From Streptomyces sp. NBC_00483 (GTDB lineage Bacteria > Actinomycetota > Actinomycetes > Streptomycetales > Streptomycetaceae): DNA of 64,000 nucleotides. The position numbers were made by a program, and so were the translations under genes. The notes beneath the pieces are model-generated. The model was not told the DNA's origin and searched no databases. It saw only the letters and a list, made by a program, of their open reading frames with translations. Position 1 is the stretch's first letter, and the number at the start of each line of letters is the position of its first letter. Where the stretch lies: contig NZ_CP107880.1 in assembly GCF_036013745.1 (NCBI RefSeq), forward strand, positions 2,232,001 through 2,296,000. Direction: 5' to 3'. Shown one piece after another: positions 1 through 64,000 of this stretch.

Positions 1-1832
1 GCGGTGGTGCGGGGTGCGAGGTGCGAGAGATCGGGGGGATCGGTCAGGCCAGTGGCTTCTACGGAGAGTGATTCGACGACGAGCGGTCGGTCCAGGGTGA
101 AGGAGTAGTGAGCGCGATGACGTTCTTCGAAGGCGCGGGTCATGGCGTCGGGTTCGGTGAGTTCCACGGTGAGCGCGGTGTCCGTGCCGTCATAGCGGAG
201 CTGGGCCCTGCGCACGATCCGAATGCGCTGCTCCGGGACGTCCTCGGCGCGCAGTTCCTCGCGTGCGGCGCTCTCCAGGTCGTCTGCGGTCTTGAGAATG
301 TGCGGCATCGAGGAGTCGTCCACGGTGGCCTCGACGGACTGTTCCCGCATGGCGGTGGTGTCGGCGAGCCCGATGCCGAGCGCCGAGAGGACGCCTGCCA
401 TGGGCGGTACGAGGACCGTCCGGATGCCGAGTTCGGCGGCGACCTTGCACGCGTGCTGCCCACCGGCACCACCGAAGGTGGTGAGGGCGTAGCGGGTGAC
501 GTCGTGGCCCTTCTGCACCGAGATGCGCTTCACGGCGTTGGCGATGTTGGCCACGGCGACCTGGAGGTAGCCCTCGGCCACCTGCTCGGGGGTGCGCGCG
601 TCACCGGTCCTTTCGCGGATCTCGGTGGCGAGGGCGGCGAAACGCTCGCGTACGAGGTCGTCGTCGAGCGGCTGGTCTCCCTCGGGCCCGAACACGCGGG
701 GAAAGTACGCGGGTTGGACGCGTCCGAGGGTGACGTTGGCATCGGTGACCGTGAGCGGGCCGCCGCCCCGGTAGCAGGCCGGTCCCGGCACCGCGCCGGC
801 CGAGTCGGGTCCGACCCGGTAGCGGCTGCCGTCGAAGTGCAGCACGGAGCCGCCGCCCGCCGCGACGGTGTGGATGTCGAGCATGGGCGCGCGCAGCCGC
901 ACTCCGGCGATCTGCGTGGTGAGGACCCGCTCGTACTCGCCCGCGAAGTGCGAGACGTCCGTGGAGGTGCCGCCCATGTCGAAGCCGATGACGCGGTCGA
1001 AGCCCGCGCGCCCCGACATACGGGCCATGCCCACGATGCCGCCTGCGGGCCCGGACAGGATGGCGTCCTTGCCGCGGAACTGCCCGGCCTCGGCGAGCCC
1101 TCCGTTGGACTGCATGAACATCAGCCGCACGTCGGGGAGTTGCTCGGCGACCTGGCGCACGTAGCGGCGCAGGACGGGCGACAGGTAGGCGTCGACGACG
1201 GCCGTGTCGCCCCGGGGCACCACCTTCATGAGCGGGCTGACCTCGCTGGACAGCGAGATCTGCGGGAAGCCAATGCGCTCGGCGAGGGCGCCGATCTCGC
1301 GCTCGTGATCCGGGTGGAGGTGGCTGTGCAGGCAGACGACGGCCACCGCCCGAATGCCGTCTTCGTAGACCCGGCGCAGCGAGGCCTCGAGGGAGCCCAG
1401 GTCGAGCGGGGTGAGCACCTCGCCCTGGGCGTCCACCCGTTCGTCGACCTCGATGACGCGCTCATGGAGCAGTTCGGGCAGCTCGATGCGGCGGGCGAAG
1501 ATGCGGGGCCGGTTCTGGTAGGCGATCCGCAGGGCGTCGCGGAAGCCGCGCGTGATGACGAGGGCGGTCGGCTCGCCGCGGCGCTCCAGGAGGGCGTTGG
1601 TGGCGACCGTGGTGCCCATGCGGACGGAGTCGACGAGGTCGCCGGGCCCGCCGCCGGGCGCCGGCTCCGCGCCCTCACCGAGGAGTTCGCGGATCGCGAA
1701 GACGGCCGGGTCGCGGTAGCGCGCCGGATGGTCGGAGAGCAGCTTGTGCGTGAGCAGGCGACCGTCGGGCCGCCGGGCCACGACATCCGTGAAGGTGCCG
1801 CCTCGGTCGATCCAGAACTGCCAGCCTGCCAC
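1..1832 (-). CDS. 5-oxoprolinase / hydantoinase A family protein, N-terminal part (gene continues beyond window start)
   Basis: ATP-dependent 5-oxoprolinase/N-methylhydantoinase family; the expected reaction is 5-oxoproline + ATP to glutamate in the cytosol. The frame stays open from GTG at 1832 to base 1, about 610 codons, whereas the family is usually about 1200 residues, so the HyuB half lies outside the window. The start encodes [20 protein letters not shown], the typical N-terminal actin-like ATPase motif, and the region near 950-1005 encodes [14 protein letters not shown], the second phosphate-binding motif. A GGGAG ribosome site lies 8 bases upstream of the GTG. It sits 54 bp downstream of cvnC on the same strand, so co-transcription with the conservon is possible but unproven. 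The substrate (oxoproline or a hydantoin) cannot be fixed from this half. Confidence 0.85.
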
Positions 1833-1886
1833 GTGTGTCTCCCGCCGTCCGCCCCGTTCCTGTGCCCCGCATGCTCCGCTGACGGA

Positions 1887-2282
1887 TCAGAGCGCTCTGA
1901 GGCCGTCGATCACGTCGCGGAGAATACCCGCGTCGGGCAGCTCGGCCGGTGGAACCGGCCGCGTCACGTGGACCAGTTCGTCGTCGACGAGATCCCCGAT
2001 GAGGACGCGCACCACCCCTACCGGAAGATCGAGCTCCGCGGCCAGTTCGGCCACGGACTGCGGGGCGTCCTGGCAGAGCCCGACGATGTCGACGTGTTCC
2101 GGCGACAGCGTCTGGTCGGTCGACGCGTCGCCTTGATGCCGTTCGGCGACGACGACCGCGATCAGGTCGAGCCGGTGCTGGGTCGCGCTGCTGGTGCGGC
2201 CGCGCGTCATGGCGTACGGGCGCACGACGGGGCCCGCGTCGTCGTCGAACCAGTGATGCGTCTCCTGACCGTCTGGTCTCAT
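1887..2282 (-). CDS. cvnC: Conservon protein CvnC, DUF742 domain (131 aa)
   Basis: DUF742 protein, third member of an actinobacterial conservon (G-protein-like signalling modules on the cytoplasmic face of the membrane). It shows the family pattern: VVRPYAMTRGRT near residue 20, then a winged-helix-like C-terminal half (QSVAELAAELDLPVGVVRVL, then DDELVHVTRP). Length is normal for the family. It starts 9 bp after the cvnB stop, with a GGAGG-containing stretch in the end of cvnB. In canonical conservons a CvnD GTPase follows; here the next gene on the strand is the oxoprolinase. Biochemical role is inferred only from the family. Confidence 0.9.
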   Translation of the reverse strand: MRPDGQETHHWFDDDAGPVVRPYAMTRGRTSSATQHRLDLIAVVVAERHQGDASTDQTLSPEHVDIVGLCQDAPQSVAELAAELDLPVGVVRVLIGDLVDDELVHVTRPVPPAELPDAGILRDVIDGLRAL

Positions 2283-2291
2283 GCCAACCCA

Positions 2292-2725
2292 CTACCCTCC
2301 GGCGGGCAGGTCTGTGCGCCTGGCCGTCCCCAGATGCACTCCGACGCGCTTGACCAGCAGGGTCATCTCGTAGGCGACGAGGCCGACGTCGGAGTCCGCG
2401 TCGGACAGCACCGCGAGGCAGCTGCCGTCCCCCGCCGCGGTGACGAACAGGAAGGCCTCGTCGAGTTCGACGACCGTCTGCCGGACACTGCCTGCTTCGA
2501 AGTGCCGGCCCACCCCCTTGGCGAGGCTGTGGAATCCGGATGCCACGGCGGCGAGGTGTTCGCTGTCCTCGCGGCTGAGCCCCTCGGAGACGCCCGTCGG
2601 CAGCCCGTCGCCGGAGAGCACCATCGCCTTGCGGATACCGGCGACGCGCTCGACCAGGTCGTCCAGGAGCCAGTTCAGCTCGCCGACAACCCCGTTGGTG
2701 GTCCCCGCATTGGCCTTCGGCGCGG

Positions 2726-2729
<4 letters not shown>
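2292..2729 (-). CDS. cvnB: Conservon protein CvnB, roadblock/LC7 domain (145 aa)
   Basis: Roadblock/LC7-type protein, the small partner of the CvnA sensor kinase, thought to work with the conservon GTPase like a GTPase-activating or scaffolding subunit. The sequence shows the typical ELNWLLDDLVERVAGIRKAM start, the VLSGDGLPTG strand-turn and the SEHLAAVASGFHSLAKG helix, with FLFVTAAGDGSCLAVL near the end. Its ATG overlaps the cvnA stop by four bases (ATGA at 2726-2729), implying translational coupling and stoichiometric synthesis with CvnA. Confidence 0.92.
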
Positions 2730-5572
<2,843 letters not shown>

Positions 5573-5997
5573 GGCCTCCCCCAGATCGACCCCTCTGCCT
5601 TCAGGGGCACACATGTGCGTCAACAAACGGCGCGAGCCTACTACTGAGACAGGAGCAACTCGAAGGCCTGTCCGGATGATGTCCGAGTGAACTGTGGTGC
5701 CGACATCATGAGTTGTCCGGCATTGCGGGAGATTAACTCCGCTCTGGACCCACCTCGGCAACGATCACAATCGGTCCGTCCTGTCGGAGAGTTGGCCGGA
5801 ATCCTGCGCACCGCACCCCCGGAACAGGCGAGTTCGCCGAACCGGGAATCTCCCCGGCCCGCCGTTCGTCTTCATTGAGGGAGGGGCAACTCGACGGCGT
5901 AAAGCACAGCAATTCGGGCAGTCACTGTGCAGTGCCGATGCGGGGCATCGGCTTGAGGGTCGTTGAGGGCCCACGAGCGGTGGGGAGTGACGTGGCG
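5573..5997. other. Divergent intergenic region between cvnA and a small membrane-protein gene
   Basis: About 420 bases without a convincing gene. It is less GC-rich than its surroundings in parts (for example 5690-5780), as expected of promoters for cvnA (leftward) and the membrane protein (rightward). I see no strong hairpin or operator here. Confidence 0.6.
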
Positions 5998-6414
5998 ATG
6001 GGCACGGCGGAGCAGAACAGACTGTGGGTCGAGGAGCCGGCGCGTCGACGCCGGATGCCCGATCCCGTACGGACGTCCGCGGTGCGGGCCGTCCTCATAG
6101 TCGCGCTCACCCTGATCCAGGCCATGATCGCCGTGCTCTGCACGCTGACCGACTCCTGGCTGGCCTTCCCGATGGTGCTCAGCAGCGTGGGGAGCACGGT
6201 GGTGGCGACGTGGGGCGTCCTGGACGTCTGGGTGACGCGCCAGGTGTGGAACCAGCGGCACGGCGTCATCTCGGTCCCGGCCAGCACGGCCCGGCAGTTG
6301 CGCAAGGAGCGACGCCAGGCCCGCCGTGCCGCGAGGTCGCGGCGCGGCGTCGCGCGGCCCGACTCGGTCAACATACGCAGGCGCGGCAGGGCCGGGCAGC
6401 TGACCCACTCCTGA
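5998..6414 (+). CDS. Small conserved membrane protein (138 aa)
   Basis: I do not recognise the family. It has two hydrophobic segments, about residues 22-43 (AVRAVLIVALTLIQAMIAVL) and 50-70 (LAFPMVLSSVGSTVVATWGV), followed by a strongly basic tail (RKERRQARRAARSRRG), suggesting an integral membrane protein with a positively charged cytoplasmic C-terminus. GGGGAG at 5982-5987 can serve the ATG at 5998 (spacing 10) or an in-frame GTG at 5992 (spacing 4). It is divergent from the conservon and converges with the SMC-like gene, 25 bp away. Function unknown. Confidence 0.75.
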   Translation: MGTAEQNRLWVEEPARRRRMPDPVRTSAVRAVLIVALTLIQAMIAVLCTLTDSWLAFPMVLSSVGSTVVATWGVLDVWVTRQVWNQRHGVISVPASTARQLRKERRQARRAARSRRGVARPDSVNIRRRGRAGQLTHS

Positions 6415-6439
6415 GCCGCCCCCGCCGCGCGGTCGGGCG

Positions 6440-9400
6440 TCAGGCTTCAGCAGGTCGCTTGTACATCCGCGTGGCCGTGATCTCGCCGTGCACCGTCTCG
6501 CCTTCGGGGTCCTGCTGCGGCAGGCCCGGGCGCAGGTGCTCCTCCACGCTGATGTACTTCAGACCGGCCCGAAGGTCCGCGTCATTGCGCATCCGGATCA
6601 CCAGGGGGAACTCGGCGAGCGCCGTCGTGTCGAACAGGCCGGTGGTGTACAGGAGTTGCACGCCGAGCGCGTCGGACACCGCACGCTGCAGTTCGAGCAG
6701 ATACGTGGCGTTGGCGCGGCCGATCGGGTTGTCGAGGAACAGCGTGCCCGCGTGGCGGTGCTTGTCGCGGCCCCGGTCGTTGGAGCGCAGCGCGGCCATC
6801 GTGCAGTACAGGGCGATGGCCGCGGTGAGCAGCTGACCGCCGGAGAAGACGTCGCCCATCTGTCCGACGGGGACGCGCTCGGCGCGCAGCACCGCGTCCG
6901 GCTTCAGGATCTCGACGGCGATGCCCTTGGGCTGGAGTGCCGCGCTGACGCCGCGCAGCAGCAGCGACATGCCGTCGCGGCGCAGGTCGGAGTTCTTCTT
7001 CACGGCCGCGCTGGTCGCCTCGTCGATGACCTCGCCGAGCCGCTCGATCAGCGTGGCCTGGTCGGGCTCCTCGAAGCGGATCCGCAGGAACTCCTGTCCG
7101 GACCACTCGCCGAGCCCCTCCGGCAGCCGCGACAGGCGCTGGGCGGAGCGGAGCGTGGCGAGCGAGGACTCCACGAGGCCGCGCAGCCGGTCCACGATCG
7201 AGTCGCGGTTGCGCTCCAGCTGGGCCAACTCGTCGGTGAGGACGCGCAGTCGGGGCGCGAACGCGTCGGCCCACTTCTGCGCGTGCTCGGGGAGCGCGGA
7301 CGCGGGCAGTTCGCGGATCTGCTGGCGGGCGGGCGTGCGCACCTGCTCGTACCGCGTCGAGTTCGCGTGCCGTACGAGGATGTCGCTCGCCTCTCGGACC
7401 GCCGCCTCGGCCGCGGACAGGTCGGCGGCGCAGCCGCGCAGCGAGCGCCGGGTCTCGGCCGCCGCCTGGCGGGCCTCCTCCAGGGAGCCGGGGTAGGGCT
7501 CCGGCTCGTCCTGCTCCTCGGCCGGGTCCGCGTGGTCCCGCAGCAGGTCGCGCAGGAGCGCCGCGGTCTCGTCGAAGCCCCCGGCCCCGTCCTCGGCGGC
7601 ACGGTGTGCGTCGAGCAGCTCGGCGTGGGCGGCGCGGTCGCTGCTCAACGCGTCGGTGCGGACGGCGAGTTCGGTGGCGGCCGTGCGCAGCAGGGACTGC
7701 GCGTGCTCGGTGTCGGACGGGACGAGGTCCTCGGGCAGCTCCGTGTGCGCGTCGCCGTCCTCGGGCGCGTGCCGCTCGGCCTCGCCGCGCAGCCGGCCGA
7801 GCTGCTCGCTCGCGGTGGAGGCGCGGGTCTCCAGCAGCTGGACGAGTTCCTCGGCGCGGGAGGCGGCGGCCTGCCGGGAGGGGCCGTCGGCGCCTTCGGA
7901 GGTTTCCAGCAGGGTGGCGGCGCGGGTGCGCACCTTGTTGCTGAGGCGGTCCAGCTCGGTGAGCGCCGCGGACTCGTCGGACTCGGCGCGGGCCTGCTCG
8001 GCCCGCAGATCGGCGCCGACGCCCACCTTCTCGTAGACCTGGGACGCGGCCCGGTACGCCTCGCGCAGTGCGGGCAGCGACGCCTGGGGCGCCTCTCCCT
8101 CCGGTACGTCGTCGGGGGCGCCGGCGATCTCGGCGCGCTCGGCGCGCAGCGTGCGGGCGGTGCGGCGGGCATCGTCCGCGGAGCGCTGGGCGGCCCGGCG
8201 GTCCTCGTCGGCCGAACGCGCGTGCTCCAGGCAGGACTGGGCGCGGGCCTCCGACTCGACGGCCTCGTCGGCGAGTTCGCGGACCTTGGCCTGCCAGCCC
8301 GCGCGCTCGCGCAGGCGGAACGCGAGTCCGGCGAGCGCGTCGGCGGCGCGGCGGGCCTTCTGCGCCGCCTCCTGTCGCTCGTCGCGCACGCGGGTCGCCT
8401 CGGCAGCGGACTCGTCGGCCTCGGCGCGCAGGGTGCGGGCCTCGGCCAGCTCGGCCTCTGACTCCTCGGCGAACGTACGGGCCTCACCTGCCGCGGCGGC
8501 GAGTTCGGCGAGGCGGCCCGTGGGGCAGCCGGAGCGCCAGGAAGTGAGGCGCGCCGCCAGCTCTCGGTCCTTGGCGAGGCGCCCGGCGCGCGCCCTGATG
8601 TCCTCGTCGCGCCGGGCCGCGCGCTCGCGCAGCGCCTGCCGCTCCTCGTCGGCGGCGTGCTCGTCGTGCATGGCCGGGTTCGGCGGGACGAGGAAGACGG
8701 CCGCGTCCCTGGAGGAGGACGCGTCCTCGGACGGGGTCGGGGCGAGCAGCGCGGCGGCGGTGCCGACGGCGACGGCGGAGCGGGGCAGCAGGGCCGCGCC
8801 GGCGAGCGCCTCCCGGGCCCGTCCATGGGCCGCCGCATCGGTGATCACGACGCCGTCGACCAGCTCGGGCCGGGCGGCGAGCACGCGCGCGTGGTCGGTC
8901 GGATCGACGGACTGGGCAAGGTAGCGCCAGCCCGGCAGGGCCGGGATGCCGTGCTCACCGAGGAACTCCACGGTGGCCAACACATCGGGGCCAGGCGGGA
9001 GCAGGCCGCCGTCGCCCAGGGCGCCCAGGATCCGGGAGTCGTCCGCGGCGGCCGTACGGAGCTCGAACAACTGCCGCTCGGCGGTGGTCACGGTGTCGTC
9101 GAGCAGCGCCTTCAGGTCGTCGGCGGCGCGGTCCAGGTCCTCGGCGGTGAGGGTGCCCTCGGAAGTTCCGAATGCCTCGCCGTCCCGGCCCCCGGACGCG
9201 TCCTGCACTTCGGCCCCGCTGTCGTCGGACCGCCCGCCCACACCGAGCAGTTCGGCCAGCCGCTCCTCCCCCGCGAGGGAAGCGGCCGCCCGCTCCTCCG
9301 CCTGGTGGGCCTGCTCCGCGGCGCTCGCGGCGTCGGCGGCGCGGGCCGCCGTCAGCTCGGCGCGCGACTCGACGGCACCGGCCTCGCGCGCGTGCTCGGA

Positions 9401-11077
9401 AGCCCGGCGGGCGGCCTCGCGCGCGGTGTCCCACGCGGCGACAGTGGTCTTCTCCGCGTCGGCCGCGGCGAGCGCGGCACGGGCCGGGTCGGCGTCGGGC
9501 GCGCTGTCGTCGATCCACCCGGCGCGCACGGCCTCGGTGGTCTCCTGCTCGACCTCGGTCAACCGCTGGCGCAGGTGCCCGAGTTCACTGCGGGCACGCT
9601 GGGCCTCGGTGGCCGCGGCCGTCGCGTCGCGGTGCGCGGTCTCGCCCGCCTCCTGGAGGACGGCGGAGCGCTCCTCCTCCACGTTCGCGTGCGTTTCGGC
9701 CTGCTCGGCGGCGCCGTGCAGCGCCCGGACGAGTTCGGACGCGGCCTTCGCGCGGGCCGCGAGCGCGGGAGCGGCGTCCCGCTCGGCCTCGCGGATGGCG
9801 ACGGCCACGCGCGCGGAGCGGTCCGCGGCGGCGCGGTGGCGCAGGACGGCCTCGGCGGCCTGCCAGGCGGAGTGGAGGCCCCGCGCGTCGGCCAGCTCGC
9901 GCTTCTGCGCGGCGGCGGCCTTCTCGGCCCCGGCGAGCGCCAAGGAGGCGTGGCGGTAGGCCAGTTCGGCCGCGATCAGGGAGCTGCGCTCGCGCGCCGA
10001 CTCCGCTTCGGCGACCGTGCCCGAGGCCGCGGTGACCTGCTGGGCCAACTCCCCGGTGCGGCCGCGCTCGACGGCGGCGCGGGCGGACAGGCGACGGGCG
10101 AGCGTGCGCGTGCGGCGCTCGGAGGCGGTGTGGATGTCCCGCGCGCGTGCCCGCGTGTCGGCGGCCTCCACGATGCGGGTGAGCAGATCGACGGAGCCAG
10201 CGGTGAATTCGCGCTCGGCCATCAGCTCGGAACGCCGTCCCAGCTTGTTCCCGAACCCGCTCACCAGGTCGGCGAGGCCGTCCGTGTCCCGCGTGTCAGT
10301 GACGGCGCGCAGCAGCAGGTCGGTGAAGTCGGAGTCCTTCTTGACGGCGAAGAGGCCCGCGGCCTCGCCCTCGTCCGCGTTCATCTCCCGCTGGTAGCGG
10401 AAGAGTTCGGGGTCGAGGCCCAGGTCACCGAGGTGCTCGTTCCACCGGTCGTGGATCTCCTCCCAGTGCACCTCCAGGTGCGGGTACGCCTTGCCCGCCT
10501 CCGTCAGCGCGTCCCGGAAGCCCTTCATGGTGCGGCGCCGCCCCTGCGCGCCCGAGGCGCCCTCGGCGGCGGGACGTACGGCGCTGGCCTCGGCGACCGG
10601 CAGCGAGTCGAGGCTCAGACCGGGGCCCGGCCGGAACGAGTACCAGGCCTCGGCGAACTTCCGCGGGTCGTTGGAGACCTGCCGCCCCCGCCACTCGCTG
10701 ACCTTGCCGACGACGACGCACTCGCCGGTGAGCGTGTGCTGCCACTCCAGGGCGACGTGTCCGCAGTCGTCGGCGAGGAGGAACTTGCGCAGCACACCGG
10801 AGCTGGCGCCGCCCAGCGTGTTCCGGTGGCCGGGCAGCATGACCGAGAAGATCAGCTTGAGCAGGACCGACTTGCCGCCGCCGTTCTCCAGGAAGAGCAC
10901 ACCGGCCGGCGCGGGGCGGCGCGGCGGACCGACGGGCTCGTCCTCGAAGAACTCCGCCTGGGTGGGTGCGGGGTCGGGCACGGGCTCGCCAACGCCCCGC
11001 AGGTCAAGCACGGTGTCGGCGTAGCGTGCACCGGCGGGCCCGATGGAGTAGAGGCGAATCCGGGACAGCTCGTACAT
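6440..11077 (-). CDS. MukB/MksB/JetC-like SMC-family ATPase (1545 aa)
   Basis: Very large ATPase with split ABC-type head and a long coiled coil, the motor subunit of a non-canonical SMC complex. Residues 60-72 hold the Walker A motif (FLENGGGKSVLL, K69). About residues 290-1370 are Ala/Glu/Arg-rich heptad-like sequence typical of antiparallel coiled coil. The C-terminal head carries the signature FSGGQ (1411-1415) and Walker B GTLFLDN (1444-1450, D1449), in which Asn follows the Asp where canonical SMCs have Glu. It is the last gene after kleisin, microORF and KITE genes, 36 bp after the KITE stop, in the E. coli mukF-mukE-mukB order. Family knowledge suggests DNA loop extrusion in chromosome organisation or plasmid exclusion. 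No JetD/MksG-like nuclease is seen beside it. Exact subfamily is not assigned. Confidence 0.85.
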   Translation of the reverse strand: MYELSRIRLYSIGPAGARYADTVLDLRGVGEPVPDPAPTQAEFFEDEPVGPPRRPAPAGVLFLENGGGKSVLLKLIFSVMLPGHRNTLGGASSGVLRKFLLADDCGHVALEWQHTLTGECVVVGKVSEWRGRQVSNDPRKFAEAWYSFRPGPGLSLDSLPVAEASAVRPAAEGASGAQGRRRTMKGFRDALTEAGKAYPHLEVHWEEIHDRWNEHLGDLGLDPELFRYQREMNADEGEAAGLFAVKKDSDFTDLLLRAVTDTRDTDGLADLVSGFGNKLGRRSELMAEREFTAGSVDLLTRIVEAADTRARARDIHTASERRTRTLARRLSARAAVERGRTGELAQQVTAASGTVAEAESARERSSLIAAELAYRHASLALAGAEKAAAAQKRELADARGLHSAWQAAEAVLRHRAAADRSARVAVAIREAERDAAPALAARAKAASELVRALHGAAEQAETHANVEEERSAVLQEAGETAHRDATAAATEAQRARSELGHLRQRLTEVEQETTEAVRAGWIDDSAPDADPARAALAAADAEKTTVAAWDTAREAARRASEHAREAGAVESRAELTAARAADAASAAEQAHQAEERAAASLAGEERLAELLGVGGRSDDSGAEVQDASGGRDGEAFGTSEGTLTAEDLDRAADDLKALLDDTVTTAERQLFELRTAAADDSRILGALGDGGLLPPGPDVLATVEFLGEHGIPALPGWRYLAQSVDPTDHARVLAARPELVDGVVITDAAAHGRAREALAGAALLPRSAVAVGTAAALLAPTPSEDASSSRDAAVFLVPPNPAMHDEHAADEERQALRERAARRDEDIRARAGRLAKDRELAARLTSWRSGCPTGRLAELAAAAGEARTFAEESEAELAEARTLRAEADESAAEATRVRDERQEAAQKARRAADALAGLAFRLRERAGWQAKVRELADEAVESEARAQSCLEHARSADEDRRAAQRSADDARRTARTLRAERAEIAGAPDDVPEGEAPQASLPALREAYRAASQVYEKVGVGADLRAEQARAESDESAALTELDRLSNKVRTRAATLLETSEGADGPSRQAAASRAEELVQLLETRASTASEQLGRLRGEAERHAPEDGDAHTELPEDLVPSDTEHAQSLLRTAATELAVRTDALSSDRAAHAELLDAHRAAEDGAGGFDETAALLRDLLRDHADPAEEQDEPEPYPGSLEEARQAAAETRRSLRGCAADLSAAEAAVREASDILVRHANSTRYEQVRTPARQQIRELPASALPEHAQKWADAFAPRLRVLTDELAQLERNRDSIVDRLRGLVESSLATLRSAQRLSRLPEGLGEWSGQEFLRIRFEEPDQATLIERLGEVIDEATSAAVKKNSDLRRDGMSLLLRGVSAALQPKGIAVEILKPDAVLRAERVPVGQMGDVFSGGQLLTAAIALYCTMAALRSNDRGRDKHRHAGTLFLDNPIGRANATYLLELQRAVSDALGVQLLYTTGLFDTTALAEFPLVIRMRNDADLRAGLKYISVEEHLRPGLPQQDPEGETVHGEITATRMYKRPAEA

Positions 11078-11113
11078 GGCGGACTCTCGTGGTAGGTACG
11101 GAAGTTCAGAAGG

Positions 11114-12007
11114 TCAGGAGTGGAACGGCAGGCCCGCGTCGGCGGCGAGCCCGGTCGCGTCCTCGTCCATCGGCGGCACCAGGCTCGCGGACCCGTCGGT
11201 GACGGGAACGACGCCCAGCTCGAGAAGTTCGGCCATGGCGGCCGTGCCGGCCATGTCGCGGACCTGGAGCTGGTAGCGGGCGGTGGTGCGGTACGTGCCG
11301 CCCGAGTCGTCGCCGGTTCTCTGCAGGAAGCCGGAGTCGGTGAGGAAGGCGACGGCCTTGCCGACGATGCCGGTGGTCGAACTGGCGAGGCGGCGCGTGT
11401 CCTTGGTGGCGCCCGTGGAGCTGCGCCGCGCCCAGATCCGCCAGGCGGCTTCGAGCCCGGGGGCCTCGGTCGCCGGGTCGGTGTTCTCGCCGGTCTCCTC
11501 GGCCCGCTCCTCCAGCTTGCGGCAGGCCTGCCGGACGAAGGCGTCCACGCCGTTGACACTCACGCGGCCGATGTAGCCGTCGTCGGCGAGGTCCTCGGGG
11601 CGCGGGAAGGCGAGCGCGGCGACCGCGAGATGGGCGAGGCCGTGCAGGAAGCGGTCGGTGGAGTCCGCGGTCGTCCGGCGCGCGTAGTCGCCCATGCGAA
11701 CCGCGAACACGGAGTCCTCGGCGGCGGTCACGGCCATCCCCGCGCGCGGGGACACCTCCAGGACGACGAGGCCGAGCCCGGTGGCCACGGCGTCGGCGAG
11801 CCGGGCGAAGGGCGGGTCCTCGCGATAGCGGCGCAGCAGCTCCCCGTACTCCTGATCACGGGAGGGCTGGAGCTTCGGCTGGAGGCCGAAGGAGACCAGA
11901 CGCGCCGCGTCGGCGGCGTCGGCCGGGGTGACGGGCGCCTGGGCCCTGGCCGAGCCCGAAGCGTCGGGCTCGCCCCATTCGGCGTGCTCTTCGGCGTACT
12001 CGGTCAC
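11114..12007 (-). CDS. KITE/MukE-like winged-helix subunit of the SMC complex (297 aa)
   Basis: Predicted middle subunit bridging kleisin and SMC heads. The assignment rests on its place between kleisin and SMC genes, its size and its winged-helix-like character: residues 70-130 (VATGLGLVVLEVSPRAG, then FLHGLAHLAVAALAFPRPED) and a second region with KAVAFLTDSGFLQRTGDD followed by YRTTARYQLQVRDMAG. GTG at 12007 is chosen because AAGGAG lies 8 bases upstream; upstream in-frame sequence belongs to the microORF and kleisin regions in other frames. The GTG overlaps the TGA of the 34-codon ORF (GTGA), so translation is probably coupled. Direct homology to MukE is inferred, not shown. Confidence 0.75.
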   Translation of the reverse strand: MTEYAEEHAEWGEPDASGSARAQAPVTPADAADAARLVSFGLQPKLQPSRDQEYGELLRRYREDPPFARLADAVATGLGLVVLEVSPRAGMAVTAAEDSVFAVRMGDYARRTTADSTDRFLHGLAHLAVAALAFPRPEDLADDGYIGRVSVNGVDAFVRQACRKLEERAEETGENTDPATEAPGLEAAWRIWARRSSTGATKDTRRLASSTTGIVGKAVAFLTDSGFLQRTGDDSGGTYRTTARYQLQVRDMAGTAAMAELLELGVVPVTDGSASLVPPMDEDATGLAADAGLPFHS

Positions 12008-12108
12008 GGGTGGTGCTCCTTCATGGGTGCTGCGTAGAAGTTCATGCGCGCTACGTGGTTCACGCGGACTACGTCGTTCATGCGCGCTACGTAGAGGTGG
12101 GTCGCCAT
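12004..12108 (-). CDS. Putative 34-aa microprotein between kleisin and KITE genes
   Basis: Short ORF that exactly fills the gap between the two genes. Its ATG (12108) shares one base with the kleisin TGA (TGATG), it has GGAGG seven bases upstream inside the kleisin 3' end, and its TGA overlaps the KITE GTG (GTGA). It encodes 34 residues starting MATHLYVARMND and ending APMKEHHP, with a three-fold six-residue repeat (VARMND, VVRVNH, VARMNF) from 18-bp DNA repeats. Third codon positions are mostly G or C. It may be a real small subunit, or a leader whose translation delivers ribosomes to the KITE start. I know of no described homologue. Confidence 0.55.
   Translation of the reverse strand: MATHLYVARMNDVVRVNHVARMNFYAAPMKEHHP
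12027..12094 (-). repeat. Three to four 18-bp direct repeats inside the microORF
   Basis: On the minus strand the unit CGTAGCGCGCATGAACNN occurs three times in tandem, plus a degenerate fourth ending in CCCATGAAGG, whose AAGGAG is the KITE ribosome site. The unit length is a multiple of three and keeps the small reading frame open. Confidence 0.85.
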
Positions 12109-13634
12109 CACGCGGCCTCCGTCCGGCCGGCGGCCATCCCGACCGCGTCGAGCAGGGCCATTCCCACGATGAGGTCGGCGCCGCCGAACTCCGGGTCGTC
12201 GAGCTCGGTGCCGTCGTCCACGGCGAACAGCAGCTTCTCCTCGCCCTGGCGGTAGGCCGTGCCGACCGGCGGGCTCGCGGCGTGGACCGCCAACAGGGCC
12301 ACCAAGTACGGCAGTTCGGCATCGCGCTTGCGGGCGTCGGCGAGCAGCCCGGACAGCCGGCGCGGCGCGTCCGACGGCAGGTCGAGCAGCTCCATGGCGC
12401 CCGCGAGCTGCTCCTCGCTGAACCGGCTGTCGTCCGGCGTGGCGATGAGGTCCGGCTCGGGCATCTCCGCGCCGAGGTGCTCACGCTCCATGGGCGGCGT
12501 GAGCAGTATGTCGACCAGGTCGCCGACGCGTACGGACACGGGCGTACGAAGCCCGGTGCCGCGCGCGAAGAACGCGTCGGTGGCCTTCTTCGCGCTCTCC
12601 ACCGGCAGCGGCAGCAGCGGCGCGAGGAGCTGCCCGTACAGATCGAGGCCCACGCGCGCGGAGGGCGCCGTGAAGGCCTGCCGGTCCTGCTCGGCGCGGA
12701 ACAGCGGGCCGGCCTCCAGGAGGCGCGACTGCAGCTGCGTATGACGGCGGATGCAGTCCTTGACGATGTCGACGAGCTCGGCGGCGCGGCGCTTCTGCTC
12801 CGGCTCCTCCGACTCGTCACGGGCCTTGCGGATGTTCGTCAGGATCGCGTTCTCGTGCCGGTAGCGGTCCGCGACGTGGTCGAGCGCCTCGGCGATCATG
12901 TCGGGCACGGCCTGCAGCCAGTCGACGGCGCGCACATTGCGGCGCGTCGCGTCCAGCGCCTTGCGGAGCGTCTCCGAGTACTGCACGGTCCGGTACCTGG
13001 CCTGCTCGGCGGCGAGCTGCGCGTCCGCGAGCCGGCCGCGGCTGATCAGCACCTCCAGCTTGACCTCGGCGGCGATCTGCGCGCTGGTGACGTCCGTGTC
13101 GAGGGCGCCGACCAGGACGTTCACCGCCTCGTCCGTCGTGCGCAGGTAGACGCTGCCCCCGTAGCCGGGGACCTCCTCGATCAGCTTGAAGTCGTAGTCA
13201 CGCCGTACGTAGGAGCCGTCCTGCGCGAACGTGCCGTACACGGCGCGGAAGCCGCGGTCCACGCTGCCGACGTTGATCAGGTTCTCCAGGACCCAGCGGG
13301 CCACCCGCTCGTGCTCGGCGGAAGGCCGCTGCGGGGCCTGTGCCGCGATGCGGGGAACGAGCCTGGCCACTATCTGCTCGTGGTCGGCGCCCGTGTCGAA
13401 GTCCATGTTCAGTGTGACGAGGTCGATGGCGGACAGCGCCACCTCCGCCATCCCGTACGTCGAGTACTCGCCCGCGAGATTGGCCTTGCGCACGTCCAGA
13501 TCGTGCAGCGGCGCGGTGCACGCGAGCGCGCGAAGGCGGCGCGCGAGCCCTTCGTCGGCGGCCGGGCCCGGTGCGGGGCGCGGCCCCGCGCTGAGCTGGG
13601 GCGGAACGGATTCCGTGCTGGCAGGCGAAGTCAC
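12108..13634 (-). CDS. MukF/MksF/JetA-like kleisin subunit (508 aa)
   Basis: Predicted kleisin that closes the SMC-like ring. It is helical throughout, with an N-terminal winged-helix-like part (ALSAIDLVTLNMDF, then ERVARWVLENLINVGSVDRG), a mid helical bundle (RYRTVQYSETLRKALDATRR) and a long charged helix (NAILTNIRKARDESEEPEQK), the layout of MukF/MksF. Size and first position in the operon fit. I chose the GTG at 13634; an in-frame TTG lies 30 bases upstream at 13664, and neither has a strong ribosome site. The 92-bp gap from the GntR gene probably contains the operon promoter. Fold assignment is by pattern and context, not by search. Confidence 0.72.
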   Translation of the reverse strand: MTSPASTESVPPQLSAGPRPAPGPAADEGLARRLRALACTAPLHDLDVRKANLAGEYSTYGMAEVALSAIDLVTLNMDFDTGADHEQIVARLVPRIAAQAPQRPSAEHERVARWVLENLINVGSVDRGFRAVYGTFAQDGSYVRRDYDFKLIEEVPGYGGSVYLRTTDEAVNVLVGALDTDVTSAQIAAEVKLEVLISRGRLADAQLAAEQARYRTVQYSETLRKALDATRRNVRAVDWLQAVPDMIAEALDHVADRYRHENAILTNIRKARDESEEPEQKRRAAELVDIVKDCIRRHTQLQSRLLEAGPLFRAEQDRQAFTAPSARVGLDLYGQLLAPLLPLPVESAKKATDAFFARGTGLRTPVSVRVGDLVDILLTPPMEREHLGAEMPEPDLIATPDDSRFSEEQLAGAMELLDLPSDAPRRLSGLLADARKRDAELPYLVALLAVHAASPPVGTAYRQGEEKLLFAVDDGTELDDPEFGGADLIVGMALLDAVGMAAGRTEAA

Positions 13635-13726
13635 GGAGCACAGGGTATGCGCTGGGTCTGACAACGGTCGAAACGGCGCAGATGCGACGGCTTTCGGGCC
13701 TGCCCGCGACGGGCCGCGAAAGGCGG

Positions 13727-14419
13727 CTAGCCGTCCTTCGGCATCCGCTGCCGGTACGCCTCGACGAGCCCGTCGCGGGAGTCGTCGAGGTACTCGCCGA
13801 GCAGCGTCTCAGCCGTGTCCCTGCGCCCCTCGCGCAGCATCTCGACGAGTTCCAGATTGCGCGCCAGGTACGGCTCGTGGAGGCGCTGCGGGTCGTCCAC
13901 GACGTGGAACGCCAGGCGCAGCTCGGCCAGGACGCTGCGCATCAGTTCGTCGGTGCGCTCGCTGCGTGCCAGGGCGACGAGTTCACGGTGGAAGTGGATG
14001 TTGGCGGTCGAGACGCTCTTCCACTCGCGCCGCTCGGCCGCCCGGTGTCCGTCGGTGACGGCTCCGGCGACCCGGTCGAGTGCGTACGGCGGGTCTCCCA
14101 GGGACCGTACGACGGCGCACTCGACCATGCGCCGGGTCCGGTAGATGTCCTCGACGTCGTCGACGCTCAGGACGCGCACGAAGACCCCGCGGTTCAGCCG
14201 GTGTTCGAGCAGCCGCTCGTGCGTGAGCAGCCGGAACGACTCACGGAGCGTATTGCGCGACACCCCGAGGGCGCCTCCGATGCTGTCCTCCGACAGGCGC
14301 GTGCCGGGCGGGAAGTAGCCTTCCGCGATCCGGTTCCGCAGGATGTCCGCGACGCGCTCCGCGGTGCTGGTGCGTCCCAGCAGCGCGCGGTCGTCCGCGA
14401 GGGCGTTGAGTTCGTCCAT
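13727..14419 (-). CDS. GntR/FadR-family transcriptional regulator (230 aa)
   Basis: DNA-binding regulator with an N-terminal winged helix (residues about 12-80: AERVADILRNRIAEGYFPPG, SIGGALGVSRNTLRESFRLL) and a C-terminal all-helical FCD ligand domain (ANIHFHRELVALARSERTDE). Metal-coordinating His/Asp residues typical of FCD are present around FHRELVAL and FHVVDD. ATG at 14419 is preferred over an upstream TTG. It lies 80 bp downstream of the cysteine-desulfurase-like gene and upstream of the SMC-like operon on the same strand. The effector and targets are unknown; the neighbouring aminotransferase-fold gene is a natural candidate. Confidence 0.88.
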   Translation of the reverse strand: MDELNALADDRALLGRTSTAERVADILRNRIAEGYFPPGTRLSEDSIGGALGVSRNTLRESFRLLTHERLLEHRLNRGVFVRVLSVDDVEDIYRTRRMVECAVVRSLGDPPYALDRVAGAVTDGHRAAERREWKSVSTANIHFHRELVALARSERTDELMRSVLAELRLAFHVVDDPQRLHEPYLARNLELVEMLREGRRDTAETLLGEYLDDSRDGLVEAYRQRMPKDG

Positions 14420-14499
14420 GGCCACGGCCGAATTCAAGCGCAGTTCCCGGAACGAGACAACGTGGTATCGATGGATCGTTCAACGACGCCTCGAACGCC

Positions 14500-15702
14500 T
14501 CAGGACACGACCGCCTTCAGAGCCGTGAGCAGCCGCTCCACGTCCTCCGCGCTGCTGTAGGGGGCGAGGCCCACGCGGACACCGCCCGTGTCGCCGAGGC
14601 CGAGCCGCCGCGAGGCCTCCAGCGCGTAGAAGGAGCCGGCGGGGGCGTCGATGCCGTGATCGGCCAAGTGCCGGGAGATCTCGGCCGGGCTCCGGCCCTC
14701 GACCGTGAACAGGAGGGTCGGGGTGCGCCGCTCCGCACGCGAGTACAGGGTGACGCCGCCGAGGTCCGCGAGTCCTCGCTCCATGCGCTGCCGCAGCACC
14801 TCCTCGTGTTCCTCCAGAGCTGCGAAGGAGGCGACGAGGCGCTCCCTGCGGCTGCCGCGCGCGCCCACGTCCAGGTCCGCGAGGAAGTCCACGGCGGCGC
14901 TCGCACCCGCCAGCAACTCGTAAGGAAGCGTGCCGAGTTCGAAGCGCTCCGGTACGGCGTCGCTGGACGGCAGCAGCTTGTCGGGACGCAGCGACTCCAG
15001 CAGTTCGGCGCGGCCGGTGAGCACGCCCAGATGCGGGCCGAGGAACTTGTAGGGCGAGCAGACCAGCGTGTCCGCGCCGAGCGCCACCAGGTCGACCACG
15101 GCATGCGAGGCGTAGTGCACTGCATCCACGTGGAACAGCCCGCCCACTTCGTGGGTGAGGGCGGCCAGGGCCGACAGGTCGGGACGCGTGCCTATCAGGT
15201 TGGACGCGGCGGTCACGGCCACCAGGCGGGTACGTTCCGAAAGCACCGCCTTGAGGTGCTCGGGCCGCAGCTCCCCCGACTCCGGGTCGAAGTCGGCCCA
15301 CCGTACGGTGGCGCCCGCCGCCTCGGCCGCCTGGATCCACGGGCGGATGTTGGAATCGTGGTCGAGCCGGGTGACGACCACCTCGTCACCCGGCCCCCAG
15401 GTCTTGGCGAGCGTCCGGGACAGGTCGTAGACGAGCTGTGTGGCGCTGCGCCCGAACACGACGGTCCCGGGGGTGGTGCCGAGCAGATCGGCCAGCGCCG
15501 CGCGGGCCTCGACGACGATCCCGTCGGCACGGCGCTCGCCCTCCGTAGTCTGCCCCCGGTTCGCCAGCGGGCCGGTCAGCGCGGCGGTGACGGCGTCGAT
15601 GACCGGCGCGGGCATCTGGGTGCCGCCCGGCGCGTCGAAGCGGGCCGTGCCGGACTTCAGGGCGGGGATCTGTGCGCGGACGGCGGCGATGTCGAGGGCC
15701 AT
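14500..15702 (-). CDS. Cysteine desulfurase-like PLP enzyme, class V aminotransferase (400 aa)
   Basis: Class V aminotransferase fold, cysteine-desulfurase-like subgroup. Seen: an N-terminal FDAPGGTQMP, FGRSATQLVYDLSRTLAKTW (cofactor phosphate region), THEVGGLFHVDAVHYASH with D193 that pairs with the PLP nitrogen, and CSPYKFLGPHLG with the PLP-binding lysine K219. Length (400) is normal. Many members of this subgroup act on small amines rather than cysteine, so the substrate is not assigned. No iron-sulfur assembly genes are nearby, which argues against a housekeeping Suf/Isc role. It is downstream of the glycosyltransferase pair. Confidence 0.88.
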   Translation of the reverse strand: MALDIAAVRAQIPALKSGTARFDAPGGTQMPAPVIDAVTAALTGPLANRGQTTEGERRADGIVVEARAALADLLGTTPGTVVFGRSATQLVYDLSRTLAKTWGPGDEVVVTRLDHDSNIRPWIQAAEAAGATVRWADFDPESGELRPEHLKAVLSERTRLVAVTAASNLIGTRPDLSALAALTHEVGGLFHVDAVHYASHAVVDLVALGADTLVCSPYKFLGPHLGVLTGRAELLESLRPDKLLPSSDAVPERFELGTLPYELLAGASAAVDFLADLDVGARGSRRERLVASFAALEEHEEVLRQRMERGLADLGGVTLYSRAERRTPTLLFTVEGRSPAEISRHLADHGIDAPAGSFYALEASRRLGLGDTGGVRVGLAPYSSAEDVERLLTALKAVVS

Positions 15703-15747
15703 GGCTCAACTCCTATGGTGCGTAGGCGATACGGGGCCCGCTCCCGG

Positions 15748-16132
15748 TCAGGGGCAGACCTCGCACGGCTGGCTCGTACCCGGAGCCGCTCCCGCGACTC
15801 CCGTCACATGATCGCAAGCCCGAAGCGACACCTCCAGACCCGAGCCCATTGGCACCTCCAGACCCGACATCGAGGCGAGCGCCGCCGCAACTCCCGCGGA
15901 GGCCCGCAGGTCGAGACGGGCGCCGGTGCCGCGCATATCGTGCCGCACCTCGTCCGCGGCGAGCGCCAGGAGCCCGGGCAGCAGGTCGGCGCAGCGCCGC
16001 GCGACCCAGCCGGTGCCCGCCGTGGCGAGCCTGGGGGGAGGCGCTCGGCCCGGCGCCCGACGTCGAGCCGGAACGGCCCGCGCCGACCCGCGCCGCCGGC
16101 CTGTGGTGCGCGGCGACCCTGAGCGCCTTCAT
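15748..16132 (-). pseudogene. Doubly frameshifted small gene after the glycosyltransferases
   Basis: An ATG at 16132 overlaps the upstream glycosyltransferase stop (ATGA), as in a coupled gene, and encodes MKALRVAAHHRPAARVGA. Good coding bias then jumps to a second frame (GPFRLDVGRRAERLPP) and, at a run of C residues near 16031-16038, to a third (LATAGTGWVARRCADLLPG, then DEVRHDMRGTGARLDLRA), which ends at 15748. No single frame is open with normal codon use. This is either a real pseudogene or one to two sequencing or assembly indels in a gene of about 125 codons. Function unrecognised. Confidence 0.5.
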
Positions 16133-17280
16133 GCCGCGCCCCCAGCCGGAACCTGAACGGGTGCGTCGTGCGCCGCCAGGAAGGCGTCCACGGCGACGTC
16201 CCACCCGAAACACTCGGCACGCGCGCGTGCCCTTTCCCTACGTTGTCCCGTGGGCCGCCCGAGCACGTCCCGGACGGCTGCCGCGAACGCCGCACCGTTG
16301 TCCTCGGCCACGGCCCCTGCCCCGCCGATCGCCTCCGGCAGCGCCGAGGACGCGCTGACGACGACGGGTGTCCCGCAGGCCAGCGCCTCCAGGGCGGCGA
16401 GCCCGAACGTCTCTGCGGGCCCCGGGGCCAGGCACACATCGGCCGTGGCCTGCAGGGCCGCCAGCGCGACCGGGTCGGCGACGTGCCCGAGGAAGTCGAC
16501 CGGCAACCGCCGGGCCCGCGCGCGTTGTTCGAGCCGCGACCGCCGGGGCCCGTCGCCCGCCACGAGGAGCCGGGCGGGCACACCGGAGCGGCGCAAGCGC
16601 GCCACGGTGTCGAGGCCGATGCCCGGCCGCTTCTCCACGGAGAGCCGTGTGCACATGAAGAGCAGCACCTCGTCCACGCGCGCGTACCGCGCACGCACCT
16701 CCGCGCTCCGCTCCCCCGGCCGGCACCGCACGAGATCGACGCCGAGCGGCGCCCGGACCACGTTGCGCGCCCCGATCCGCACGAACTCGCGCTCGGCCCA
16801 CTCCGTGGTGCACACGACGCGCGTGTAGGCGTGCGCCGTACGGACGTTGAGCACGTCGGCGGCCCGCCGCGCGGCGCGCTCGGGCATGCCCCACGTGCGC
16901 AGCACTCCCTGGGCGGTCTCGTGGGAGACCATCACGGCCGGCACCCGCGCGCGGCGTGCCCACTCACCGGTCCAGCGCAGCGTCGTCCGGTCCGACACCT
17001 CCAGCCGGTCCGGGCGCAACCGCTCCAACAGCCGTGCCACGCACTGCCGGTCGGTCAGGACGCGGTAGCCGCCGGTCGCGGGGAGCGGCGCCCCCGGCAA
17101 CGTAATGACGCGGCCTTGAGGCGTCTCCGTGTCCGAGAGCCGCTCCCCCGGCACGATCAGCACCGGCTCGTGCCCGGCCGCCAGGTACCCCACGCCCAGC
17201 TCTCGTAGCGCGGTCCGCAGCCCGCCGGACGCGGGGGCGACGAAGTTCGCGAGCCGTACGATCCGCAGGCGCCCGCTCAT
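16129..17280 (-). CDS. GT4-family glycosyltransferase (383 aa)
   Basis: Retaining GT-B glycosyltransferase. The N-terminal half binds acceptor (NFVAPASGGLRTALRELG, with the glycine-rich acceptor loop); the C-terminal half has VLLFMCTRLSVEKRPGIGLD, VAGDGPRRSRLEQRA and the nucleotide-sugar binding signature ETFGLAALEALACGTPVVVS. The ATG overlaps the preceding glycosyltransferase stop by four bases (17277-17280), and its own stop overlaps the next (frameshifted) ORF in the same way, so this is a tightly coupled operon. The actinobacterial context suggests mannosylation of a phospholipid or glycan; the donor and acceptor are not determined. Confidence 0.88.
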   Translation of the reverse strand: MSGRLRIVRLANFVAPASGGLRTALRELGVGYLAAGHEPVLIVPGERLSDTETPQGRVITLPGAPLPATGGYRVLTDRQCVARLLERLRPDRLEVSDRTTLRWTGEWARRARVPAVMVSHETAQGVLRTWGMPERAARRAADVLNVRTAHAYTRVVCTTEWAEREFVRIGARNVVRAPLGVDLVRCRPGERSAEVRARYARVDEVLLFMCTRLSVEKRPGIGLDTVARLRRSGVPARLLVAGDGPRRSRLEQRARARRLPVDFLGHVADPVALAALQATADVCLAPGPAETFGLAALEALACGTPVVVSASSALPEAIGGAGAVAEDNGAAFAAAVRDVLGRPTGQRRERARARAECFGWDVAVDAFLAAHDAPVQVPAGGAA

Positions 17281-18413
17281 GCCGCCACCGCCCCGGTCCC
17301 GGCCTGCCCCGCATGCAGCACTTCTACGTAGTGCTCGACCAGGAGGTCGCCCACGGCCTCCCAACTGCGCCCGGACACAGCGGCCCGCCCGGCGCTTCCG
17401 TATGTGGCGCGCAGCCCGGGGCCCCCGGAGAGCGCCCACACGGCGTCACGCAACGCCTCCGGGTCGCCAGGAGGTACGAGCATCCCGGTCCTGCCGTGCG
17501 CGACGAGGTCGAGGGGCCCGCCGGCCGCCGGGGCGATCACCGGCACCCCGCTCGCCATGGCCTCCTGCACCGTCTGGCAGAACGTTTCGTAGGGCCCTGT
17601 GTGCACGAACACGTCCAACGCGGCGAAGATCCGGGCGAGTTCGTCCCCGGTGCGCCGCCCCAGGAAGAGCGCGCCGGGCAACGCGCCGCGCAGGGACGCC
17701 TCGCTCGGCCCGTCGCCCACCACGACGACGCGCACACCGTCGAGGCCGCAGACCCGCGCCAGGAGCTCCACGTGCTTCTCCGGCGCGAGCCGCCCCACGT
17801 ACCCGACGAGCAGCTCCCCACGCGGCGCCAGCTCGGCACGGAGGAGCTCGCAGCGCCTCGCGGGCCGGAACCGTACGGCGTCGACCCCACGCGGCCACAG
17901 CCGCACCCGTGGCACCCCGTGCGCCTCCAGGTCGCGCTGCGCGGTGGTGGAAGGCGCGAGGGTGCGGTCCGCGGCGGCGTGCACGGTGCGGATCCGCCGC
18001 CAGGCCGCACTCTCACCCACCCCCACGTACGTACGCGCATAGCCCGCCAGGTCGGTCTGGTAGACGGCCACGGCGGGCACGCGCAGCCGGGTCGCGGCCG
18101 CCATGCCGCGCATACCGAGCACGAACGGGCTTGCCAGATGGACGAGTTCGGCCCGGTGCGCGGCCACGGTCTGCACGAGGCGGCGCCCCGGCAGTGCGAC
18201 ACGGACCTGCGGATAGCCGGGCAGCGGCAGGGACGGCACCCGGACGACAGGGCAGGGCGCCGCCGCGTCCGCGTCCGGCCCGGCGGGGGTGGCGGGGGCG
18301 ACGACGAGGGGGTCGTGGCCGCGGGCGGCCAGATGACGCGCGGTCTGCAGGGCGCAGTGCGCCACACCGTTGATGTCGGGCGGGAAGGACTCGGTCACGA
18401 TGACGACACGCAT
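17277..18413 (-). CDS. GT4-family glycosyltransferase, MgtA-like (378 aa)
   Basis: GT-B glycosyltransferase resembling GDP-mannose-dependent mannosyltransferases of actinobacterial glycolipid synthesis. Seen: TESFPPDINGVAHCALQTAR (acceptor loop), HLASPFVLGMRGMAAATRL, AVYQTDLAGYARTY, the donor half with GYVGRLAPEKHVELLARV, VVVGDGPSEASLRGAL, and the signature YETFCQTVQEAMASGVPVIA with the EX7E pattern. First gene of a two- or three-gene coupled operon. The specific product is inferred only from similarity. Confidence 0.87.
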   Translation of the reverse strand: MRVVIVTESFPPDINGVAHCALQTARHLAARGHDPLVVAPATPAGPDADAAAPCPVVRVPSLPLPGYPQVRVALPGRRLVQTVAAHRAELVHLASPFVLGMRGMAAATRLRVPAVAVYQTDLAGYARTYVGVGESAAWRRIRTVHAAADRTLAPSTTAQRDLEAHGVPRVRLWPRGVDAVRFRPARRCELLRAELAPRGELLVGYVGRLAPEKHVELLARVCGLDGVRVVVVGDGPSEASLRGALPGALFLGRRTGDELARIFAALDVFVHTGPYETFCQTVQEAMASGVPVIAPAAGGPLDLVAHGRTGMLVPPGDPEALRDAVWALSGGPGLRATYGSAGRAAVSGRSWEAVGDLLVEHYVEVLHAGQAGTGAVAA

Positions 18414-18565
18414 ACGGGGTTTGTCGCCCCGCCGGACGTGCTCACGTCAAAGTGGATCTTTCCTGGCGAGGAACGGTCCGTGAGCGTTGGCCGCCGGTGA
18501 AAACCGCAGGTGAACGAGCAGAAGGTGACCCCTCACCGAAGGGCCACCTCCCGGAAATCAGCGCG

Positions 18566-19978
18566 TCACAACGCCGGGGCGTCGGGACCGATTCTGCTGC
18601 GGACCGCGGTCTGTACCTCGTCCTCCTCGGCCGGATCGGCGGCGAGGCGGCGCAGTTGATCGACGACGCGGGCGTCGCCCGTCTCGGCGTGCCGCGCGGC
18701 GACCTCGCGGGTGCTCTCCTCGCAGTCCCACAGGCACTCGACGGCGAACCCGGCGGGGAAGGAGGGATCGGTGGCGGCGAGCGCGCAGGCGGCGCGCCCG
18801 CGCAGATGCGAGGACGCCGTCTCGCGGTAGATGTGCCGCAGCACGGGGGTGGCGCAGACGATGCCGAGCCGTCCCGCCCCGTCGACGAGCGGCCAGAGGG
18901 TGGGGGCGTCGGGGCCGTCGCCGCGTACTGCCTCCCGTAGGGAGGCGAGGACGAGCTCGCCGTCCTGGGCACCGCCCCTACAGGCGAGCATGCGGCCCGC
19001 GGCGGCGCCGAGCGCGTCCGGCCGGGGGGCCCACTGCCGGGCCCGCTGCACGGCGGCGACGCTGCGCATCCGCTCGAAGGCGTCAAGCGCGGCGTCCACG
19101 ACCACGCGGGACGGCGCCTCCACGGCAGCCTTGATGAGATCGAGTACGCCCGGATCGTGCATGTCGGCGAGGTAGCGAAGGGCCGTGCAGCGCGCCCCGT
19201 CGGTCCCGTCCTGCGCGGCCCGCACGATCTCGGCGTGGTCCTCGGGACCCGCCACGGCGGTCAGGCAGCGAGCGGCGGGCACGTACAGGACGGCGCCCCG
19301 CTCGAAGCCCTCCTGGGCCCAGTCGAAGACGGCCTGCACGCTCCACTCGGGGCGCGGCCCCGCAGGACGCATCTGCCGCTGCCAGCGGTCGAAGGAGCCG
19401 GTTTCCTGCGCGGCACGCACGCGTGCCCCCACATGCGGCCGCGGATCCTCGGCCCACAGACGCCAGGGTCGCGGCTCGAAGGCGTCGCGCACGACGACGG
19501 CGAGCTCGGCCTCGGCGTCGGCCGGGAAGCGGGCGAGGACCGGCTCGGCGAGCGCACGCAGGCCCGCGTCGTCGTCGCGCAGAGCCAGCTCGTCGAGCGC
19601 CCAGGCCCAGTTGCCGCCCACGGCGGCGTACCTGCGCAGCAGCTCCAGGGCGTCCCGCCTTCTGTAGGAGGCGAGGTGGCCGAGGACCGCGAGCGCCAGG
19701 CCCGTACGTGACTCCTCGGTGTCGAGGAGGTCCTCGGGGTCGAAGAGGTGCCGCTCGATCTCGTCGAGCTCGCCATGGAGATCGACGTAGAGCCGGGCGT
19801 AGTACAGCGAGCGGTTCTCCACCTGCCAGTCGTGGCGGGGGTCGCTCAGCACACAGTGATTGAGAGCCGCGAGCGCCTCGGCACGCGGCGCCGTCAGCGC
19901 GTGCAGCGTGCCGTCGCCGCGGCCCCGCTGCAGCAGGCCGAGCAGCGTACCGCTGGGCGCTATGACCGGTTCGAACAT
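18566..19978 (-). CDS. HEAT-repeat-like protein (470 aa)
   Basis: Predicted all-alpha solenoid of PBS-lyase/HEAT type, probably a protein-interaction scaffold. Repeating helix pairs are visible: LALAVLGHLASYRRRDALEL, ARCTALRYLADMHDPGVLDL, VVDAALDAFERMRSVAAVQR and REVAARHAETGDARVVDQLR. No signal peptide, membrane segment or catalytic motif. The ATG at 19978 (MFEPVIAPSG) is chosen with an upstream GAGG; an in-frame start at 20023 would add 15 residues. It is monocistronic, and its 3' end converges with nothing. Function unknown. The 279 bases between this start and the ankyrin gene hold no gene I can support. Confidence 0.75.
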   Translation of the reverse strand: MFEPVIAPSGTLLGLLQRGRGDGTLHALTAPRAEALAALNHCVLSDPRHDWQVENRSLYYARLYVDLHGELDEIERHLFDPEDLLDTEESRTGLALAVLGHLASYRRRDALELLRRYAAVGGNWAWALDELALRDDDAGLRALAEPVLARFPADAEAELAVVVRDAFEPRPWRLWAEDPRPHVGARVRAAQETGSFDRWQRQMRPAGPRPEWSVQAVFDWAQEGFERGAVLYVPAARCLTAVAGPEDHAEIVRAAQDGTDGARCTALRYLADMHDPGVLDLIKAAVEAPSRVVVDAALDAFERMRSVAAVQRARQWAPRPDALGAAAGRMLACRGGAQDGELVLASLREAVRGDGPDAPTLWPLVDGAGRLGIVCATPVLRHIYRETASSHLRGRAACALAATDPSFPAGFAVECLWDCEESTREVAARHAETGDARVVDQLRRLAADPAEEDEVQTAVRSRIGPDAPAL

Positions 19979-20257
19979 GGGAAACAGCCTCAAATCAAGC
20001 GTCGACGCAACCGGGATGCTCACCTACCTGGCCACGCGACAACACGTCGGAGCGCCCGCCGTCTCTTGCTTGCTGCTACCCATTTCTCTGCCTCTCGTCC
20101 AAGGCCCGGAACCGGGCCGTTCACGGCCCGCTCTGCACGTGGGCACCACCTGCCCCGGCCTCGCGTCCGTAAATCACGCCGTCATCATGACCCAGCGACT
20201 CAAGCCACCGCGACCACATTTCCCGCACCCCCGTTTTGCCTGGTCAGAGCCGGTGTG

Positions 20258-20650
20258 TCAGGAGGTGCCGAAGAGGTCGACGAGCTCCGTCTTGCCGAAC
20301 ATCCGGGCCGTGTCGACCGCCGAAGGGGTCCCCGCGGCCGGATCGGCGCCCCCGTCGAGCAGCGCCCTGATCACGTCGTCGGCGCCCTTGAAGACGGCGC
20401 CCGCGAGCGGGGTCTGGCCCTTGTCGTTGGCGCGGTTGGCCTCGGCGCCGCGCTCCAGGAGGGCACGCACCGCCTCGGCGTGCCCGTGGTAGGCGGCGAG
20501 CATGACGAGCGTGTCACCCCGGTCGTTCGTGAGGTTCGCCGGCACCCCGGCGTCCACGTAGCCCACGAGAGCCTCCGTCTCGCCGCGTCGCGCGAGGTCG
20601 AAGATCTTGGTGGCCAGCTCCACGACCTCCGGGTCGGGGGCTTCGCTCAT
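20258..20650 (-). CDS. Ankyrin-repeat protein (130 aa)
   Basis: Small cytosolic ankyrin-repeat protein. Three to four repeats are visible: NDRGDTLVMLAAYHGHAEAV, ANDKGQTPLAGAVFKGADDV, and AAGTPSAVDTARMFGKTELV. The ATG at 20650 (MSEAPDPEVVEL) has GAAAGG upstream; an in-frame ATG at 20671 has no ribosome site. Bacterial proteins of this kind mediate protein contacts, sometimes with catalases or antitoxin-like partners; nothing nearby identifies the partner. Confidence 0.88.
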   Translation of the reverse strand: MSEAPDPEVVELATKIFDLARRGETEALVGYVDAGVPANLTNDRGDTLVMLAAYHGHAEAVRALLERGAEANRANDKGQTPLAGAVFKGADDVIRALLDGGADPAAGTPSAVDTARMFGKTELVDLFGTS

Positions 20651-20931
20651 CGGGCGGACCGCCTTTCTCATACGTGCCGGTACGGCTGTGCAGCCGTACG
20701 AGTGAATCGACAGGGTACTGCCCGGTCGGGCACATGACCCGACCCCACCGAGGCAAAGATCACGAAGAGTGCGGACGGACGTCCGGCAGCACGCTCGGGC
20801 GGCTCAACAGCGGCCGGTCAATTGGGTGAAAGCTACGAATTTCCACCCATTTGCACCTTTTGTCGTATAGATACATGCTGTGAGCCTGGAAGAACTCATG
20901 GTGACTGTCCCCATCAACCAGGAGAACCCTC

Positions 20932-21126
20932 ATGATCCTGTCCATCTCGGGCGTCGTGCTGCTCGGCATCATCGTCTTCTTGTTCTTCCGCAAGGACGGC
21001 CTGAAGGCCTCGCACGCACTGGTCTGCGCCCTCTTCGGCTTCTACTTGGCGGGCACTGCCATCGCCCCGAGCATCAAGGCGGGCGGCCAGAGCCTCGCCA
21101 GCCTGCTCGGCGGGATCAAGTTCTGA
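20932..21126 (+). CDS. Small hydrophobic membrane protein (64 aa)
   Basis: Begins with a transmembrane segment (ILSISGVVLLGIIVFLFF), then a basic turn (RKDG), then a second hydrophobic stretch (ALVCALFGFYLAGTAIAP). GGAG lies seven bases before the ATG. It sits 37 bp upstream of an FtsK/TraB-like ATPase on the same strand and is probably its operon partner; small hydrophobic Spd/Tra-like proteins accompany such ATPases on actinomycete plasmids, but homology here is not established. The AT-richer stretch 20820-20880, containing TATAGAT-like sequence, is a plausible promoter. Confidence 0.75.
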   Translation: MILSISGVVLLGIIVFLFFRKDGLKASHALVCALFGFYLAGTAIAPSIKAGGQSLASLLGGIKF

Positions 21127-21163
21127 CGGACCCCTCACCCGCACACACCTTCAGGAGAACGAC

Positions 21164-22744
21164 GTGGCCAGGCGCCCACTCCCCCGCATTCTGAGCAACG
21201 GCAGCGCCACGATCGCCCGGAGCCGGGACATGGCTCGGACGGCCGCCGACGGTGCCACCGACGTACTCCACCCCCTCATCACGGTCAGCCGTGGGCTGCG
21301 CCGCCTGGCCGGTGCCGGGCGGCAGAAGTGGGCGAACACCCCCAAGGAGCGGCGCGGACCGCTGCTCTTCCTGGTGGCCGCCGTCGTCCTGGTCGTGGTG
21401 TTCATTCCATACGGTCCGCTGCTGGCGCTCATCACCCTGATGGCGGCGGCCGGATGGAAGGGGCGCGATCCGAAGCCGCCGGAGCAGACCGGCCCCGACG
21501 ATTCGCAGGTACAGCGCCTCTCGTCCCTCTACGAGGCGCTTGTACCGTACTTCTCCGTAGCCGACGACCCGAGCCCGCTCTACGCGCACGGTGGCGACTG
21601 GGAGAAGGCCTTCGAGACGTTCGACTTCGACGGCGACGGCCGCGTCGACCGGATCGACATCCGCTACCCCGCGTACTTCACGGACGGGGAGGCGGCATCG
21701 CGGGCCCGGATCGAGCAGCTGCTGCACGCCAAGCTCGGCCGGGGCCGCGAGTACCACTTCGCGTGGGACGAGGAGGGCAACCACCTGACGGTGAACGTGC
21801 TCGACCCGCTGCCCACGGACATCGCCGCCCAGCCCTTCGTGACCTCGCCCGGTGAGACCGTGCTCGGCTTCACCGACGGGACCGGCGTTCAGCGCACGCT
21901 GCCGGTGATGGCGGGCGAGGAGGAGCGGGACGTGCCGCCCGTCGTGTGGCGCACCGGCGTCCGCTCCACCGAGCCCCACCTGCTGGTCGCGGGACAGCCG
22001 GGCAGCGGCACGACGTCCCTGCTGCGTTCCGTGGCACTCCAGGCGCTGCGCCACGGTGACGTGCTGATCGTCGAGGGCAGCGGGACGGGCGACTACGCGT
22101 GCCTGGTCGGCCGCTCCGGGGTGCTCGCCGTGGAGTGCGGTCTTGCCGGTGCGCTGACCAGCCTCGAATGGGCGGCACACGAGACGGAGCGGCGACTGAT
22201 CGCCGCGAACCGGGCGCGACAGGCCGGGCACCCCACCCCGGACGACATCAAGCGCCCGCTGTGGATCCTGCTGGACCGTCCGAGCGCCCTGGGTCACCTC
22301 GCCGCCGCGGACGGCCGCAAGGACCCGCAGACGCTGCTCCAGGTGCCTCTCAGGCACGGCCGCGCGGCCGGTGTGACGGTCGTCGTGGCCGAGCAGTTCG
22401 ACAGCCTCGACGCCCTGATCGACCCGGTCAGGCAGCACACCCGCGCGCGCGTGGTGCTCGGCCCGGCCACTCCGGAGGAGCTGCAGGACGTGCTCGGCAC
22501 GGTGCCGCAGACGACGCCCACCGCTGACATCCCGGCGGGCCGCGGCTACGCCCGCCTGGGCACAGGGCCGGTCCATCGCCTCCAGGTCCCCGCCACCCCG
22601 GACCCGTACGACGACGCGACGAGCGAGGTCCACCGGCAGGCGGTCGCGGCGCTCCTCCCGGAGCGCAACACACCGGCCGACGCGGCCATGGAGACCCCGG
22701 TCGAAGCGGTGCCCGAGGAGGCCGAGGCGCTGGCCGAGCGCTGA
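21164..22744 (+). CDS. FtsK/TraB-like membrane ATPase homologue with degenerate Walker A (526 aa)
   Basis: Two adjacent membrane segments (about residues 66-98) anchor a cytosolic RecA-like domain. The nucleotide loop reads LLVAGQPGSGTTSLLRSVAL: the position of the Walker A lysine (residue 283) is Thr. A Walker B-like strand RPLWILLDRPSALGH and a VVVAEQF strand follow, as in DNA-translocase motors. Between membrane and motor is a DFDGDGRVDRID loop (154-166) resembling a calcium-binding EF hand. GTG at 21164 has AGGAG upstream. Relationship to FtsK/TraB is inferred from architecture; with the lysine missing, ATP hydrolysis is doubtful. Its 3' end lies in a 31-bp direct repeat. Confidence 0.72.
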   Translation: MARRPLPRILSNGSATIARSRDMARTAADGATDVLHPLITVSRGLRRLAGAGRQKWANTPKERRGPLLFLVAAVVLVVVFIPYGPLLALITLMAAAGWKGRDPKPPEQTGPDDSQVQRLSSLYEALVPYFSVADDPSPLYAHGGDWEKAFETFDFDGDGRVDRIDIRYPAYFTDGEAASRARIEQLLHAKLGRGREYHFAWDEEGNHLTVNVLDPLPTDIAAQPFVTSPGETVLGFTDGTGVQRTLPVMAGEEERDVPPVVWRTGVRSTEPHLLVAGQPGSGTTSLLRSVALQALRHGDVLIVEGSGTGDYACLVGRSGVLAVECGLAGALTSLEWAAHETERRLIAANRARQAGHPTPDDIKRPLWILLDRPSALGHLAAADGRKDPQTLLQVPLRHGRAAGVTVVVAEQFDSLDALIDPVRQHTRARVVLGPATPEELQDVLGTVPQTTPTADIPAGRGYARLGTGPVHRLQVPATPDPYDDATSEVHRQAVAALLPERNTPADAAMETPVEAVPEEAEALAER

Positions 22745-22799
22745 AGGCTGGGCTCCACAGGAAAGAAAGCGCTGAAGGCTGGGCTCCACAGAAAAGAAC
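22738..22799 (+). repeat. 31-bp tandem direct repeat (two copies) at the ATPase gene 3' end
   Basis: Two nearly identical 31-bp units starting gcgctgaaggctgggctcca; the first contains the stop codon of the ATPase gene. Followed by a weak hairpin (ccctccatgaggg, near 22830-22843) that could terminate the two convergent genes. Confidence 0.85.
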
Positions 22800-22851
22800 A
22801 AGCAGGGCCCCACACGAAGGAAGCAGCGCCCTCCATGAGGGCCCTAGCCGG

Positions 22852-24363
22852 CTACGCGATCAGGGTGCGCGGTACGTCCCCGCCCGCGCCCTGACCGTCC
22901 CGGACGAGCTGCGCCGCCGCCGCGAGCCGCGCCGCCGCCTCGTCGGCCACGGCGCCGCCCACGGTGAACGGCAGCCGTACGTACCCCTCGAAGGCCCCGT
23001 CGACGCCGAAGCGTGGCCCCGAGGGGACCCGCACCCCGACCCGCTCGCCGAGCTCGGCGAGGCGCGAGCCAGACAGGCCACCGGCCTTCACCCACAGGGT
23101 GAGGCCCCCGTTCGGCACCTCGAACTCCCAGTCGGGCAGCTCCCGCCGCACGGCGGCCACGAGCGCGTCACGGTTCCCGCGCGCCTGTGCGCGCCGCAGC
23201 GCGACGGCCTCCTCCCAACCCCCGGTGTTCAACAGCCAGTTCACCGCCAGCTGCTCCAGGACCGGGGTGCCGAGGTCCGCGTACGCGCGGGCAGCGACCA
23301 GGCTGCGGATGACGTCGGGCGCGGCCCGCACCCAGCCGATCCGCATGCCCGCCCAGAACGCCTTGCTGGCCGAGCCGACCGTGATCACCGTGGAGCCCGC
23401 GGGGTCGAACGCACAGACCCGGCGCGGCATTGCCGCACTCACGCTGTCCTCCCCGTCGAAGTGCAGCTCCGTCATGGTCTCGTCGACCACCAGGACGGTG
23501 CCCGCCGCGCGCGCGGAGTCCACCAGTGAGCGGCGCTGCTCCTCGTCGGCTAGCGCGCCCGTCGGATTGTGGAAATCGGCGACTACGTAAGCGAGCCGGG
23601 GCGCCGCCTCGCGCAGTACCTGGCGCCAGCGCTCTAGGTCCCAGCCCTGGAGCCCGTCAGCCATGGCGACGGGCACGAGCCTGAGGCCCGCCTCGCGCAT
23701 CAACTGAAGGATGTTCGCGTACGAAGGTGATTCCACGGCCACACGTTCGCCGCGGCCCGCGAAGAGGTGACAGATCGCGTCGATGGCGCCCATCGCACCG
23801 GTCGTGACCATGATCTGTTCGGGCATGGTCGGGATGCCGTGCGCGGTGTACCGCTCGGCGATCATGGTGCGCAGCGCGGGCAGCCCCGCCGGGTAGTCGC
23901 CGTGGGTGTGGGCGTACGGCGGCAGTTCTTCCAGGGCGCCCTGTACGGCGCGGGTCAGCCACGGTTCGGGGGCGGGCAGGGCCGCCGTGCCGAGGTCGAT
24001 CATGGAGCCGAGGGCCTCGGGCGGCAGGGGTTCCAGGCCGCGCGCGGGGAGTGGGTTCCCGGCGGGCACGGCGGTCCAGCTGCCCGCTCCCCTGCGGGAC
24101 TCCAGGAAGCCCTCGCCGCGCAGCGCCTCGTAGGCGGCCGCGACCGTGGTGCGGCTCACCGAGAGTGCCTGGGCCAGTTCGCGCTCGGCAGGAAGCCGCG
24201 TGGCCACCGGGACGCGGCCCTCGAGGACGAGCAGGCGGATGCCGTCGGCGAGGGCGCGGTAGGCGGGCGGGCGGCGGGTGCCGGGGCCCGCGGGGCGCGG
24301 CTGCTGCGAGGTGAGCAGCCGGGCGAGCTGGGTCGAGCCGATCGCCGAAGTCCACTGAGCCAT
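22852..24363 (-). CDS. MocR-family regulator: GntR DNA-binding domain fused to aminotransferase fold (503 aa)
   Basis: Transcription factor with an N-terminal GntR winged helix (residues 33-96: YRALADGIRLLVLEGRVPV, LAQALSVSRTTVAAAYEALR) and a type I aminotransferase domain that binds PLP through K334 in VGSASKAFWAGMRIGW; N266 of FHNPTGA and D294 of VVDET are also present. MocR proteins sense PLP or an amine adduct. ATG at 24363 (MAQWTSAIGS) is chosen. It is divergent from a YczE-family membrane gene, the classic MocR/YczE pair, with an operator-like sequence between them. Confidence 0.92.
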   Translation of the reverse strand: MAQWTSAIGSTQLARLLTSQQPRPAGPGTRRPPAYRALADGIRLLVLEGRVPVATRLPAERELAQALSVSRTTVAAAYEALRGEGFLESRRGAGSWTAVPAGNPLPARGLEPLPPEALGSMIDLGTAALPAPEPWLTRAVQGALEELPPYAHTHGDYPAGLPALRTMIAERYTAHGIPTMPEQIMVTTGAMGAIDAICHLFAGRGERVAVESPSYANILQLMREAGLRLVPVAMADGLQGWDLERWRQVLREAAPRLAYVVADFHNPTGALADEEQRRSLVDSARAAGTVLVVDETMTELHFDGEDSVSAAMPRRVCAFDPAGSTVITVGSASKAFWAGMRIGWVRAAPDVIRSLVAARAYADLGTPVLEQLAVNWLLNTGGWEEAVALRRAQARGNRDALVAAVRRELPDWEFEVPNGGLTLWVKAGGLSGSRLAELGERVGVRVPSGPRFGVDGAFEGYVRLPFTVGGAVADEAAARLAAAAQLVRDGQGAGGDVPRTLIA

Positions 24364-24384
24364 GCGAGCCAGTCCACCTTCCCC

Positions 24385-24411
24385 GAATTGGCCATGGTTG
24401 GCATCCAATTC
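24385..24411. promoter_or_regulatory. Candidate MocR operator: inverted GAATTGG/CCAATTC plus direct TTGGC repeats
   Basis: GAATTGG (24385-24391) and CCAATTC (24405-24411) form inverted arms with a 13-bp spacer. Overlapping them, TTGGCCAT (24388) and TTGGCAT (24398) are direct repeats one helical turn apart, a layout typical of MocR binding sites. It lies in the 64-bp gap between divergent mocR-like and yczE-like starts, so one bound protein could control both. Confidence 0.6.
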
Positions 24412-24427
24412 CACGCCACAGAGTGTC

Positions 24428-25138
24428 ATGCGTCAGGCCACTACCACCACTGAGGGGCTCAACTTGTCCGCGTCACCGTCCACTCCGTCGCCAGGCGGCC
24501 CGCTCGTCCGCCGCCTCGTGCAGCTCTACGTAGGTCTCGCGCTGTACGGCGCGAGTTCGGCGCTCCTCGTGGAGGCGGGACTCGGCCTGGAGCCCTGGGG
24601 CGTGCTGCATCAGGGGCTCGCCGAGCTGACGGGCATCTCCATCGGCGTCGTGTCGATCATCGCGGGCGCGATCGTGCTGCTCCTGTGGATCCCCCTGCGG
24701 CAGCGGCCCGGCCTCGGCACCGTCTCGAACGTCTTCGTGGTGGGCCTCGCGATCGACGGCACGCTCGCGGCCGTCCCGGATCCGCACTCCTACGGAGTGC
24801 GCATCCCGTTGATGCTTGCGGGCATCGTGCTCAACGGTGCCGCGACCGGCCTCTACATTGCGGCGAAGTTCGGCCCCGGCCCGCGCGACGGCCTGATGAC
24901 CGGACTCCACCAGCGCACCGGCCGCTCGATCCGCCTGATGCGCACGGTCATCGAGATCGCCGTCGTGGCGAGCGGCTTCCTGCTCGGCGGCACGATCGGC
25001 GTGGGCACCGTTCTGTACGCCCTGACGATCGGCCCGCTGGCCCAGTTCTTCCTGCGCGTCTTCGCCGTCCCCGCGTCGCCCGCCGGCTCCACCGCGGTCG
25101 CCGGCGGCACACCCCGGCGGGCCATACTGCGACGGTGA
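24428..25138 (+). CDS. YczE/YitT-like integral membrane protein (236 aa)
   Basis: Five to six transmembrane segments, with the family-typical loops LGLEPWGVLHQGLAELTG and AKFGPGPRDGLMTGLHQRTG. YczE proteins are commonly divergent from MocR regulators and are suspected transporters or permease-like proteins; no substrate is established. The ATG at 24428 gives an unusually polar 40-residue N-terminus; a later start near 24464 is possible. The stop overlaps the next gene's GTG (GTGA). Confidence 0.87.
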   Translation: MRQATTTTEGLNLSASPSTPSPGGPLVRRLVQLYVGLALYGASSALLVEAGLGLEPWGVLHQGLAELTGISIGVVSIIAGAIVLLLWIPLRQRPGLGTVSNVFVVGLAIDGTLAAVPDPHSYGVRIPLMLAGIVLNGAATGLYIAAKFGPGPRDGLMTGLHQRTGRSIRLMRTVIEIAVVASGFLLGGTIGVGTVLYALTIGPLAQFFLRVFAVPASPAGSTAVAGGTPRRAILRR

Positions 25139-25902
25139 CCTCGCGCGTACGCCATCCCTACCTCGACCACCCGGGTCCGCTCGCGCTCGCCCACCGGGGC
25201 GGGGCGGCGGACGGCCTGGAGAACACCGCCGCCGCGTTCCGCCGCGCCGTGGACCTCGGCTACCGCTACCTCGAGACCGATGTGCACGCGACGTCCGACG
25301 GGCGCCTCGTCGCCTTCCACGACACCACGCTCGACCGGGTCACGGACGGCGGCGGCCGGATCGCCGACCTCCCATGGTCCACGGTGCGCCACGCGCGCGT
25401 GGCGGGCAGCGAACCGGTGCCGCTCTTCGAGGAGTTGCTGGAGTCGTTCCCGGACGCGCGCTGGAACGTGGACGTCAAGGCGGAACCCGCGCTCGTCCCC
25501 CTCCTCGACCTGCTGCGCCGCACGCGCGCGTGGGACCGCGTCTGTGTCGGCTCCTTCTCCGAGGCGCGCGTCGCCCGCGCGCAGGCGCTCGCGGGCCCCC
25601 GCCTCGCCACGTCGTACGGCACCAAGGGCGTGCTGGGCCTGCGCCTTCGCTCGTACGGGATTCCGGCCGCGCTGCGCCGCTCCGCGGTCTGCGCCCAGGT
25701 GCCGGTGGCGCACGGGCGGATCCGGGTCGTCGACCACCGCTTCGTGCAGGCAGCCCACGCGCGCGGGCTGCAGGTCCACGTGTGGACGGTGAACGACGAG
25801 AAGGAGATGCGGCGACTTCTCGACCTCGGGGTCGATGGCATAGTTTCCGATCACATCGAGACGCTGCGGGACGTCCTCAAGGACCGGGGGACGTGGGTCT
25901 GA
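25135..25902 (+). CDS. Glycerophosphodiester phosphodiesterase family protein (255 aa)
   Basis: GDPD TIM-barrel hydrolase that cleaves glycerophosphodiesters to glycerol-3-phosphate and an alcohol. Catalytic landmarks are complete: LALAHRGGAADGLENT (His-Arg and Glu), YLETDVHATSDGRLVAFHD (Glu, Asp, second His), WNVDVKAE (Lys/Glu) and the C-terminal VHVWTVNDEKEM. No signal peptide, so cytosolic. Its GTG overlaps the yczE-like stop by four bases, indicating a two-gene unit with the membrane protein, and possibly with the MFS gene 46 bp downstream. Confidence 0.92.
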   Translation: MTSRVRHPYLDHPGPLALAHRGGAADGLENTAAAFRRAVDLGYRYLETDVHATSDGRLVAFHDTTLDRVTDGGGRIADLPWSTVRHARVAGSEPVPLFEELLESFPDARWNVDVKAEPALVPLLDLLRRTRAWDRVCVGSFSEARVARAQALAGPRLATSYGTKGVLGLRLRSYGIPAALRRSAVCAQVPVAHGRIRVVDHRFVQAAHARGLQVHVWTVNDEKEMRRLLDLGVDGIVSDHIETLRDVLKDRGTWV

Positions 25903-25948
25903 CCGCCACCCCGCGGCGCCGGACGGCGGGGACGGCAAGGGGACACGG

Positions 25949-27304
25949 GTGGGGACCGAGATCGCGCGGGAGACGGCGCAGGGGGCTTCCGCGGCCGCCG
26001 AGCGCAAGCGCGAGCAACGCGGCTGGTACTTCTACGACTGGGCGTGCTCGGTCTATTCGACCAGCGTCCTGACGGTGTTCCTGGGGCCGTACCTGACCTC
26101 GGTCGCGAAGGCGGCGGCGGACGCGGACGGCTTTGTGCACCCCTTGGGCATCCCGGTCCGCGCGGGCTCGTTCTTCGCGTACTCGGTCTCCCTGTCGGTG
26201 ATCCTGTCGATCTTCGTGATGCCCCTCGCGGGCGCGGCCGCGGACCGTACGGGCCGCAAGAAGCCGTTGCTCGCGCTCTGCGCCTACATAGGCGCGGCGG
26301 CGACGGCCGGGATGTTCTTCCTGGACGGCGACCGCTATCTACTGGGCGGCCTTCTCCTCGTGATCGCGAACTCCTCGCTCGCCGTCTCGATGGTGCTCTA
26401 CAACTCGTACCTGCCGCAGATCGCGCCCCCGGAGGAGCGCGACGCGGTCTCCTCGCGCGGCTGGGCCTTCGGTTACGCCTCGGGCGCCCTCGTCCTCCTG
26501 GCGAACCTGGTGCTGTACACGGCCCACGACACCTTCGGTGTCTCCGAGTCGACGGCGGTACGCATCTGTCTGGCGTCGGCGGGCGTCTGGTGGGGCGCGT
26601 TCACCGTGGTGCCGCTACGCCGCCTGCGCGACCGGCGCACACAGCCCGCGCCCGGTGGTACGGCCTCCGGGCCGCGGCAACTCCTTGCCACGGTGAAGGA
26701 CATGCGCCGCCACCCACTGACGCTCTCCTTCCTCCTCGCCTACTTGGTCTACAACGACGGCGTGCAGACGGTGATCTCGCAGGCCTCCGTGTACGGCTCC
26801 GAGGAACTCGGACTCGACCAGTCGACGCTCATCGTGGCGGTGCTGCTCGTGCAGCTCCTGGCGGTGGCCGGGGCGCTCGCGATGGGCCGCCTCGCCCGTA
26901 CGTACGGCGCCAAGCGCACGATCCTCGGCTCTCTTGTGGCGTGGACGGTGACGATCGGGGCCGGCTACTTCCTGCCTGCCGGGGCGCCGACGTGGTTCTT
27001 CGTGCTCGCCGCCGGCATCGGGCTCGTCCTGGGCGGCACCCAGGCGCTGTCCCGTTCGCTTTTCTCGCACCTCGTACCGGCCGGCAAGGAGGCCGAGTAC
27101 TTCTCCGCATACGAGATGAGCGACCGCGGGATGAGCTGGCTGGGGCCCCTGGTGTTCGGGCTCGCGTACCAGCTGACCGGGAGTTATCGCGACGCGATCG
27201 TGTCCCTTGTCGCCTTCTTCGTGATCGGTTTTGTTCTGCTCGCGAGGGTTCCGGTCCATCGGGCGGTGCGCGACGCGGGCAATTCCGTGCCGGCCCGGAT
27301 TTAG
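25949..27304 (+). CDS. MFS transporter, UMF1/Atg22-like (451 aa)
   Basis: Twelve-segment major facilitator. The N-terminal KREQRGWYFYDWACSVYSTS is the family hallmark, followed by MPLAGAAADRTGRKKPLL (motif A) and a mid-loop rich in Arg. Second half shows FLLAYLVYNDGVQTVISQAS and GLVLGGTQALSRSLFSHLVP, both typical of UMF1-type permeases. GTG at 25949. Located after the glycerophosphodiesterase on the same strand. Substrate unknown. Confidence 0.9.
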   Translation: MGTEIARETAQGASAAAERKREQRGWYFYDWACSVYSTSVLTVFLGPYLTSVAKAAADADGFVHPLGIPVRAGSFFAYSVSLSVILSIFVMPLAGAAADRTGRKKPLLALCAYIGAAATAGMFFLDGDRYLLGGLLLVIANSSLAVSMVLYNSYLPQIAPPEERDAVSSRGWAFGYASGALVLLANLVLYTAHDTFGVSESTAVRICLASAGVWWGAFTVVPLRRLRDRRTQPAPGGTASGPRQLLATVKDMRRHPLTLSFLLAYLVYNDGVQTVISQASVYGSEELGLDQSTLIVAVLLVQLLAVAGALAMGRLARTYGAKRTILGSLVAWTVTIGAGYFLPAGAPTWFFVLAAGIGLVLGGTQALSRSLFSHLVPAGKEAEYFSAYEMSDRGMSWLGPLVFGLAYQLTGSYRDAIVSLVAFFVIGFVLLARVPVHRAVRDAGNSVPARI

Positions 27305-27473
27305 CACCTGAAGGCAAATCCCGGTAGTGTACGCGGTTGGCCTGCCAGGCGTACCGTTACTGCACGTCTAGATCGCGAAACGCTGGGTGACATCCTGCGT
27401 GAGATGTGACAAACCGGTCACCGGTGGGTACAACAAGGGGCGGCTACGACGGCGACGCATGACCCGGGAACCG

Positions 27474-27499
27474 GGAATCTTTACCGCCGACCGGACGTT
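27474..27499 (+). promoter_or_regulatory. Sigma-R-type promoter upstream of rbpA
   Basis: GGAAT at 27474-27478 and GTT at 27497-27499 are separated by exactly 18 bases, matching the SigR consensus (GGAAT-N18-GTT). It is 62 bp before the rbpA start. S. coelicolor rbpA is a known SigR (thiol-stress) target, so both sequence and precedent agree. Confidence 0.85.
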
Positions 27500-27560
27500 G
27501 ACCGGATGACGACGACAGCGACACCTGTCCTGTGGGCGACAAGCCCGGGAGGCACGATTC

Positions 27561-27941
27561 ATGAGTGAGCGAGCTCTTCGCGGTACACGCCTCGTAGTGA
27601 CCAGCTACGAGACGGACCGCGGCATCGACCTGGCCCCGCGCCAGGCCGTGGAGTACGCATGCGAGAAGGGACATCGCTTTGAGATGCCCTTCTCGGTGGA
27701 GGCCGAAATTCCGCCGGAGTGGGAGTGCAAGGTCTGCGGGGCCCAGGCACTCCTCGTTGACGGCGACGGCCCTGAGGAGAAGAAGGGGAAGCCGGCTCGT
27801 ACGCATTGGGACATGCTGATGGAGCGGCGCACCCGTGAGGAGCTCGAAGAGGTCCTCGAGGAGCGTCTGGCAGTTCTGCGTTCGGGCGCGATGAACATCG
27901 CGGTGCACCCGCGGGACAACAGCGGACGCAAGTCGGCCTGA
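27561..27941 (+). CDS. rbpA: RNA polymerase-binding protein RbpA (126 aa)
   Basis: Actinobacterial activator that binds principal sigma factors and core RNA polymerase to stabilise the open complex. The protein is the expected length and begins MSERALRGTRLVVTSYETDR. The core has the zinc-site pattern C34, H38, C56, C59 (ACEKGH, ECKVCG), followed by the basic linker and the sigma-interacting C-terminal helix (WDMLMERRTREELEEVLEER). It is transcribed alone from a SigR-type promoter and ends before a very strong terminator. Confidence 0.98.
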   Translation: MSERALRGTRLVVTSYETDRGIDLAPRQAVEYACEKGHRFEMPFSVEAEIPPEWECKVCGAQALLVDGDGPEEKKGKPARTHWDMLMERRTREELEEVLEERLAVLRSGAMNIAVHPRDNSGRKSA

Positions 27942-27959
27942 CTCCCAGAGACACCGCAC

Positions 27960-28004
27960 AACGGCCGGGGCCGGACACACACCGTGTGTCCGGCCCCGGC
28001 CGTT
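27960..28004. terminator. Bidirectional terminator between rbpA and fxsA
   Basis: Perfect 21-bp stem around a 3-base loop: acggccggggccggacacac (27961-27980) and its complement (27984-28003), flanked by A and T. It separates the convergent rbpA and fxsA genes. Confidence 0.93.
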
Positions 28005-28044
28005 TGTCGTGGTCCGTCGTCGTGGATCCGTCGTCGCGAGTCCG

Positions 28045-28641
28045 TCAGGGAGTGAGCGGCGGCCGCGGGTCCGCGTCGTCCCCGCGCGACCCCGGACGCT
28101 CGTCGTCCTTGACCACCTCGCCCTGGATCACGGTGCTGCCGGACTGCCGCATCCGGGCCTTCTGGAACGCGTCACCGAACGACCCCGGGCCCGCCGCCGC
28201 GCCCATCTTCCGCTCGACCTTGCGCTCCGTGTACCGGCTCAGCGCCGTGCGCAGCGGCGGAACGAGCAGCAGCAGGCCGAGAACGTCCGAGATCAGCCCA
28301 GGGATCATCAGGAGGAGCCCGGCGAGCATCAGCAGCCCGTTCCCCTGCGAGCGCTGCTCAGGGGGCTTGGAGGCCTCGGAAGAGCCGCTCTGCTGGCGCT
28401 GCAGCGTCTCGGTGAGGTTCTGGAACGCACGGCGCCCCGCGGACTTCATCACCACGGATCCGAGCACGATGCCGGCCACCAGCAGGATGCCGAGCGTGAA
28501 GCCGCCGATCGCGCCCGCCACCACCGTCAGCAGCCAGATCTCCAGGACCATCCAGGCCGCGACGGCGAGCGGCAGATACCTGCGGAGCCGGGAGCGCCGG
28601 GCCCCGGTGGACGGATTACGAGGCGGAGTGCCAGTGGTCAT
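28045..28641 (-). CDS. fxsA: FxsA-family membrane protein (198 aa)
   Basis: FxsA-like protein; the E. coli member affects F exclusion of phage T7, and the actinobacterial role is unknown. Three to four membrane segments: LPLAVAAWMVLEIWLLTVVA, TLGILLVAGIVLGSVVM, and LLMLAGLLLMIPGLISDVLG (the last the family signature). The C-terminal about 70 residues are charged and cytosolic. ATG at 28641 has a weak ribosome site. Next to ppm1 on the same strand, 58 bp downstream of it. Confidence 0.92.
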   Translation of the reverse strand: MTTGTPPRNPSTGARRSRLRRYLPLAVAAWMVLEIWLLTVVAGAIGGFTLGILLVAGIVLGSVVMKSAGRRAFQNLTETLQRQQSGSSEASKPPEQRSQGNGLLMLAGLLLMIPGLISDVLGLLLLVPPLRTALSRYTERKVERKMGAAAGPGSFGDAFQKARMRQSGSTVIQGEVVKDDERPGSRGDDADPRPPLTP

Positions 28642-28699
28642 GCATCCAGTTTGCCTGGGCCCGGGTGCGATTGGCGTAAGCGGGGGATCAAGATCGCTC

Positions 28700-29473
28700 T
28701 CAGCGGACGTCCGGCTTGCGGCCCAGGACCTTGTCCACCCGCGCTCCCACTCCCCACGTGGTGACCCGCCACAGGGCCTCCACGACGATGTCCTTGCTCA
28801 TCTTGGAGTCGCCGCGCTCGCGCTCCACGAAGGTGATGGGGACCTCGACCACGTGATAGCCCTCCCGCACCGCGCGCCGGGCCAGGTCGACCTGGAAGCA
28901 GTAGCCCTGCGAGGCGACCTCGTCGAGCCCGAGGCCCTCCAGGGTCTCGCGGCGGAAGGCGCGGTAGCCGCCGGTGACGTCGCGGATCGGGACGTCCAGG
29001 AGGAGGCGCGAGTACGTGGAGCCGCCGCGGGAGATGAACTGGCGGGACTTGGGCCAGTTGACGATCCGTCCGCCGGGCACCCAGCGCGAGCCCAGGACCA
29101 GATCGGCGCCCTTCAGTGCGGTCAGCAGCCGGGGCAGCTCCTCCGGCTGGTGGGAGCCGTCGGCGTCCATCTCGACGAGGACGCCGTAGCCGTGCTCCAT
29201 GCCCCAGGCGAAGCCCGCGAGGTAGGCGGCGCCCAGGCCCTCCTTGCCGGTGCGGTGCAGGACGTGCACCTGCTCGTCATTCGCGGCCAGCTCGTCGGCG
29301 AGCTTGCCCGTGCCGTCCGGGCTGTTGTCGTCGGCGATCAGGACGTGCGCCGCGGGCACGGACTCCCGGACGCGGCCCACGACGGGCTTGATGTTCTCCG
29401 CCTCGTTGTAGGTCGGGATGATCACCAAGGTCGTGCCCAGAGGGCCGAATTTCCGCCCGCCGCCGTCGCTCAC
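28700..29473 (-). CDS. ppm1: Polyprenol monophosphomannose synthase (257 aa)
   Basis: GT2 enzyme transferring mannose from GDP-mannose to polyprenyl phosphate, supplying protein O-mannosylation and glycolipid synthesis. Motifs: LVIIPTYNEAENIKPVV, LIADDNSPDGTGKLAD, VEMDADGSHQPEELP (DXD metal site) and GYCFQVDLARRAVREGYHVV. No C-terminal membrane domain, as in other actinobacterial Ppm1 catalytic proteins, so it depends on a separate membrane partner. Starts at GTG 29473 with AAGGGGAAG upstream. Confidence 0.95.
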   Translation of the reverse strand: MSDGGGRKFGPLGTTLVIIPTYNEAENIKPVVGRVRESVPAAHVLIADDNSPDGTGKLADELAANDEQVHVLHRTGKEGLGAAYLAGFAWGMEHGYGVLVEMDADGSHQPEELPRLLTALKGADLVLGSRWVPGGRIVNWPKSRQFISRGGSTYSRLLLDVPIRDVTGGYRAFRRETLEGLGLDEVASQGYCFQVDLARRAVREGYHVVEVPITFVERERGDSKMSKDIVVEALWRVTTWGVGARVDKVLGRKPDVR

Positions 29474-30005
29474 AGCTTCCCCTTAAAACTTCCGTCCACA
29501 AGGGGACCACCATAGCGAGCACCCCAGTTCACGCCGATAAGGCGCCCTGGGTGAGCTGTGGAGGGCGGGAAACGAGACCAATCACTACTTGTCTACGAGT
29601 ACTGCGGATCGGGGCCGGGCGTCCTTCGGGCCGACCTGGGGCCCGCTGGCTGCGGGTCGACCTAAAGCCGTTGTCTACTGAACGCCCGGGCCCCACCCGG
29701 GTCGCACCTGGCCGACCGGCCGGAACGTTCCAGCGCCCCGTGGCGCGGGCGCTGGGCCTGGCTCCCAGTGGTGGTACGCCGGTGCGGCGCACCACCCCCT
29801 GACCCAGCTGCGTTCTACGAATGCCTGGACTTCCCCGGTCGTACCTGGAGGTGGTGGACCCGGCCGAACCTACCCGTCGACCGCCGCGCCTTGTCAACAG
29901 GCGTTCGACCTGCGGCTCTCTTCGAACTCCGCTGGTCAGCGCAGAGGATTCGCAGGTCGCACGGGACCGTGCCGCGGCAAGATCGAAGCCGTGGCGCCCC
30001 GGTTA
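29474..30005. other. Intergenic region, no gene seen
   Basis: About 530 bases between the amidohydrolase stop and the ppm1 start. All open frames here have poor coding bias. Short motifs recur loosely (gttgtctac at about 29588 and 29670, ggtcg(t/c)acctg), but no clear hairpin or tRNA is visible. It should contain the ppm1 promoter. Confidence 0.5.
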
Positions 30006-31619
30006 TCACTCGTCCGGCCCTACGAAGACCGTCTGACCGAAGACCACCGTCCGCAGGCAGACCGGGAGTTGGACTCCCGGGGAGAGGTCCGGCAGGCCGG
30101 GCGTTCCGGAGCGCGGATCGGTCGACCAGCGGGCCACCCGGTCGTCCGGTGCCTGCACGACGAGTTCGTCCGTGCGCCAGACGGCGTAGTCGGCGGGGGC
30201 ACCCGGGACGAGGATGCCCGCGTCGTCGCGGCCGACGGCGCGCCAGCCCCCGCGCGTGTGGGCGGTGAACGCGGCGCGTACGGAGACGCGGTGTTCGGGC
30301 GTCCTGTGGAAGGCGGCGGCGCGGATCGTGCCCCACGGGTCGAGCGGGGTGACCGGGCTGTCGGAGCCGAAGGCGAGCGGGACGCCGGCCTTCAGGAGGG
30401 CCGAGTACGGGTTGAGGGTGCGCGCCCGCTCGACACCGAGCCGGTCGGCGTACATGCCGTCCTCACCGCCCCACAGGGCGTCGAAGGCGGGCTGTACGGA
30501 GGCGGTGAGGCCGAACTCCGCGAAGGCGGCGACAGTTTCAGGGGTGAGCATCTCGGCGTGCTCGACACGGTGCCTGGCCGCGCGCACGCGCGCGAGGCCG
30601 ACCTTTTCGGCGGCGGCGCGCATGCCGTCGACCACGGCGGTGACGGCGGCGTCCCCGATGGCGTGGAAACCGGCCTGGAGGCCGGACTCCGTACAGGCGA
30701 CTACATGGGCGGCGATCTCTTCGGCCGACATGTAGGCGGTGCCGTTGTGCGACGCGTCTACGTAGGGCTCGTGCAGGCACGCCGTGTGGGAGCCCAGTGC
30801 GCCGTCGACGAACAGGTCGCCCGCGGCGCCCAGCGCGCCGAGTGCGCGGGCGCGCTGGATGTCGCGGTCCGCCCAGTAGCCGGCGACGCGCGGGCCCGGC
30901 TCGGAGCGGGCGAGGTCGAGCAGACCGGTGAAGTCGTCCTCGGAGGAGATGTCGGGGCCCGCGCACTCGTGGACCGAACCGATGCCGAGCGACGCGGCGT
31001 GCTTCAGCGCGGCGCGCTGGGCTTCCGTACGTTGCTGGGGGCCCACGGCGGCGAACGCGGCGGCGCGCACGGCGTGGTGGGCGTCGCGGGTCAGGGGGCC
31101 CTCGGGGGCGAATCCGGGGCGGTCCGCGATGCCGGGGACGAGGCCGAGGAGGGCGGTGCTGACGGCGGCCGAGTGCACGTCGATACGGGAGAGGTAGAGC
31201 GGCCGGCCGGCCGTGGCCTCGTCGAGTTCGGCGCGGGTGAGGGGGGTGCGGTCGGGCCAGCGGGCGGCGTCCCAGCCGTGACCGAGGAGGACGCGGTCGG
31301 TGGGGTTGGCCGCGGCGTGTTCCCGTACGAGGGTCAGGGCTTCGGTGCGGGTGCGGGCGGCCGTGAGGTCGAGGCCGGTCAGGGCGAGGCCGGTCGACGT
31401 GGTGTGGACGTGGGCGTCGGTGAACGCGGGGGTCACCAGGGCGCCGTCGAGGTCGATCACCTCGTCCACGCCGTCCGTGAACGCGTCCGCCGCGCCCTCC
31501 GAGCCGACCCAGGCGATGTGGCCGGCCTCCACGACCATGGCGGTGGCGAAGGGGTCGGCCGGGCTGTGGATCTCGCCTCGACGCAGGAGAACGGTGCGGG
31601 GGGTGGGGGGCGTGCTCAT
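30006..31619 (-). CDS. YtcJ-type amidohydrolase (537 aa)
   Basis: Metal-dependent amidohydrolase-superfamily enzyme, likely cytosolic, of the group that includes N-substituted formamide deformylase. Motifs in order: DLDGALVTPAFTDAHVHTT (HxH metal ligands), GHGWDAARWPDRTPLT, FVDGALGSHTACLHEPY, QAGFHAIGDAAV, RHRVEHAEMLTP and FGSDSPVTPLDPW (Asp ligand). Length is typical. The substrate cannot be named. Its upstream region is a kilobase of repeats. Confidence 0.9.
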   Translation of the reverse strand: MSTPPTPRTVLLRRGEIHSPADPFATAMVVEAGHIAWVGSEGAADAFTDGVDEVIDLDGALVTPAFTDAHVHTTSTGLALTGLDLTAARTRTEALTLVREHAAANPTDRVLLGHGWDAARWPDRTPLTRAELDEATAGRPLYLSRIDVHSAAVSTALLGLVPGIADRPGFAPEGPLTRDAHHAVRAAAFAAVGPQQRTEAQRAALKHAASLGIGSVHECAGPDISSEDDFTGLLDLARSEPGPRVAGYWADRDIQRARALGALGAAGDLFVDGALGSHTACLHEPYVDASHNGTAYMSAEEIAAHVVACTESGLQAGFHAIGDAAVTAVVDGMRAAAEKVGLARVRAARHRVEHAEMLTPETVAAFAEFGLTASVQPAFDALWGGEDGMYADRLGVERARTLNPYSALLKAGVPLAFGSDSPVTPLDPWGTIRAAAFHRTPEHRVSVRAAFTAHTRGGWRAVGRDDAGILVPGAPADYAVWRTDELVVQAPDDRVARWSTDPRSGTPGLPDLSPGVQLPVCLRTVVFGQTVFVGPDE

Positions 31620-31686
31620 GGTGACAGTTTCCCGTGTCCGTGGGGTGGGGTGTGCCGCGGGGTGGTCGACGTCGGCTTTCCTACCC

Positions 31687-31848
31687 GTGCGGGGGCGGCG
31701 CCTGCCGGGATCGTGGCGCGGGGGCGGGGTTCCCCTGCCCGTGCCGGGGTGGGCGCCTGACGGGATCGTGGCGCGGGACGGGGGTCCCCAACCCGTGCCG
31801 GGGTGGGCGCCTGCTGGGATCGTGGCCCGGGACGGGGGTCCAGGGGTT
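31687..31848. repeat. 54-bp tandem repeats (three copies)
   Basis: Units begin at 31687, 31741 and 31795 with gtgccggggtgggcgcctg (first copy diverged) and contain gggatcgtggcgcgggacgg. A partial fourth unit follows. Period 54 bp measured from the positions. Confidence 0.85.
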
Positions 31849-31941
31849 CGCCGGGGTGGCGCCCTCCGTCATGCCGCGCGGCACGGGGGTCCAGGGCGTT
31901 GCCGTAGCCGGGGCCGTCGTCGCGTTGCGCGGCACCGTGCG

Positions 31942-31988
31942 CCGCCTTGCCCACCCTGCCGCCCAAGGCGGCAGATTGCCCAAGGCGG
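31942..31988. repeat. Dispersed hairpin module, copy 1
   Basis: Contains ccgccttgcccaccctgccg followed by cccaaggcggcagattgccc and aaggcgg, able to fold as ccgccttg/caaggcgg. Recurs almost identically at 63580-63626, in the same orientation, upstream of the same type of tandem repeat. Confidence 0.85.
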
Positions 31989-31993
31989 GGGCG

Positions 31994-32288
31994 GCGTCGA
32001 CCGCACACGGGTGGGGAACCGTGGCCGGCGGCAGACTGCCCAGGCGGGGGCAGCGTCGACCGCACACGGGTGGGGAACCGTGGCCGGCGGCAGACTGCCC
32101 AGGCGGGGGCAGCGTCGACCGCACACGGGTGGGGAACCGTGGCCGGCGGCAGACTGCCCAGGCGGGGGCGGCGTCGACCGCACACGGGTGGGGAGCCGTG
32201 GCCGGCGGCAGATGGCACGAGGCGGGTCGCCGTCGACCGCTACGGACGGGGAGCCGTGGTCGGCGGCGGATGGGCCAGGGCGAGGTGC
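31994..32288. repeat. 59-bp tandem repeat array (five copies)
   Basis: Unit starts at 31994, 32053, 32112, 32171 and 32230 (period exactly 59): gcgtcgaccgcacacgggtg, then ggaaccgtggccggcggcag, then a variable end. The first four are nearly identical; the fifth is diverged. There are no unique spacers, so not CRISPR. Confidence 0.92.
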
Positions 32289-32315
32289 GGTCCTCGTCGG
32301 GCCGACGCCCCCGGA

Positions 32316-32350
32316 GGGGGCGGGTGGGTGGGAGATGGGCGGGAGCCGGG
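32316..32350 (+). repeat. G-run block with G-quadruplex potential, copy 1
   Basis: Consecutive runs of three or more G separated by 1-4 bases (gggggcgggtgggtgggaga, then tgggcgggag). The same block, preceded by gggccgacgcccc, recurs at 63772. Confidence 0.75.
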
Positions 32351-32454
32351 CCATTGCCTGCGGGCCGGCGGGCCACTCAAGCTCCCGCGGCGGGTGGCCA
32401 ACTCAAGCCCCGCTCTGGGACGAAACTCGCGGGGCCCGGGGCGGAGCCCCGAGT

Positions 32455-32555
32455 CCGTAACGCCGGTTCGGCACGATCAGCCCCGCCGGCGATTGAGGCG
32501 CGGGGGCCGGGGCGGAGCCCCGTGGCGTGAGGCCGGTCGACCGCAACAGGCGGAG
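32455..32555. repeat. GC-rich palindromic interspersed repeat
   Basis: Contains ccccgccggcgattgaggcg followed by ggggcggagcccc, a self-complementary element. Related copies occur at 50102-50162 (opposite orientation, running into a coding 3' end) and 63850-64000. Confidence 0.85.
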
Positions 32556-32679
32556 AGGCGCTGGACCGGCGGGCCGCAGAGGTCCGGCACCGCACCACCG
32601 GAACGGTCGTGTCGCCCCAGACCAGACCCACCTCACCGGCCAGGCCCCCCGGTCCCGCCGAGCCGCCCAGGCCCGCCCC

Positions 32680-33120
32680 CTAAACCCGCGGAGGCCTCGC
32701 CTCGTACGGTGTGGAGAGGACCACCGTCGTGCGGGTGGAGACGCCGGCCAGGGAGCGGACTCGGGCCAGGAGGTTTTCCAGCTCGTGGGGGGTCTCGACC
32801 CGGACCTTGAGGATGTAGTTCTCGTCGCCGGCCACGCTGTGGCACGCCTCGATCTCGGGGACACCCGCGAGGCGCTCCGCGATGTCGTCGGGGGCGCTCG
32901 GGTCGAACGGCTTCACCGAGATGAACGCGGTGAGCGGCAGGCCGACCGACTCCGGGTCGACGACCGCGGCGTAGCCCCGGATCACGCCACGCTGTTCGAG
33001 GCGGCGCACCCGCTGGTGCACCGCGGACGTGGACAGGCCCGTGGCCTTGCCCAGGTCGGTGTAGCTCATCCGCCCGTCCGTGACGAGCAGCTGCACAATC
33101 TGTCGGTCGAGCTCCTCCAT
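32680..33120 (-). CDS. Lrp/AsnC-family transcriptional regulator (146 aa)
   Basis: N-terminal helix-turn-helix (EELDRQIVQLLVTDGRMSYT, LGKATGLSTSAVHQRVRRLE) and C-terminal RAM ligand/oligomerisation domain (GLPLTAFISVKPFDPSAPDD, VAGDENYILKVRVETPHELE). The ATG at 33120 gives the usual length; the open frame extends upstream without a sensible start. Targets unknown; the nearest gene upstream is divergent (33354). Confidence 0.93.
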   Translation of the reverse strand: MEELDRQIVQLLVTDGRMSYTDLGKATGLSTSAVHQRVRRLEQRGVIRGYAAVVDPESVGLPLTAFISVKPFDPSAPDDIAERLAGVPEIEACHSVAGDENYILKVRVETPHELENLLARVRSLAGVSTRTTVVLSTPYEARPPRV

Positions 33121-33353
33121 GCCGCTGAACCTACCCGTCCCTTGATCCTCACGGATACCTGAAGGAACGAGATGGGCGATACGTCTACCGCCGGGCGGGC
33201 AAGTCCATTCGACATGTGACGAACACCACAGGACTCGGGCCGTGTCCACCGGCATGGAGTGATTACCTCGACGAACAGCCGGGAAATGCTTGCTGTGGCC
33301 GAGGCCGCCACTCATGGACATCAGCGGCCGGCCCACCCGAGGGGGAGAATCCC

Positions 33354-33806
33354 ATGCAGAGTGTGAAGCGTTCCGGACGTCCTGGCGCGCGCGGCCGCCA
33401 GCAGGCGATCGCAGAGCCCCAGCCGGAGGGCGTCGAACCCGACGCCTTCGACGCGGCCGGGGACGAGGGGGACGAGTACGACACGTTCGAGATGTACCGG
33501 GTGGCCTGCCCCGACTGCGGCAAGGCCATCGCCCTCCTCGCGGAGGAGGACGTACTGCCGGAGCACGCCCATGTGACGTCGCCGTGGGACCCGTTCGGGC
33601 TCACCGTCTGCGTCGGCAGCGGCAGGACCGTCACGGAGGCCCTGCCCACGGACGACCTGGTGGGTACCCAAGAGCAGGCCACCGCGCTCCTGTTGACGCT
33701 CCCTCAGGGGCTCGACTGGCGTACGCAGCCCTTCTCGCACGCCGGAGGCGCCGGCTCGCGCCCCATCCGGATGCCCGACCAGCCCTACCGCCGAGCCGCC
33801 GCCTGA
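33354..33806 (+). CDS. Conserved hypothetical protein with CPDCG motif (150 aa)
   Basis: I do not recognise the family. N-terminal 45 residues are basic then acidic and probably disordered. A compact domain follows, with YRVACPDCGKAIALLAEEDV (a single Cys pair, possible zinc knuckle with the later H and C) and FGLTVCVGSGRTVTEAL. GGGGGAG precedes the ATG at 33354 by six bases. It converges with the phosphotransferase gene, only 4 bp apart. Soluble, probably cytosolic. Confidence 0.75.
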   Translation: MQSVKRSGRPGARGRQQAIAEPQPEGVEPDAFDAAGDEGDEYDTFEMYRVACPDCGKAIALLAEEDVLPEHAHVTSPWDPFGLTVCVGSGRTVTEALPTDDLVGTQEQATALLLTLPQGLDWRTQPFSHAGGAGSRPIRMPDQPYRRAAA

Positions 33807-33810
33807 CCCG

Positions 33811-34929
33811 CTACGACCGGTCGGCCCAGTAACTGCCCCGCACCATGGCCCGCAAGCTGTCGTGGTGCAGGATCAGTGTGTCCGGGTCCGCGGGCTCGGT
33901 GGCCTCACCGAAGTGGATCTGCCGGTAGGCGACGCGGAGCATCACGGTCGCGTGCCGCAGGGCCGCGTAGAGCGTGTAGAACTCCATGTCGCGCGGGGTG
34001 TGGCCGGTGAGCCGGGCGTAGCGCGCCTCGACGCGGTCGCGGCGCAGGAAGTCCGGCAGGCCGCGCTGCCCGAAGGCCTCGGTCAGGTCCTGGAAGAAGC
34101 GGTGCAGATACACCGTCCAGCCGAGGTCGACCTCGCGCGGAGCGAGCGAGGCCATCTCCCAGTCGAGGACGGCGGCGGGCGCGAACCCGTCCTGCTCGTA
34201 GATGATGTTGCCGATGCGGGCATCGCCCCAGTTGAGGACCGCGGGGCCGGGCTCCCGCGGCCACATCTCCTCCAGGCGCGCGAAGGCGCTCTCTATGAGG
34301 GGCGAAGGGCTGCGGCCGTCCACCACCCAGGCGTAGTAGGCGCGTTGGGCATCCACGTGTCGGCGCAGCGGGCTTCCCTCGCCGGGCAGTTCCAGGAAGG
34401 ACGCCTCGGCCGCCGGCACGCCGTCGTGCAACCGTGCCAGCACGTGGACGCTCGCGTCCTCCAGGCGTTCCCGCTCGTCGCCGGTCGCCTCGTGCAGCCA
34501 ATTCCCCTCGTACGTATAGGGCATGACGTCGGGCGGCACGCGGCCCGCCACCCGTTCCATGACGAAGAACGGGGCGCCGAGCGGTCCCGCGTCCTCCTCC
34601 AGCCACAGCACGCGCGGCACCGGAAGCCCGGTGCGCTCGGCCGCGAGCCGCATCGTCCGGTACTGGCGCGGCATGTCGTACACCGGGAAGATCGTGTACG
34701 CGGACGGGTCCGCGGCCAGCCGCAATGCACAGGCACGTATGGGTGGTTCGGGGTGCTCGATGTCGAAGAGCAGGGTCTCGCTCGACATGCCGTTGGACTC
34801 GGGGACGGTGACGTTCACCGCCTTCGCTCCCGGCAGCCGGCGCCCCAGCCAGGCGGTGAGGCGCCGGGACACCTCCTCGGGTTCACGGGTGGATGTGCGG
34901 GGCCTGGGCTGTCGGGGTGTTGTCGCCAT
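33811..34929 (-). CDS. APH-type phosphotransferase family protein (372 aa)
   Basis: Aminoglycoside-phosphotransferase/kinase-like fold of the acyl-CoA-dehydrogenase-associated group. Seen: nucleotide-binding lobe with VNVTVPESNGMSSETLLFDI, the linker FFVMERVAGRVPP, the catalytic loop PAVLNWGDARIGNIIYEQ (Asp and Asn; the usual His before Gly-Asp is Trp, as in this subgroup) and metal motif AVLDWEMASLAPREVDLGW. A small-molecule kinase is likely; no resistance role is implied. It lies 62 bp downstream of an unrecognised gene on the same strand, and the two probably form an operon. Confidence 0.85.
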   Translation of the reverse strand: MATTPRQPRPRTSTREPEEVSRRLTAWLGRRLPGAKAVNVTVPESNGMSSETLLFDIEHPEPPIRACALRLAADPSAYTIFPVYDMPRQYRTMRLAAERTGLPVPRVLWLEEDAGPLGAPFFVMERVAGRVPPDVMPYTYEGNWLHEATGDERERLEDASVHVLARLHDGVPAAEASFLELPGEGSPLRRHVDAQRAYYAWVVDGRSPSPLIESAFARLEEMWPREPGPAVLNWGDARIGNIIYEQDGFAPAAVLDWEMASLAPREVDLGWTVYLHRFFQDLTEAFGQRGLPDFLRRDRVEARYARLTGHTPRDMEFYTLYAALRHATVMLRVAYRQIHFGEATEPADPDTLILHHDSLRAMVRGSYWADRS

Positions 34930-34954
34930 CGCCGAACTCCCTCTCCGTGAAGGG

Positions 34955-35005
34955 TGGTTACGAACTCTCAGTGGCTACGAACGCTCAGTGGTTACGAACG
35001 CTCCG
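34955..35005. repeat. 17-bp tandem repeat (three copies)
   Basis: Copies begin at 34955, 34972 and 34989: tggttacgaactctcag, tggctacgaacgctcag, tggttacgaacgctccg. The third runs into the stop codon and last codons of the gene ending at 34992. Confidence 0.85.
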
Positions 35006-36137
35006 GGGCCACCGAGTCGAAGCCCGTGAAGCCGCTCGGATCGTGGCGGCCGAAGGAGCCGTGCTCGAAGATGCCGTGCCCGACCTGCCCGTTGAGGGTG
35101 AAGCGCGCCGCGTGGTCGATGACCCCGAACGCGGCCCGGGGGTGGGCCGCCGAGTCCGCCAGGTCGTACGTCCGCCGCTCGCACCAGTCGTGGCCGCGCC
35201 AGGTCCCGTGCTGCCAGTCGTCGGCCGGCGGATAGCCCGCGCCGACGGCGAGCGGGGAGGAGGCGAGGATCTCGACGCCCACGTCGAGCGGCTTGCGGTC
35301 GACCGGGTCCATGAGGTGGATGACCGCGCGCTCGGGGTGGCGGGTGCCGGGGCGGTACGTGATGTCGGTCTGGGGCCAGCCGAGTTGGCGGTCGCGGTGG
35401 CCCTCGCGGACGACCGTTGCGTCGTTCAGCGTGCGGTAGCCGTCGGCGTCCTCCTGGGTGATCACCATGAGGAAGCGGTCGTCGAAGCGGATCGGCGCCC
35501 AGATCCAGTGGAAGCCCTCGGTGGGGTACTCCTGCGCGAGCCGGCCACCCTCCTCCCCCGGCACCGGCCGCACGCCCCAGCTCCGGTCCCGGGTCCCGGT
35601 CCAGTCGCTCAGCCGGATCTCCCGGCCCCCGATCCGCAGCCACCCGTCGCACCGCCCGGCCTGCACGAACCGCTTGCCCTCAAGGGTGAGCCGCGGCCCC
35701 TTGCGCTGCGTGCGGTGCGGCTCCCACAGGGCCGGGAAGTCGGCGCTCCAGTTGATCTCGTACGAGAGTCCCTCGGGGTCGTCCGGGTCGGCGGCGCAGG
35801 ACAGAATGAAGTCCTTGAGCGGGCGCTCGACCATGATGTGCAGCGGTCCGACGCGCATGTTCATCCGCGTGTCCTCGCTCAGGGCGTCGGAGGCGCGGAC
35901 CGCGTGGAGCGTGTCACCGACGCGCAAGGTGGCGTAGGCGTCGATCACACCCAGGTTCGGGTAGACCCCGAGGCCGAGGATGAGCAGGAACTGTCCTGTG
36001 GGGTCGAAGACATGGAAGATGCAGCGGTCGTAGGCGTTGCGGTCGCTGGTGGCGACGTGCTTCATCGACAGCGGGACCTGGTGAACGGGCCACTCGTCGA
36101 AGGCGACGGGGCGGTCGGCGGCCTCGTTTGCGGACAC
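34992..36137 (-). CDS. Unrecognised conserved protein, possibly lipocalin-like beta fold (381 aa)
   Basis: Domain not recognised with confidence. Sequence is rich in Trp, Asp and beta-strand patterns: HVFDPTGQFLLILGLGVYPN, RLTLEGKRFVQAGRCDGWLR, DWTGTRDRSWGVRPVP, FHWIWAPIRFDDRFLMVITQ. The DWTGTRDRSWG segment resembles the conserved core of hydroxyneurosporene-dehydrogenase/AttH-type double-lipocalin proteins. No signal peptide or membrane segment. GTG at 36137 with AGGGAGG six bases upstream is preferred over an ATG seven codons earlier. Transcribed before the phosphotransferase, so the two may modify the same (acyl?) substrate; that is inference. Confidence 0.75.
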   Translation of the reverse strand: MSANEAADRPVAFDEWPVHQVPLSMKHVATSDRNAYDRCIFHVFDPTGQFLLILGLGVYPNLGVIDAYATLRVGDTLHAVRASDALSEDTRMNMRVGPLHIMVERPLKDFILSCAADPDDPEGLSYEINWSADFPALWEPHRTQRKGPRLTLEGKRFVQAGRCDGWLRIGGREIRLSDWTGTRDRSWGVRPVPGEEGGRLAQEYPTEGFHWIWAPIRFDDRFLMVITQEDADGYRTLNDATVVREGHRDRQLGWPQTDITYRPGTRHPERAVIHLMDPVDRKPLDVGVEILASSPLAVGAGYPPADDWQHGTWRGHDWCERRTYDLADSAAHPRAAFGVIDHAARFTLNGQVGHGIFEHGSFGRHDPSGFTGFDSVAPERS

Positions 36138-36336
36138 GGCAAACCTCCCTGGGCGCACGGCGGTTGACGTCGCCCGGAGGGGTGCAGCCTGCCCGGCGGC
36201 GGAGTTGACGGTACGTCAGCTCGGCAATGCTGGCCAGATGTTCGACCGGCCCATGCCACGCGTATGGGTATGTCGTGAACTGACGCTCGAATTCGTCAAC
36301 CAGTGACCTCGCCGATCCCCCTTTCGTTGAATCGGC

Positions 36337-36813
36337 ATGACCTCGACGCAGACCTCGGCACCTGCGCCCACGGGACGACGCAGGCGCATCCTCGTACCGG
36401 TTACCGCAGAATCGGTTCACCAGGGCCGACAGTCCCCCACGTCCCACCCGCTCCCCCAGGGTCAGCAGGTGCCACAGGAACAGCAGTCCCAGCAAACGTC
36501 ACAGGTTCAGCGCACCCCCAGGGCCGCCCAGACCCCGCGGCCCTCGACGCCCCCGGCCGTAGGGCCCCCGGGGCCTCCCGCGCTCCAGCCCGCGGGGCCG
36601 CAGCCGCTCCCCCGGCCGCAGCAGGCCCGGCCGCCGCACCCGCAGCCGCCCCAGCCGCGCCTGCACAACCCGCCGATCTACCAGGCGATGGTCGCGGCCT
36701 GGACCGAGCGCGGCAGGACGCTGCCGGGGCGCGAGGACCCGGAGTGGGCGCGGCTGATCGCGCCCACCGTGCGCACCGGGCAGTTCAGCGCGATGCAGAG
36801 CACCCGGCAGTAG
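36337..36813 (+). CDS. Pro/Gln-rich hypothetical protein (158 aa)
   Basis: Residues 1-110 are low-complexity Pro/Gln/Ala and surely disordered. Residues 112-158 look folded and conserved in style (NPPIYQAMVAAWTERGRTLP, then EWARLIAPTVRTG). Codon bias supports coding, but the ribosome site before the ATG is weak. Convergent with the acyl-CoA dehydrogenase gene. Function unknown. Confidence 0.65.
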   Translation: MTSTQTSAPAPTGRRRRILVPVTAESVHQGRQSPTSHPLPQGQQVPQEQQSQQTSQVQRTPRAAQTPRPSTPPAVGPPGPPALQPAGPQPLPRPQQARPPHPQPPQPRLHNPPIYQAMVAAWTERGRTLPGREDPEWARLIAPTVRTGQFSAMQSTRQ

Positions 36814-36843
36814 GTCCCGCGGCGTCGCGGGGCTGGGCGCTAC

Positions 36844-38013
36844 CTACTGCCGGCCCCTCTCAGGACCGGCGAGGTGACGGGCGATGACCATGCGCTGGAT
36901 CTGATTGGTGCCCTCGACGATCTGGAGCACCTTCGCCTCGCGCATCATGCGCTCCACGGGGAAGTCGGCCGTGTAGCCGTACCCCCCGAGGACCTGCACC
37001 GCGTCCGTGGTGACCTTCATCGCGGCGTCCGTGCACAGCAGCTTCGCCATGGCGGCCTGCTTGGAGAAGGGCCTGCCCGCGTCCCGCAGCCGGGCCGCCG
37101 ACAGATACAGGGCGCGGCCCGCCTCTATCTGTGTGGCCATGTCCGCGAGCATGAAGCGCAATCCCTGGAAGTCCGCGATGGGCCGGCCGAACTGGGCGCG
37201 CCCCTTCGCGTACTCCACCGCCGCGTCGAGCGCGGCCTGCGCGACGCCGACCGCGCAGGCCGCGATCCCGAGGCGGCCCGAGTCGAGCGCCGAGAGGGCG
37301 ATCTGGAAGCCCTGCCCCTCGTCCCCGAGGCGGCGCGCGTCGCTCACCCGCACCCCGTCCAGGTGGATCTGGGCGGTGGGCGAGCCCTTCATGCCCATCT
37401 TCTTCTCGGGCACCGCCGCGCTCAGCCCCGCCGCGTCACCGGGCACCAGGAACGCCGTGATGCCGTGCGCACCCTCACCGCCGGTGCGGGCCAGGACCGT
37501 GTAGAAGTCGGCCACTCCGCCGTGGGTGATCCAGGCCTTCGTCCCCGTGAGCACCCACGCGTCGTCCTCGCGGACCGCCTTGGTGCGCAGGGACGCCGCG
37601 TCGGAGCCCGAGGACGGCTCGGAGAGGCAGTAGGCCCCGAGCAGGCCGCCGCCCAGCATGTCGGGCAGGTGCTCGGTGCGCTGCTGTTTCGTGCCGAAGT
37701 TCGCGAGGGCGTGGCAGGACAGCGAGTGCACGCTGACGCCGAGGCCCACCGTGAGGCGGGCGGCCGCGAGTTCCTCCAGGACCTGGAGATAGACCTCGTA
37801 GGGCTGCTCGCCGCCGCCGAACTCGGCGTCGTACGGCAGTCCGAGCAGTCCCGACTCGGAGAGGAGCTTGAAGATCTCGCGCGGGAAGCGGCCCGCCTCC
37901 TCGTCCTCGGCCGCGCGCGGGGCGATCTCCCGCTGCGCGATGTCGCGGACGAGCCGCAGCAGATCCTGAGCTTCGTCCGTCGGCAGCTGACGCTCTACTC
38001 CTGGCTCCGGCAT
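36844..38013 (-). CDS. Acyl-CoA dehydrogenase (389 aa)
   Basis: Flavoprotein that introduces the alpha-beta double bond into acyl-CoA esters. Complete family pattern: helical N-domain (DLLRLVRDIAQREIAPRAAE), FAD/substrate loop GAYCLSEPSSGSDAASLRTK, VLTGTKAWITHGGVADFYTV, and C-domain with QFGRPIADFQGLRFMLADMA, QVLGGYGYTADFPVERMMRE and QIVEGTNQIQRMVIARHL. The catalytic Glu is expected in the last motif (VEGTNQIQ). ATG at 38013 gives normal length. Single-gene unit; substrate chain length not predictable. Confidence 0.95.
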   Translation of the reverse strand: MPEPGVERQLPTDEAQDLLRLVRDIAQREIAPRAAEDEEAGRFPREIFKLLSESGLLGLPYDAEFGGGEQPYEVYLQVLEELAAARLTVGLGVSVHSLSCHALANFGTKQQRTEHLPDMLGGGLLGAYCLSEPSSGSDAASLRTKAVREDDAWVLTGTKAWITHGGVADFYTVLARTGGEGAHGITAFLVPGDAAGLSAAVPEKKMGMKGSPTAQIHLDGVRVSDARRLGDEGQGFQIALSALDSGRLGIAACAVGVAQAALDAAVEYAKGRAQFGRPIADFQGLRFMLADMATQIEAGRALYLSAARLRDAGRPFSKQAAMAKLLCTDAAMKVTTDAVQVLGGYGYTADFPVERMMREAKVLQIVEGTNQIQRMVIARHLAGPERGRQ

Positions 38014-38221
38014 GGCGACGCTCTCCTCTCTGGGCGGGCGCTGCGGCGGCGACCGCCGGGTGGGCGGGCGTCGCCGGATGGTCACTGCCGGGCCGATGCT
38101 GCCCTTCCGGATCACGGAAAGCGCAGACCAAGCGGCCGCGGCGTGTTGAGTATTCCCGATCCGGAGCGCCCCGTCACCAGTTAACGACCGCTTACTCCAA
38201 GTTTTTCTGCGGCAGCGGAAT

Positions 38222-38257
38222 TGGTTCGGACCATTGACCCCACTGGTCTAGTCCTTC
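38222..38257 (+). promoter_or_regulatory. Two DasR-responsive-element-like sites in the chitinase promoter
   Basis: TGGTTCGGACCA (38222-38233) and ACTGGTCTAGTCCT (from 38242) both resemble the dre consensus around TGGTCTAGACCA and form the direct-repeat pair typical of Streptomyces chitinase promoters. They are 65-100 bp before the start codon. DasR is known to control chitin utilisation genes through such sites. Confidence 0.65.
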
Positions 38258-38322
38258 TAAGGTGCGGCGCGCAGGTCCACAGCACGATCCCCCCAAGCTC
38301 CCCTCCCCCACGAGGAGACACG

Positions 38323-39564
<1,242 letters not shown>

Positions 39565-39650
39565 CCCCCCAGCCCCACGGAAATCGGCCTGCCCTACGGC
39601 GATCAGTCGGCCCCACAGGCACCCCCCACAGGCACCCCCCCCCACACGCT

Positions 39651-39690
39651 CCCCTGGCCGCACGCGCGCGTACGTGCGCGTGGTCAGGGG
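39651..39690. terminator. Convergent terminator between chitinase and TetR genes
   Basis: Long inverted repeat cccctggccgcacgcgcg / tgcgcgtggtcagggg around tac-containing centre. The right arm overlaps the stop codon of the tetR gene at 39684. Confidence 0.85.
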
Positions 39691-40313
39691 AGCACTGGCG
39701 CGGGGTACGAGGGTTCGAACTCCTCGATCACCCGCAGGGTTTCGCCGAGCGTGCGCACCAACAGGGCGCGCACCGTGTCCCGTTCGAGTTCGTGGTGGCC
39801 GATCCAGTCGAGCGTGATGCCCTCGACGCTGCACAGCCAGCCGAGCAGCGCGGTCCGTGCGAGTCGCGGCACCTGCGAAGTCCCGTACGCGGCCCGGGCG
39901 ATGGTGGCGATCAGCGCGTCGCGCACCCCGTCCCTGATGGCCTGCACCTGGGCGTCGAAGCCCACGCCACCCGTGACGATCGTGCGGTACGCCGCCTGGT
40001 TCCGCTCCGCGTAGCGCAGATAGCCCTCCACCGTGCGGTGCACCCGCTCCACGGGGGCCAGGTCGCCGACACTGCTCGCGCCGTCGACGAGTTCACCGAC
40101 GGACTCCTCGATGATCGCCAGGTAGTAGCCGCGCTTGGAGTCGAAGTAGTAGTAGATCAACCCCTTGGCCACGCCCGCGTGCTGCGCTATGTCGTCCATG
40201 GACAGCGCGTCGTAGGACGTGTCGGCGAACAACTTCCGTCCGATGGCGATGAGTTCGGCGCGGCGGGTGGCGGAGCGTTCGCTGCCGCGCACCCGCTGGT
40301 GGCTAGTGTTCAA
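39684..40313 (-). CDS. TetR-family transcriptional regulator (about 209 aa)
   Basis: Helix-turn-helix DNA-binding domain is clear: RAELIAIGRKLFADTSYDAL, DDIAQHAGVAKGLIYYYFDS, KRGYYLAIIEESVGELVD. The C-terminal ligand domain (residues 70-205) is divergent as usual. The listed start is TTG at 40313; a GTG at 40292 would remove seven residues. Convergent with chitinase and transcribed away from the SCO1431-like gene. Ligand and targets unknown. Confidence 0.88.
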   Translation of the reverse strand: MNTSHQRVRGSERSATRRAELIAIGRKLFADTSYDALSMDDIAQHAGVAKGLIYYYFDSKRGYYLAIIEESVGELVDGASSVGDLAPVERVHRTVEGYLRYAERNQAAYRTIVTGGVGFDAQVQAIRDGVRDALIATIARAAYGTSQVPRLARTALLGWLCSVEGITLDWIGHHELERDTVRALLVRTLGETLRVIEEFEPSYPAPVLP

Positions 40314-40434
40314 TTCCGGCCCTGGTCTCGGACTCCGTGCGAATGCCGCAGTATGGCACTTTCCGAGGCGCCCTCACGCCTGCGCGGCTAGGGCCGTGGT
40401 GGTGCGTGTCACGTCGGGGTGGGCGACGGACCGG

Positions 40435-40593
40435 TCACATCAGGCCGAGCTGTGTGACGAGCATCGCGAGGACCACGACGAAGGTCCAGCCCAGGACGTG
40501 TTCGAGGATCTTCGGCCCGTTGTCATCGGGCCCGCCGGTGCGGGTGCGGGTGCGCGTGGCGGCGGTGGAAGCGGTGGCGGAATGTGCGGTCAT
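40435..40593 (-). CDS. SCO1431-family small membrane protein (52 aa)
   Basis: Polar Thr/Ala/Arg-rich N-terminus (MTAHSATASTAATRTRTRTG), then GGPDDNGPKILEHVLGW and one membrane helix (TFVVVLAMLVTQLGLM) at the very C-terminus. This matches the SCO1431 family of Streptomyces as I remember it: length, the KILEHVLGWT junction and the LGLM end. ATG at 40593. Function unknown; tail-anchored topology expected. Confidence 0.85.
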   Translation of the reverse strand: MTAHSATASTAATRTRTRTGGPDDNGPKILEHVLGWTFVVVLAMLVTQLGLM

Positions 40594-40803
40594 GGATGTC
40601 TCGCTCGGGTCGAGGTTCGCGGTGCTGGTCCTGACTCCCCCGGCTGCGCCCTGGACCCGACGACGGGCCCAGCCCCTTGTGGCGCCTTCTCCACCTTGCC
40701 ATCGGATCGCTGTCGTGCCGCCGAGACCTTGGTCACGCACAACCGGGCCGCCGTGTCGTGCGTCCCACACTGCGACGCGTTCCGTCCGACCGGAAGGTTC
40801 CCG

Positions 40804-42285
40804 ATGAGCAGGTACCGGACATCACGCCGCAGAACCCGTCTCGTCCTCGCCGCGGCGATCACCGTCACCGCGGCGCTGACCGGCCCGGCGGCCGTCTCCC
40901 GGGCGGCGACCGACACCGCGACGCCGGGCGCCGCGGGCCTCGGCGACCCGATGTTCCCGCTCGACGGGAACGGGGGCTACACCGTGCGCCACTACACGCT
41001 GGACTTCGACTGGCGGGCGCCGAGGACCCCGTTCGCCGCCTCCACCACCGTCAAGGCCACGGCGACGCAGGCGCTGTCCCGCTTCGACCTCGACTTCGCC
41101 GGGAACGAGCTGCACTCGGTGACCGTGAACGGCCGCGCCGCGCAGACCCGGCGCGAGGGCGACGAGCTGATCGTCACGCCCGCCTCACCCATCCCCAAGG
41201 GCGGTTCCTTCACCGTGAAGGTCGGGTACACCGCCGACCCGACGCAGGTGCGCCACCGCGACGACGCGATCGAGGACTACGGCTGGATCCCGACGCCCGA
41301 CGGGACGGTTCTGTACCCGCAGCCCAACGGCGCCAAGATGATCTTCCCGTCCAATGACCACCCGAGCCGGCGCGCCCCCGTCACGTTCCGCGTGACGACC
41401 CCGGCCGACCGCACGGCCGTCGCGAACGGGCGCCTCGTCGACCGCACCGAGCGGAGCGACGGGCGGGTCCGCTGGACGTACGACTCCGAGCAGCCGATCG
41501 CGACGCAGCTGGTCCAACTGGCCATCGGTAGGTTCACGTTGATCGACAGCAAGGGTCCTGGCGGGCTGCCGCTGCGCGACGTCGTGCCGGACGCGCTCGT
41601 GGCGCCGACCAAGCAGTACCGCGACCTGACACCCGATCATCTGGCTTGGCTCCAGCAGAAGTTGGGCCCCTATCCGTTCAACCGGTACGGCGTCCTCGTC
41701 GGCGACACGGACCTCGCGGTGGCCCTGGAGACGCAGACGCTGTCGCTCGTGCCGAAGGCGGACCTGCTCGGCACGAAGGTCGACGCCGAGCGCAATCTCG
41801 TCCATGAGCTGGCCCACCAGTGGCTCGGCGACAGCGTCGGCATCGCCACCTGGTCCGACCTGTGGCTGAGCGAGGGCCACGCCCGCTTCTACGAGCGCTG
41901 GTACTCCGAGGAGCACGGCGGCGACAGCTTCGAGGCCGCGATGAAGACGGCGTACGAGAACCACGACCAGTGGCGCCACGACGCCGGCGCCCCCGCCGAG
42001 CCCACGGAGCCGAACCTCTTCAAGCGGATGCGCTACGACGGTTCGGCGCTCGTCCTGTACGCGCTGCGCGAGCAGGTCGGCGCGGAGACCTTCGCGAAGA
42101 TCGAGCGGGCGTGGGTCAGTCAGTACCGCGGGAAGACGGCGTCGACGGCCGACTACATCGCGCTCGCCTCGAAGGTCGCGGGCCACGACCTGAAGGGCTT
42201 CCTGCGACCGTGGCTGTACGGCTCCAGGACCCCGCCGATGCCGGGCCATCCCGACTGGGTGGTGAACCCGGTCGTCACCGGCTGA
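40804..42285 (+). CDS. Secreted M1-family zinc metallopeptidase (493 aa)
   Basis: Aminopeptidase-N-like exopeptidase. Signal peptide about residues 1-34 (RLVLAAAITVTAALTGPAA). Beta-sandwich N-domain, then catalytic domain with zinc motif HELAHQW (334-340) and the third ligand E357 in SEGHA, exact HEXXH-X18-E spacing. The exopeptidase motif usually GAMEN is replaced by ALETQT (about 307-312), as in a subgroup of shorter secreted M1 proteins lacking the C-terminal helical domain. ATG at 40804 is followed by a twin-arginine-like SRRRTRL, though ordinary Sec export is as likely. Confidence 0.92.
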   Translation: MSRYRTSRRRTRLVLAAAITVTAALTGPAAVSRAATDTATPGAAGLGDPMFPLDGNGGYTVRHYTLDFDWRAPRTPFAASTTVKATATQALSRFDLDFAGNELHSVTVNGRAAQTRREGDELIVTPASPIPKGGSFTVKVGYTADPTQVRHRDDAIEDYGWIPTPDGTVLYPQPNGAKMIFPSNDHPSRRAPVTFRVTTPADRTAVANGRLVDRTERSDGRVRWTYDSEQPIATQLVQLAIGRFTLIDSKGPGGLPLRDVVPDALVAPTKQYRDLTPDHLAWLQQKLGPYPFNRYGVLVGDTDLAVALETQTLSLVPKADLLGTKVDAERNLVHELAHQWLGDSVGIATWSDLWLSEGHARFYERWYSEEHGGDSFEAAMKTAYENHDQWRHDAGAPAEPTEPNLFKRMRYDGSALVLYALREQVGAETFAKIERAWVSQYRGKTASTADYIALASKVAGHDLKGFLRPWLYGSRTPPMPGHPDWVVNPVVTG

Positions 42286-42291
42286 GCCGCG

Positions 42292-42786
42292 TCACCGGCC
42301 GGCGACCCGCTCGTACACGACCCCGAAGTCCGTCTGCCACGCCTCTCCGTCCTTCGACGCCTCCCAGGCACCCGTGAGCGTGTCCCCCGACGCGTCGAAC
42401 CGGGCGGAGAAGCGCTGGTGGAAGTCCGGAGCGGACCGCCAGATCCGCAACTCCCCGTCGGTCAGGCGCAGCCCGTACACGCGCGAGACGCCGCGCCCGT
42501 CGGCGTAGAGCATCGTGAAGCGCCCGGCGGCGTCGTCGTATCCGATGTGGGCGACGGTCGGGAACGGGTGGTGTTCGCGCCAGCCCTCCGGCAGGGCGGC
42601 CGCGGTGTCCGGCGCGAGGTCGGCGCGCTGCACGAGGAAACCGCCGTCGGGCGTGCGCGCGTACGAGGTCGGGATCGGTCCGATCCGGCCGCCGGGAGCG
42701 CCCTCGACGAGTGCCCACTGCCGCCACTCGCCGAGGAGCGGGTCCAGCGTGGCCAGGGCCGGGTGGTTCGTGTTCTGCTGCCGCAT
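42292..42786 (-). CDS. Hypothetical protein, lipocalin/DUF1579-like (164 aa)
   Basis: Beta-rich cytosolic protein of about 160 residues. Starts with HPALATLDPLLGEWRQWALV and proceeds through strand-turn pairs (HIGYDDAAGRFTMLYADGRG, ASGDTLTGAWEASKDGEAW), the pattern of DUF1579/lipocalin-like proteins that bind small molecules. GGAGACACC precedes the ATG, next to a large hairpin. Converges with the M1 peptidase gene, 6 bp apart. Function unknown. Confidence 0.75.
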   Translation of the reverse strand: MRQQNTNHPALATLDPLLGEWRQWALVEGAPGGRIGPIPTSYARTPDGGFLVQRADLAPDTAAALPEGWREHHPFPTVAHIGYDDAAGRFTMLYADGRGVSRVYGLRLTDGELRIWRSAPDFHQRFSARFDASGDTLTGAWEASKDGEAWQTDFGVVYERVAGR

Positions 42787-42793
42787 GGTGTCT

Positions 42794-42839
42794 CCGTGGT
42801 CTCCTCACAGGGGTGCCCCTTCACATGAGGAGACCACGG
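42794..42839. terminator. Large nested hairpin between C39-like peptidase and hypothetical gene
   Basis: Perfect 14-bp arms, ccgtggtctcctca and tgaggagaccacgg, with an inner aggggtgcccct hairpin in the loop. It lies 32 bp after the peptidase stop and 8 bp before the start of the downstream gene, so it may terminate the former or fold as 5' leader of the latter. Confidence 0.75.
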
Positions 42840-42871
42840 CGGGCGGTCCGATTCATCGGTCCGCGCGGCGA

Positions 42872-44254
42872 TCAGCGCACGCCCACCGCCGCCAGCGCCT
42901 TGCGCTGCTTCTCGGTCGGGGCGGCCGGGAAGTACAGGTAGCAGACGCCGCCGGTGCCGGAGACGACCTTGTTGTCGGCGTTGTAGCGCTTGGTGCGCAG
43001 CCAGATGTTTTCCCACTCGCGCCTCTTGTAGACGCGGCGGACCGCGGCGTCGCTGGGAGAGGCCGGGTCGTTGGCGATCACGTCGCCGCCGGCGGTGAAG
43101 CCGATGACCGTCATCAGGTGTCCCGAGGTGCCGTAGCCCGCGCCGGTCAGCTCCTCCTTGAGGAACGACTGGGACGTTATGGCCGGGATACCGGCCGCGA
43201 TCAGCTTCTCCAGGTCGGCGAGGGAGGAGAGGCGGGTGACGACGCCCTGAAGGTCCTTGTACGTCGCCGCGTACGCCGCGTTGAACGGCCAGTTGCCGCA
43301 GCCCTCGTACTGGTAGTCATACGTATGACGTGCCGCGTGACAGACCTGCGGATCGGCGTACGACGGGTCCACCCAGGCCAGTTGCGCGGGCGTCGGCTTC
43401 CGGCCCCAGTACTCGATGATCATCTGCGAGGACGTGGGGCTGCACCAGGCCTCTCCCCCGTTGTCGTACTCGGGGTACTGGCCGACGTGGATGTTCTGGG
43501 AGTAGCGCGGGACCTTCAGCTCCTTGGCGAGGCCCGGCTTGGACGCGGGGACCGTGAAGCGGTCCGGGACGTCCGAGCCCATGGCGCCCAGGCGCCACAC
43601 CGTGGGCGCCGCCTTCGAACCCGGTGCGCGCAGCAGGGTCAGGCGCAGCTGGTAGGAGACCAGGCGCAGGCCCGAGGCCGCGTCGTCGATGGAGAACGTG
43701 TCCGTCCAGATGCTCGACTTCCCGTCCGACTGGTCGTCCACGGACGTGCGGCGGATGTCGGCGTCCTTGTCGTCGCCCGCTGTCCAGCGGCCCATGACGT
43801 ACCAGGGGGTCGTGGCGCCGTCCGTGTAGGTGCCCTGGAGTTCGATCTGGATCCAGGTGCCCTTCGGGGTGTGCGCGTTCCAGGACGCGATGACCTCGGT
43901 GGCGGGGGCCGAGAGCGCGTGGACCGGGGAGAGCCACTCGGCGTACTCCCACTGGGCCTTCTTCTTCAGATGCGGATCGGTGTACGTCGTCGTGCCGGCG
44001 GGCGCGCCGATCGTCACGCCGGGGCGCGCGCCGCTCACGACGCGCGTGCCGTGCGCGGTGCCGGAGCGCCAGTCGGCGGACGACGTCCAGGTGTGGTTGT
44101 CCACGAGGCGGTTCACGGCGCCCTTCCGCGCGGAGTGTGCGGGCGTGGCGGCGCGCGCTGCGCCCGTCGCGGCCGTCGTGGCGAGCGCGACGCCCGCGGC
44201 CGCCGCGAGAACGGTTCTCCGGGAGAGCGGGGACGGGGTTTCGGGTCGGGTCAT
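42872..44254 (-). CDS. Tat-exported C39-like peptidase family protein (460 aa)
   Basis: Secreted papain-fold protease. Twin-arginine signal (SRRTVLAAAAGVALATTAAT, then ARA). Residues 45-235 form a beta-rich domain; the catalytic domain has C271 in GGEAWCSPTSSQM, H379 in SGHLMTVIGF and the N/D pair 395-396 in VIANDPASP, a complete Cys-His-Asp set for the C39-like_2 group. ATG at 44254 starts directly at the Tat signal. Divergent from the kinase gene across 204 bases. Substrate unknown; secreted processing or scavenging is likely. Confidence 0.9.
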   Translation of the reverse strand: MTRPETPSPLSRRTVLAAAAGVALATTAATGAARAATPAHSARKGAVNRLVDNHTWTSSADWRSGTAHGTRVVSGARPGVTIGAPAGTTTYTDPHLKKKAQWEYAEWLSPVHALSAPATEVIASWNAHTPKGTWIQIELQGTYTDGATTPWYVMGRWTAGDDKDADIRRTSVDDQSDGKSSIWTDTFSIDDAASGLRLVSYQLRLTLLRAPGSKAAPTVWRLGAMGSDVPDRFTVPASKPGLAKELKVPRYSQNIHVGQYPEYDNGGEAWCSPTSSQMIIEYWGRKPTPAQLAWVDPSYADPQVCHAARHTYDYQYEGCGNWPFNAAYAATYKDLQGVVTRLSSLADLEKLIAAGIPAITSQSFLKEELTGAGYGTSGHLMTVIGFTAGGDVIANDPASPSDAAVRRVYKRREWENIWLRTKRYNADNKVVSGTGGVCYLYFPAAPTEKQRKALAAVGVR

Positions 44255-44458
44255 CGGCTGATCCCTCGGTCGTCGGTTCTGACGGACGTGACGGAGACGG
44301 AGACTGACGTGACAGGGTGCGCCAACTATGGCCGCCGGGGCGGGATTTCCACCAGCGTTTCGCAGCGGGGCACCAGCACGAATATTGGTCTTCACCACTG
44401 GCATGACCTGCGGCGGCGTGCGCGAAACCGATCCGGGCGGCGTCGTACCCTTGCGGCC

Positions 44459-45100
44459 GTGAGCTACCACCATGTGCCCCTCGCCGACTGCGCCGACCGG
44501 ATCCGCCGACTGCCGCCCTCCTGCGGCCCCGTGCGGCTCGTCGGCATCGACGGGCACGCGGGTTCCGGCAAGTCGACCTTCGCGGTGCGGCTCGCGGAGG
44601 CGCTCGGCGGGGCGCCGGTCCTGCGGATCGACGACCTCGCGAGCCACGACGCGCTCTTCGGCTGGACCGAGCGGCTGCGCGCCCAGGTCCTCGCTCCGCT
44701 CTCCCGCGGCGAGGCCGCGTGCTACGAGACGTACGACTGGAACGCCCGCCGCTACACCGCCGCGCGCGAACTGCCGCCCGCGGACGTCGTCCTGATCGAG
44801 GGCGTAGGGGCGGGGCGGGGCGAACTTCGGCCGGAACTCGCGATGTTGCTGTGGCTCGACATGCCCGGCGAGGCGGCGTGGGCACGAGGGCGGGCGCGGG
44901 ACGGCGAGGCGCAGCGGGAGTTCTGGGACGGCTGGATCCCAGCGGAGCGGGAGCACTTCAAAGAGAACCCTTCCCTCCCCTTCGCACACCTTTTGGTACG
45001 CGAGTGTCCAGAGGGATATGAGATGCGGGAAGGGCCTCGTGGGATCCCAACCTTGAAGGGGTCCATCACTCACAGTGATGGACCGCCAGCGGTCCGGTGA
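44459..45100 (+). CDS. Uridine-kinase-like P-loop protein (213 aa)
   Basis: Small P-loop kinase with Walker A VGIDGHAGSGKSTFAVRLAE, a lid region GWTERLRAQVLAPLSRGEAA, the YDWNARRYTAARELPPADVV segment typical of uridine-kinase-like proteins and a Walker B-like VVLIEGVGAGRGEL. The last part holds RDGEAQREFWDGWIPAEREH. Probably phosphorylates a nucleoside or related small molecule; the genuine Udk substrate residues cannot be confirmed. GTG at 44459. Cytosolic. Confidence 0.85.
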   Translation: MSYHHVPLADCADRIRRLPPSCGPVRLVGIDGHAGSGKSTFAVRLAEALGGAPVLRIDDLASHDALFGWTERLRAQVLAPLSRGEAACYETYDWNARRYTAARELPPADVVLIEGVGAGRGELRPELAMLLWLDMPGEAAWARGRARDGEAQREFWDGWIPAEREHFKENPSLPFAHLLVRECPEGYEMREGPRGIPTLKGSITHSDGPPAVR

Positions 45101-45507
45101 ACCTATGGAAACGGCCTTCCGCCACTTTCCGCGAGAGCTCCAACTCTGCTTGACCGAGGGGCCGTACAGGACTTACGTTCTCAATGTGCGGCCTTTCGGG
45201 ACCGCCTACAGACGCGAAGCCCCCGGTTGTTCCCCCGTGATCGGGGGCTTCGTTCTGCCCTCAACGCCCCTTCCCGGGCGCACCGAGGCGTCCTTCGCTC
45301 ACCCTCGGTCACCATTCGGCACCACGCTCACCTGCGCCGAATCCCCCCGCCCCGACCCCGATCCGACCGGGTCGCGCCCTACGGTCGAGCTCACCCCCGC
45401 AGGTACGATGCCCTCGGTGCGGTCTACGGACGGCTCGCTGTCCGCATCGTGACAACTCCCGTCCATGACAGAGCGGTTCATCGGGGGCACGGCTTGTGGG
45501 GGACGTG
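45101..45507. other. Intergenic region with one terminator; no supported gene
   Basis: About 400 bases. An ORF from ATG 45105 (METAFRHFPRELQLCLTEGP) is open but crosses the terminator hairpin at 45215-45252 and loses coding bias, so I do not call it. The end (45400-45420, ggtacgatg) looks like a promoter for the AAA ATPase gene. Confidence 0.5.
45215..45252 (+). terminator. Terminator after the P-loop kinase gene
   Basis: cgaagcccccg (45215-45225) pairs with cgggggcttcg (45242-45252), an 11-bp stem, followed by ttc. It follows the kinase gene by about 115 bases. Confidence 0.8.
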
Positions 45508-47370
45508 ATGAACTTCGGCACCGGTGCACAGGCCGGCCCGGCCGACCTCGCCTGGCTGCGAGGCGTCGACGCCTACACCATGGGTGCGTATCCGCAGGCG
45601 GAGGACGAATTCCGCACGGCGGTACGGATGGACCCGGGGATGGCCGACGGCTGGCTCGGGCTGCACGCCTTGCGCGTCGACACGACGACGGCGCTGCTGC
45701 GTATGTTCCGGCACCGCGACCGGTTCGGTGAGCAGCGCATGCGCCACCGGCGCACGCTCAACTCCTGGTACTGGCTGGGCTGGTGGGTGCAGCCGGTGCT
45801 CGAGCACCCGCGCGACCTGCTGCTCGCGCACGCCTCGCACTGGCTGGACGGGCGCCATGTCCCGGACCTGGACCGGGCGTTGGCGACCCTGCCGCCGTTC
45901 GACGCGGATCCACAGGTGCGGTTCCTGCACGCCTGCCGCTCGTACCTGGTGAAGGACTGGGATCAACTGGTCCGGCACACCGACCCGTTGACCGACGACC
46001 CGATGCTCGGCATCGAGGCCGGTCTCTTCGGCGGCATGGCCCGGGTGCGCCTGGAGATGTACGGGCAGGCGGAGCCGCTGCTCTCCTCGGCCCTGATGCG
46101 CTGTCGCAGCGAGCAGCCGCAGCGCAAGGAGCTGCGCTACTGGCTGGCCAGGGCCCATGAGGGCACCGGACGTTCGGCAGCCGCGCTCCCTCTGTACCGG
46201 GCGGTGCACCGGGTCGACCCCGCCTTCATGGACACCTCCGCGCGGCTCGCGGCGATCGCCGAGGGGGACGGGTACGGGGACTTCGGCGACGGGTCGGACC
46301 TCGCACCCCTGTCCATGACGGGGTATCAGGACGGGCCCGAAGGTGACATCGGCGATCCGCTGTACGAGAGCGACGGGCGGGATCTGAAGGTCACCGACCC
46401 CGATCTGCCGCCTCCCGGTGGCTCGGCCGCCGACGACGCCGACATGGTGCGGGAGAAGGCCGTGGTGCCGGTGCCCGCGCCGCCGCCGGCCAGCAGCACG
46501 GATCCGGTGCTCCTGGAGGAGGCGCTCAGCGAACTGGAGCGGATGGTGGGCCTGGAGCCCGTGAAGCGCCAAGTGAAGGCGCTGTCCGCCCAGTTGAACA
46601 TGGCGCGGCTGCGGTCCAGCCAGGGGCTTCCGGTCCAGCCGCCGAAACGGCACTTCGTGTTCTCCGGGCCCTCGGGTACGGGCAAGACGACCGTGGCGCG
46701 GATCCTGGGGCGGGTCTTCTACGCGCTCGGGCTGCTGGGAGGCGACCATCTGGTCGAGGCGCAGCGGGCGGACCTGGTGGGCGAGTATCTGGGGCAGACG
46801 GCCGTGAAGGCGAATGAACTCATCGACTCGGCGCTCGGTGGGGTGCTGTTCGTCGACGAGGCGTACGCGCTGTCCAACTCCGGCTACGGGAAGGGCGACG
46901 CGTACGGCGACGAGGCGCTTCAGGTGCTGCTGAAGCGGGCGGAGGACAACCGGGATCACCTGGTCGTGATCCTCGCCGGGTACCCGGAGGGGATGGACCG
47001 GCTGCTCGCCGCCAACCCCGGGCTTTCGTCGCGGTTCACGTCGCGGGTCGACTTCCCGTCGTACCGGCCGCTCGAACTCACCTCCATCGGCGAGGTGTTG
47101 GCCGCGGAGAACGGGGACGTGTGGGACGAGGAGGCGCGGGACGAGCTCCGCTCGATCGCCGGGCATGTGGTGGACCAGGGGTGGATCGACGAGCTCGGGA
47201 ACGGGCGGTTCCTGCGGACGCTGTACGAGAAGTCGTGTGCGTATCGCGATTTGCGGTTGACCGGATATGCGGTCGAGCCCACTCGGGATGACCTGGCGAC
47301 GTTGCGGTTGCCGGACCTGATGCAGGCGTATGGAGAGGTGTTGTCGGGGCGGGGGCCGTCCGCCGGGTGA
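45508..47370 (+). CDS. EccA/CbxX-like AAA ATPase with N-terminal TPR-like domain (620 aa)
   Basis: AAA ATPase of the CbxX/CfqX family, architecture like type VII secretion EccA: residues 1-250 are TPR-like helices (GVDAYTMGAYPQAEDEFRTA), an acidic linker, then the AAA domain with Walker A GPSGTGKT (387-394), Walker B GVLFVDEAY (445-453), sensor ILAGYPEGMDRLLAANPG and arginine finger region SSRFTSRVDFP. No other ESX gene (EccB-E, EsxA/B) is in the window, so it is an orphan. ATG 45508 has GGGGGA just upstream. Its role is probably chaperone-like remodelling; the client is unknown. Confidence 0.9.
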   Translation: MNFGTGAQAGPADLAWLRGVDAYTMGAYPQAEDEFRTAVRMDPGMADGWLGLHALRVDTTTALLRMFRHRDRFGEQRMRHRRTLNSWYWLGWWVQPVLEHPRDLLLAHASHWLDGRHVPDLDRALATLPPFDADPQVRFLHACRSYLVKDWDQLVRHTDPLTDDPMLGIEAGLFGGMARVRLEMYGQAEPLLSSALMRCRSEQPQRKELRYWLARAHEGTGRSAAALPLYRAVHRVDPAFMDTSARLAAIAEGDGYGDFGDGSDLAPLSMTGYQDGPEGDIGDPLYESDGRDLKVTDPDLPPPGGSAADDADMVREKAVVPVPAPPPASSTDPVLLEEALSELERMVGLEPVKRQVKALSAQLNMARLRSSQGLPVQPPKRHFVFSGPSGTGKTTVARILGRVFYALGLLGGDHLVEAQRADLVGEYLGQTAVKANELIDSALGGVLFVDEAYALSNSGYGKGDAYGDEALQVLLKRAEDNRDHLVVILAGYPEGMDRLLAANPGLSSRFTSRVDFPSYRPLELTSIGEVLAAENGDVWDEEARDELRSIAGHVVDQGWIDELGNGRFLRTLYEKSCAYRDLRLTGYAVEPTRDDLATLRLPDLMQAYGEVLSGRGPSAG

Positions 47371-47401
47371 CGCGGTGGCGGACGGCTCCCGCCCGGAAAA
47401 G

Positions 47402-48478
47402 TTACGCCAGTGCCCCCTCGCGCTTTCGGGCCTCCGGGACTCGTGGGCTCTCCCGATGGGCCGGGTCGTTGACCTCGCCGACCAGGAGTTCCAGGACGTC
47501 CTCCAGGGCGACCAGGCCGAGTACGCGGCCGGAGGCGTCCGCGACCTTGGCCAGGTGGGTGGCGGCGCGGCGCATCACCGTGAGGGCGTCGTCCAGCGGG
47601 AGTTCGGACCGCAGCGTGGCCATGGGGCGCCAGAGCTGCTGCGGTACCGCGCGGTCCATGTCGGGGCCGTCGATCAGGTCGAGGACGTCCTTCACGTGGA
47701 GATAGCCCATGAACGCGCCGTCCTCGGAGCAGAGCGGAAAGCGCGAGTAGCCCGTGCGGGCCGTGAGCCCGATGATCTCGGCCGGCGTGACCGCGGGGCC
47801 GACCGTCACCAGGGAGGCGCGGTCGATCAGGACGTCCGTCACCGGGCGGGAGCCCAGTTCCAGGGCGTCCTCCAGGCGCTCCTGCTCCTCGGGGGCGAGG
47901 AGACCCGCCTGACCCGAGTCCTCCACGAGACGGTTGAGCTGCTCGCTCGTGAAGACCGCCTCCACCTCGTCCTTGGGCTCGACCCGGAAGGCCTTGAGGA
48001 TCAGACGGGCGCACGCGCCGAGCGCGATCGTGACCGGCTTGCAGAGGCGGGCGAAGGCGACGAGGCCGGGGCTGAACCACAGCGCCGTCTTCTCCGGCGC
48101 CGCCATCGCCAGGTTCTTCGGGACCATCTCGCCGATGACGAGGTGGAAGAAGACCACGGCCGCGAGCGCGATCACGTACCCGAGCGGGTGGATCATGCCG
48201 TGCGGGACGTGGGCCGCCTCGAAGACGGGCTCCAGGAGGTGGGCCACGGTCGGTTCGGCCACCGCGCCCAGGGTCAGCGAGCAGACGGTGATGCCGAACT
48301 GGGCCGCCGCCATCATCTGCGGCAGGTGCTCCAGGCCGTACAGGACCTGCTTGGCCCGCTTGCCCGGGATGGGTTCGATCTGGCTTCGGCGGACCGACAC
48401 GAGAGCGAACTCCGCGCCGACGAAGAAGCCGTTGGCGAGGACCAGCAGGGCCGCGAAGACGAGCTGAAGAACACTCAT
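47402..48478 (-). CDS. CNNM/CorC-type membrane protein with CBS domains (358 aa)
   Basis: DUF21 transmembrane domain (residues 1-140: LVFAALLVLANGFFVGAEFA, LGYVIALAAVVFFHLVIGEM) followed by paired CBS domains (DVLIDRASLVTVGPAVTPAE, GRVLGLVALEDVLELLVGEV). Homologues are linked to Mg2+/Co2+ export; the label hemolysin is historical. It lacks the C-terminal CorC_HlyC domain that its neighbour has, so the pair may form a hetero-oligomer. ATG 48478 lies 49 bp after the neighbour's stop. Confidence 0.92.
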   Translation of the reverse strand: MSVLQLVFAALLVLANGFFVGAEFALVSVRRSQIEPIPGKRAKQVLYGLEHLPQMMAAAQFGITVCSLTLGAVAEPTVAHLLEPVFEAAHVPHGMIHPLGYVIALAAVVFFHLVIGEMVPKNLAMAAPEKTALWFSPGLVAFARLCKPVTIALGACARLILKAFRVEPKDEVEAVFTSEQLNRLVEDSGQAGLLAPEEQERLEDALELGSRPVTDVLIDRASLVTVGPAVTPAEIIGLTARTGYSRFPLCSEDGAFMGYLHVKDVLDLIDGPDMDRAVPQQLWRPMATLRSELPLDDALTVMRRAATHLAKVADASGRVLGLVALEDVLELLVGEVNDPAHRESPRVPEARKREGALA

Positions 48479-48531
48479 GAGCGCAGCTCATTCCTTGGAA
48501 GGGCGGCGGTGGGAGACGGGAGGGAGCTCAT
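48475..48531 (-). CDS. Possible 18-aa linker ORF inside a dispersed repeat
   Basis: The ATG (48531-48529) overlaps the TGA of the upstream CNNM gene, and its own TGA (48477-48475) overlaps the ATG of the downstream one, so an 18-codon frame exactly bridges the two. It encodes MSSLPSPTAALPRNELRS, from a repeat whose relative is translated in RibBA. It may simply allow ribosomes to pass from one cistron to the next. Confidence 0.3.
   Translation of the reverse strand: MSSLPSPTAALPRNELRS
48481..48525 (-). repeat. Dispersed inter-cistronic repeat, copy 1
   Basis: Plus-strand form begins gcgcagctcattccttggaa and continues gggcggcggtgggagacggg. Related to copies at 51820-51863 and 53672-53717, all in the same orientation and in same-strand gene junctions. 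Confidence 0.8.
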
Positions 48532-49865
48532 CGGGCCGCCTCCAGGACGGGCGTGGGCGCGTCGGCGGTCTTCACGAGGCGAACGCGCTCTGCCCGGTAG
48601 TGGTCCACCGCTCGCACCGACAGGCGCCAGCCGGGGAGTTCGGCCTTGTCGCCGGGGGCCGGGATGCGGCCCAGGAGATCGGCGACGAGCCCCGCCACCG
48701 TCTCGTACGGGCCCTCGGGGACGTCGAGGCCTATCCGGCGCAGGATGTCGACGCGGCAGCTGCCGTCGGCGTCCCAGGCCGGGCGGCCGTCCTCGGACGG
48801 GGCGACCGCCAGTTCGGGGAGGTCGAGGCCGTCGTGCTCGTCGCGGACCTCGCCGACGAGCTCCTCCACGATGTCCTCCAGGGTGACGACCCCGGCCGTG
48901 CCGCCGTACTCGTCGACGACGACGGCGATCGGCTGCTCGCTGCGCAGCCGGGCCAGCAAGGGCTGTACGGGGAGGGTCTCGGGGACCAGCAGCGGGGGTT
49001 GCGCGATGCGGCCGACCGGCGTGCGCAGCCGTTCGTGCGCGGGCATCGCGAGGGCGTCCTTGAGGTGGACCATGCCGATGATCTCGTCGATCCGCTCCCG
49101 GTAGACCGGGAAGCGGGACAGGCCCGTGGCGCGGGTCAGGTTGACCACGTCCTCGGCGGTCGCGGACGCCTGTAGCGCGCTGACCTTCACGCGCGGCGTC
49201 ATGACGTGCTGCGCGGTCAGCTCGGCGAGCGACAGGGTCCGTACGAAGAGGTCGGCCGTGTCCTGTTCGAGGGCGCCCGCCTGCGCGGAGTGCCGGGCCA
49301 GGGAGACCAGTTCGCCCGGGGTGCGGGCAGAGGCGAGTTCATCGGCGGGCTCGACGCCGAGCGCGCGCACGATGCGGTTCGCCACGGCGTTGAGCAGGGC
49401 GATGACCGGCCGGAACAGGCGGGAGAAGGCGTGCTGCGGGCCGGCCACGAATCGGGCGACCTGCAGCGGCTTCGACACCGCCCAGTTCTTCGGCACGAGT
49501 TCGCCGATCACCATCTGCACGGCGGCGGCAAGCAGCATGCCGACGACGACCGCGATGCCGCCGGCGGCGCCGTCGGGGATGCCGACGGCGGCAAAGGGGC
49601 CGCGCAGCAGTTCGGCGAGGGCCGGTTCGGCGAGCATGCCGACGACCAGTGAGGTGATGGTGATGCCGAGCTGGGTGCCGGAGAGCTGGAAGGACAGCTG
49701 CTTGAGGGCGTTCACGACCGTGCGGGCGCGTTTGTCGCCCGCGGCCGCGGCCTTCTCGGCGTCGGGGCGCTCCACGGTGACGAGGCCGAATTCGGCCGCC
49801 ACGAAGAAGCCGTTGGCGAGGATCAGGAGGAAAGCGGCCGCAAGGAGCAGCAACGGGATGGTCAT
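48528..49865 (-). CDS. CNNM/CorC-type membrane protein with CBS and CorC_HlyC domains (445 aa)
   Basis: DUF21 membrane domain (LLLLAAAFLLILANGFFVAA, GITITSLVVGMLAEP), an in-membrane IGELVPKNWAVSKPLQ motif, two CBS domains (HVMTPRVKVSALQASATAED, VVDEYGGTAGVVTLEDIVEE) and a C-terminal CorC_HlyC domain (SVRAVDHYRAERVRLVKTAD). Likely a divalent-cation transporter or regulator. First of the two-gene unit. The 277 bases upstream to the PH-domain gene hold no gene or clear motif that I can support. Confidence 0.92.
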   Translation of the reverse strand: MTIPLLLLAAAFLLILANGFFVAAEFGLVTVERPDAEKAAAAGDKRARTVVNALKQLSFQLSGTQLGITITSLVVGMLAEPALAELLRGPFAAVGIPDGAAGGIAVVVGMLLAAAVQMVIGELVPKNWAVSKPLQVARFVAGPQHAFSRLFRPVIALLNAVANRIVRALGVEPADELASARTPGELVSLARHSAQAGALEQDTADLFVRTLSLAELTAQHVMTPRVKVSALQASATAEDVVNLTRATGLSRFPVYRERIDEIIGMVHLKDALAMPAHERLRTPVGRIAQPPLLVPETLPVQPLLARLRSEQPIAVVVDEYGGTAGVVTLEDIVEELVGEVRDEHDGLDLPELAVAPSEDGRPAWDADGSCRVDILRRIGLDVPEGPYETVAGLVADLLGRIPAPGDKAELPGWRLSVRAVDHYRAERVRLVKTADAPTPVLEAAR

Positions 49866-50101
49866 GCCGCCGCCTCCGGGGACATCGGCGCGCGGGGCGT
49901 GCCGTGTCGGGAGGGGGCGGCGCAGGTACTACCGGACGATCCGTCCATCGCTGGAGGGAGTCACTCCTCGGTTCGCAGGAGCCCTTGGCTCCGCCGGGTG
50001 GCGGGGTGAGGGCGGGGCGGCACTTGTGGCGCGCCCCGGGACCAGGTTAATCAAGCCGGGGGGCGATGTGTCAGGGGCTACTCGTCCCGGAGTCGGTGGC
50101 A

Positions 50102-50162
50102 CCGGGGTTGACGTCGCGGGGCTCTGCCCCGGACCCCGCGCCTCAATCGCCGGCGGGGCTTG
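50102..50162 (-). repeat. GC-rich palindromic interspersed repeat, running into the PH-domain gene
   Basis: Minus-strand sequence caagccccgccggcgattga then ggcgcggggtccggggcaga, matching the element at 32455-32555. The TGA of gattga is the stop codon of the PH-domain gene, and the repeat encodes its last residues. Confidence 0.8.
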
Positions 50163-50592
50163 ACTGGTGTGCCGCTTCCGTCAGGGCGCGGAGCGCCTTT
50201 GCGTCGCGGATGGCGGACTGTTTGGCCATGCCGGGCTGGATGCCCATGGCGGCCATGCTGGTGCCGTCGGTGAGGTCGAGGAAGACCCAGGGGTCGCCGG
50301 GGCGCAGATTGACCTTGACGATCTCCGCCCAGGACAGCCGGCGGCTGCGCGCCACGTTGACGACCGTGACGCCCTCGGTATCGGCGACGACCTTGGGACG
50401 GGCCAGCAGCCAGAGCACGCCCCAGAAGAGCGCCCCGGTGAAGACGAAGCTGACCTTCTCCCCCGGGCTCAGGCCGCCGAGCAGCAGCGCGACGATCGTG
50501 ATCACCACGAAGGACGCGGCGCCGAGCGTGTGCAGGACCGCGCGGGTGCGGCCCGGCCGGAAGGTGACGGGCAGGCTGGGCTGGTCGGACAT
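50143..50592 (-). CDS. PH-domain-containing membrane protein (149 aa)
   Basis: Two membrane helices (AVLHTLGAASFVVITIVALL, VSFVFTGALFWGVLWLLA) followed by a bacterial PH-like domain (DTEGVTVVNVARSRRLSWAE, DLTDGTSMAAMGIQ). Common in actinobacteria, often beside hisG. Located 11 bp after hisG on the same strand, so it may end the rib-his operon. Its last codons (SSPAGD) are supplied by an interspersed repeat. Function unknown. Confidence 0.85.
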   Translation of the reverse strand: MSDQPSLPVTFRPGRTRAVLHTLGAASFVVITIVALLLGGLSPGEKVSFVFTGALFWGVLWLLARPKVVADTEGVTVVNVARSRRLSWAEIVKVNLRPGDPWVFLDLTDGTSMAAMGIQPGMAKQSAIRDAKALRALTEAAHQSSPAGD

Positions 50593-50603
50593 GGTGGACG
50601 TCC

Positions 50604-51452
50604 TCAGAGGCGGCAGGCGTGGATGGCCGTGGTGAGGATGGCCCGCGCGCCGAGGGCGTACAGGTCGTCCATGATGCGCTGCGCGCCCTTGGCCGGGACC
50701 ATCGCGCGGACGGCGACCCAGCCCTCGTTGTGCAGCGGGGAAATGGTCGGCGACTCCAGGCCGGGCGTCAGGGCGACGGCCTTCTCCAGGTGCTCGGCGC
50801 GGCAGTCGTAGTCCATCATCACGTACGTCCGGGCGACGAGGACGCCCTGAAGGCGGCGCAGGAACTGCTGCACCTTCGGGTCGTCCGTCGTCTCGCCCTT
50901 GCGGCGGATGACGCAGGCCTCGGAGCGCATGATCGGCTCACCGAAGACCTCCAGGCCGGCGTTCCGAAGGGACGTGCCCGTCTCGACGACGTCCGCGATG
51001 GCCTCGGCGACACCGAGCTCGATGGCGGTCTCGACGGCGCCGTCGAGGTGCACGACGTTGGCCTCCACGCCGCGCTCGGCGAGGTACTTGCCGACGATGC
51101 CCTCGTAGGAGGTGGCGATCGTCTTGCCCGCGAGGTCCGCGAGGTCCTTCACGGCGCCCGGACGCGAGGCGAAGCGGAACGTGGAGCGGGCGAAGCCGAG
51201 CGGCAGGATCGTCTCGGCGTCGGCGCCGGAGTCGATCAGCAGGTCCTCGCCGGTGATGCCGATGTCGAGCTTGCCCGAGGACACGTAGATCGCGATGTCC
51301 TTGGGGCGCAGGTAGAAGAACTCGACCTCGTTGTCCGGGTCGACCGTGACGAGTTCCTTGGACTCCTTGCGCTGCCGGTATCCGGCCTCATGCAGCATGT
51401 CCGACGCAGGCCCTGAGAGTGAACCCTTGTTGGGGACGGCGATGCGCAGCAT
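50604..51452 (-). CDS. hisG: ATP phosphoribosyltransferase, long form (282 aa)
   Basis: First enzyme of histidine synthesis, joining ATP and PRPP to phosphoribosyl-ATP. Seen: MLRIAVPNKGSLSGPASDML, KLDIGITGEDLLIDSGAD, ATSYEGIVGKYL (PRPP region with preceding AGKTI) and a C-terminal ACT-like regulatory domain (ARTYVMMDYDCRAEHLEKAV, NEGWVAVRAMV) expected to bind histidine. Long form works without HisZ. It follows hisE by 58 bp. Confidence 0.97.
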   Translation of the reverse strand: MLRIAVPNKGSLSGPASDMLHEAGYRQRKESKELVTVDPDNEVEFFYLRPKDIAIYVSSGKLDIGITGEDLLIDSGADAETILPLGFARSTFRFASRPGAVKDLADLAGKTIATSYEGIVGKYLAERGVEANVVHLDGAVETAIELGVAEAIADVVETGTSLRNAGLEVFGEPIMRSEACVIRRKGETTDDPKVQQFLRRLQGVLVARTYVMMDYDCRAEHLEKAVALTPGLESPTISPLHNEGWVAVRAMVPAKGAQRIMDDLYALGARAILTTAIHACRL

Positions 51453-51510
51453 GAGGTCGGATTCCTTTGCGTAAGGGGTGAGTTGCGGATGGGGTGGTGG
51501 GTACGCGGGC

Positions 51511-51783
51511 TTAAAGGTGCGCGTACACGTCGTCGAGGGAGATGCCGCGGGCGACCATCATCACCTGCACGTGGTAGAGCAGCTGCGAGATCTCCTCGGC
51601 GGCTGCCTCCTTGCCCTCGTGCTCGGCGGCCATCCAGACTTCGGCGGCCTCCTCGACGACCTTCTTGCCGATGGCATGGACGCCCTTGTCGACCAGTTCA
51701 GCGGTGCGGGAAGTGGCGGGGTCGCCGTTGGCTGCCTTGTGCTGGAGCTCGGTGAAGAGCTCCTCGAACGTCTTATTGGACAT
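51511..51783 (-). CDS. hisE: Phosphoribosyl-ATP diphosphatase (90 aa)
   Basis: Second step of histidine synthesis: phosphoribosyl-ATP to phosphoribosyl-AMP and diphosphate. Compact MazG-like all-alpha protein with the motifs [40 protein letters not shown] (metal-binding Glu) and [16 protein letters not shown] at 51783. Located between ribH and hisG. The frame upstream of the ATG is open through a dispersed repeat, but the ATG gives the standard N-terminus ([10 protein letters not shown]). Confidence 0.96.
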
Positions 51784-51819
51784 GGTGGCGTCTACTTTAC
51801 GCGTCTGGGAATGAGGGGC

Positions 51820-51863
51820 GCGCAGCGCCTTCCTTGAAAGGGCGGTGGCGGGAGACGGGCGGG
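51820..51863 (-). repeat. Dispersed inter-cistronic repeat, copy 2
   Basis: Contains gcgccttccttgaaagggcg and gtggcgggagacgggcggga, between the ribH stop and hisE start. Nearly identical to copy 3 in the ribBA 5' end. The minus-strand frame matching hisE reads [15 protein letters not shown]. Confidence 0.88.
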
Positions 51864-51866
51864 ACG

Positions 51867-52352
51867 TCAGCGCCAGGGCTCGGCGATGGTGCGCAGCGTG
51901 GTGGCGGTGGCGACGGCCGCGGTGACCGCCTCGTGCCCCTTGTCCTCGTTGGAGCCCTCGATGCCGGCCCTGTCGAGCGCCTGCTCCTCGGTGTCGCAGG
52001 TCAGGACGCCGAAGCCGATGGGGACGCCGGTGTCGACGGTGACCTGGGTGAGGCCGTTCGTCACGCCCTGGCAGACGTACTCGAAGTGCGGGGTGCCGCC
52101 GCGGATGACGACGCCGAGCGCGACGATCGCGTCGTAGCCGCGGCCCGCGAGGACCTTCGCGACGACCGGGAGCTCGAAGCTGCCGGGGACGCGCAGGAGG
52201 GTGGGCTCGCTGATGCCCAGCTCGTTCAGGGCGCGCAGGGCGCCGTCCACGAGTCCGTCCATGACCTGCTCGTGCCACTGGGCCGCGATGACGGCGACGC
52301 GCAGGTCGCCGCAGTTCTTCACGCTCAGTTCAGGTGCACCCTTGCCGCTCAC
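51867..52352 (-). CDS. ribH: 6,7-dimethyl-8-ribityllumazine synthase (161 aa)
   Basis: Penultimate step of riboflavin synthesis, condensing the pyrimidinedione with 3,4-dihydroxybutanone 4-phosphate; forms icosahedral shells. Motifs [40 protein letters not shown] and [20 protein letters not shown] are complete. GTG at 52352 with AGGAG six bases upstream, 36 bp after ribBA. Fourth gene of the riboswitch-controlled operon. Confidence 0.97.
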
Positions 52353-52388
52353 GCGCTTCTCCTCGTACGTACGTCGTTCGAAATGGGG

Positions 52389-53723
52389 TTACTGGTTGTT
52401 GCAGGCGGACGTCCGCGGGGCGTCCAGCCAGGGCAGGTCGTGGCCCATGCGGTCCCGCTTGGTGCGCAGGTAGCGCAGGTTGTGCTCGCCCGCAGTGACG
52501 GGCATCGGCTCCCGCTCGGTGACCTTGAGGCCGTGGCGGGTGAGGGCGTCCGTCTTGTCGGGGTTGTTGGTCATCAGGCGCAGGCTGCGCACGCCGAGGT
52601 CGCCGAGGATCTGGGCGCCCGCCGCGTAGTCGCGGGCATCGGCGGGCAGGCCGAGTTCCAGGTTGGCGTCGAGGGTGTCGCGGCCCTGCTCCTGGAGCTC
52701 GTACGCGCGCAGCTTGGAGACGAGGCCGATGCCCCGGCCCTCGTGTCCGCGCAGGTAGACGACGACGCCGCGGCCCTCCTCGACGATGCGGCGCATGGAT
52801 TCCTCCAGCTGGGGGCCGCAGTCGCAGCGCAGCGAGTGGAACACGTCGCCGGTCAGGCACTCGGAGTGGATCCGGGCGAGGACCTCCTCGCCGTCGCCCA
52901 GCTCGCCGTGCACGAGGGCGACGTGCTCGACGCCGTCGACCGTGGAGCGGTAGCCGTAGGCCATGAAGTCGCCGAAGGCGGTGGGGAGTTGGACGGTCGC
53001 CTCGCGCTTGACCGTGGGCTCGGAGGTGCGGCGGTAGTCGATCAGGTCCTTGATGGAGATGATCGTCAGGCCGTGCCTGCGGGCGAACGGGACGAGCTCG
53101 GGCAGGCGCAGCATCACGCCGTCCTCGCCAGCGATCTCCACGATGGCGCCGGCCGGGCGCAGGCCCGCGAGCCGCGCGAGGTCGACGGCGGCCTCGGTGT
53201 GGCCGTCGCGGGCCAGGACGCCGCCCTCCTTGGCGCGCAGCGGGAAGATGTGGCCGGGGCGGACGAAGTCGCCGGGCTGGCTGCCGCCCGAGGCGAGGAG
53301 CCGGAGCGTGGCAGCGCGGTCGGCCGCCGAGATGCCGGTCGTCACGCCGTGCGCGCCGGAGGCGTCGACGGAGACGGTGAACGCGGTCTGCATCGACTCG
53401 GTGTTCTGGCCGACCATCTGCGGCAGCTCGAGCCGGTCGAGCTCGTCGCCCTCCATGGGGGCGCAGATCAGGCCGCGGCACTCGCTCATCATGAAGGCGA
53501 CGATCTCGGGCGTGATCTTCTCGGCGGCGACGACGAGGTCGCCCTCGTTCTCGCGGTCCTCGTCGTCGACGACCACGACGGGGCGTCCTGCGGCGATGTC
53601 GCGAACGGCCATCTCGACCGGGTCGAGGGACAGGTCCTCGACCTCGTAGAGGTTGGAATCAGAAGGGGCGGCGCGAAGCGCCTTCCTTGAAGGGGCGGTG
53701 GTGGGAGACGGGCGGGCGCTCAT
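52389..53723 (-). CDS. ribBA: Bifunctional DHBP synthase / GTP cyclohydrolase II (444 aa)
   Basis: Supplies both precursors of riboflavin. DHBP synthase domain residues about 25-230 ([19 protein letters not shown], acidic metal/phosphate loop; [17 protein letters not shown]), GTP cyclohydrolase II domain about 235-430 with zinc cysteines C289, C300, C302 ([17 protein letters not shown]) and [15 protein letters not shown] seven bases before the ATG at 53723, which overlaps the pnuX stop (ATGA), supports this start. Unusually, residues 3-17 are encoded by a dispersed repeat ([15 protein letters not shown]). Confidence 0.97.
53672..53717 (-). repeat. Dispersed inter-cistronic repeat, copy 3, translated within ribBA
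   Basis: gcgaagcgccttccttgaag then gggcggtggtgggagacggg; nearly the same as copy 2. It lies just inside the ribBA reading frame and encodes an N-terminal extension before the conserved DHBP synthase domain. Confidence 0.88.
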
Positions 53724-54370
53724 GCGCGGGCTCCTTCCAGGGCCGGGGCGGTGGAAGCGGCCGCGCGGGAGCGCAGCCACCAGTCGCGCATGCCCCACAG
53801 GACGAGCGCGCCGTAGATGACGTAGACGAAGCCGGAGAAGGCGAAGCCGTTGGCGAAGTTCAGGGGGACGCCGACGAGGTCGACGAGCAGCCAGGCGAAC
53901 CAGAACTCGACCATGCCGCGGGCCTGGGCGTACATCGCGACGACGGTGCCGACGAAGATGTACGCGTCCGGCCACGGGTCCCAGGACAGCGTCGGGAACG
54001 CGGTGAACAGGCCGCCCACGGCGAGCGTGCCGACGGCGGCGGCGCCCAGCAGGTAGCCGCGCTCGCGCCAGGTGGCGAAGCGGACGGCGATGGAGCCGTC
54101 CTGCGCCTGGCCCTTGCCGCGGTTCCACTGCCACCAGCCGTAGAGGGCGACGACGATGACGACGAGCTGCTTGCCCGCGCTGCCCGAGAGGTGGGCGGTG
54201 GCGAAGGCGGTGAGCAGGATCGCGCCGGATATCAGCTGGGCGGGCCAGGTCCATATGGAGCGGCGCCAGCCGAGCGCGAGGGCGATGAGACCGATCGTGT
54301 TGCCGATCATGTCGGACCAGAGGATGTGCTGGCCGAAGATCGTGAACGCCTCGGTGTTGAGCCAGTTCAC
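53720..54370 (-). CDS. pnuX: PnuC-family riboflavin transporter (216 aa)
   Basis: Integral membrane protein of seven or so helices, PnuC fold. Seen: [40 protein letters not shown] (the WQW motif that contacts the ring substrate), [20 protein letters not shown]. Its place between ribE and ribBA under an FMN riboswitch identifies it as the riboflavin-specific PnuX subgroup rather than nicotinamide riboside PnuC. Start overlaps ribE stop by four bases and its stop overlaps the ribBA start likewise. Confidence 0.92.
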
Positions 54371-54969
54371 CGCGCACCGCCCTGGGTTCCGAGCATCCGC
54401 TCCACGTACTTCGCGATGATGTCGACCTCGAGGTTGACGGGGTCGCCTGCCTGCTTCACGCCGAGCGTGGTCAGGGCGAGGGTGGTGGGGATGAGGCTGA
54501 TGGTGAAGTAGTCGGCGGCGGCCTCGACGACCGTCAGGCTCACGCCGTCGACGGTGATCGAGCCCTTCTCGACGACGTAGCGGGACAGCTCGGCAGGGAG
54601 CGAGATCTTGACGATCTCCCAGTGCTCGGAGGGGGTCCGCTCGACGATCGTGCCCGTGCCGTCGACGTGGCCCTGCACGACGTGACCGCCGAAGCGGCCG
54701 TCGGCGACCATCGGCCGTTCGAGGTTGACGCGGGAGCCCGTGGCGAGTGCGCCGAGGCTGGAGCGCTTGAGGGTCTCGGCCATGACGTCGGCGGTGAACT
54801 CGTCGTTCCCGTGCTCGACGACAGTGAGGCAGACGCCGTTGACGGCGATGGAGTCCCCGTGTTTGGCGCCTTCGGTGACGACAGGGCCACGCACGCGGAA
54901 GCGACAGGCGTCGTCGAGCATCTCGACGGCGGTGATCTCGCCCAGCTCTTCGACGATTCCGGTGAACAC
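54367..54969 (-). CDS. ribE: Riboflavin synthase alpha chain (200 aa)
   Basis: Dismutation of two lumazine molecules to riboflavin. Two homologous lumazine-binding barrels: [17 protein letters not shown] with NGVCLTVV, and [18 protein letters not shown] with [11 protein letters not shown]. The GTG at 54969 starts the invariant FTGIVEE; GGAGG nine bases upstream. First gene after the FMN riboswitch, followed by overlapping pnuX. Also called ribC in some annotations. Confidence 0.97.
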
Positions 54970-55129
54970 TTCCCGGGTCCTCCCTTTACGGGCCTGGACT
55001 CCGGGGCACTGTCGTACGACGACGACAGAACGTACGGACTGCGACACCTGTGGCGACGCCGCGTTCGACACCGGTCCCCTGGGGAACCGCTGAAACAGCC
55101 GGCGACGCGCACTCACGTGCCCGCCCGCC

Positions 55130-55257
55130 GCGCACTGCCTCCCATCCGGACTTTAACCGTCGGTCCAGGAATTTCACCTGGTCAACCGGCCACAGGATCG
55201 TGACCGGGTCGCGGACTGTAACCGCCGGTTCGGACTTTCACCGACCCCGGAGTGCGC
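55130..55257 (-). promoter_or_regulatory. FMN riboswitch (RFN element)
   Basis: On the minus strand the conserved cores appear in order: GGGGTCGGTGAAAGTCCGAA, CCGGCGGTTACAGTCCGCGA, GGTGAAATTCCTGGACCGAC, GGTTAAAGTCCGGATGGGAG and GCAGTGCGC. The closing stem pairs GCGCACT (5') with AGTGCGC (3'). It is about 160 bases upstream of ribE and should lower expression of the whole rib operon when FMN is plentiful. Confidence 0.97.
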
Positions 55258-55392
55258 TGCTTCTGGTACAGGGCCAGTCTGCCACGTCTCCCCGACCTGC
55301 ACGCATGCGAACGCTGTGGGCTGACTCACAGGCCGCGGCGCTGGTTTTCGCCCACCGGCGGGAATACGCCGCCGTTCTGGCAGTCTGAGGGC

Positions 55393-55506
55393 GTGACCAG
55401 CACGCGCCCCACCGAACACACGGCCCGCGCCGCCGAGTTCGAGCACCACAGGGCCCGGATGTTCGCGGGCGTTCCGCAGGGGGACGCCCGGTTTCGAAGG
55501 AGCTGA
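55393..55506 (+). pseudogene. Remnant of an ECF sigma factor N-terminus (37 codons)
   Basis: GTG-initiated frame that reads AARAAEFEHHRARMFA-like sequence (AAEFEHHRARMFA) typical of the first helix of SigJ/ECF41-type sigma factors, then diverges (GVPQGDARFRRS) and stops. The rest of a sigma factor (region 2 -YRMLGS-, region 4) is absent. It directly precedes an NmrA-like oxidoreductase, one of the gene types that neighbour ECF41 sigma genes. I read it as an internal deletion leaving the promoter-proximal end. Confidence 0.5.
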
Positions 55507-55513
55507 GACGGCG

Positions 55514-56248
55514 ATGACCACGATCCTGGTGACCGGCGGAACCGGAACGCTCGGCCGGCTCGTCACCGAGCGGCTGCGCGCGGCGGGGCACGAGGTTCGG
55601 GTGCTGAGCAGGCACAGCGAGCCGTACGCCGTGGATCTGCGCGAGGGCGGGCCCGCACTCGACCGGGCCGTGACCGGCGTGGACACGATCGTGCACTGCG
55701 CGACGACGCAGACCGGCGGCGACGAGAAGGCTGCCGCCAAGTTGATCGAGGCGGCGCGGCGGGCGGAGGTCCCACACCTCGTCTACATCTCGATCGTCGG
55801 CGTGGACGAGGTCCCGTTCCCCTATTACAAGGCGAAGCTCGCGGTGGAGCGCCTCGTCGAGGAGTCGGGGCTCGGGTGGACGGTGCTGCGGGCGACACAG
55901 TTCCACGACCTGGTGGCGACGATCGTGCGGGTCGCGGCGAAGCTGCCGGTGGTGCTGTTGCCCTCCGGTGTCAGCGATCAGCCGATCGAGGTGGCCGAAG
56001 TCGCGGACCGGCTGGCCGAGTTGGCGCAGTCGCCTCCGGCGGGGCGGGTGGCGGACATGGGCGGGCCCGAGGTTCTCGCGTTTGCGGATCTTGCGCGTAC
56101 GTATCTCAAGGCGGCGGGAAAGCGGCGACCGGTTGTGTCGGTGCGGCTGGCCGGGAAGACGTACGGGGCGTTTCGGGCGGGTGGGCATCTGGCGCCGGAG
56201 CGGGCGGTCGGGAAGGTGACGTTCGCGGAGTATGTGGCGCGGCGTTGA
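55514..56248 (+). CDS. NmrA-like NAD(P)-binding oxidoreductase (244 aa)
   Basis: Atypical short-chain dehydrogenase: nucleotide motif TGGTGTLGRLVTERL (GXXGXXG), IVHCATTQTGG, and the Tyr-Lys-like PYYKAKLAVERLVEESG in place of YXXXK. Typical for NmrA/epimerase-like proteins that act as NAD(P)H-dependent reductases or redox sensors. AGGAG ten bases upstream lies inside the sigma-factor remnant. Neighbouring genes suggest a former ECF41-controlled unit. Ends at a terminator shared with the ROK gene. Confidence 0.87.
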   Translation: MTTILVTGGTGTLGRLVTERLRAAGHEVRVLSRHSEPYAVDLREGGPALDRAVTGVDTIVHCATTQTGGDEKAAAKLIEAARRAEVPHLVYISIVGVDEVPFPYYKAKLAVERLVEESGLGWTVLRATQFHDLVATIVRVAAKLPVVLLPSGVSDQPIEVAEVADRLAELAQSPPAGRVADMGGPEVLAFADLARTYLKAAGKRRPVVSVRLAGKTYGAFRAGGHLAPERAVGKVTFAEYVARR

Positions 56249-56260
56249 GCGGTCCTACGT

Positions 56261-56279
56261 CTCGGGGCTCAGCCCCGAG
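56261..56279. terminator. Bidirectional terminator between oxidoreductase and ROK genes
   Basis: Perfect palindrome ctcggggct-c-agccccgag. The stop codon of the minus-strand ROK gene (56269-56271) sits in its centre. Confidence 0.85.
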
Positions 56280-57435
56280 TGGCGTCGCGCGGGTAGACGG
56301 CCTCCTGGGCCACCTCCCGGGCCATCAGCAGCGCGCCCCGCAGCACCGCCGCGCCGCCCAGTTCGCCCGCCCGGACCTCGGTCGGCAGCGGTGACATCCC
56401 GGCCAGCCGCACCGCGACCCGCTCGGCGAGCCCCGCGCCGCCCGCGCGGCCGATCTCGCCCGCGAGCACCACGCAGCCGGGGTCGAGGACGGCCACCACC
56501 GCGGCGGCGCCCAGCACCACCCGGTCGGCCAGCGCGTCCAGGAAGGCTTCGTCCGCGTCGCGCACCACGTCGGCCGCCTTCTCCAGGGGCTCCCCCGGGG
56601 CCACGAGCCCGTGCGCCGCGGCCAGTTCGAGGATCGCCGCCGAGCCGGCCAGCGAGTGGAAACCTCCGTCGCAGCCGGACGCGGACGGCAGCCCGGCCGT
56701 CCCCGGCACCGGCAGGAACCCGACCTCTCCGGTGCCGCCCGACGCGCCGCGCCGCAGCTTTCCGTCCAGGACGACGGCGGCGCCGATGCCGAGGCCCAGC
56801 CACAGCAGCGCGAAGGTGTCACGGTCGCGGGCGGCGCCGTCCCGCCGCTCGGCGAGGGCGGCCAGGTTCGTCTCGTTCTCCACCAGCACCCGCGCGGGCA
56901 GCCGTTCCCGCAGCGCGGAGACCAGGCGGCGGTGCCATTGCGGCAGGCCGGAGGAGTCGCGCAGTTCGCCGGTCGCGGGGTCGATGAGGCCGGGGGCGCC
57001 GACGCCGACGGTGTGCAGCCGCTCGACACCCGCCTCCTTCGCCGTGCGTTCCAGCGTCGTGACGGTGCGCTCGACGGCGGCGCCCGCCTCCTCCCCCGCC
57101 CCGACCGGCACCGACGCCTCCGCGAGTACCGTGCCCAACAGGTCGGCGACGACGAGCCGTACACCCCCGGTGCGCACATCGAGCGCGGCGAGGTGGGCGC
57201 GGCCCGCGACGATCCCGTAGAGCCGGGCGTTGGGGCCTCGCCGCTGGGCGCCCGCCTCGCCGACGACCTCGATGAGGCCCGCCGCGGTGAGCCGCTCGAC
57301 GAGGTCGGCGACGGTGGGCCGGGACAGGCCCGTGCGCTCCTTCAACTGCCCTGCGGTGAGCGGCCCTTCCTCCTGGAGGAGGCGCAGCGCGAGCCGGTCG
57401 TTGATGGCTCGGGCGGTTCTGGGCGATGCGGGCAT
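56269..57435 (-). CDS. ROK-family transcriptional regulator (388 aa)
   Basis: N-terminal winged helix (RLALRLLQEEGPLTAGQLKE, RTGLSRPTVADLVERL) fused to a ROK sugar-kinase-like domain (TVGVGAPGLIDPATGELRDS, LGLGIGAAVVLDGKLRRGAS). The usual ROK zinc motif CXCGXXGC is degenerate here (ASGCDGGFHSL), so zinc binding is doubtful and it is probably a repressor without kinase activity. Divergent from an MFS gene with a palindromic operator between them, so it most likely controls that gene and itself, with a sugar as ligand. Confidence 0.9.
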   Translation of the reverse strand: MPASPRTARAINDRLALRLLQEEGPLTAGQLKERTGLSRPTVADLVERLTAAGLIEVVGEAGAQRRGPNARLYGIVAGRAHLAALDVRTGGVRLVVADLLGTVLAEASVPVGAGEEAGAAVERTVTTLERTAKEAGVERLHTVGVGAPGLIDPATGELRDSSGLPQWHRRLVSALRERLPARVLVENETNLAALAERRDGAARDRDTFALLWLGLGIGAAVVLDGKLRRGASGGTGEVGFLPVPGTAGLPSASGCDGGFHSLAGSAAILELAAAHGLVAPGEPLEKAADVVRDADEAFLDALADRVVLGAAAVVAVLDPGCVVLAGEIGRAGGAGLAERVAVRLAGMSPLPTEVRAGELGGAAVLRGALLMAREVAQEAVYPRDATRG

Positions 57436-57465
57436 GGCGGGATCCTACGCGGATATCACTGGCAT

Positions 57466-57486
57466 TATCAGGCAGGGTTCCTGATA
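57466..57486. promoter_or_regulatory. Candidate ROK operator: TATCAGG-N7-CCTGATA
   Basis: Perfect 7-bp inverted arms (57466-57472 and 57480-57486) in the 94-bp divergent gap between the ROK regulator and MFS transporter. Bases outside the arms are also partly symmetric. Confidence 0.7.
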
Positions 57487-57529
57487 GTTTACGGCGGCAC
57501 ACAAGGGAGACTTGGGGAGGGCTCGCGGG

Positions 57530-58744
57530 ATGCAGGAAGTGACGTACGCACCAAGGGAGTTGAAGCGGGCGCGGTACGCCGTCGCCACCGTCTTCTGCAT
57601 CCATGGCTCCGTGACGGGGTCGTTCGCGACGCGGGTGCCCTGGATCCAGGAGCACGCGGGCGTGAGCGCGGGGCAGTTGGGTCTCGCGCTCGCCTTCCCC
57701 GCGATCGGCGCCTCGCTCTCGATGCCGCTGGCGGGCAGCGTCACCCACCGCTTCGGCGCCCGCGCCGGGCTGCGCGGACTGCTCGCGCTGTGGACGCTGG
57801 CCCTGATCCTGCCCTCGCTGGCGCCCAATGTGTTCACCCTGTGCGCCGCGCTGCTCGTCTACGGGGCGACCGCGGGCATGTCGGACGTGGCCATGAACGC
57901 TCTGGGCGTCGAGATCGAGACCCGGCTCGACAAATCGATCATGTCGGGGCTGCACGGACTGTGGAGCGTGGGCGCCCTGCTCGGCTCGCTCGGAGGCACC
58001 ATCGCCGCGCATCTGGGCTCGGACGCGCGGCTGCACCACGCGATCGCGGCGGTCGTGCTGACCGTGGCGGGCCTGGTCGTCTGCCGCTGGGTGCTCGATC
58101 TGCGCCCGACGGAGGAAGAGGAGGCGCCGCCGCGCTTCGCGCTGCCGCCCAAGTCGGCGCTCCTCATCGGGGCGGTCGGATTCTGCGCGGTGTTCGCGGA
58201 GGGCGCGAGCCTGGACTGGTCGGCGGTGTATCTACGGGATGTGCTCGGCACGTCGGCCGGGCTCGCGGCCGCCTGCACCACGGCGTTCACGCTCACGATG
58301 GCGGTGGCGCGGATCGCGGGCGACGCGGTGGTGGACCGGTTCGGCGCGGTGCGCACCGTGCGGATCGGCGGCGTCGTGGCGACGCTCGGTGCGCTGCTCG
58401 TGGTGGTCGCGCCGAACCCGGGCGTCGCGATGGCCGGATTCGGCCTGGTGGGCCTCGGGATCGCGGTCGTGGTGCCGCTCTGCTTCGCCGCGGCCGGGCG
58501 CAGCGGCCCGAATCCGAGCCTGGCCATCGCCGGCGTCGCCACCATCACGTACACCTCGGGCCTGATCGCGCCCTCGGCGATCGGCACGATCGCCGACGCG
58601 ACCAGCCTGGTGGTCTCGTTCGGCCTGGTGACGGTGCTGGCGTTCGGGCTCGTGGTGTTCGCGAAGGTGCTGCGCGGCGGCGACCGTACGCGGACGGGGG
58701 CGGCGGAGCCGAGCGCCTCGCGGGCGGCGGATCACGCCTCGTAG
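57530..58744 (+). CDS. MFS transporter (404 aa)
   Basis: Twelve-helix major facilitator, FucP/YbjJ-like style: ATVFCIHGSVTGSFATRVPW at the N-terminus, MPLAGSVTHRFGARAGLRGL (motif A), DVAMNALGVEIETR and GLHGLWSVGALLGSLGG in helices 4-5. Those last two motifs are characteristic of the YbjJ-type subgroup. Divergent from the ROK repressor, which suggests an inducible sugar or sugar-derivative transporter. ATG at 57530; an earlier ATG at 57512 is possible. Confidence 0.9.
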   Translation: MQEVTYAPRELKRARYAVATVFCIHGSVTGSFATRVPWIQEHAGVSAGQLGLALAFPAIGASLSMPLAGSVTHRFGARAGLRGLLALWTLALILPSLAPNVFTLCAALLVYGATAGMSDVAMNALGVEIETRLDKSIMSGLHGLWSVGALLGSLGGTIAAHLGSDARLHHAIAAVVLTVAGLVVCRWVLDLRPTEEEEAPPRFALPPKSALLIGAVGFCAVFAEGASLDWSAVYLRDVLGTSAGLAAACTTAFTLTMAVARIAGDAVVDRFGAVRTVRIGGVVATLGALLVVVAPNPGVAMAGFGLVGLGIAVVVPLCFAAAGRSGPNPSLAIAGVATITYTSGLIAPSAIGTIADATSLVVSFGLVTVLAFGLVVFAKVLRGGDRTRTGAAEPSASRAADHAS

Positions 58745-58867
58745 GCCCGGACAGGTGGGCGGTGGCTCGGTGCGAGCTCGCACTTACGTCGCATTAACAT
58801 GAAGCGATCATTTCGAGCCGCACAGGCACCACCCACCTCACGGCCCCCACAGAAGGCGGAAACTCTC

Positions 58868-60271
58868 ATGGACCTCGGCGTGCGCTGGAAACTGCACGGC
58901 GACGGGCGCACGCCGGCTCCCGGCGCGGTCGTCCGCCCCGACGAGCGGCTTTCCTGGCCGCGCACGATCGGGCTCGGCGCACAGCACGTGGTCGCGATGT
59001 TCGGCGCGTCCTTCGTGGCGCCCGTCCTGATGGGCCTCGACCCGAACCTCGCGATCATGATGTCCGGCGTCTCGACGGTCATCTTCCTGCTGGCCACGCG
59101 CGGCCGGGTCCCCAGCTACCTGGGCTGTTCGCTCTCCTTCGTGGGCGTCGCGGCCGTGATCCGGGCGCAGGGCGGCACCAGCGCGACGGTCACGGGCGCC
59201 GTCTTCGTCGTGGGTGTCGCGCTGTTCCTGGTGGGCCTCGCGGTACAGAAGTTCGGGGCGCGGATCATCCACGCGGCGATGCCGCCGGTGGTGACCGGCG
59301 CGGTCGTGATGCTGATCGGCTTCAACCTCGCCCCGGTCACGGCCACCACGTACTGGCCGACCGACCAGTGGACGGCGCTGCTCGTCATGCTGTTCACCGG
59401 TTTGGCCGTGGTGTGCCTGCGCGGTTTCTGGTCGCGCATCGCGATCTTCCTCGGCCTGGTCTTCGGCTACGGGATCTCCTGGGTCCTCGACCGGGTCTTC
59501 GGGCAGATCCACTCGCCGAACAGCGGCGGCAAGGCCGTCGACCACTGGCGCCTCGACCTGTCGGCCGTCGGCCAGGCGGACTGGTTCGGCCTGCCGACCT
59601 TCCACGCCCCGTCCTTCCAGTGGTCGGCGATCCTGGTGGCCCTGCCGGTCGTCATCGCGCTGATCGCGGAGAACGCGGGCCACGTCAAGGCCGTCGGCGA
59701 GATGACCGGCGACAACCTCGACGGCAAGCTCGGCACGGCCATCTCGGCGGACGGCGTCGGCTCGATGCTCTCCACGGCCGTCGGCGGCCCGCCCAACACC
59801 ACGTACTCCGAGAACATCGGCGTGATGGCCGCGACCCGCGTCTACTCGACGGCGGCGTACTGGGCGGCGGCCGGATTCGCGCTGCTCTTCGGCCTGTGCC
59901 CGAAGTTCGGCGCGATCGTGGCGGCGATCCCGGGCGGTGTCCTCGGCGGCATCACGGTCATCCTCTACGGCATGATCGGCCTGCTCGGCGCGCAGATCTG
60001 GATCAACGCGGGGGTCGACCTGCGCAACCCGCTGAACCTCGTGCCGACCGCCGCGGGCATCATCATCGGCATCGGCGACGTCTCCCTGAAGTTCACCGAC
60101 ACCTTCTCGCTCAGCGGCATCGCCCTCGGCACGATCGTCGTGATCACCGGGTACCACGCACTGCGGGCGATGGCCCCCGCGCACCTCAAGACGCAGAAGC
60201 CGCTGCTCGACGAGGGCACGTCTTCGTACGACGAGGAGCGGGCCGACAACAAGCCGGCCGGCGACAAGTAG
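58868..60271 (+). CDS. Nucleobase:cation symporter-2 (uracil/xanthine permease) (467 aa)
   Basis: NCS2 family transporter, 14 membrane spans expected. Seen: RTIGLGAQHVVAMFGASFVA, the substrate helix with LGCSLSFVGVAAVIRAQGG, and the signature LIAENAGHVKAVGEMTG followed by GGPPNTTYSENIGVMAATRV. E (of AENAGH) and the NTTYSEN strand form the base-binding site; the pattern fits uracil-type UraA more than xanthine-type. ATG 58868 (MDLGVRWKLH); an in-frame ATG at 58799 would add 23 non-conserved residues. Converges with ubiX, one base between them. Confidence 0.93.
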   Translation: MDLGVRWKLHGDGRTPAPGAVVRPDERLSWPRTIGLGAQHVVAMFGASFVAPVLMGLDPNLAIMMSGVSTVIFLLATRGRVPSYLGCSLSFVGVAAVIRAQGGTSATVTGAVFVVGVALFLVGLAVQKFGARIIHAAMPPVVTGAVVMLIGFNLAPVTATTYWPTDQWTALLVMLFTGLAVVCLRGFWSRIAIFLGLVFGYGISWVLDRVFGQIHSPNSGGKAVDHWRLDLSAVGQADWFGLPTFHAPSFQWSAILVALPVVIALIAENAGHVKAVGEMTGDNLDGKLGTAISADGVGSMLSTAVGGPPNTTYSENIGVMAATRVYSTAAYWAAAGFALLFGLCPKFGAIVAAIPGGVLGGITVILYGMIGLLGAQIWINAGVDLRNPLNLVPTAAGIIIGIGDVSLKFTDTFSLSGIALGTIVVITGYHALRAMAPAHLKTQKPLLDEGTSSYDEERADNKPAGDK

Positions 60272-60832
60272 TCACCCGCCCGCCCACCGGTCCACCGCCG
60301 GGCCCGGCAGGGCGAGTTGATCGAGGACCCGGGCGACCGTGTGGTCGACCAGGTCCTCGATCGTTTTCGGGCGCTGGTAGAAGGCCGGCATCGGCGGCAC
60401 GATCCGGGCGCCCATGCGGGCGAGGGCGAGCATGTTCTCCAGGTGGATCTCGTGCAGCGGGCTCTCGCGCGGTACGAGGACCAGCGGCCGCCGCTCCTTG
60501 AGGACGACGTCGGCCGCCCGGCCGAGCAGCCCGTCCGCGTAGCCGGCCCGGATCCCCGCGAGCGTCTTCATGCTGCACGGCGCGATCACCATGCCGTCGG
60601 TGCGGAACGATCCGGAGGAGACGGCCGCCGCCTGGTCGCCGGGACGGTGCACGACGTCGGCGAGCTTCTGTACGTCGCCGACGCTCCGGTCCGTCTCCAG
60701 CTCGATGGTGGTCCGTGCCCAGCGGGTCAGGATCAGATGCGTCTCGACGTCGGGCACGGCGCGCAGCGCCTCCAAGAGGCGGATGCCGTAGGCCGCGCCG
60801 GTCGCGCCCGTGATCCCGACGATCAGGCGCAC
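60272..60832 (-). CDS. ubiX: UbiX-family flavin prenyltransferase (186 aa)
   Basis: Makes prenylated FMN, the cofactor of UbiD decarboxylases. Motifs: VGITGATGAAYGIRLLEALR, SGSFRTDGMVIAPCSMKTLA, GYADGLLGRAADVVLKERRP and PPMPAFYQRPKTIEDLVDHT, all typical. GTG at 60832; the first 10 bases overlap the ubiD 3' end, indicating coupling. It serves the UbiD encoded just before it. Confidence 0.95.
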   Translation of the reverse strand: MRLIVGITGATGAAYGIRLLEALRAVPDVETHLILTRWARTTIELETDRSVGDVQKLADVVHRPGDQAAAVSSGSFRTDGMVIAPCSMKTLAGIRAGYADGLLGRAADVVLKERRPLVLVPRESPLHEIHLENMLALARMGARIVPPMPAFYQRPKTIEDLVDHTVARVLDQLALPGPAVDRWAGG

Positions 60833-62268
60833 GCCGGTCCCGGTCCCTGGTCCAGCAGTTCGCGGGCGCGCGCGACGCGGGCCGGGGCTGTGCGGATGCG
60901 TACGGCGTCGAAGTGCGGGGCGCGGGTGGCGTCGAGGCCCATGCGGGACGTGGTGCCGTCCGGGGTCGACGAGGGGTCGAGGGGGCTGCCGGGAAGGCCG
61001 TCGACCGTGAACACGTCGGCGCCCGGCTGGAGATGGGTCGCGAGCGCCCACAGCACGCCCTCGTCACGGGTGATGTCCACGTCGTCGTCGACCGCGACGA
61101 CCGTCTTCAGGTACGGGTCCCAGCCCAGCAGCGCGAGCATGATCTGCCGGGCCTGCCCTGGACGGGCCTGGCGCAGGGCGACGTACGCGTGGAAGTGCGT
61201 GCCGGAGGTCGGGTAGTGCAGCGCCGTGACCTCGGGGAAGCGGGACGTGAGCTGTTCCGCCATCTCCGACTCGCGCGGGATGCGGGCCAGGTTGAGGTGT
61301 TCGGCGCTGTTGCCGCCGACGATGTCGAGGAGGACGGCGTCGCGGCGGCGCAGCACGCTGTGCACCGTGAGGACGTTGTTTGTAGAGCGGTCGGAGGAGT
61401 AGCCGGAGAACTCGCCGAACGGGCCTTCGGGCGCGGTGCGCGCCGGGTCGATGACGCCTTCGAGGACGAGTTCGGCGCAGGCCGGGACGCGAATACCGTG
61501 CCGTGGGGTGCGCACGACGTCCAGGGGCTCCCCCAACAGGCCGCCCACCAGGGTGCGTTCGTCGACATCGGGGCCGACGCGCGCCGAGGCGGCGAGCTGG
61601 AAGAGGGGGTGGGCGCCGATGACCATCGCCACCGGCAGCGGCTCGCCGCGCTGCTCGGCGAGGCGCAGCAGCTGCCACAGGTGGCCGCGTGAGTGCAGGC
61701 TCGTGGCGAGTTCGGTGCGGCTGTGCACGAGGGCGCGGTGGTAGCTGAGGTTGCCGGAGCGGCCGGGTGTGTCGGATGGCGCCTCGGCGGTGATGACGCC
61801 GCTGGTGATGTACGGGCCGCGGTCCGAGTCGAAGTGCTTGAGGAGCGGGAGCGTGGTCAGGTCGACGTCCGGGCCCTCGGCGACCGTGTCGAGGACGGGG
61901 CCCGTGGGGACGAGGCGGGGTTCGGTGCGGCGGGCGGCGGCCCGCTGGTAGGCGTGGTGCAGACCGGCCGGGTCCGTGCCGAGCAGGCGGGCGACGCGGG
62001 TGCGCGAGGCGAAGAGGTTGGTGACGAGGGGCGTGCCGTCGAGGCCCGACACCCTTGTGCAGACGAGGAGTTCGTCGCGGCCGCGGGCGGCGAGTTCGGC
62101 GACGAGGGCGGCGACGTCCTCGCCTTCCAGCTTCTCGTCGACGGTGAGTACGTCGCCGGGGTGGGCAGTGCGGTAGGCGTCGAGGAAGGCGTGCAGATCC
62201 TGGCGGCCGGTGTCGGTGCCGTGGGCGGGGGTGCGGGTGCGGGCGGGGGTGCGGTCAGTGGCTGTCAC
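60823..62268 (-). CDS. UbiD-family prFMN-dependent decarboxylase (481 aa)
   Basis: Reversible decarboxylase of unsaturated or aromatic acids. Seen: TSGVITAEAPSDTPGRSGNL, VIGAHPLFQLAASARVG, the catalytic EGPFGEFSGYSSDRS with the conserved Glu, and a C-terminal metal/hexamer region (VDDDVDITRDEGVLWALATH). Length is typical. The start is GTG 62268, overlapping the upstream gene by 14 bases. Substrate is not predictable; the operon partner of racemase fold suggests a dicarboxylic or arylmalonate-like acid. Confidence 0.93.
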   Translation of the reverse strand: MTATDRTPARTRTPAHGTDTGRQDLHAFLDAYRTAHPGDVLTVDEKLEGEDVAALVAELAARGRDELLVCTRVSGLDGTPLVTNLFASRTRVARLLGTDPAGLHHAYQRAAARRTEPRLVPTGPVLDTVAEGPDVDLTTLPLLKHFDSDRGPYITSGVITAEAPSDTPGRSGNLSYHRALVHSRTELATSLHSRGHLWQLLRLAEQRGEPLPVAMVIGAHPLFQLAASARVGPDVDERTLVGGLLGEPLDVVRTPRHGIRVPACAELVLEGVIDPARTAPEGPFGEFSGYSSDRSTNNVLTVHSVLRRRDAVLLDIVGGNSAEHLNLARIPRESEMAEQLTSRFPEVTALHYPTSGTHFHAYVALRQARPGQARQIMLALLGWDPYLKTVVAVDDDVDITRDEGVLWALATHLQPGADVFTVDGLPGSPLDPSSTPDGTTSRMGLDATRAPHFDAVRIRTAPARVARARELLDQGPGPACA

Positions 62269-62998
62269 AGCAGACCCCCGCGTGCACGCCGCCCGTGAAC
62301 AGCTCGCCCCACGCGGGGGATTCGACTCCCGTGCCGAGCAGGTCGAGTGCCGTACGGACGGCCACCCGCGCCCCGTCGTGCACCGGCTTGCCCAACTCCC
62401 GTTCCACCATGGCCGCGACGGGGGCGACCGGGAGTTCGGTGCCGGCCACCACCAGACACTCGGCGTCGGCGGAATCGGCGTCGAGGAGGATCCGGCGGAC
62501 CTTCGACACGGGCAGCTCGGCCGCCTCGCGCGGGGTGGCCAGGTCGAGGGCGGTGAGGGAGGCGATACGGAGGCCCGCGGCGAGGCAGGTGTCGGCGAGG
62601 CGGCCCGCCTGTTGTTCGGAGCCTGCGGTGATGAGGGCGATGGAGTGGGTCGCGGCGCGGGCCAGGAGGTCGAGCTGGCCGAGGGTGACGGTGGAGGCGC
62701 GGACGCCGGCGGTGCGTTCGATGACGCGGGCCACGGTGCGGGCGTGGGCGGCGCCGTCGAGGCCGGCCGATGTGCCGTGCCACACGATGGCGTCGGCGCC
62801 GGCCTGGGCCAACTGTTCGGCGCCGCGCCGCAGTTCGTCGGTGTGGGTGGCCGTCAGGGCCGGGCCGTACTGGAACTCGGGGAGGAGGGCGCGGGCGGCG
62901 GGGTGGGCGATGTCCACCTGAACCGGGGCGCAGATCTGGGCCACCCAGCGGTCGGCGCCGAGAGAGGTGGCGGGGAGGAGGTGCCCTATACGTTGCAC
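62255..62998 (-). CDS. Asp/Glu racemase / maleate isomerase-fold protein lacking both catalytic Cys (247 aa)
   Basis: Fold of maleate isomerase, hydantoin racemase and arylmalonate decarboxylase. N-terminal GHLLPATSLGADRW, then the first active-site strand IVWHGTSAGLDG (residues 72-83), where Gly75 holds the position of the first Cys, and the second, LVVAGTELPVAP, where Gly186 holds that of the second Cys. Racemases need both cysteines, and arylmalonate decarboxylase keeps the second. GTG 62998 with AGGA upstream. First gene of a coupled operon with UbiD and UbiX. Confidence 0.82.
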   Translation of the reverse strand: MQRIGHLLPATSLGADRWVAQICAPVQVDIAHPAARALLPEFQYGPALTATHTDELRRGAEQLAQAGADAIVWHGTSAGLDGAAHARTVARVIERTAGVRASTVTLGQLDLLARAATHSIALITAGSEQQAGRLADTCLAAGLRIASLTALDLATPREAAELPVSKVRRILLDADSADAECLVVAGTELPVAPVAAMVERELGKPVHDGARVAVRTALDLLGTGVESPAWGELFTGGVHAGVCCDSH

Positions 62999-63029
62999 GG
63001 TGGCGGGTCCTGTCTGTGGCGGTGGGGTG

Positions 63030-63070
63030 TGGCGGGTGGCGGTGGCGGGTGGCGGTGGCGGGTGGCGTGG
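63030..63070. repeat. Simple GGTGGCGG-type repeat
   Basis: Repeats of ggtggcgggtggc. Just upstream of the leftward gene start, in its probable promoter region. Confidence 0.8.
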
Positions 63071-63099
63071 TCGAGGTCGTGGTGACTGTTGCGCGGGGC

Positions 63100-63163
63100 G
63101 GGGGTGTTGGCGCGGGGCGCTGCGCGGCAGCGGGGGTGTTGGCGCGGGGCGTTGCGCGGCAGC
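63100..63163. repeat. 32-bp direct repeat (two copies)
   Basis: gggggtgttggcgcggggcg starting at 63100 and at 63132; the two units differ at one or two bases. Confidence 0.85.
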
Positions 63164-63172
63164 GGGTGGCGG

Positions 63173-63390
63173 GATGACGTCTGACGTGGCCGTGGCGTGA
63201 GGCCGGGCGGGCGGGGCGACGCCTGACGTGACCGTGGCGCAGCACCGAGCGGGCGGGATGACGCCCGACGTGACCGTGGCGCGGGACCGGGCGGGCGGGA
63301 TGACGCCCGACGCGGCCGTTTCGCGGCACCGGGCGCACCCCGATGACGCCTGACGTGACCGTTTCGCGGCACCGGGCCTCCCCCAGCTGC
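63173..63390. repeat. 42-bp tandem repeat array (about five copies)
   Basis: The marker gacg of gatgacg recurs at 63176, 63218, 63260, 63302 and 63345. Units have gggatgacgcccgacgtgac and a variable gcgggaccgggcg end. Confidence 0.88.
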
Positions 63391-63396
63391 GCCGGT

Positions 63397-63426
63397 ACCC
63401 GCCCATCTCCCACCCGCCCGCCCCCT
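63397..63426 (-). repeat. G-run block (inverted copy)
   Basis: C-rich on the plus strand (acccgcccatctcccacccg, then cccgccccctccgg): the complement of the G-run block at 32316 and 63772. Confidence 0.75.
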
Positions 63427-63579
63427 CCGGGGGCTTCGGCCCCCGTGGGTGGCTCGGGTCGGCGTCCACCGCACTTGCTGCGCCGCACCGGGGCTTGTCC
63501 ACCGCCCGTGGGGCAGCACCGAGGTTGCGCACCGGCGCCGGGGCCGGGCCCTTCATCCTCGTTGCGCCGCACCGGGGTG

Positions 63580-64000
63580 CCGCCTTGCCCACCCTGCCGC
63601 CCAAGGCGGCAGATTGCCCAAGGCGGTGGCGGCCGGCCGCAACGGGTGGGGAGCCGTCCTTGCGGCAGATTGCCCAAGGCGGGGGCGGCGTCGACCGCAA
63701 CGGGTAGGGAGCCGTTCCTGTGGCGGGTTGCCCCTCCGGGGGCGGCACCCCGTCGGGCCGACGCCCCTGGAGGGGGCGGGTGGGTGGGAGATGGTCGGGG
63801 TCGGGGACGGGGACGGGGTCGGGGACGGCATCGGCGGCGGTTGGGTAAATCAAGCCCCTGCGGCGATTGAGCAGCGGGGGCCGGGGCGGAGCCCCGAGGC
63901 CGTAACGCCGGTTCCGCACAATCAGCGCCGCCGACCTTGAGGCACAGCGTCCCAGGGGGGCGGAGCCCCGTGGCGTGGAGCGATCGGCCGCAACAGGCCG
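63580..64000. repeat. Composite interspersed element, copy 2
   Basis: Same order as in 31942-32555: the hairpin module (63580-63626), tandem units of about 57-59 bp carrying ggcggcgtcgaccgcaacgg (63627-63720), gggccgacgcccc plus G-run block (63753-63827), then the GC-rich palindromic element (63850-64000). Truncated by the window end. Confidence 0.85.

Follow-up and report, generated by a model that had tools for sequence, protein, structure and literature searches.

The window analyzed here is a stretch of 64,000 nucleotides from Streptomyces sp. NBC_00483 (contig NZ_CP107880.1, positions 2,232,001 to 2,296,000). On its minus strand it carries the genes jetA, jetB, and jetC, and a 34-codon ORF is located directly 3′ of jetA on the same strand (Table 1). 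We refer to this ORF as the relay ORF. A first-pass annotation made from the letters of the window had described an ORF, strand unstated, that is joined to the upstream gene by TGATG, is preceded by GGAGG seven bases before its ATG, and ends on the downstream gene at GTGA. All of these elements are confirmed from the sequence, as is the six-residue repeat that was attributed to 18-bp DNA repeats, which is present as three units. The jetA end in the window reads GTGATG, and therefore two in-frame relay starts (GTG and ATG) overlap the stop. Use of the GTG instead of the ATG lengthens the ORF by one codon. Both hops in the window, from jetA to the relay ORF and from the relay ORF to jetB, are stop/start overlaps.

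Table 1. Features of the jetA–jetB–jetC locus, numbered from the first nucleotide of the window.
Feature	Position	Strand	Remarks
jetA	12108..13664	minus	kleisin-like; PADLOC JetA3; 5′ end putative
GGAGG, Shine–Dalgarno-like, inside jetA end	12116..12120	minus	7 nt 5′ of relay ATG
jetA stop TGA	12108..12110	minus	overlapped by GTG 12111-12109 and ATG 12108-12106
relay ORF	12004..12108	minus	ATG start, 34 codons plus TGA; frame kept genus-wide
18-bp repeat units, three (YVARMN/DVVRVN/HVARMN)	12040..12093	minus	TRF period 18, 2.9 copies (L001)
Diverged 21-bp unit after the 18-bp repeats	12019..12039	minus	
AAGGAG, Shine–Dalgarno site of jetB, within relay ORF	12016..12021	minus	
GTGA, -4 overlap	12004..12007	minus	relay TGA 12006-12004 / jetB GTG 12007-12005
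jetB	11114..12007	minus	KITE-like by operon position
jetC	6440..11077	minus	SMC ATPase; PADLOC JetC3, DUF3584; jetB–jetC spacer used as control

The flanking genes had been labeled kleisin and KITE. The first label is upheld by a PADLOC match of the JetA3 profile to jetA (E 1.6e-186), whereas the putative KITE assignment of jetB comes from its place in the operon, since jetB has no match in Pfam, PADLOC, NCBIfam, or PDB sequence searches. The JetC3 profile matches jetC (E 0), and neither jetA nor jetC has a match in Pfam, NCBIfam, or PDB. JetA3 and JetC3, two profiles of Wadjet type III, both match at the window locus. The JetD nuclease domain (JetD_C, PF09983) has no match anywhere in this genome; among 14 control genomes it is matched in C. 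glutamicum only, and it is present in 13 of 101 Streptomyces genomes. Because this domain is absent from the genome and sparse in the genus, the window locus is not a complete Wadjet. It resembles Wadjet type III (JetABCD) and MksBEFG in its strong JetA3 and JetC3 profile matches and differs from them in the lack of a JetD_C match. JetABC without JetD appears to be near-universal in Streptomyces, given that jetB was found in 378 of the 392 genomes of the genus searched. The Streptomyces JetABC may serve as a housekeeping SMC complex rather than in plasmid defence.

It had also been argued that such a precise fit is unlikely to arise by chance. This argument fails for a single sequence. When 20,000 random-phase spacers were generated by shuffling, presupposing a start codon at the jetA stop and a GTGA at jetB, 14.45% bridged the two genes exactly. 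The window ORF alone is therefore weak evidence.

Length and reading frame of the jetA–jetB spacer

Junctions for comparison were collected through a JetA scan of genome contigs, which yielded 80 Streptomyces loci among the matches listed (576 candidates encode a relative), and through genus and class searches with JetB followed by retrieval of the regions. In the class search, jetB was found in 62 of 393 genomes, 42 of which belong to the genus of the window. Sampled genomes were assigned to Streptomyces by inference. Removal of 22 duplicates left 235 junctions. Of these, 212 are of the Streptomyces type (jetB identity of at least 75%), including that of the window itself (L001), and the other 23 comprise 19 junctions from other families and four second copies in the genus. 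Three entries were left out: a match in unrelated DNA (L002), a contig that ends before jetB (L070), and a stretch that holds no jetA (L226). A single junction, the jetB–jetC spacer, served as the control in 79 loci.

Across the 212 Streptomyces-type junctions, the spacer between jetA and jetB ranges from 15 to 700 nt. The first 79 loci have 39 different spacer lengths and no common sequence. The length is 1 mod 3 in 76 of these 79 loci, and the relay frame has one stop in 2519 codons, as compared with 27 stops in 2518 codons and 40 in 2595 for the other two sense frames. An antisense gene was considered as the source of the frame constraint and was rejected, because all three antisense frames carry stops (27, 30, and 15). 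The control spacers are distributed 24, 33, and 22 over phases 0, 1, and 2, with stops in every frame.

We define an exact relay as an ORF whose start overlaps the jetA stop and whose stop overlaps the jetB start by 4. This arrangement was scored in the 208 junctions in which the jetB start is over 20 nt beyond the jetA stop (which excludes L138, L181, L243, and L251), and it is present in 197 of them versus none of the 79 jetB–jetC controls. In 100 rounds of shuffling with random phase, there were on average 52 exact relays and never more than 68. When spacer length is kept, shuffled spacers bridge 152 of the 208 junctions on average (maximum 163), indicating that most of the signal resides in phase. 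A large part of the open frame is accounted for by phase together with high G+C content.

These values raise the question of whether chance is sufficient, that is, whether spacers kept open by their G+C content and a shared length inherited from an ancestor explain the pattern. Both the 14% success for the window alone and the performance of same-length shuffles favor this explanation. From the flanking-gene tree of the 212 loci, we took 106 disjoint phylogenetic pairs. The two members differ in spacer length in 85 pairs, and in 74 of these the difference is a multiple of three (p 1.3e-24). For the 79 loci with jetC, length differences are in phase in 31 of 34 pairs at the jetA–jetB junction versus 8 of 33 at the jetB–jetC junction. 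The diversity of lengths, the many independent in-phase changes, and the control spacers, with few in-phase pairs and no exact relay, leave chance with a negligible probability.

Some of the length variation is repetitive. TRF detects a tandem repeat in 57 of the 159 spacers longer than 40 nt, and the repeat periods fall 34, 17, and 6 over phases 0, 1, and 2. This distribution is no more than suggestive of tandem-repeat expansion by multiples of three as a source of in-phase lengths. A similar block (GTGGCTGGTCGCGC ... CCCCGCGCCCCT ... GGGGCGC) occurs in many spacers (L006, L008, L011, L017, L029, L042, and others). To the eye, it resembles a hairpin-bearing intergenic repeat dispersed in Streptomyces, and the relay frame reads through it.

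Start and stop codons at the two overlaps

A start codon overlaps the jetA stop in 211 of the 212 loci, and the relay start lies at -1 or +2 of this stop in 208 of 209. A Shine–Dalgarno-like word lies within the final 16 nt of jetA at 196 of 212 loci; jetB is preceded by AAGGAG at 143 of the 212 and by another GGAG word at 67. Among the 209 loci with a jetB start downstream, the distance from relay stop to jetB start is -4 in 198 and -8 in six, with single loci at -7 (L142) and +5 (L153). One of the 198 (L009) has a TAA jetA stop without an overlapping start, and its relay ATG occurs 3 nt later.

The jetA stop is part of NTGA (N = A, G, or T) in 199 of the 212 loci, and this context is impossible in the remaining 13, which have C-TGA (seven), TAG (three), or TAA (three). 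In 12 of these 13 loci, TG directly follows the stop to create TGATG, TAGTG, or TAATG, versus 34 of the 199 others (p 3e-8). Codon choice at the jetA end is also distinctive. When the last codon specifies alanine it is GCA or GCG in 177 cases, GCC in six, and GCT in three, as compared with 2908 GCA or GCG and 4987 GCC codons in the body of jetA. The jetB gene, which has no such overlap at its end, terminates with C-TGA in 193 of 212 loci.

These start-codon data bear on two alternative explanations. The first is that a -1 ribosomal frameshift at the jetA end yields JetA with a relay-encoded tail. The relay frame is indeed that of jetA minus one, and in L181 and L293 jetA runs on into the relay ORF through a one-base indel (or a sequencing error). 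However, a frameshift product requires no start codon, yet a lost start is compensated in 12 of 13 loci and the last jetA codon is biased toward making one. We consider this explanation highly improbable. In L293 (genome G310), the frameshift, whether a mutation or a sequencing error, is located at jetA residue 486/487, and the resulting jetA–relay fusion still ends on the jetB start.

The second alternative is that the open spacer maintains ribosome cover against Rho-type premature termination (polarity) and does not deliver ribosomes to jetB. Spacers of 100–700 nt are readable throughout, and some contain what look by eye like dispersed hairpin-forming repeats, as might be expected if cover were important. 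In contrast, short spacers of 28–40 nt follow the same phase (47 of 48 loci, 37 of which share a length of 31), and no frame is retained in the jetB–jetC spacers, which reach 274 nt. Protection from polarity also needs neither exact start/stop overlaps nor the compensation by TGATG or TAGTG. It accounts for long spacers, but not for short ones or for the exact overlaps, and we regard it as very improbable.

A candidate translational relay and its origin

The explanation we favor, to which we assign a probability of about 0.8, is that the ORF is a translational relay that carries ribosomes from jetA to jetB and is not a useful small protein. A ribosome that finishes jetA would restart at the start codon that shares nucleotides with the jetA stop (NTGA or TGATG/TAATG/TAGTG), read the entire spacer, and end at the TGA that overlaps the jetB start, where it would restart on jetB. 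Selection would act on the overlaps, on the openness of the frame, and on a spacer length of 1 mod 3, but not on the amino acids. The presumed benefit is that two subunits of the same complex are made in matching amounts. That relay translation and reinitiation take place is inferred from these sequence patterns. The first-pass proposal that the ORF is coupled to both neighbors fits well with the retention of its frame and overlaps across the genus, unlike the jetB–jetC spacer. Because jetB has its own Shine–Dalgarno sequence, independent initiation at jetB is possible. The +5 gap of L153, the -7 spacing of L142, and the missing start overlap of L009 also count against the relay. Sequestration of the ribosome binding site was rejected as a coupling switch: the mean unpaired probability of the region from Shine–Dalgarno sequence to start is 0.483 for jetB and 0.519 for jetC, so jetB is not clearly more closed than jetC.

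Both overlaps are of a type for which termination–reinitiation has been described. The available part of one report states that spacings of ∼20–38 nt nearly abolish reinitiation, that the commonest spacings are -4, -1, and -8, and that there is an enrichment of overlaps between genes whose products join in heteromeric complexes (Huber et al. 2023, PMC10666635). This distance dependence and enrichment are consistent with termination–reinitiation at both relay overlaps. The overlap classes, the association with complex subunits, and the steep loss with distance are alike in the two cases; the pairs treated in that part of the report are directly adjacent genes, whereas a bridging ORF is present here.

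The relay arrangement probably arose within Streptomyces. A start in the jetB frame overlaps the jetA stop in 22 of the 23 outgroup and paralogue junctions (at -4 in 21 and at -4 or -7 in L227), and in the remaining one (L230) the jetB start is at +2. These 23 junctions group together in a protein tree. Given this distribution and grouping, a direct overlap is likely to be ancestral, and the ancestor probably had jetA and jetB overlapping by -4. The earliest Streptomyces branch (six loci) is mixed in arrangement, with weak internal support of 0.62. A spacer would subsequently have opened between the two genes in Streptomyces, where mostly relay-readable insertions would have survived.

The exceptional junctions remain within coupling distance by other means, among them the -8, -7, and +5 spacings given above. 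L048 and L217 have two chained mini-ORFs (ATGA...ATGA...GTGA), the first of which ends on the start of the second. L192 has undergone a change in length that places the small ORF in one continuous frame with jetB, as a fusion. A direct jetA–jetB overlap is found in L138, L181, and L251; that of L181 is due to a one-base frameshift near the jetA end, which is either a mutation or a sequencing error. The second link of L048 came from a duplicated jetA end that contains the overlapping start.

The principle of coupling through a short ORF is already known. In the available text of Shell et al. (2015, PMC4633059), mycobacterial small ORFs are described that end in a TGA overlapping the RTG start of the downstream gene, and that sometimes keep their placement and linkage but not their peptide sequence. 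The same combination of conserved linkage and unconserved sequence is seen for the Streptomyces relay. The mycobacterial ORFs in that text stand first on leaderless transcripts and have one coupled neighbor, whereas the Streptomyces ORF follows jetA directly on the same strand and is therefore probably internal to an operon and not the first ORF of a leaderless transcript, is putatively coupled on both sides, and has been quantified over 212 junctions. The accessible part of a review (PMC12548453) raises the general notion that a short ORF can deliver ribosomes, and also describes MIRU (Supply et al. 1997), which when inserted between genes carries an ORF coupled at -4, so that the downstream gene is little harmed. 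MIRU as presented there is one repeat family, but the relay spacers are many unrelated sequences that have only frame and overlaps in common. Searches of titles and abstract starts in the open-licence literature found no description of a bridging or relay ORF at such a junction, and no paper on Wadjet or MksB in Streptomyces that describes the jetA–jetB junction. Within the literature so covered, a candidate relay of this kind, which lies inside an operon, overlaps both neighbors, and persists throughout a genus while its sequence varies, is new.

Drift of the peptide and a clade with a longer product

The relay ORF had been proposed to encode an overlooked small subunit of the SMC complex, and a comparison of Streptomyces junctions was suggested to distinguish conservation of the peptide from conservation of the overlaps alone. 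The overlaps are kept, whereas the peptide drifts. We used 32 pairs of alignable relays of equal length with a tree distance of ≤0.2 and ≤35% difference. Substitution rates at codon positions 1, 2, and 3 are 0.135, 0.150, and 0.139, whereas the jetA tail in the same pairs gives 0.052, 0.036, and 0.185. Single-base codon differences in the relays comprise 33 synonymous and 93 nonsynonymous changes. Since the rates are flat, the amino acids appear to be free to change. In 119 relays with spacers of at least 60 nt, the G+C content by codon position is 0.789, 0.708, and 0.804, which is at most a weak coding-like skew. Among the 199 phase-1 loci, relay length varies from 9 to 235 codons, and peptide sequences are unrelated between species.

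A conserved small subunit of the JetABC complex would be in keeping with the position of the ORF between two subunit genes, with its conserved frame, and with one clade in which the relay is long and its C-terminus shows signs of selection (see below). For the genus as a whole, this interpretation is contradicted by the flat codon-position rates, by the range of lengths and unrelated sequences, and by the absence of the ORF in direct-overlap loci or its fusion to jetB in L192. A genus-wide subunit is ruled out by the codon-position test, and we regard the subunit interpretation as very improbable, with the clade as an apparent partial exception. What is conserved, on the evidence of the compared junctions, is the frame, the phase, the overlaps, and the start-codon compensation, and not the peptide.

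This case separates conservation of translation from conservation of a peptide, which are usually confused for small ORFs. A frame-only test, comprising length modulo three, start/stop compensation, and an adjacent spacer as control, can detect functional ORFs that are rejected by dN/dS and sequence-conservation screens. Moreover, direct overlap, one relay, two chained relays, and fusion form a natural series with which the stretch limit of coupling can be probed. An ORF kept only for being translated could also give rise to a gene.

The exceptional clade includes ten loci with a relay protein of 130–276 amino acids: L123, L128, L206, and L209, and L264, L265, L267, L269, L277, and L292 from a motif search. 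The protein is rich in proline and alanine, and its C-terminus is conserved around VRA[VI]RL and V.PV.LPLPR. Together with L242, which has a short spacer of 157 nt, the ten loci form one clade of 11 in the flanking-gene tree (support 0.956). L181, with its frameshifted jetA, is placed elsewhere in this tree despite similar tail motifs. For the C-terminal columns of nine sequences (L292 is not among them), codon-position rates are 0.357, 0.323, and 0.452, and single-base codon differences are 451 synonymous and 335 nonsynonymous, counted over pairs that are not independent. The overlaps with jetA and jetB are retained in all five motif-search loci inspected for them. Six database relatives of 130–228 amino acids are annotated as hypothetical proteins.

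In this clade, the relay looks like it has been recruited into a protein. De novo birth of this protein and its joining of the complex are guesses. Pervasive translation of small ORFs is described as raw material for new proteins in the available part of one article (PMC9094748). It is possible, although we hold this view tentatively and at somewhat less than even odds, that an obligately translated, sequence-free relay acts as a nursery for new proteins and that the clade protein is a de novo fourth partner of JetABC.

The clade motif was also used for a scan of the genus at E values up to 1, in which 386 of 392 genomes were matched, mostly by chance. Eight of 30 loci hold this jetB (L261–L265, L267, L269, and L277); L261 and L262 are repeats of L123 and L206, and L263 is without jetA in the stretch. 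Another locus (L291, genome G041) encodes jetB and the terminal part of the long relay protein, and no jetA was found in the ∼3 kb read upstream.
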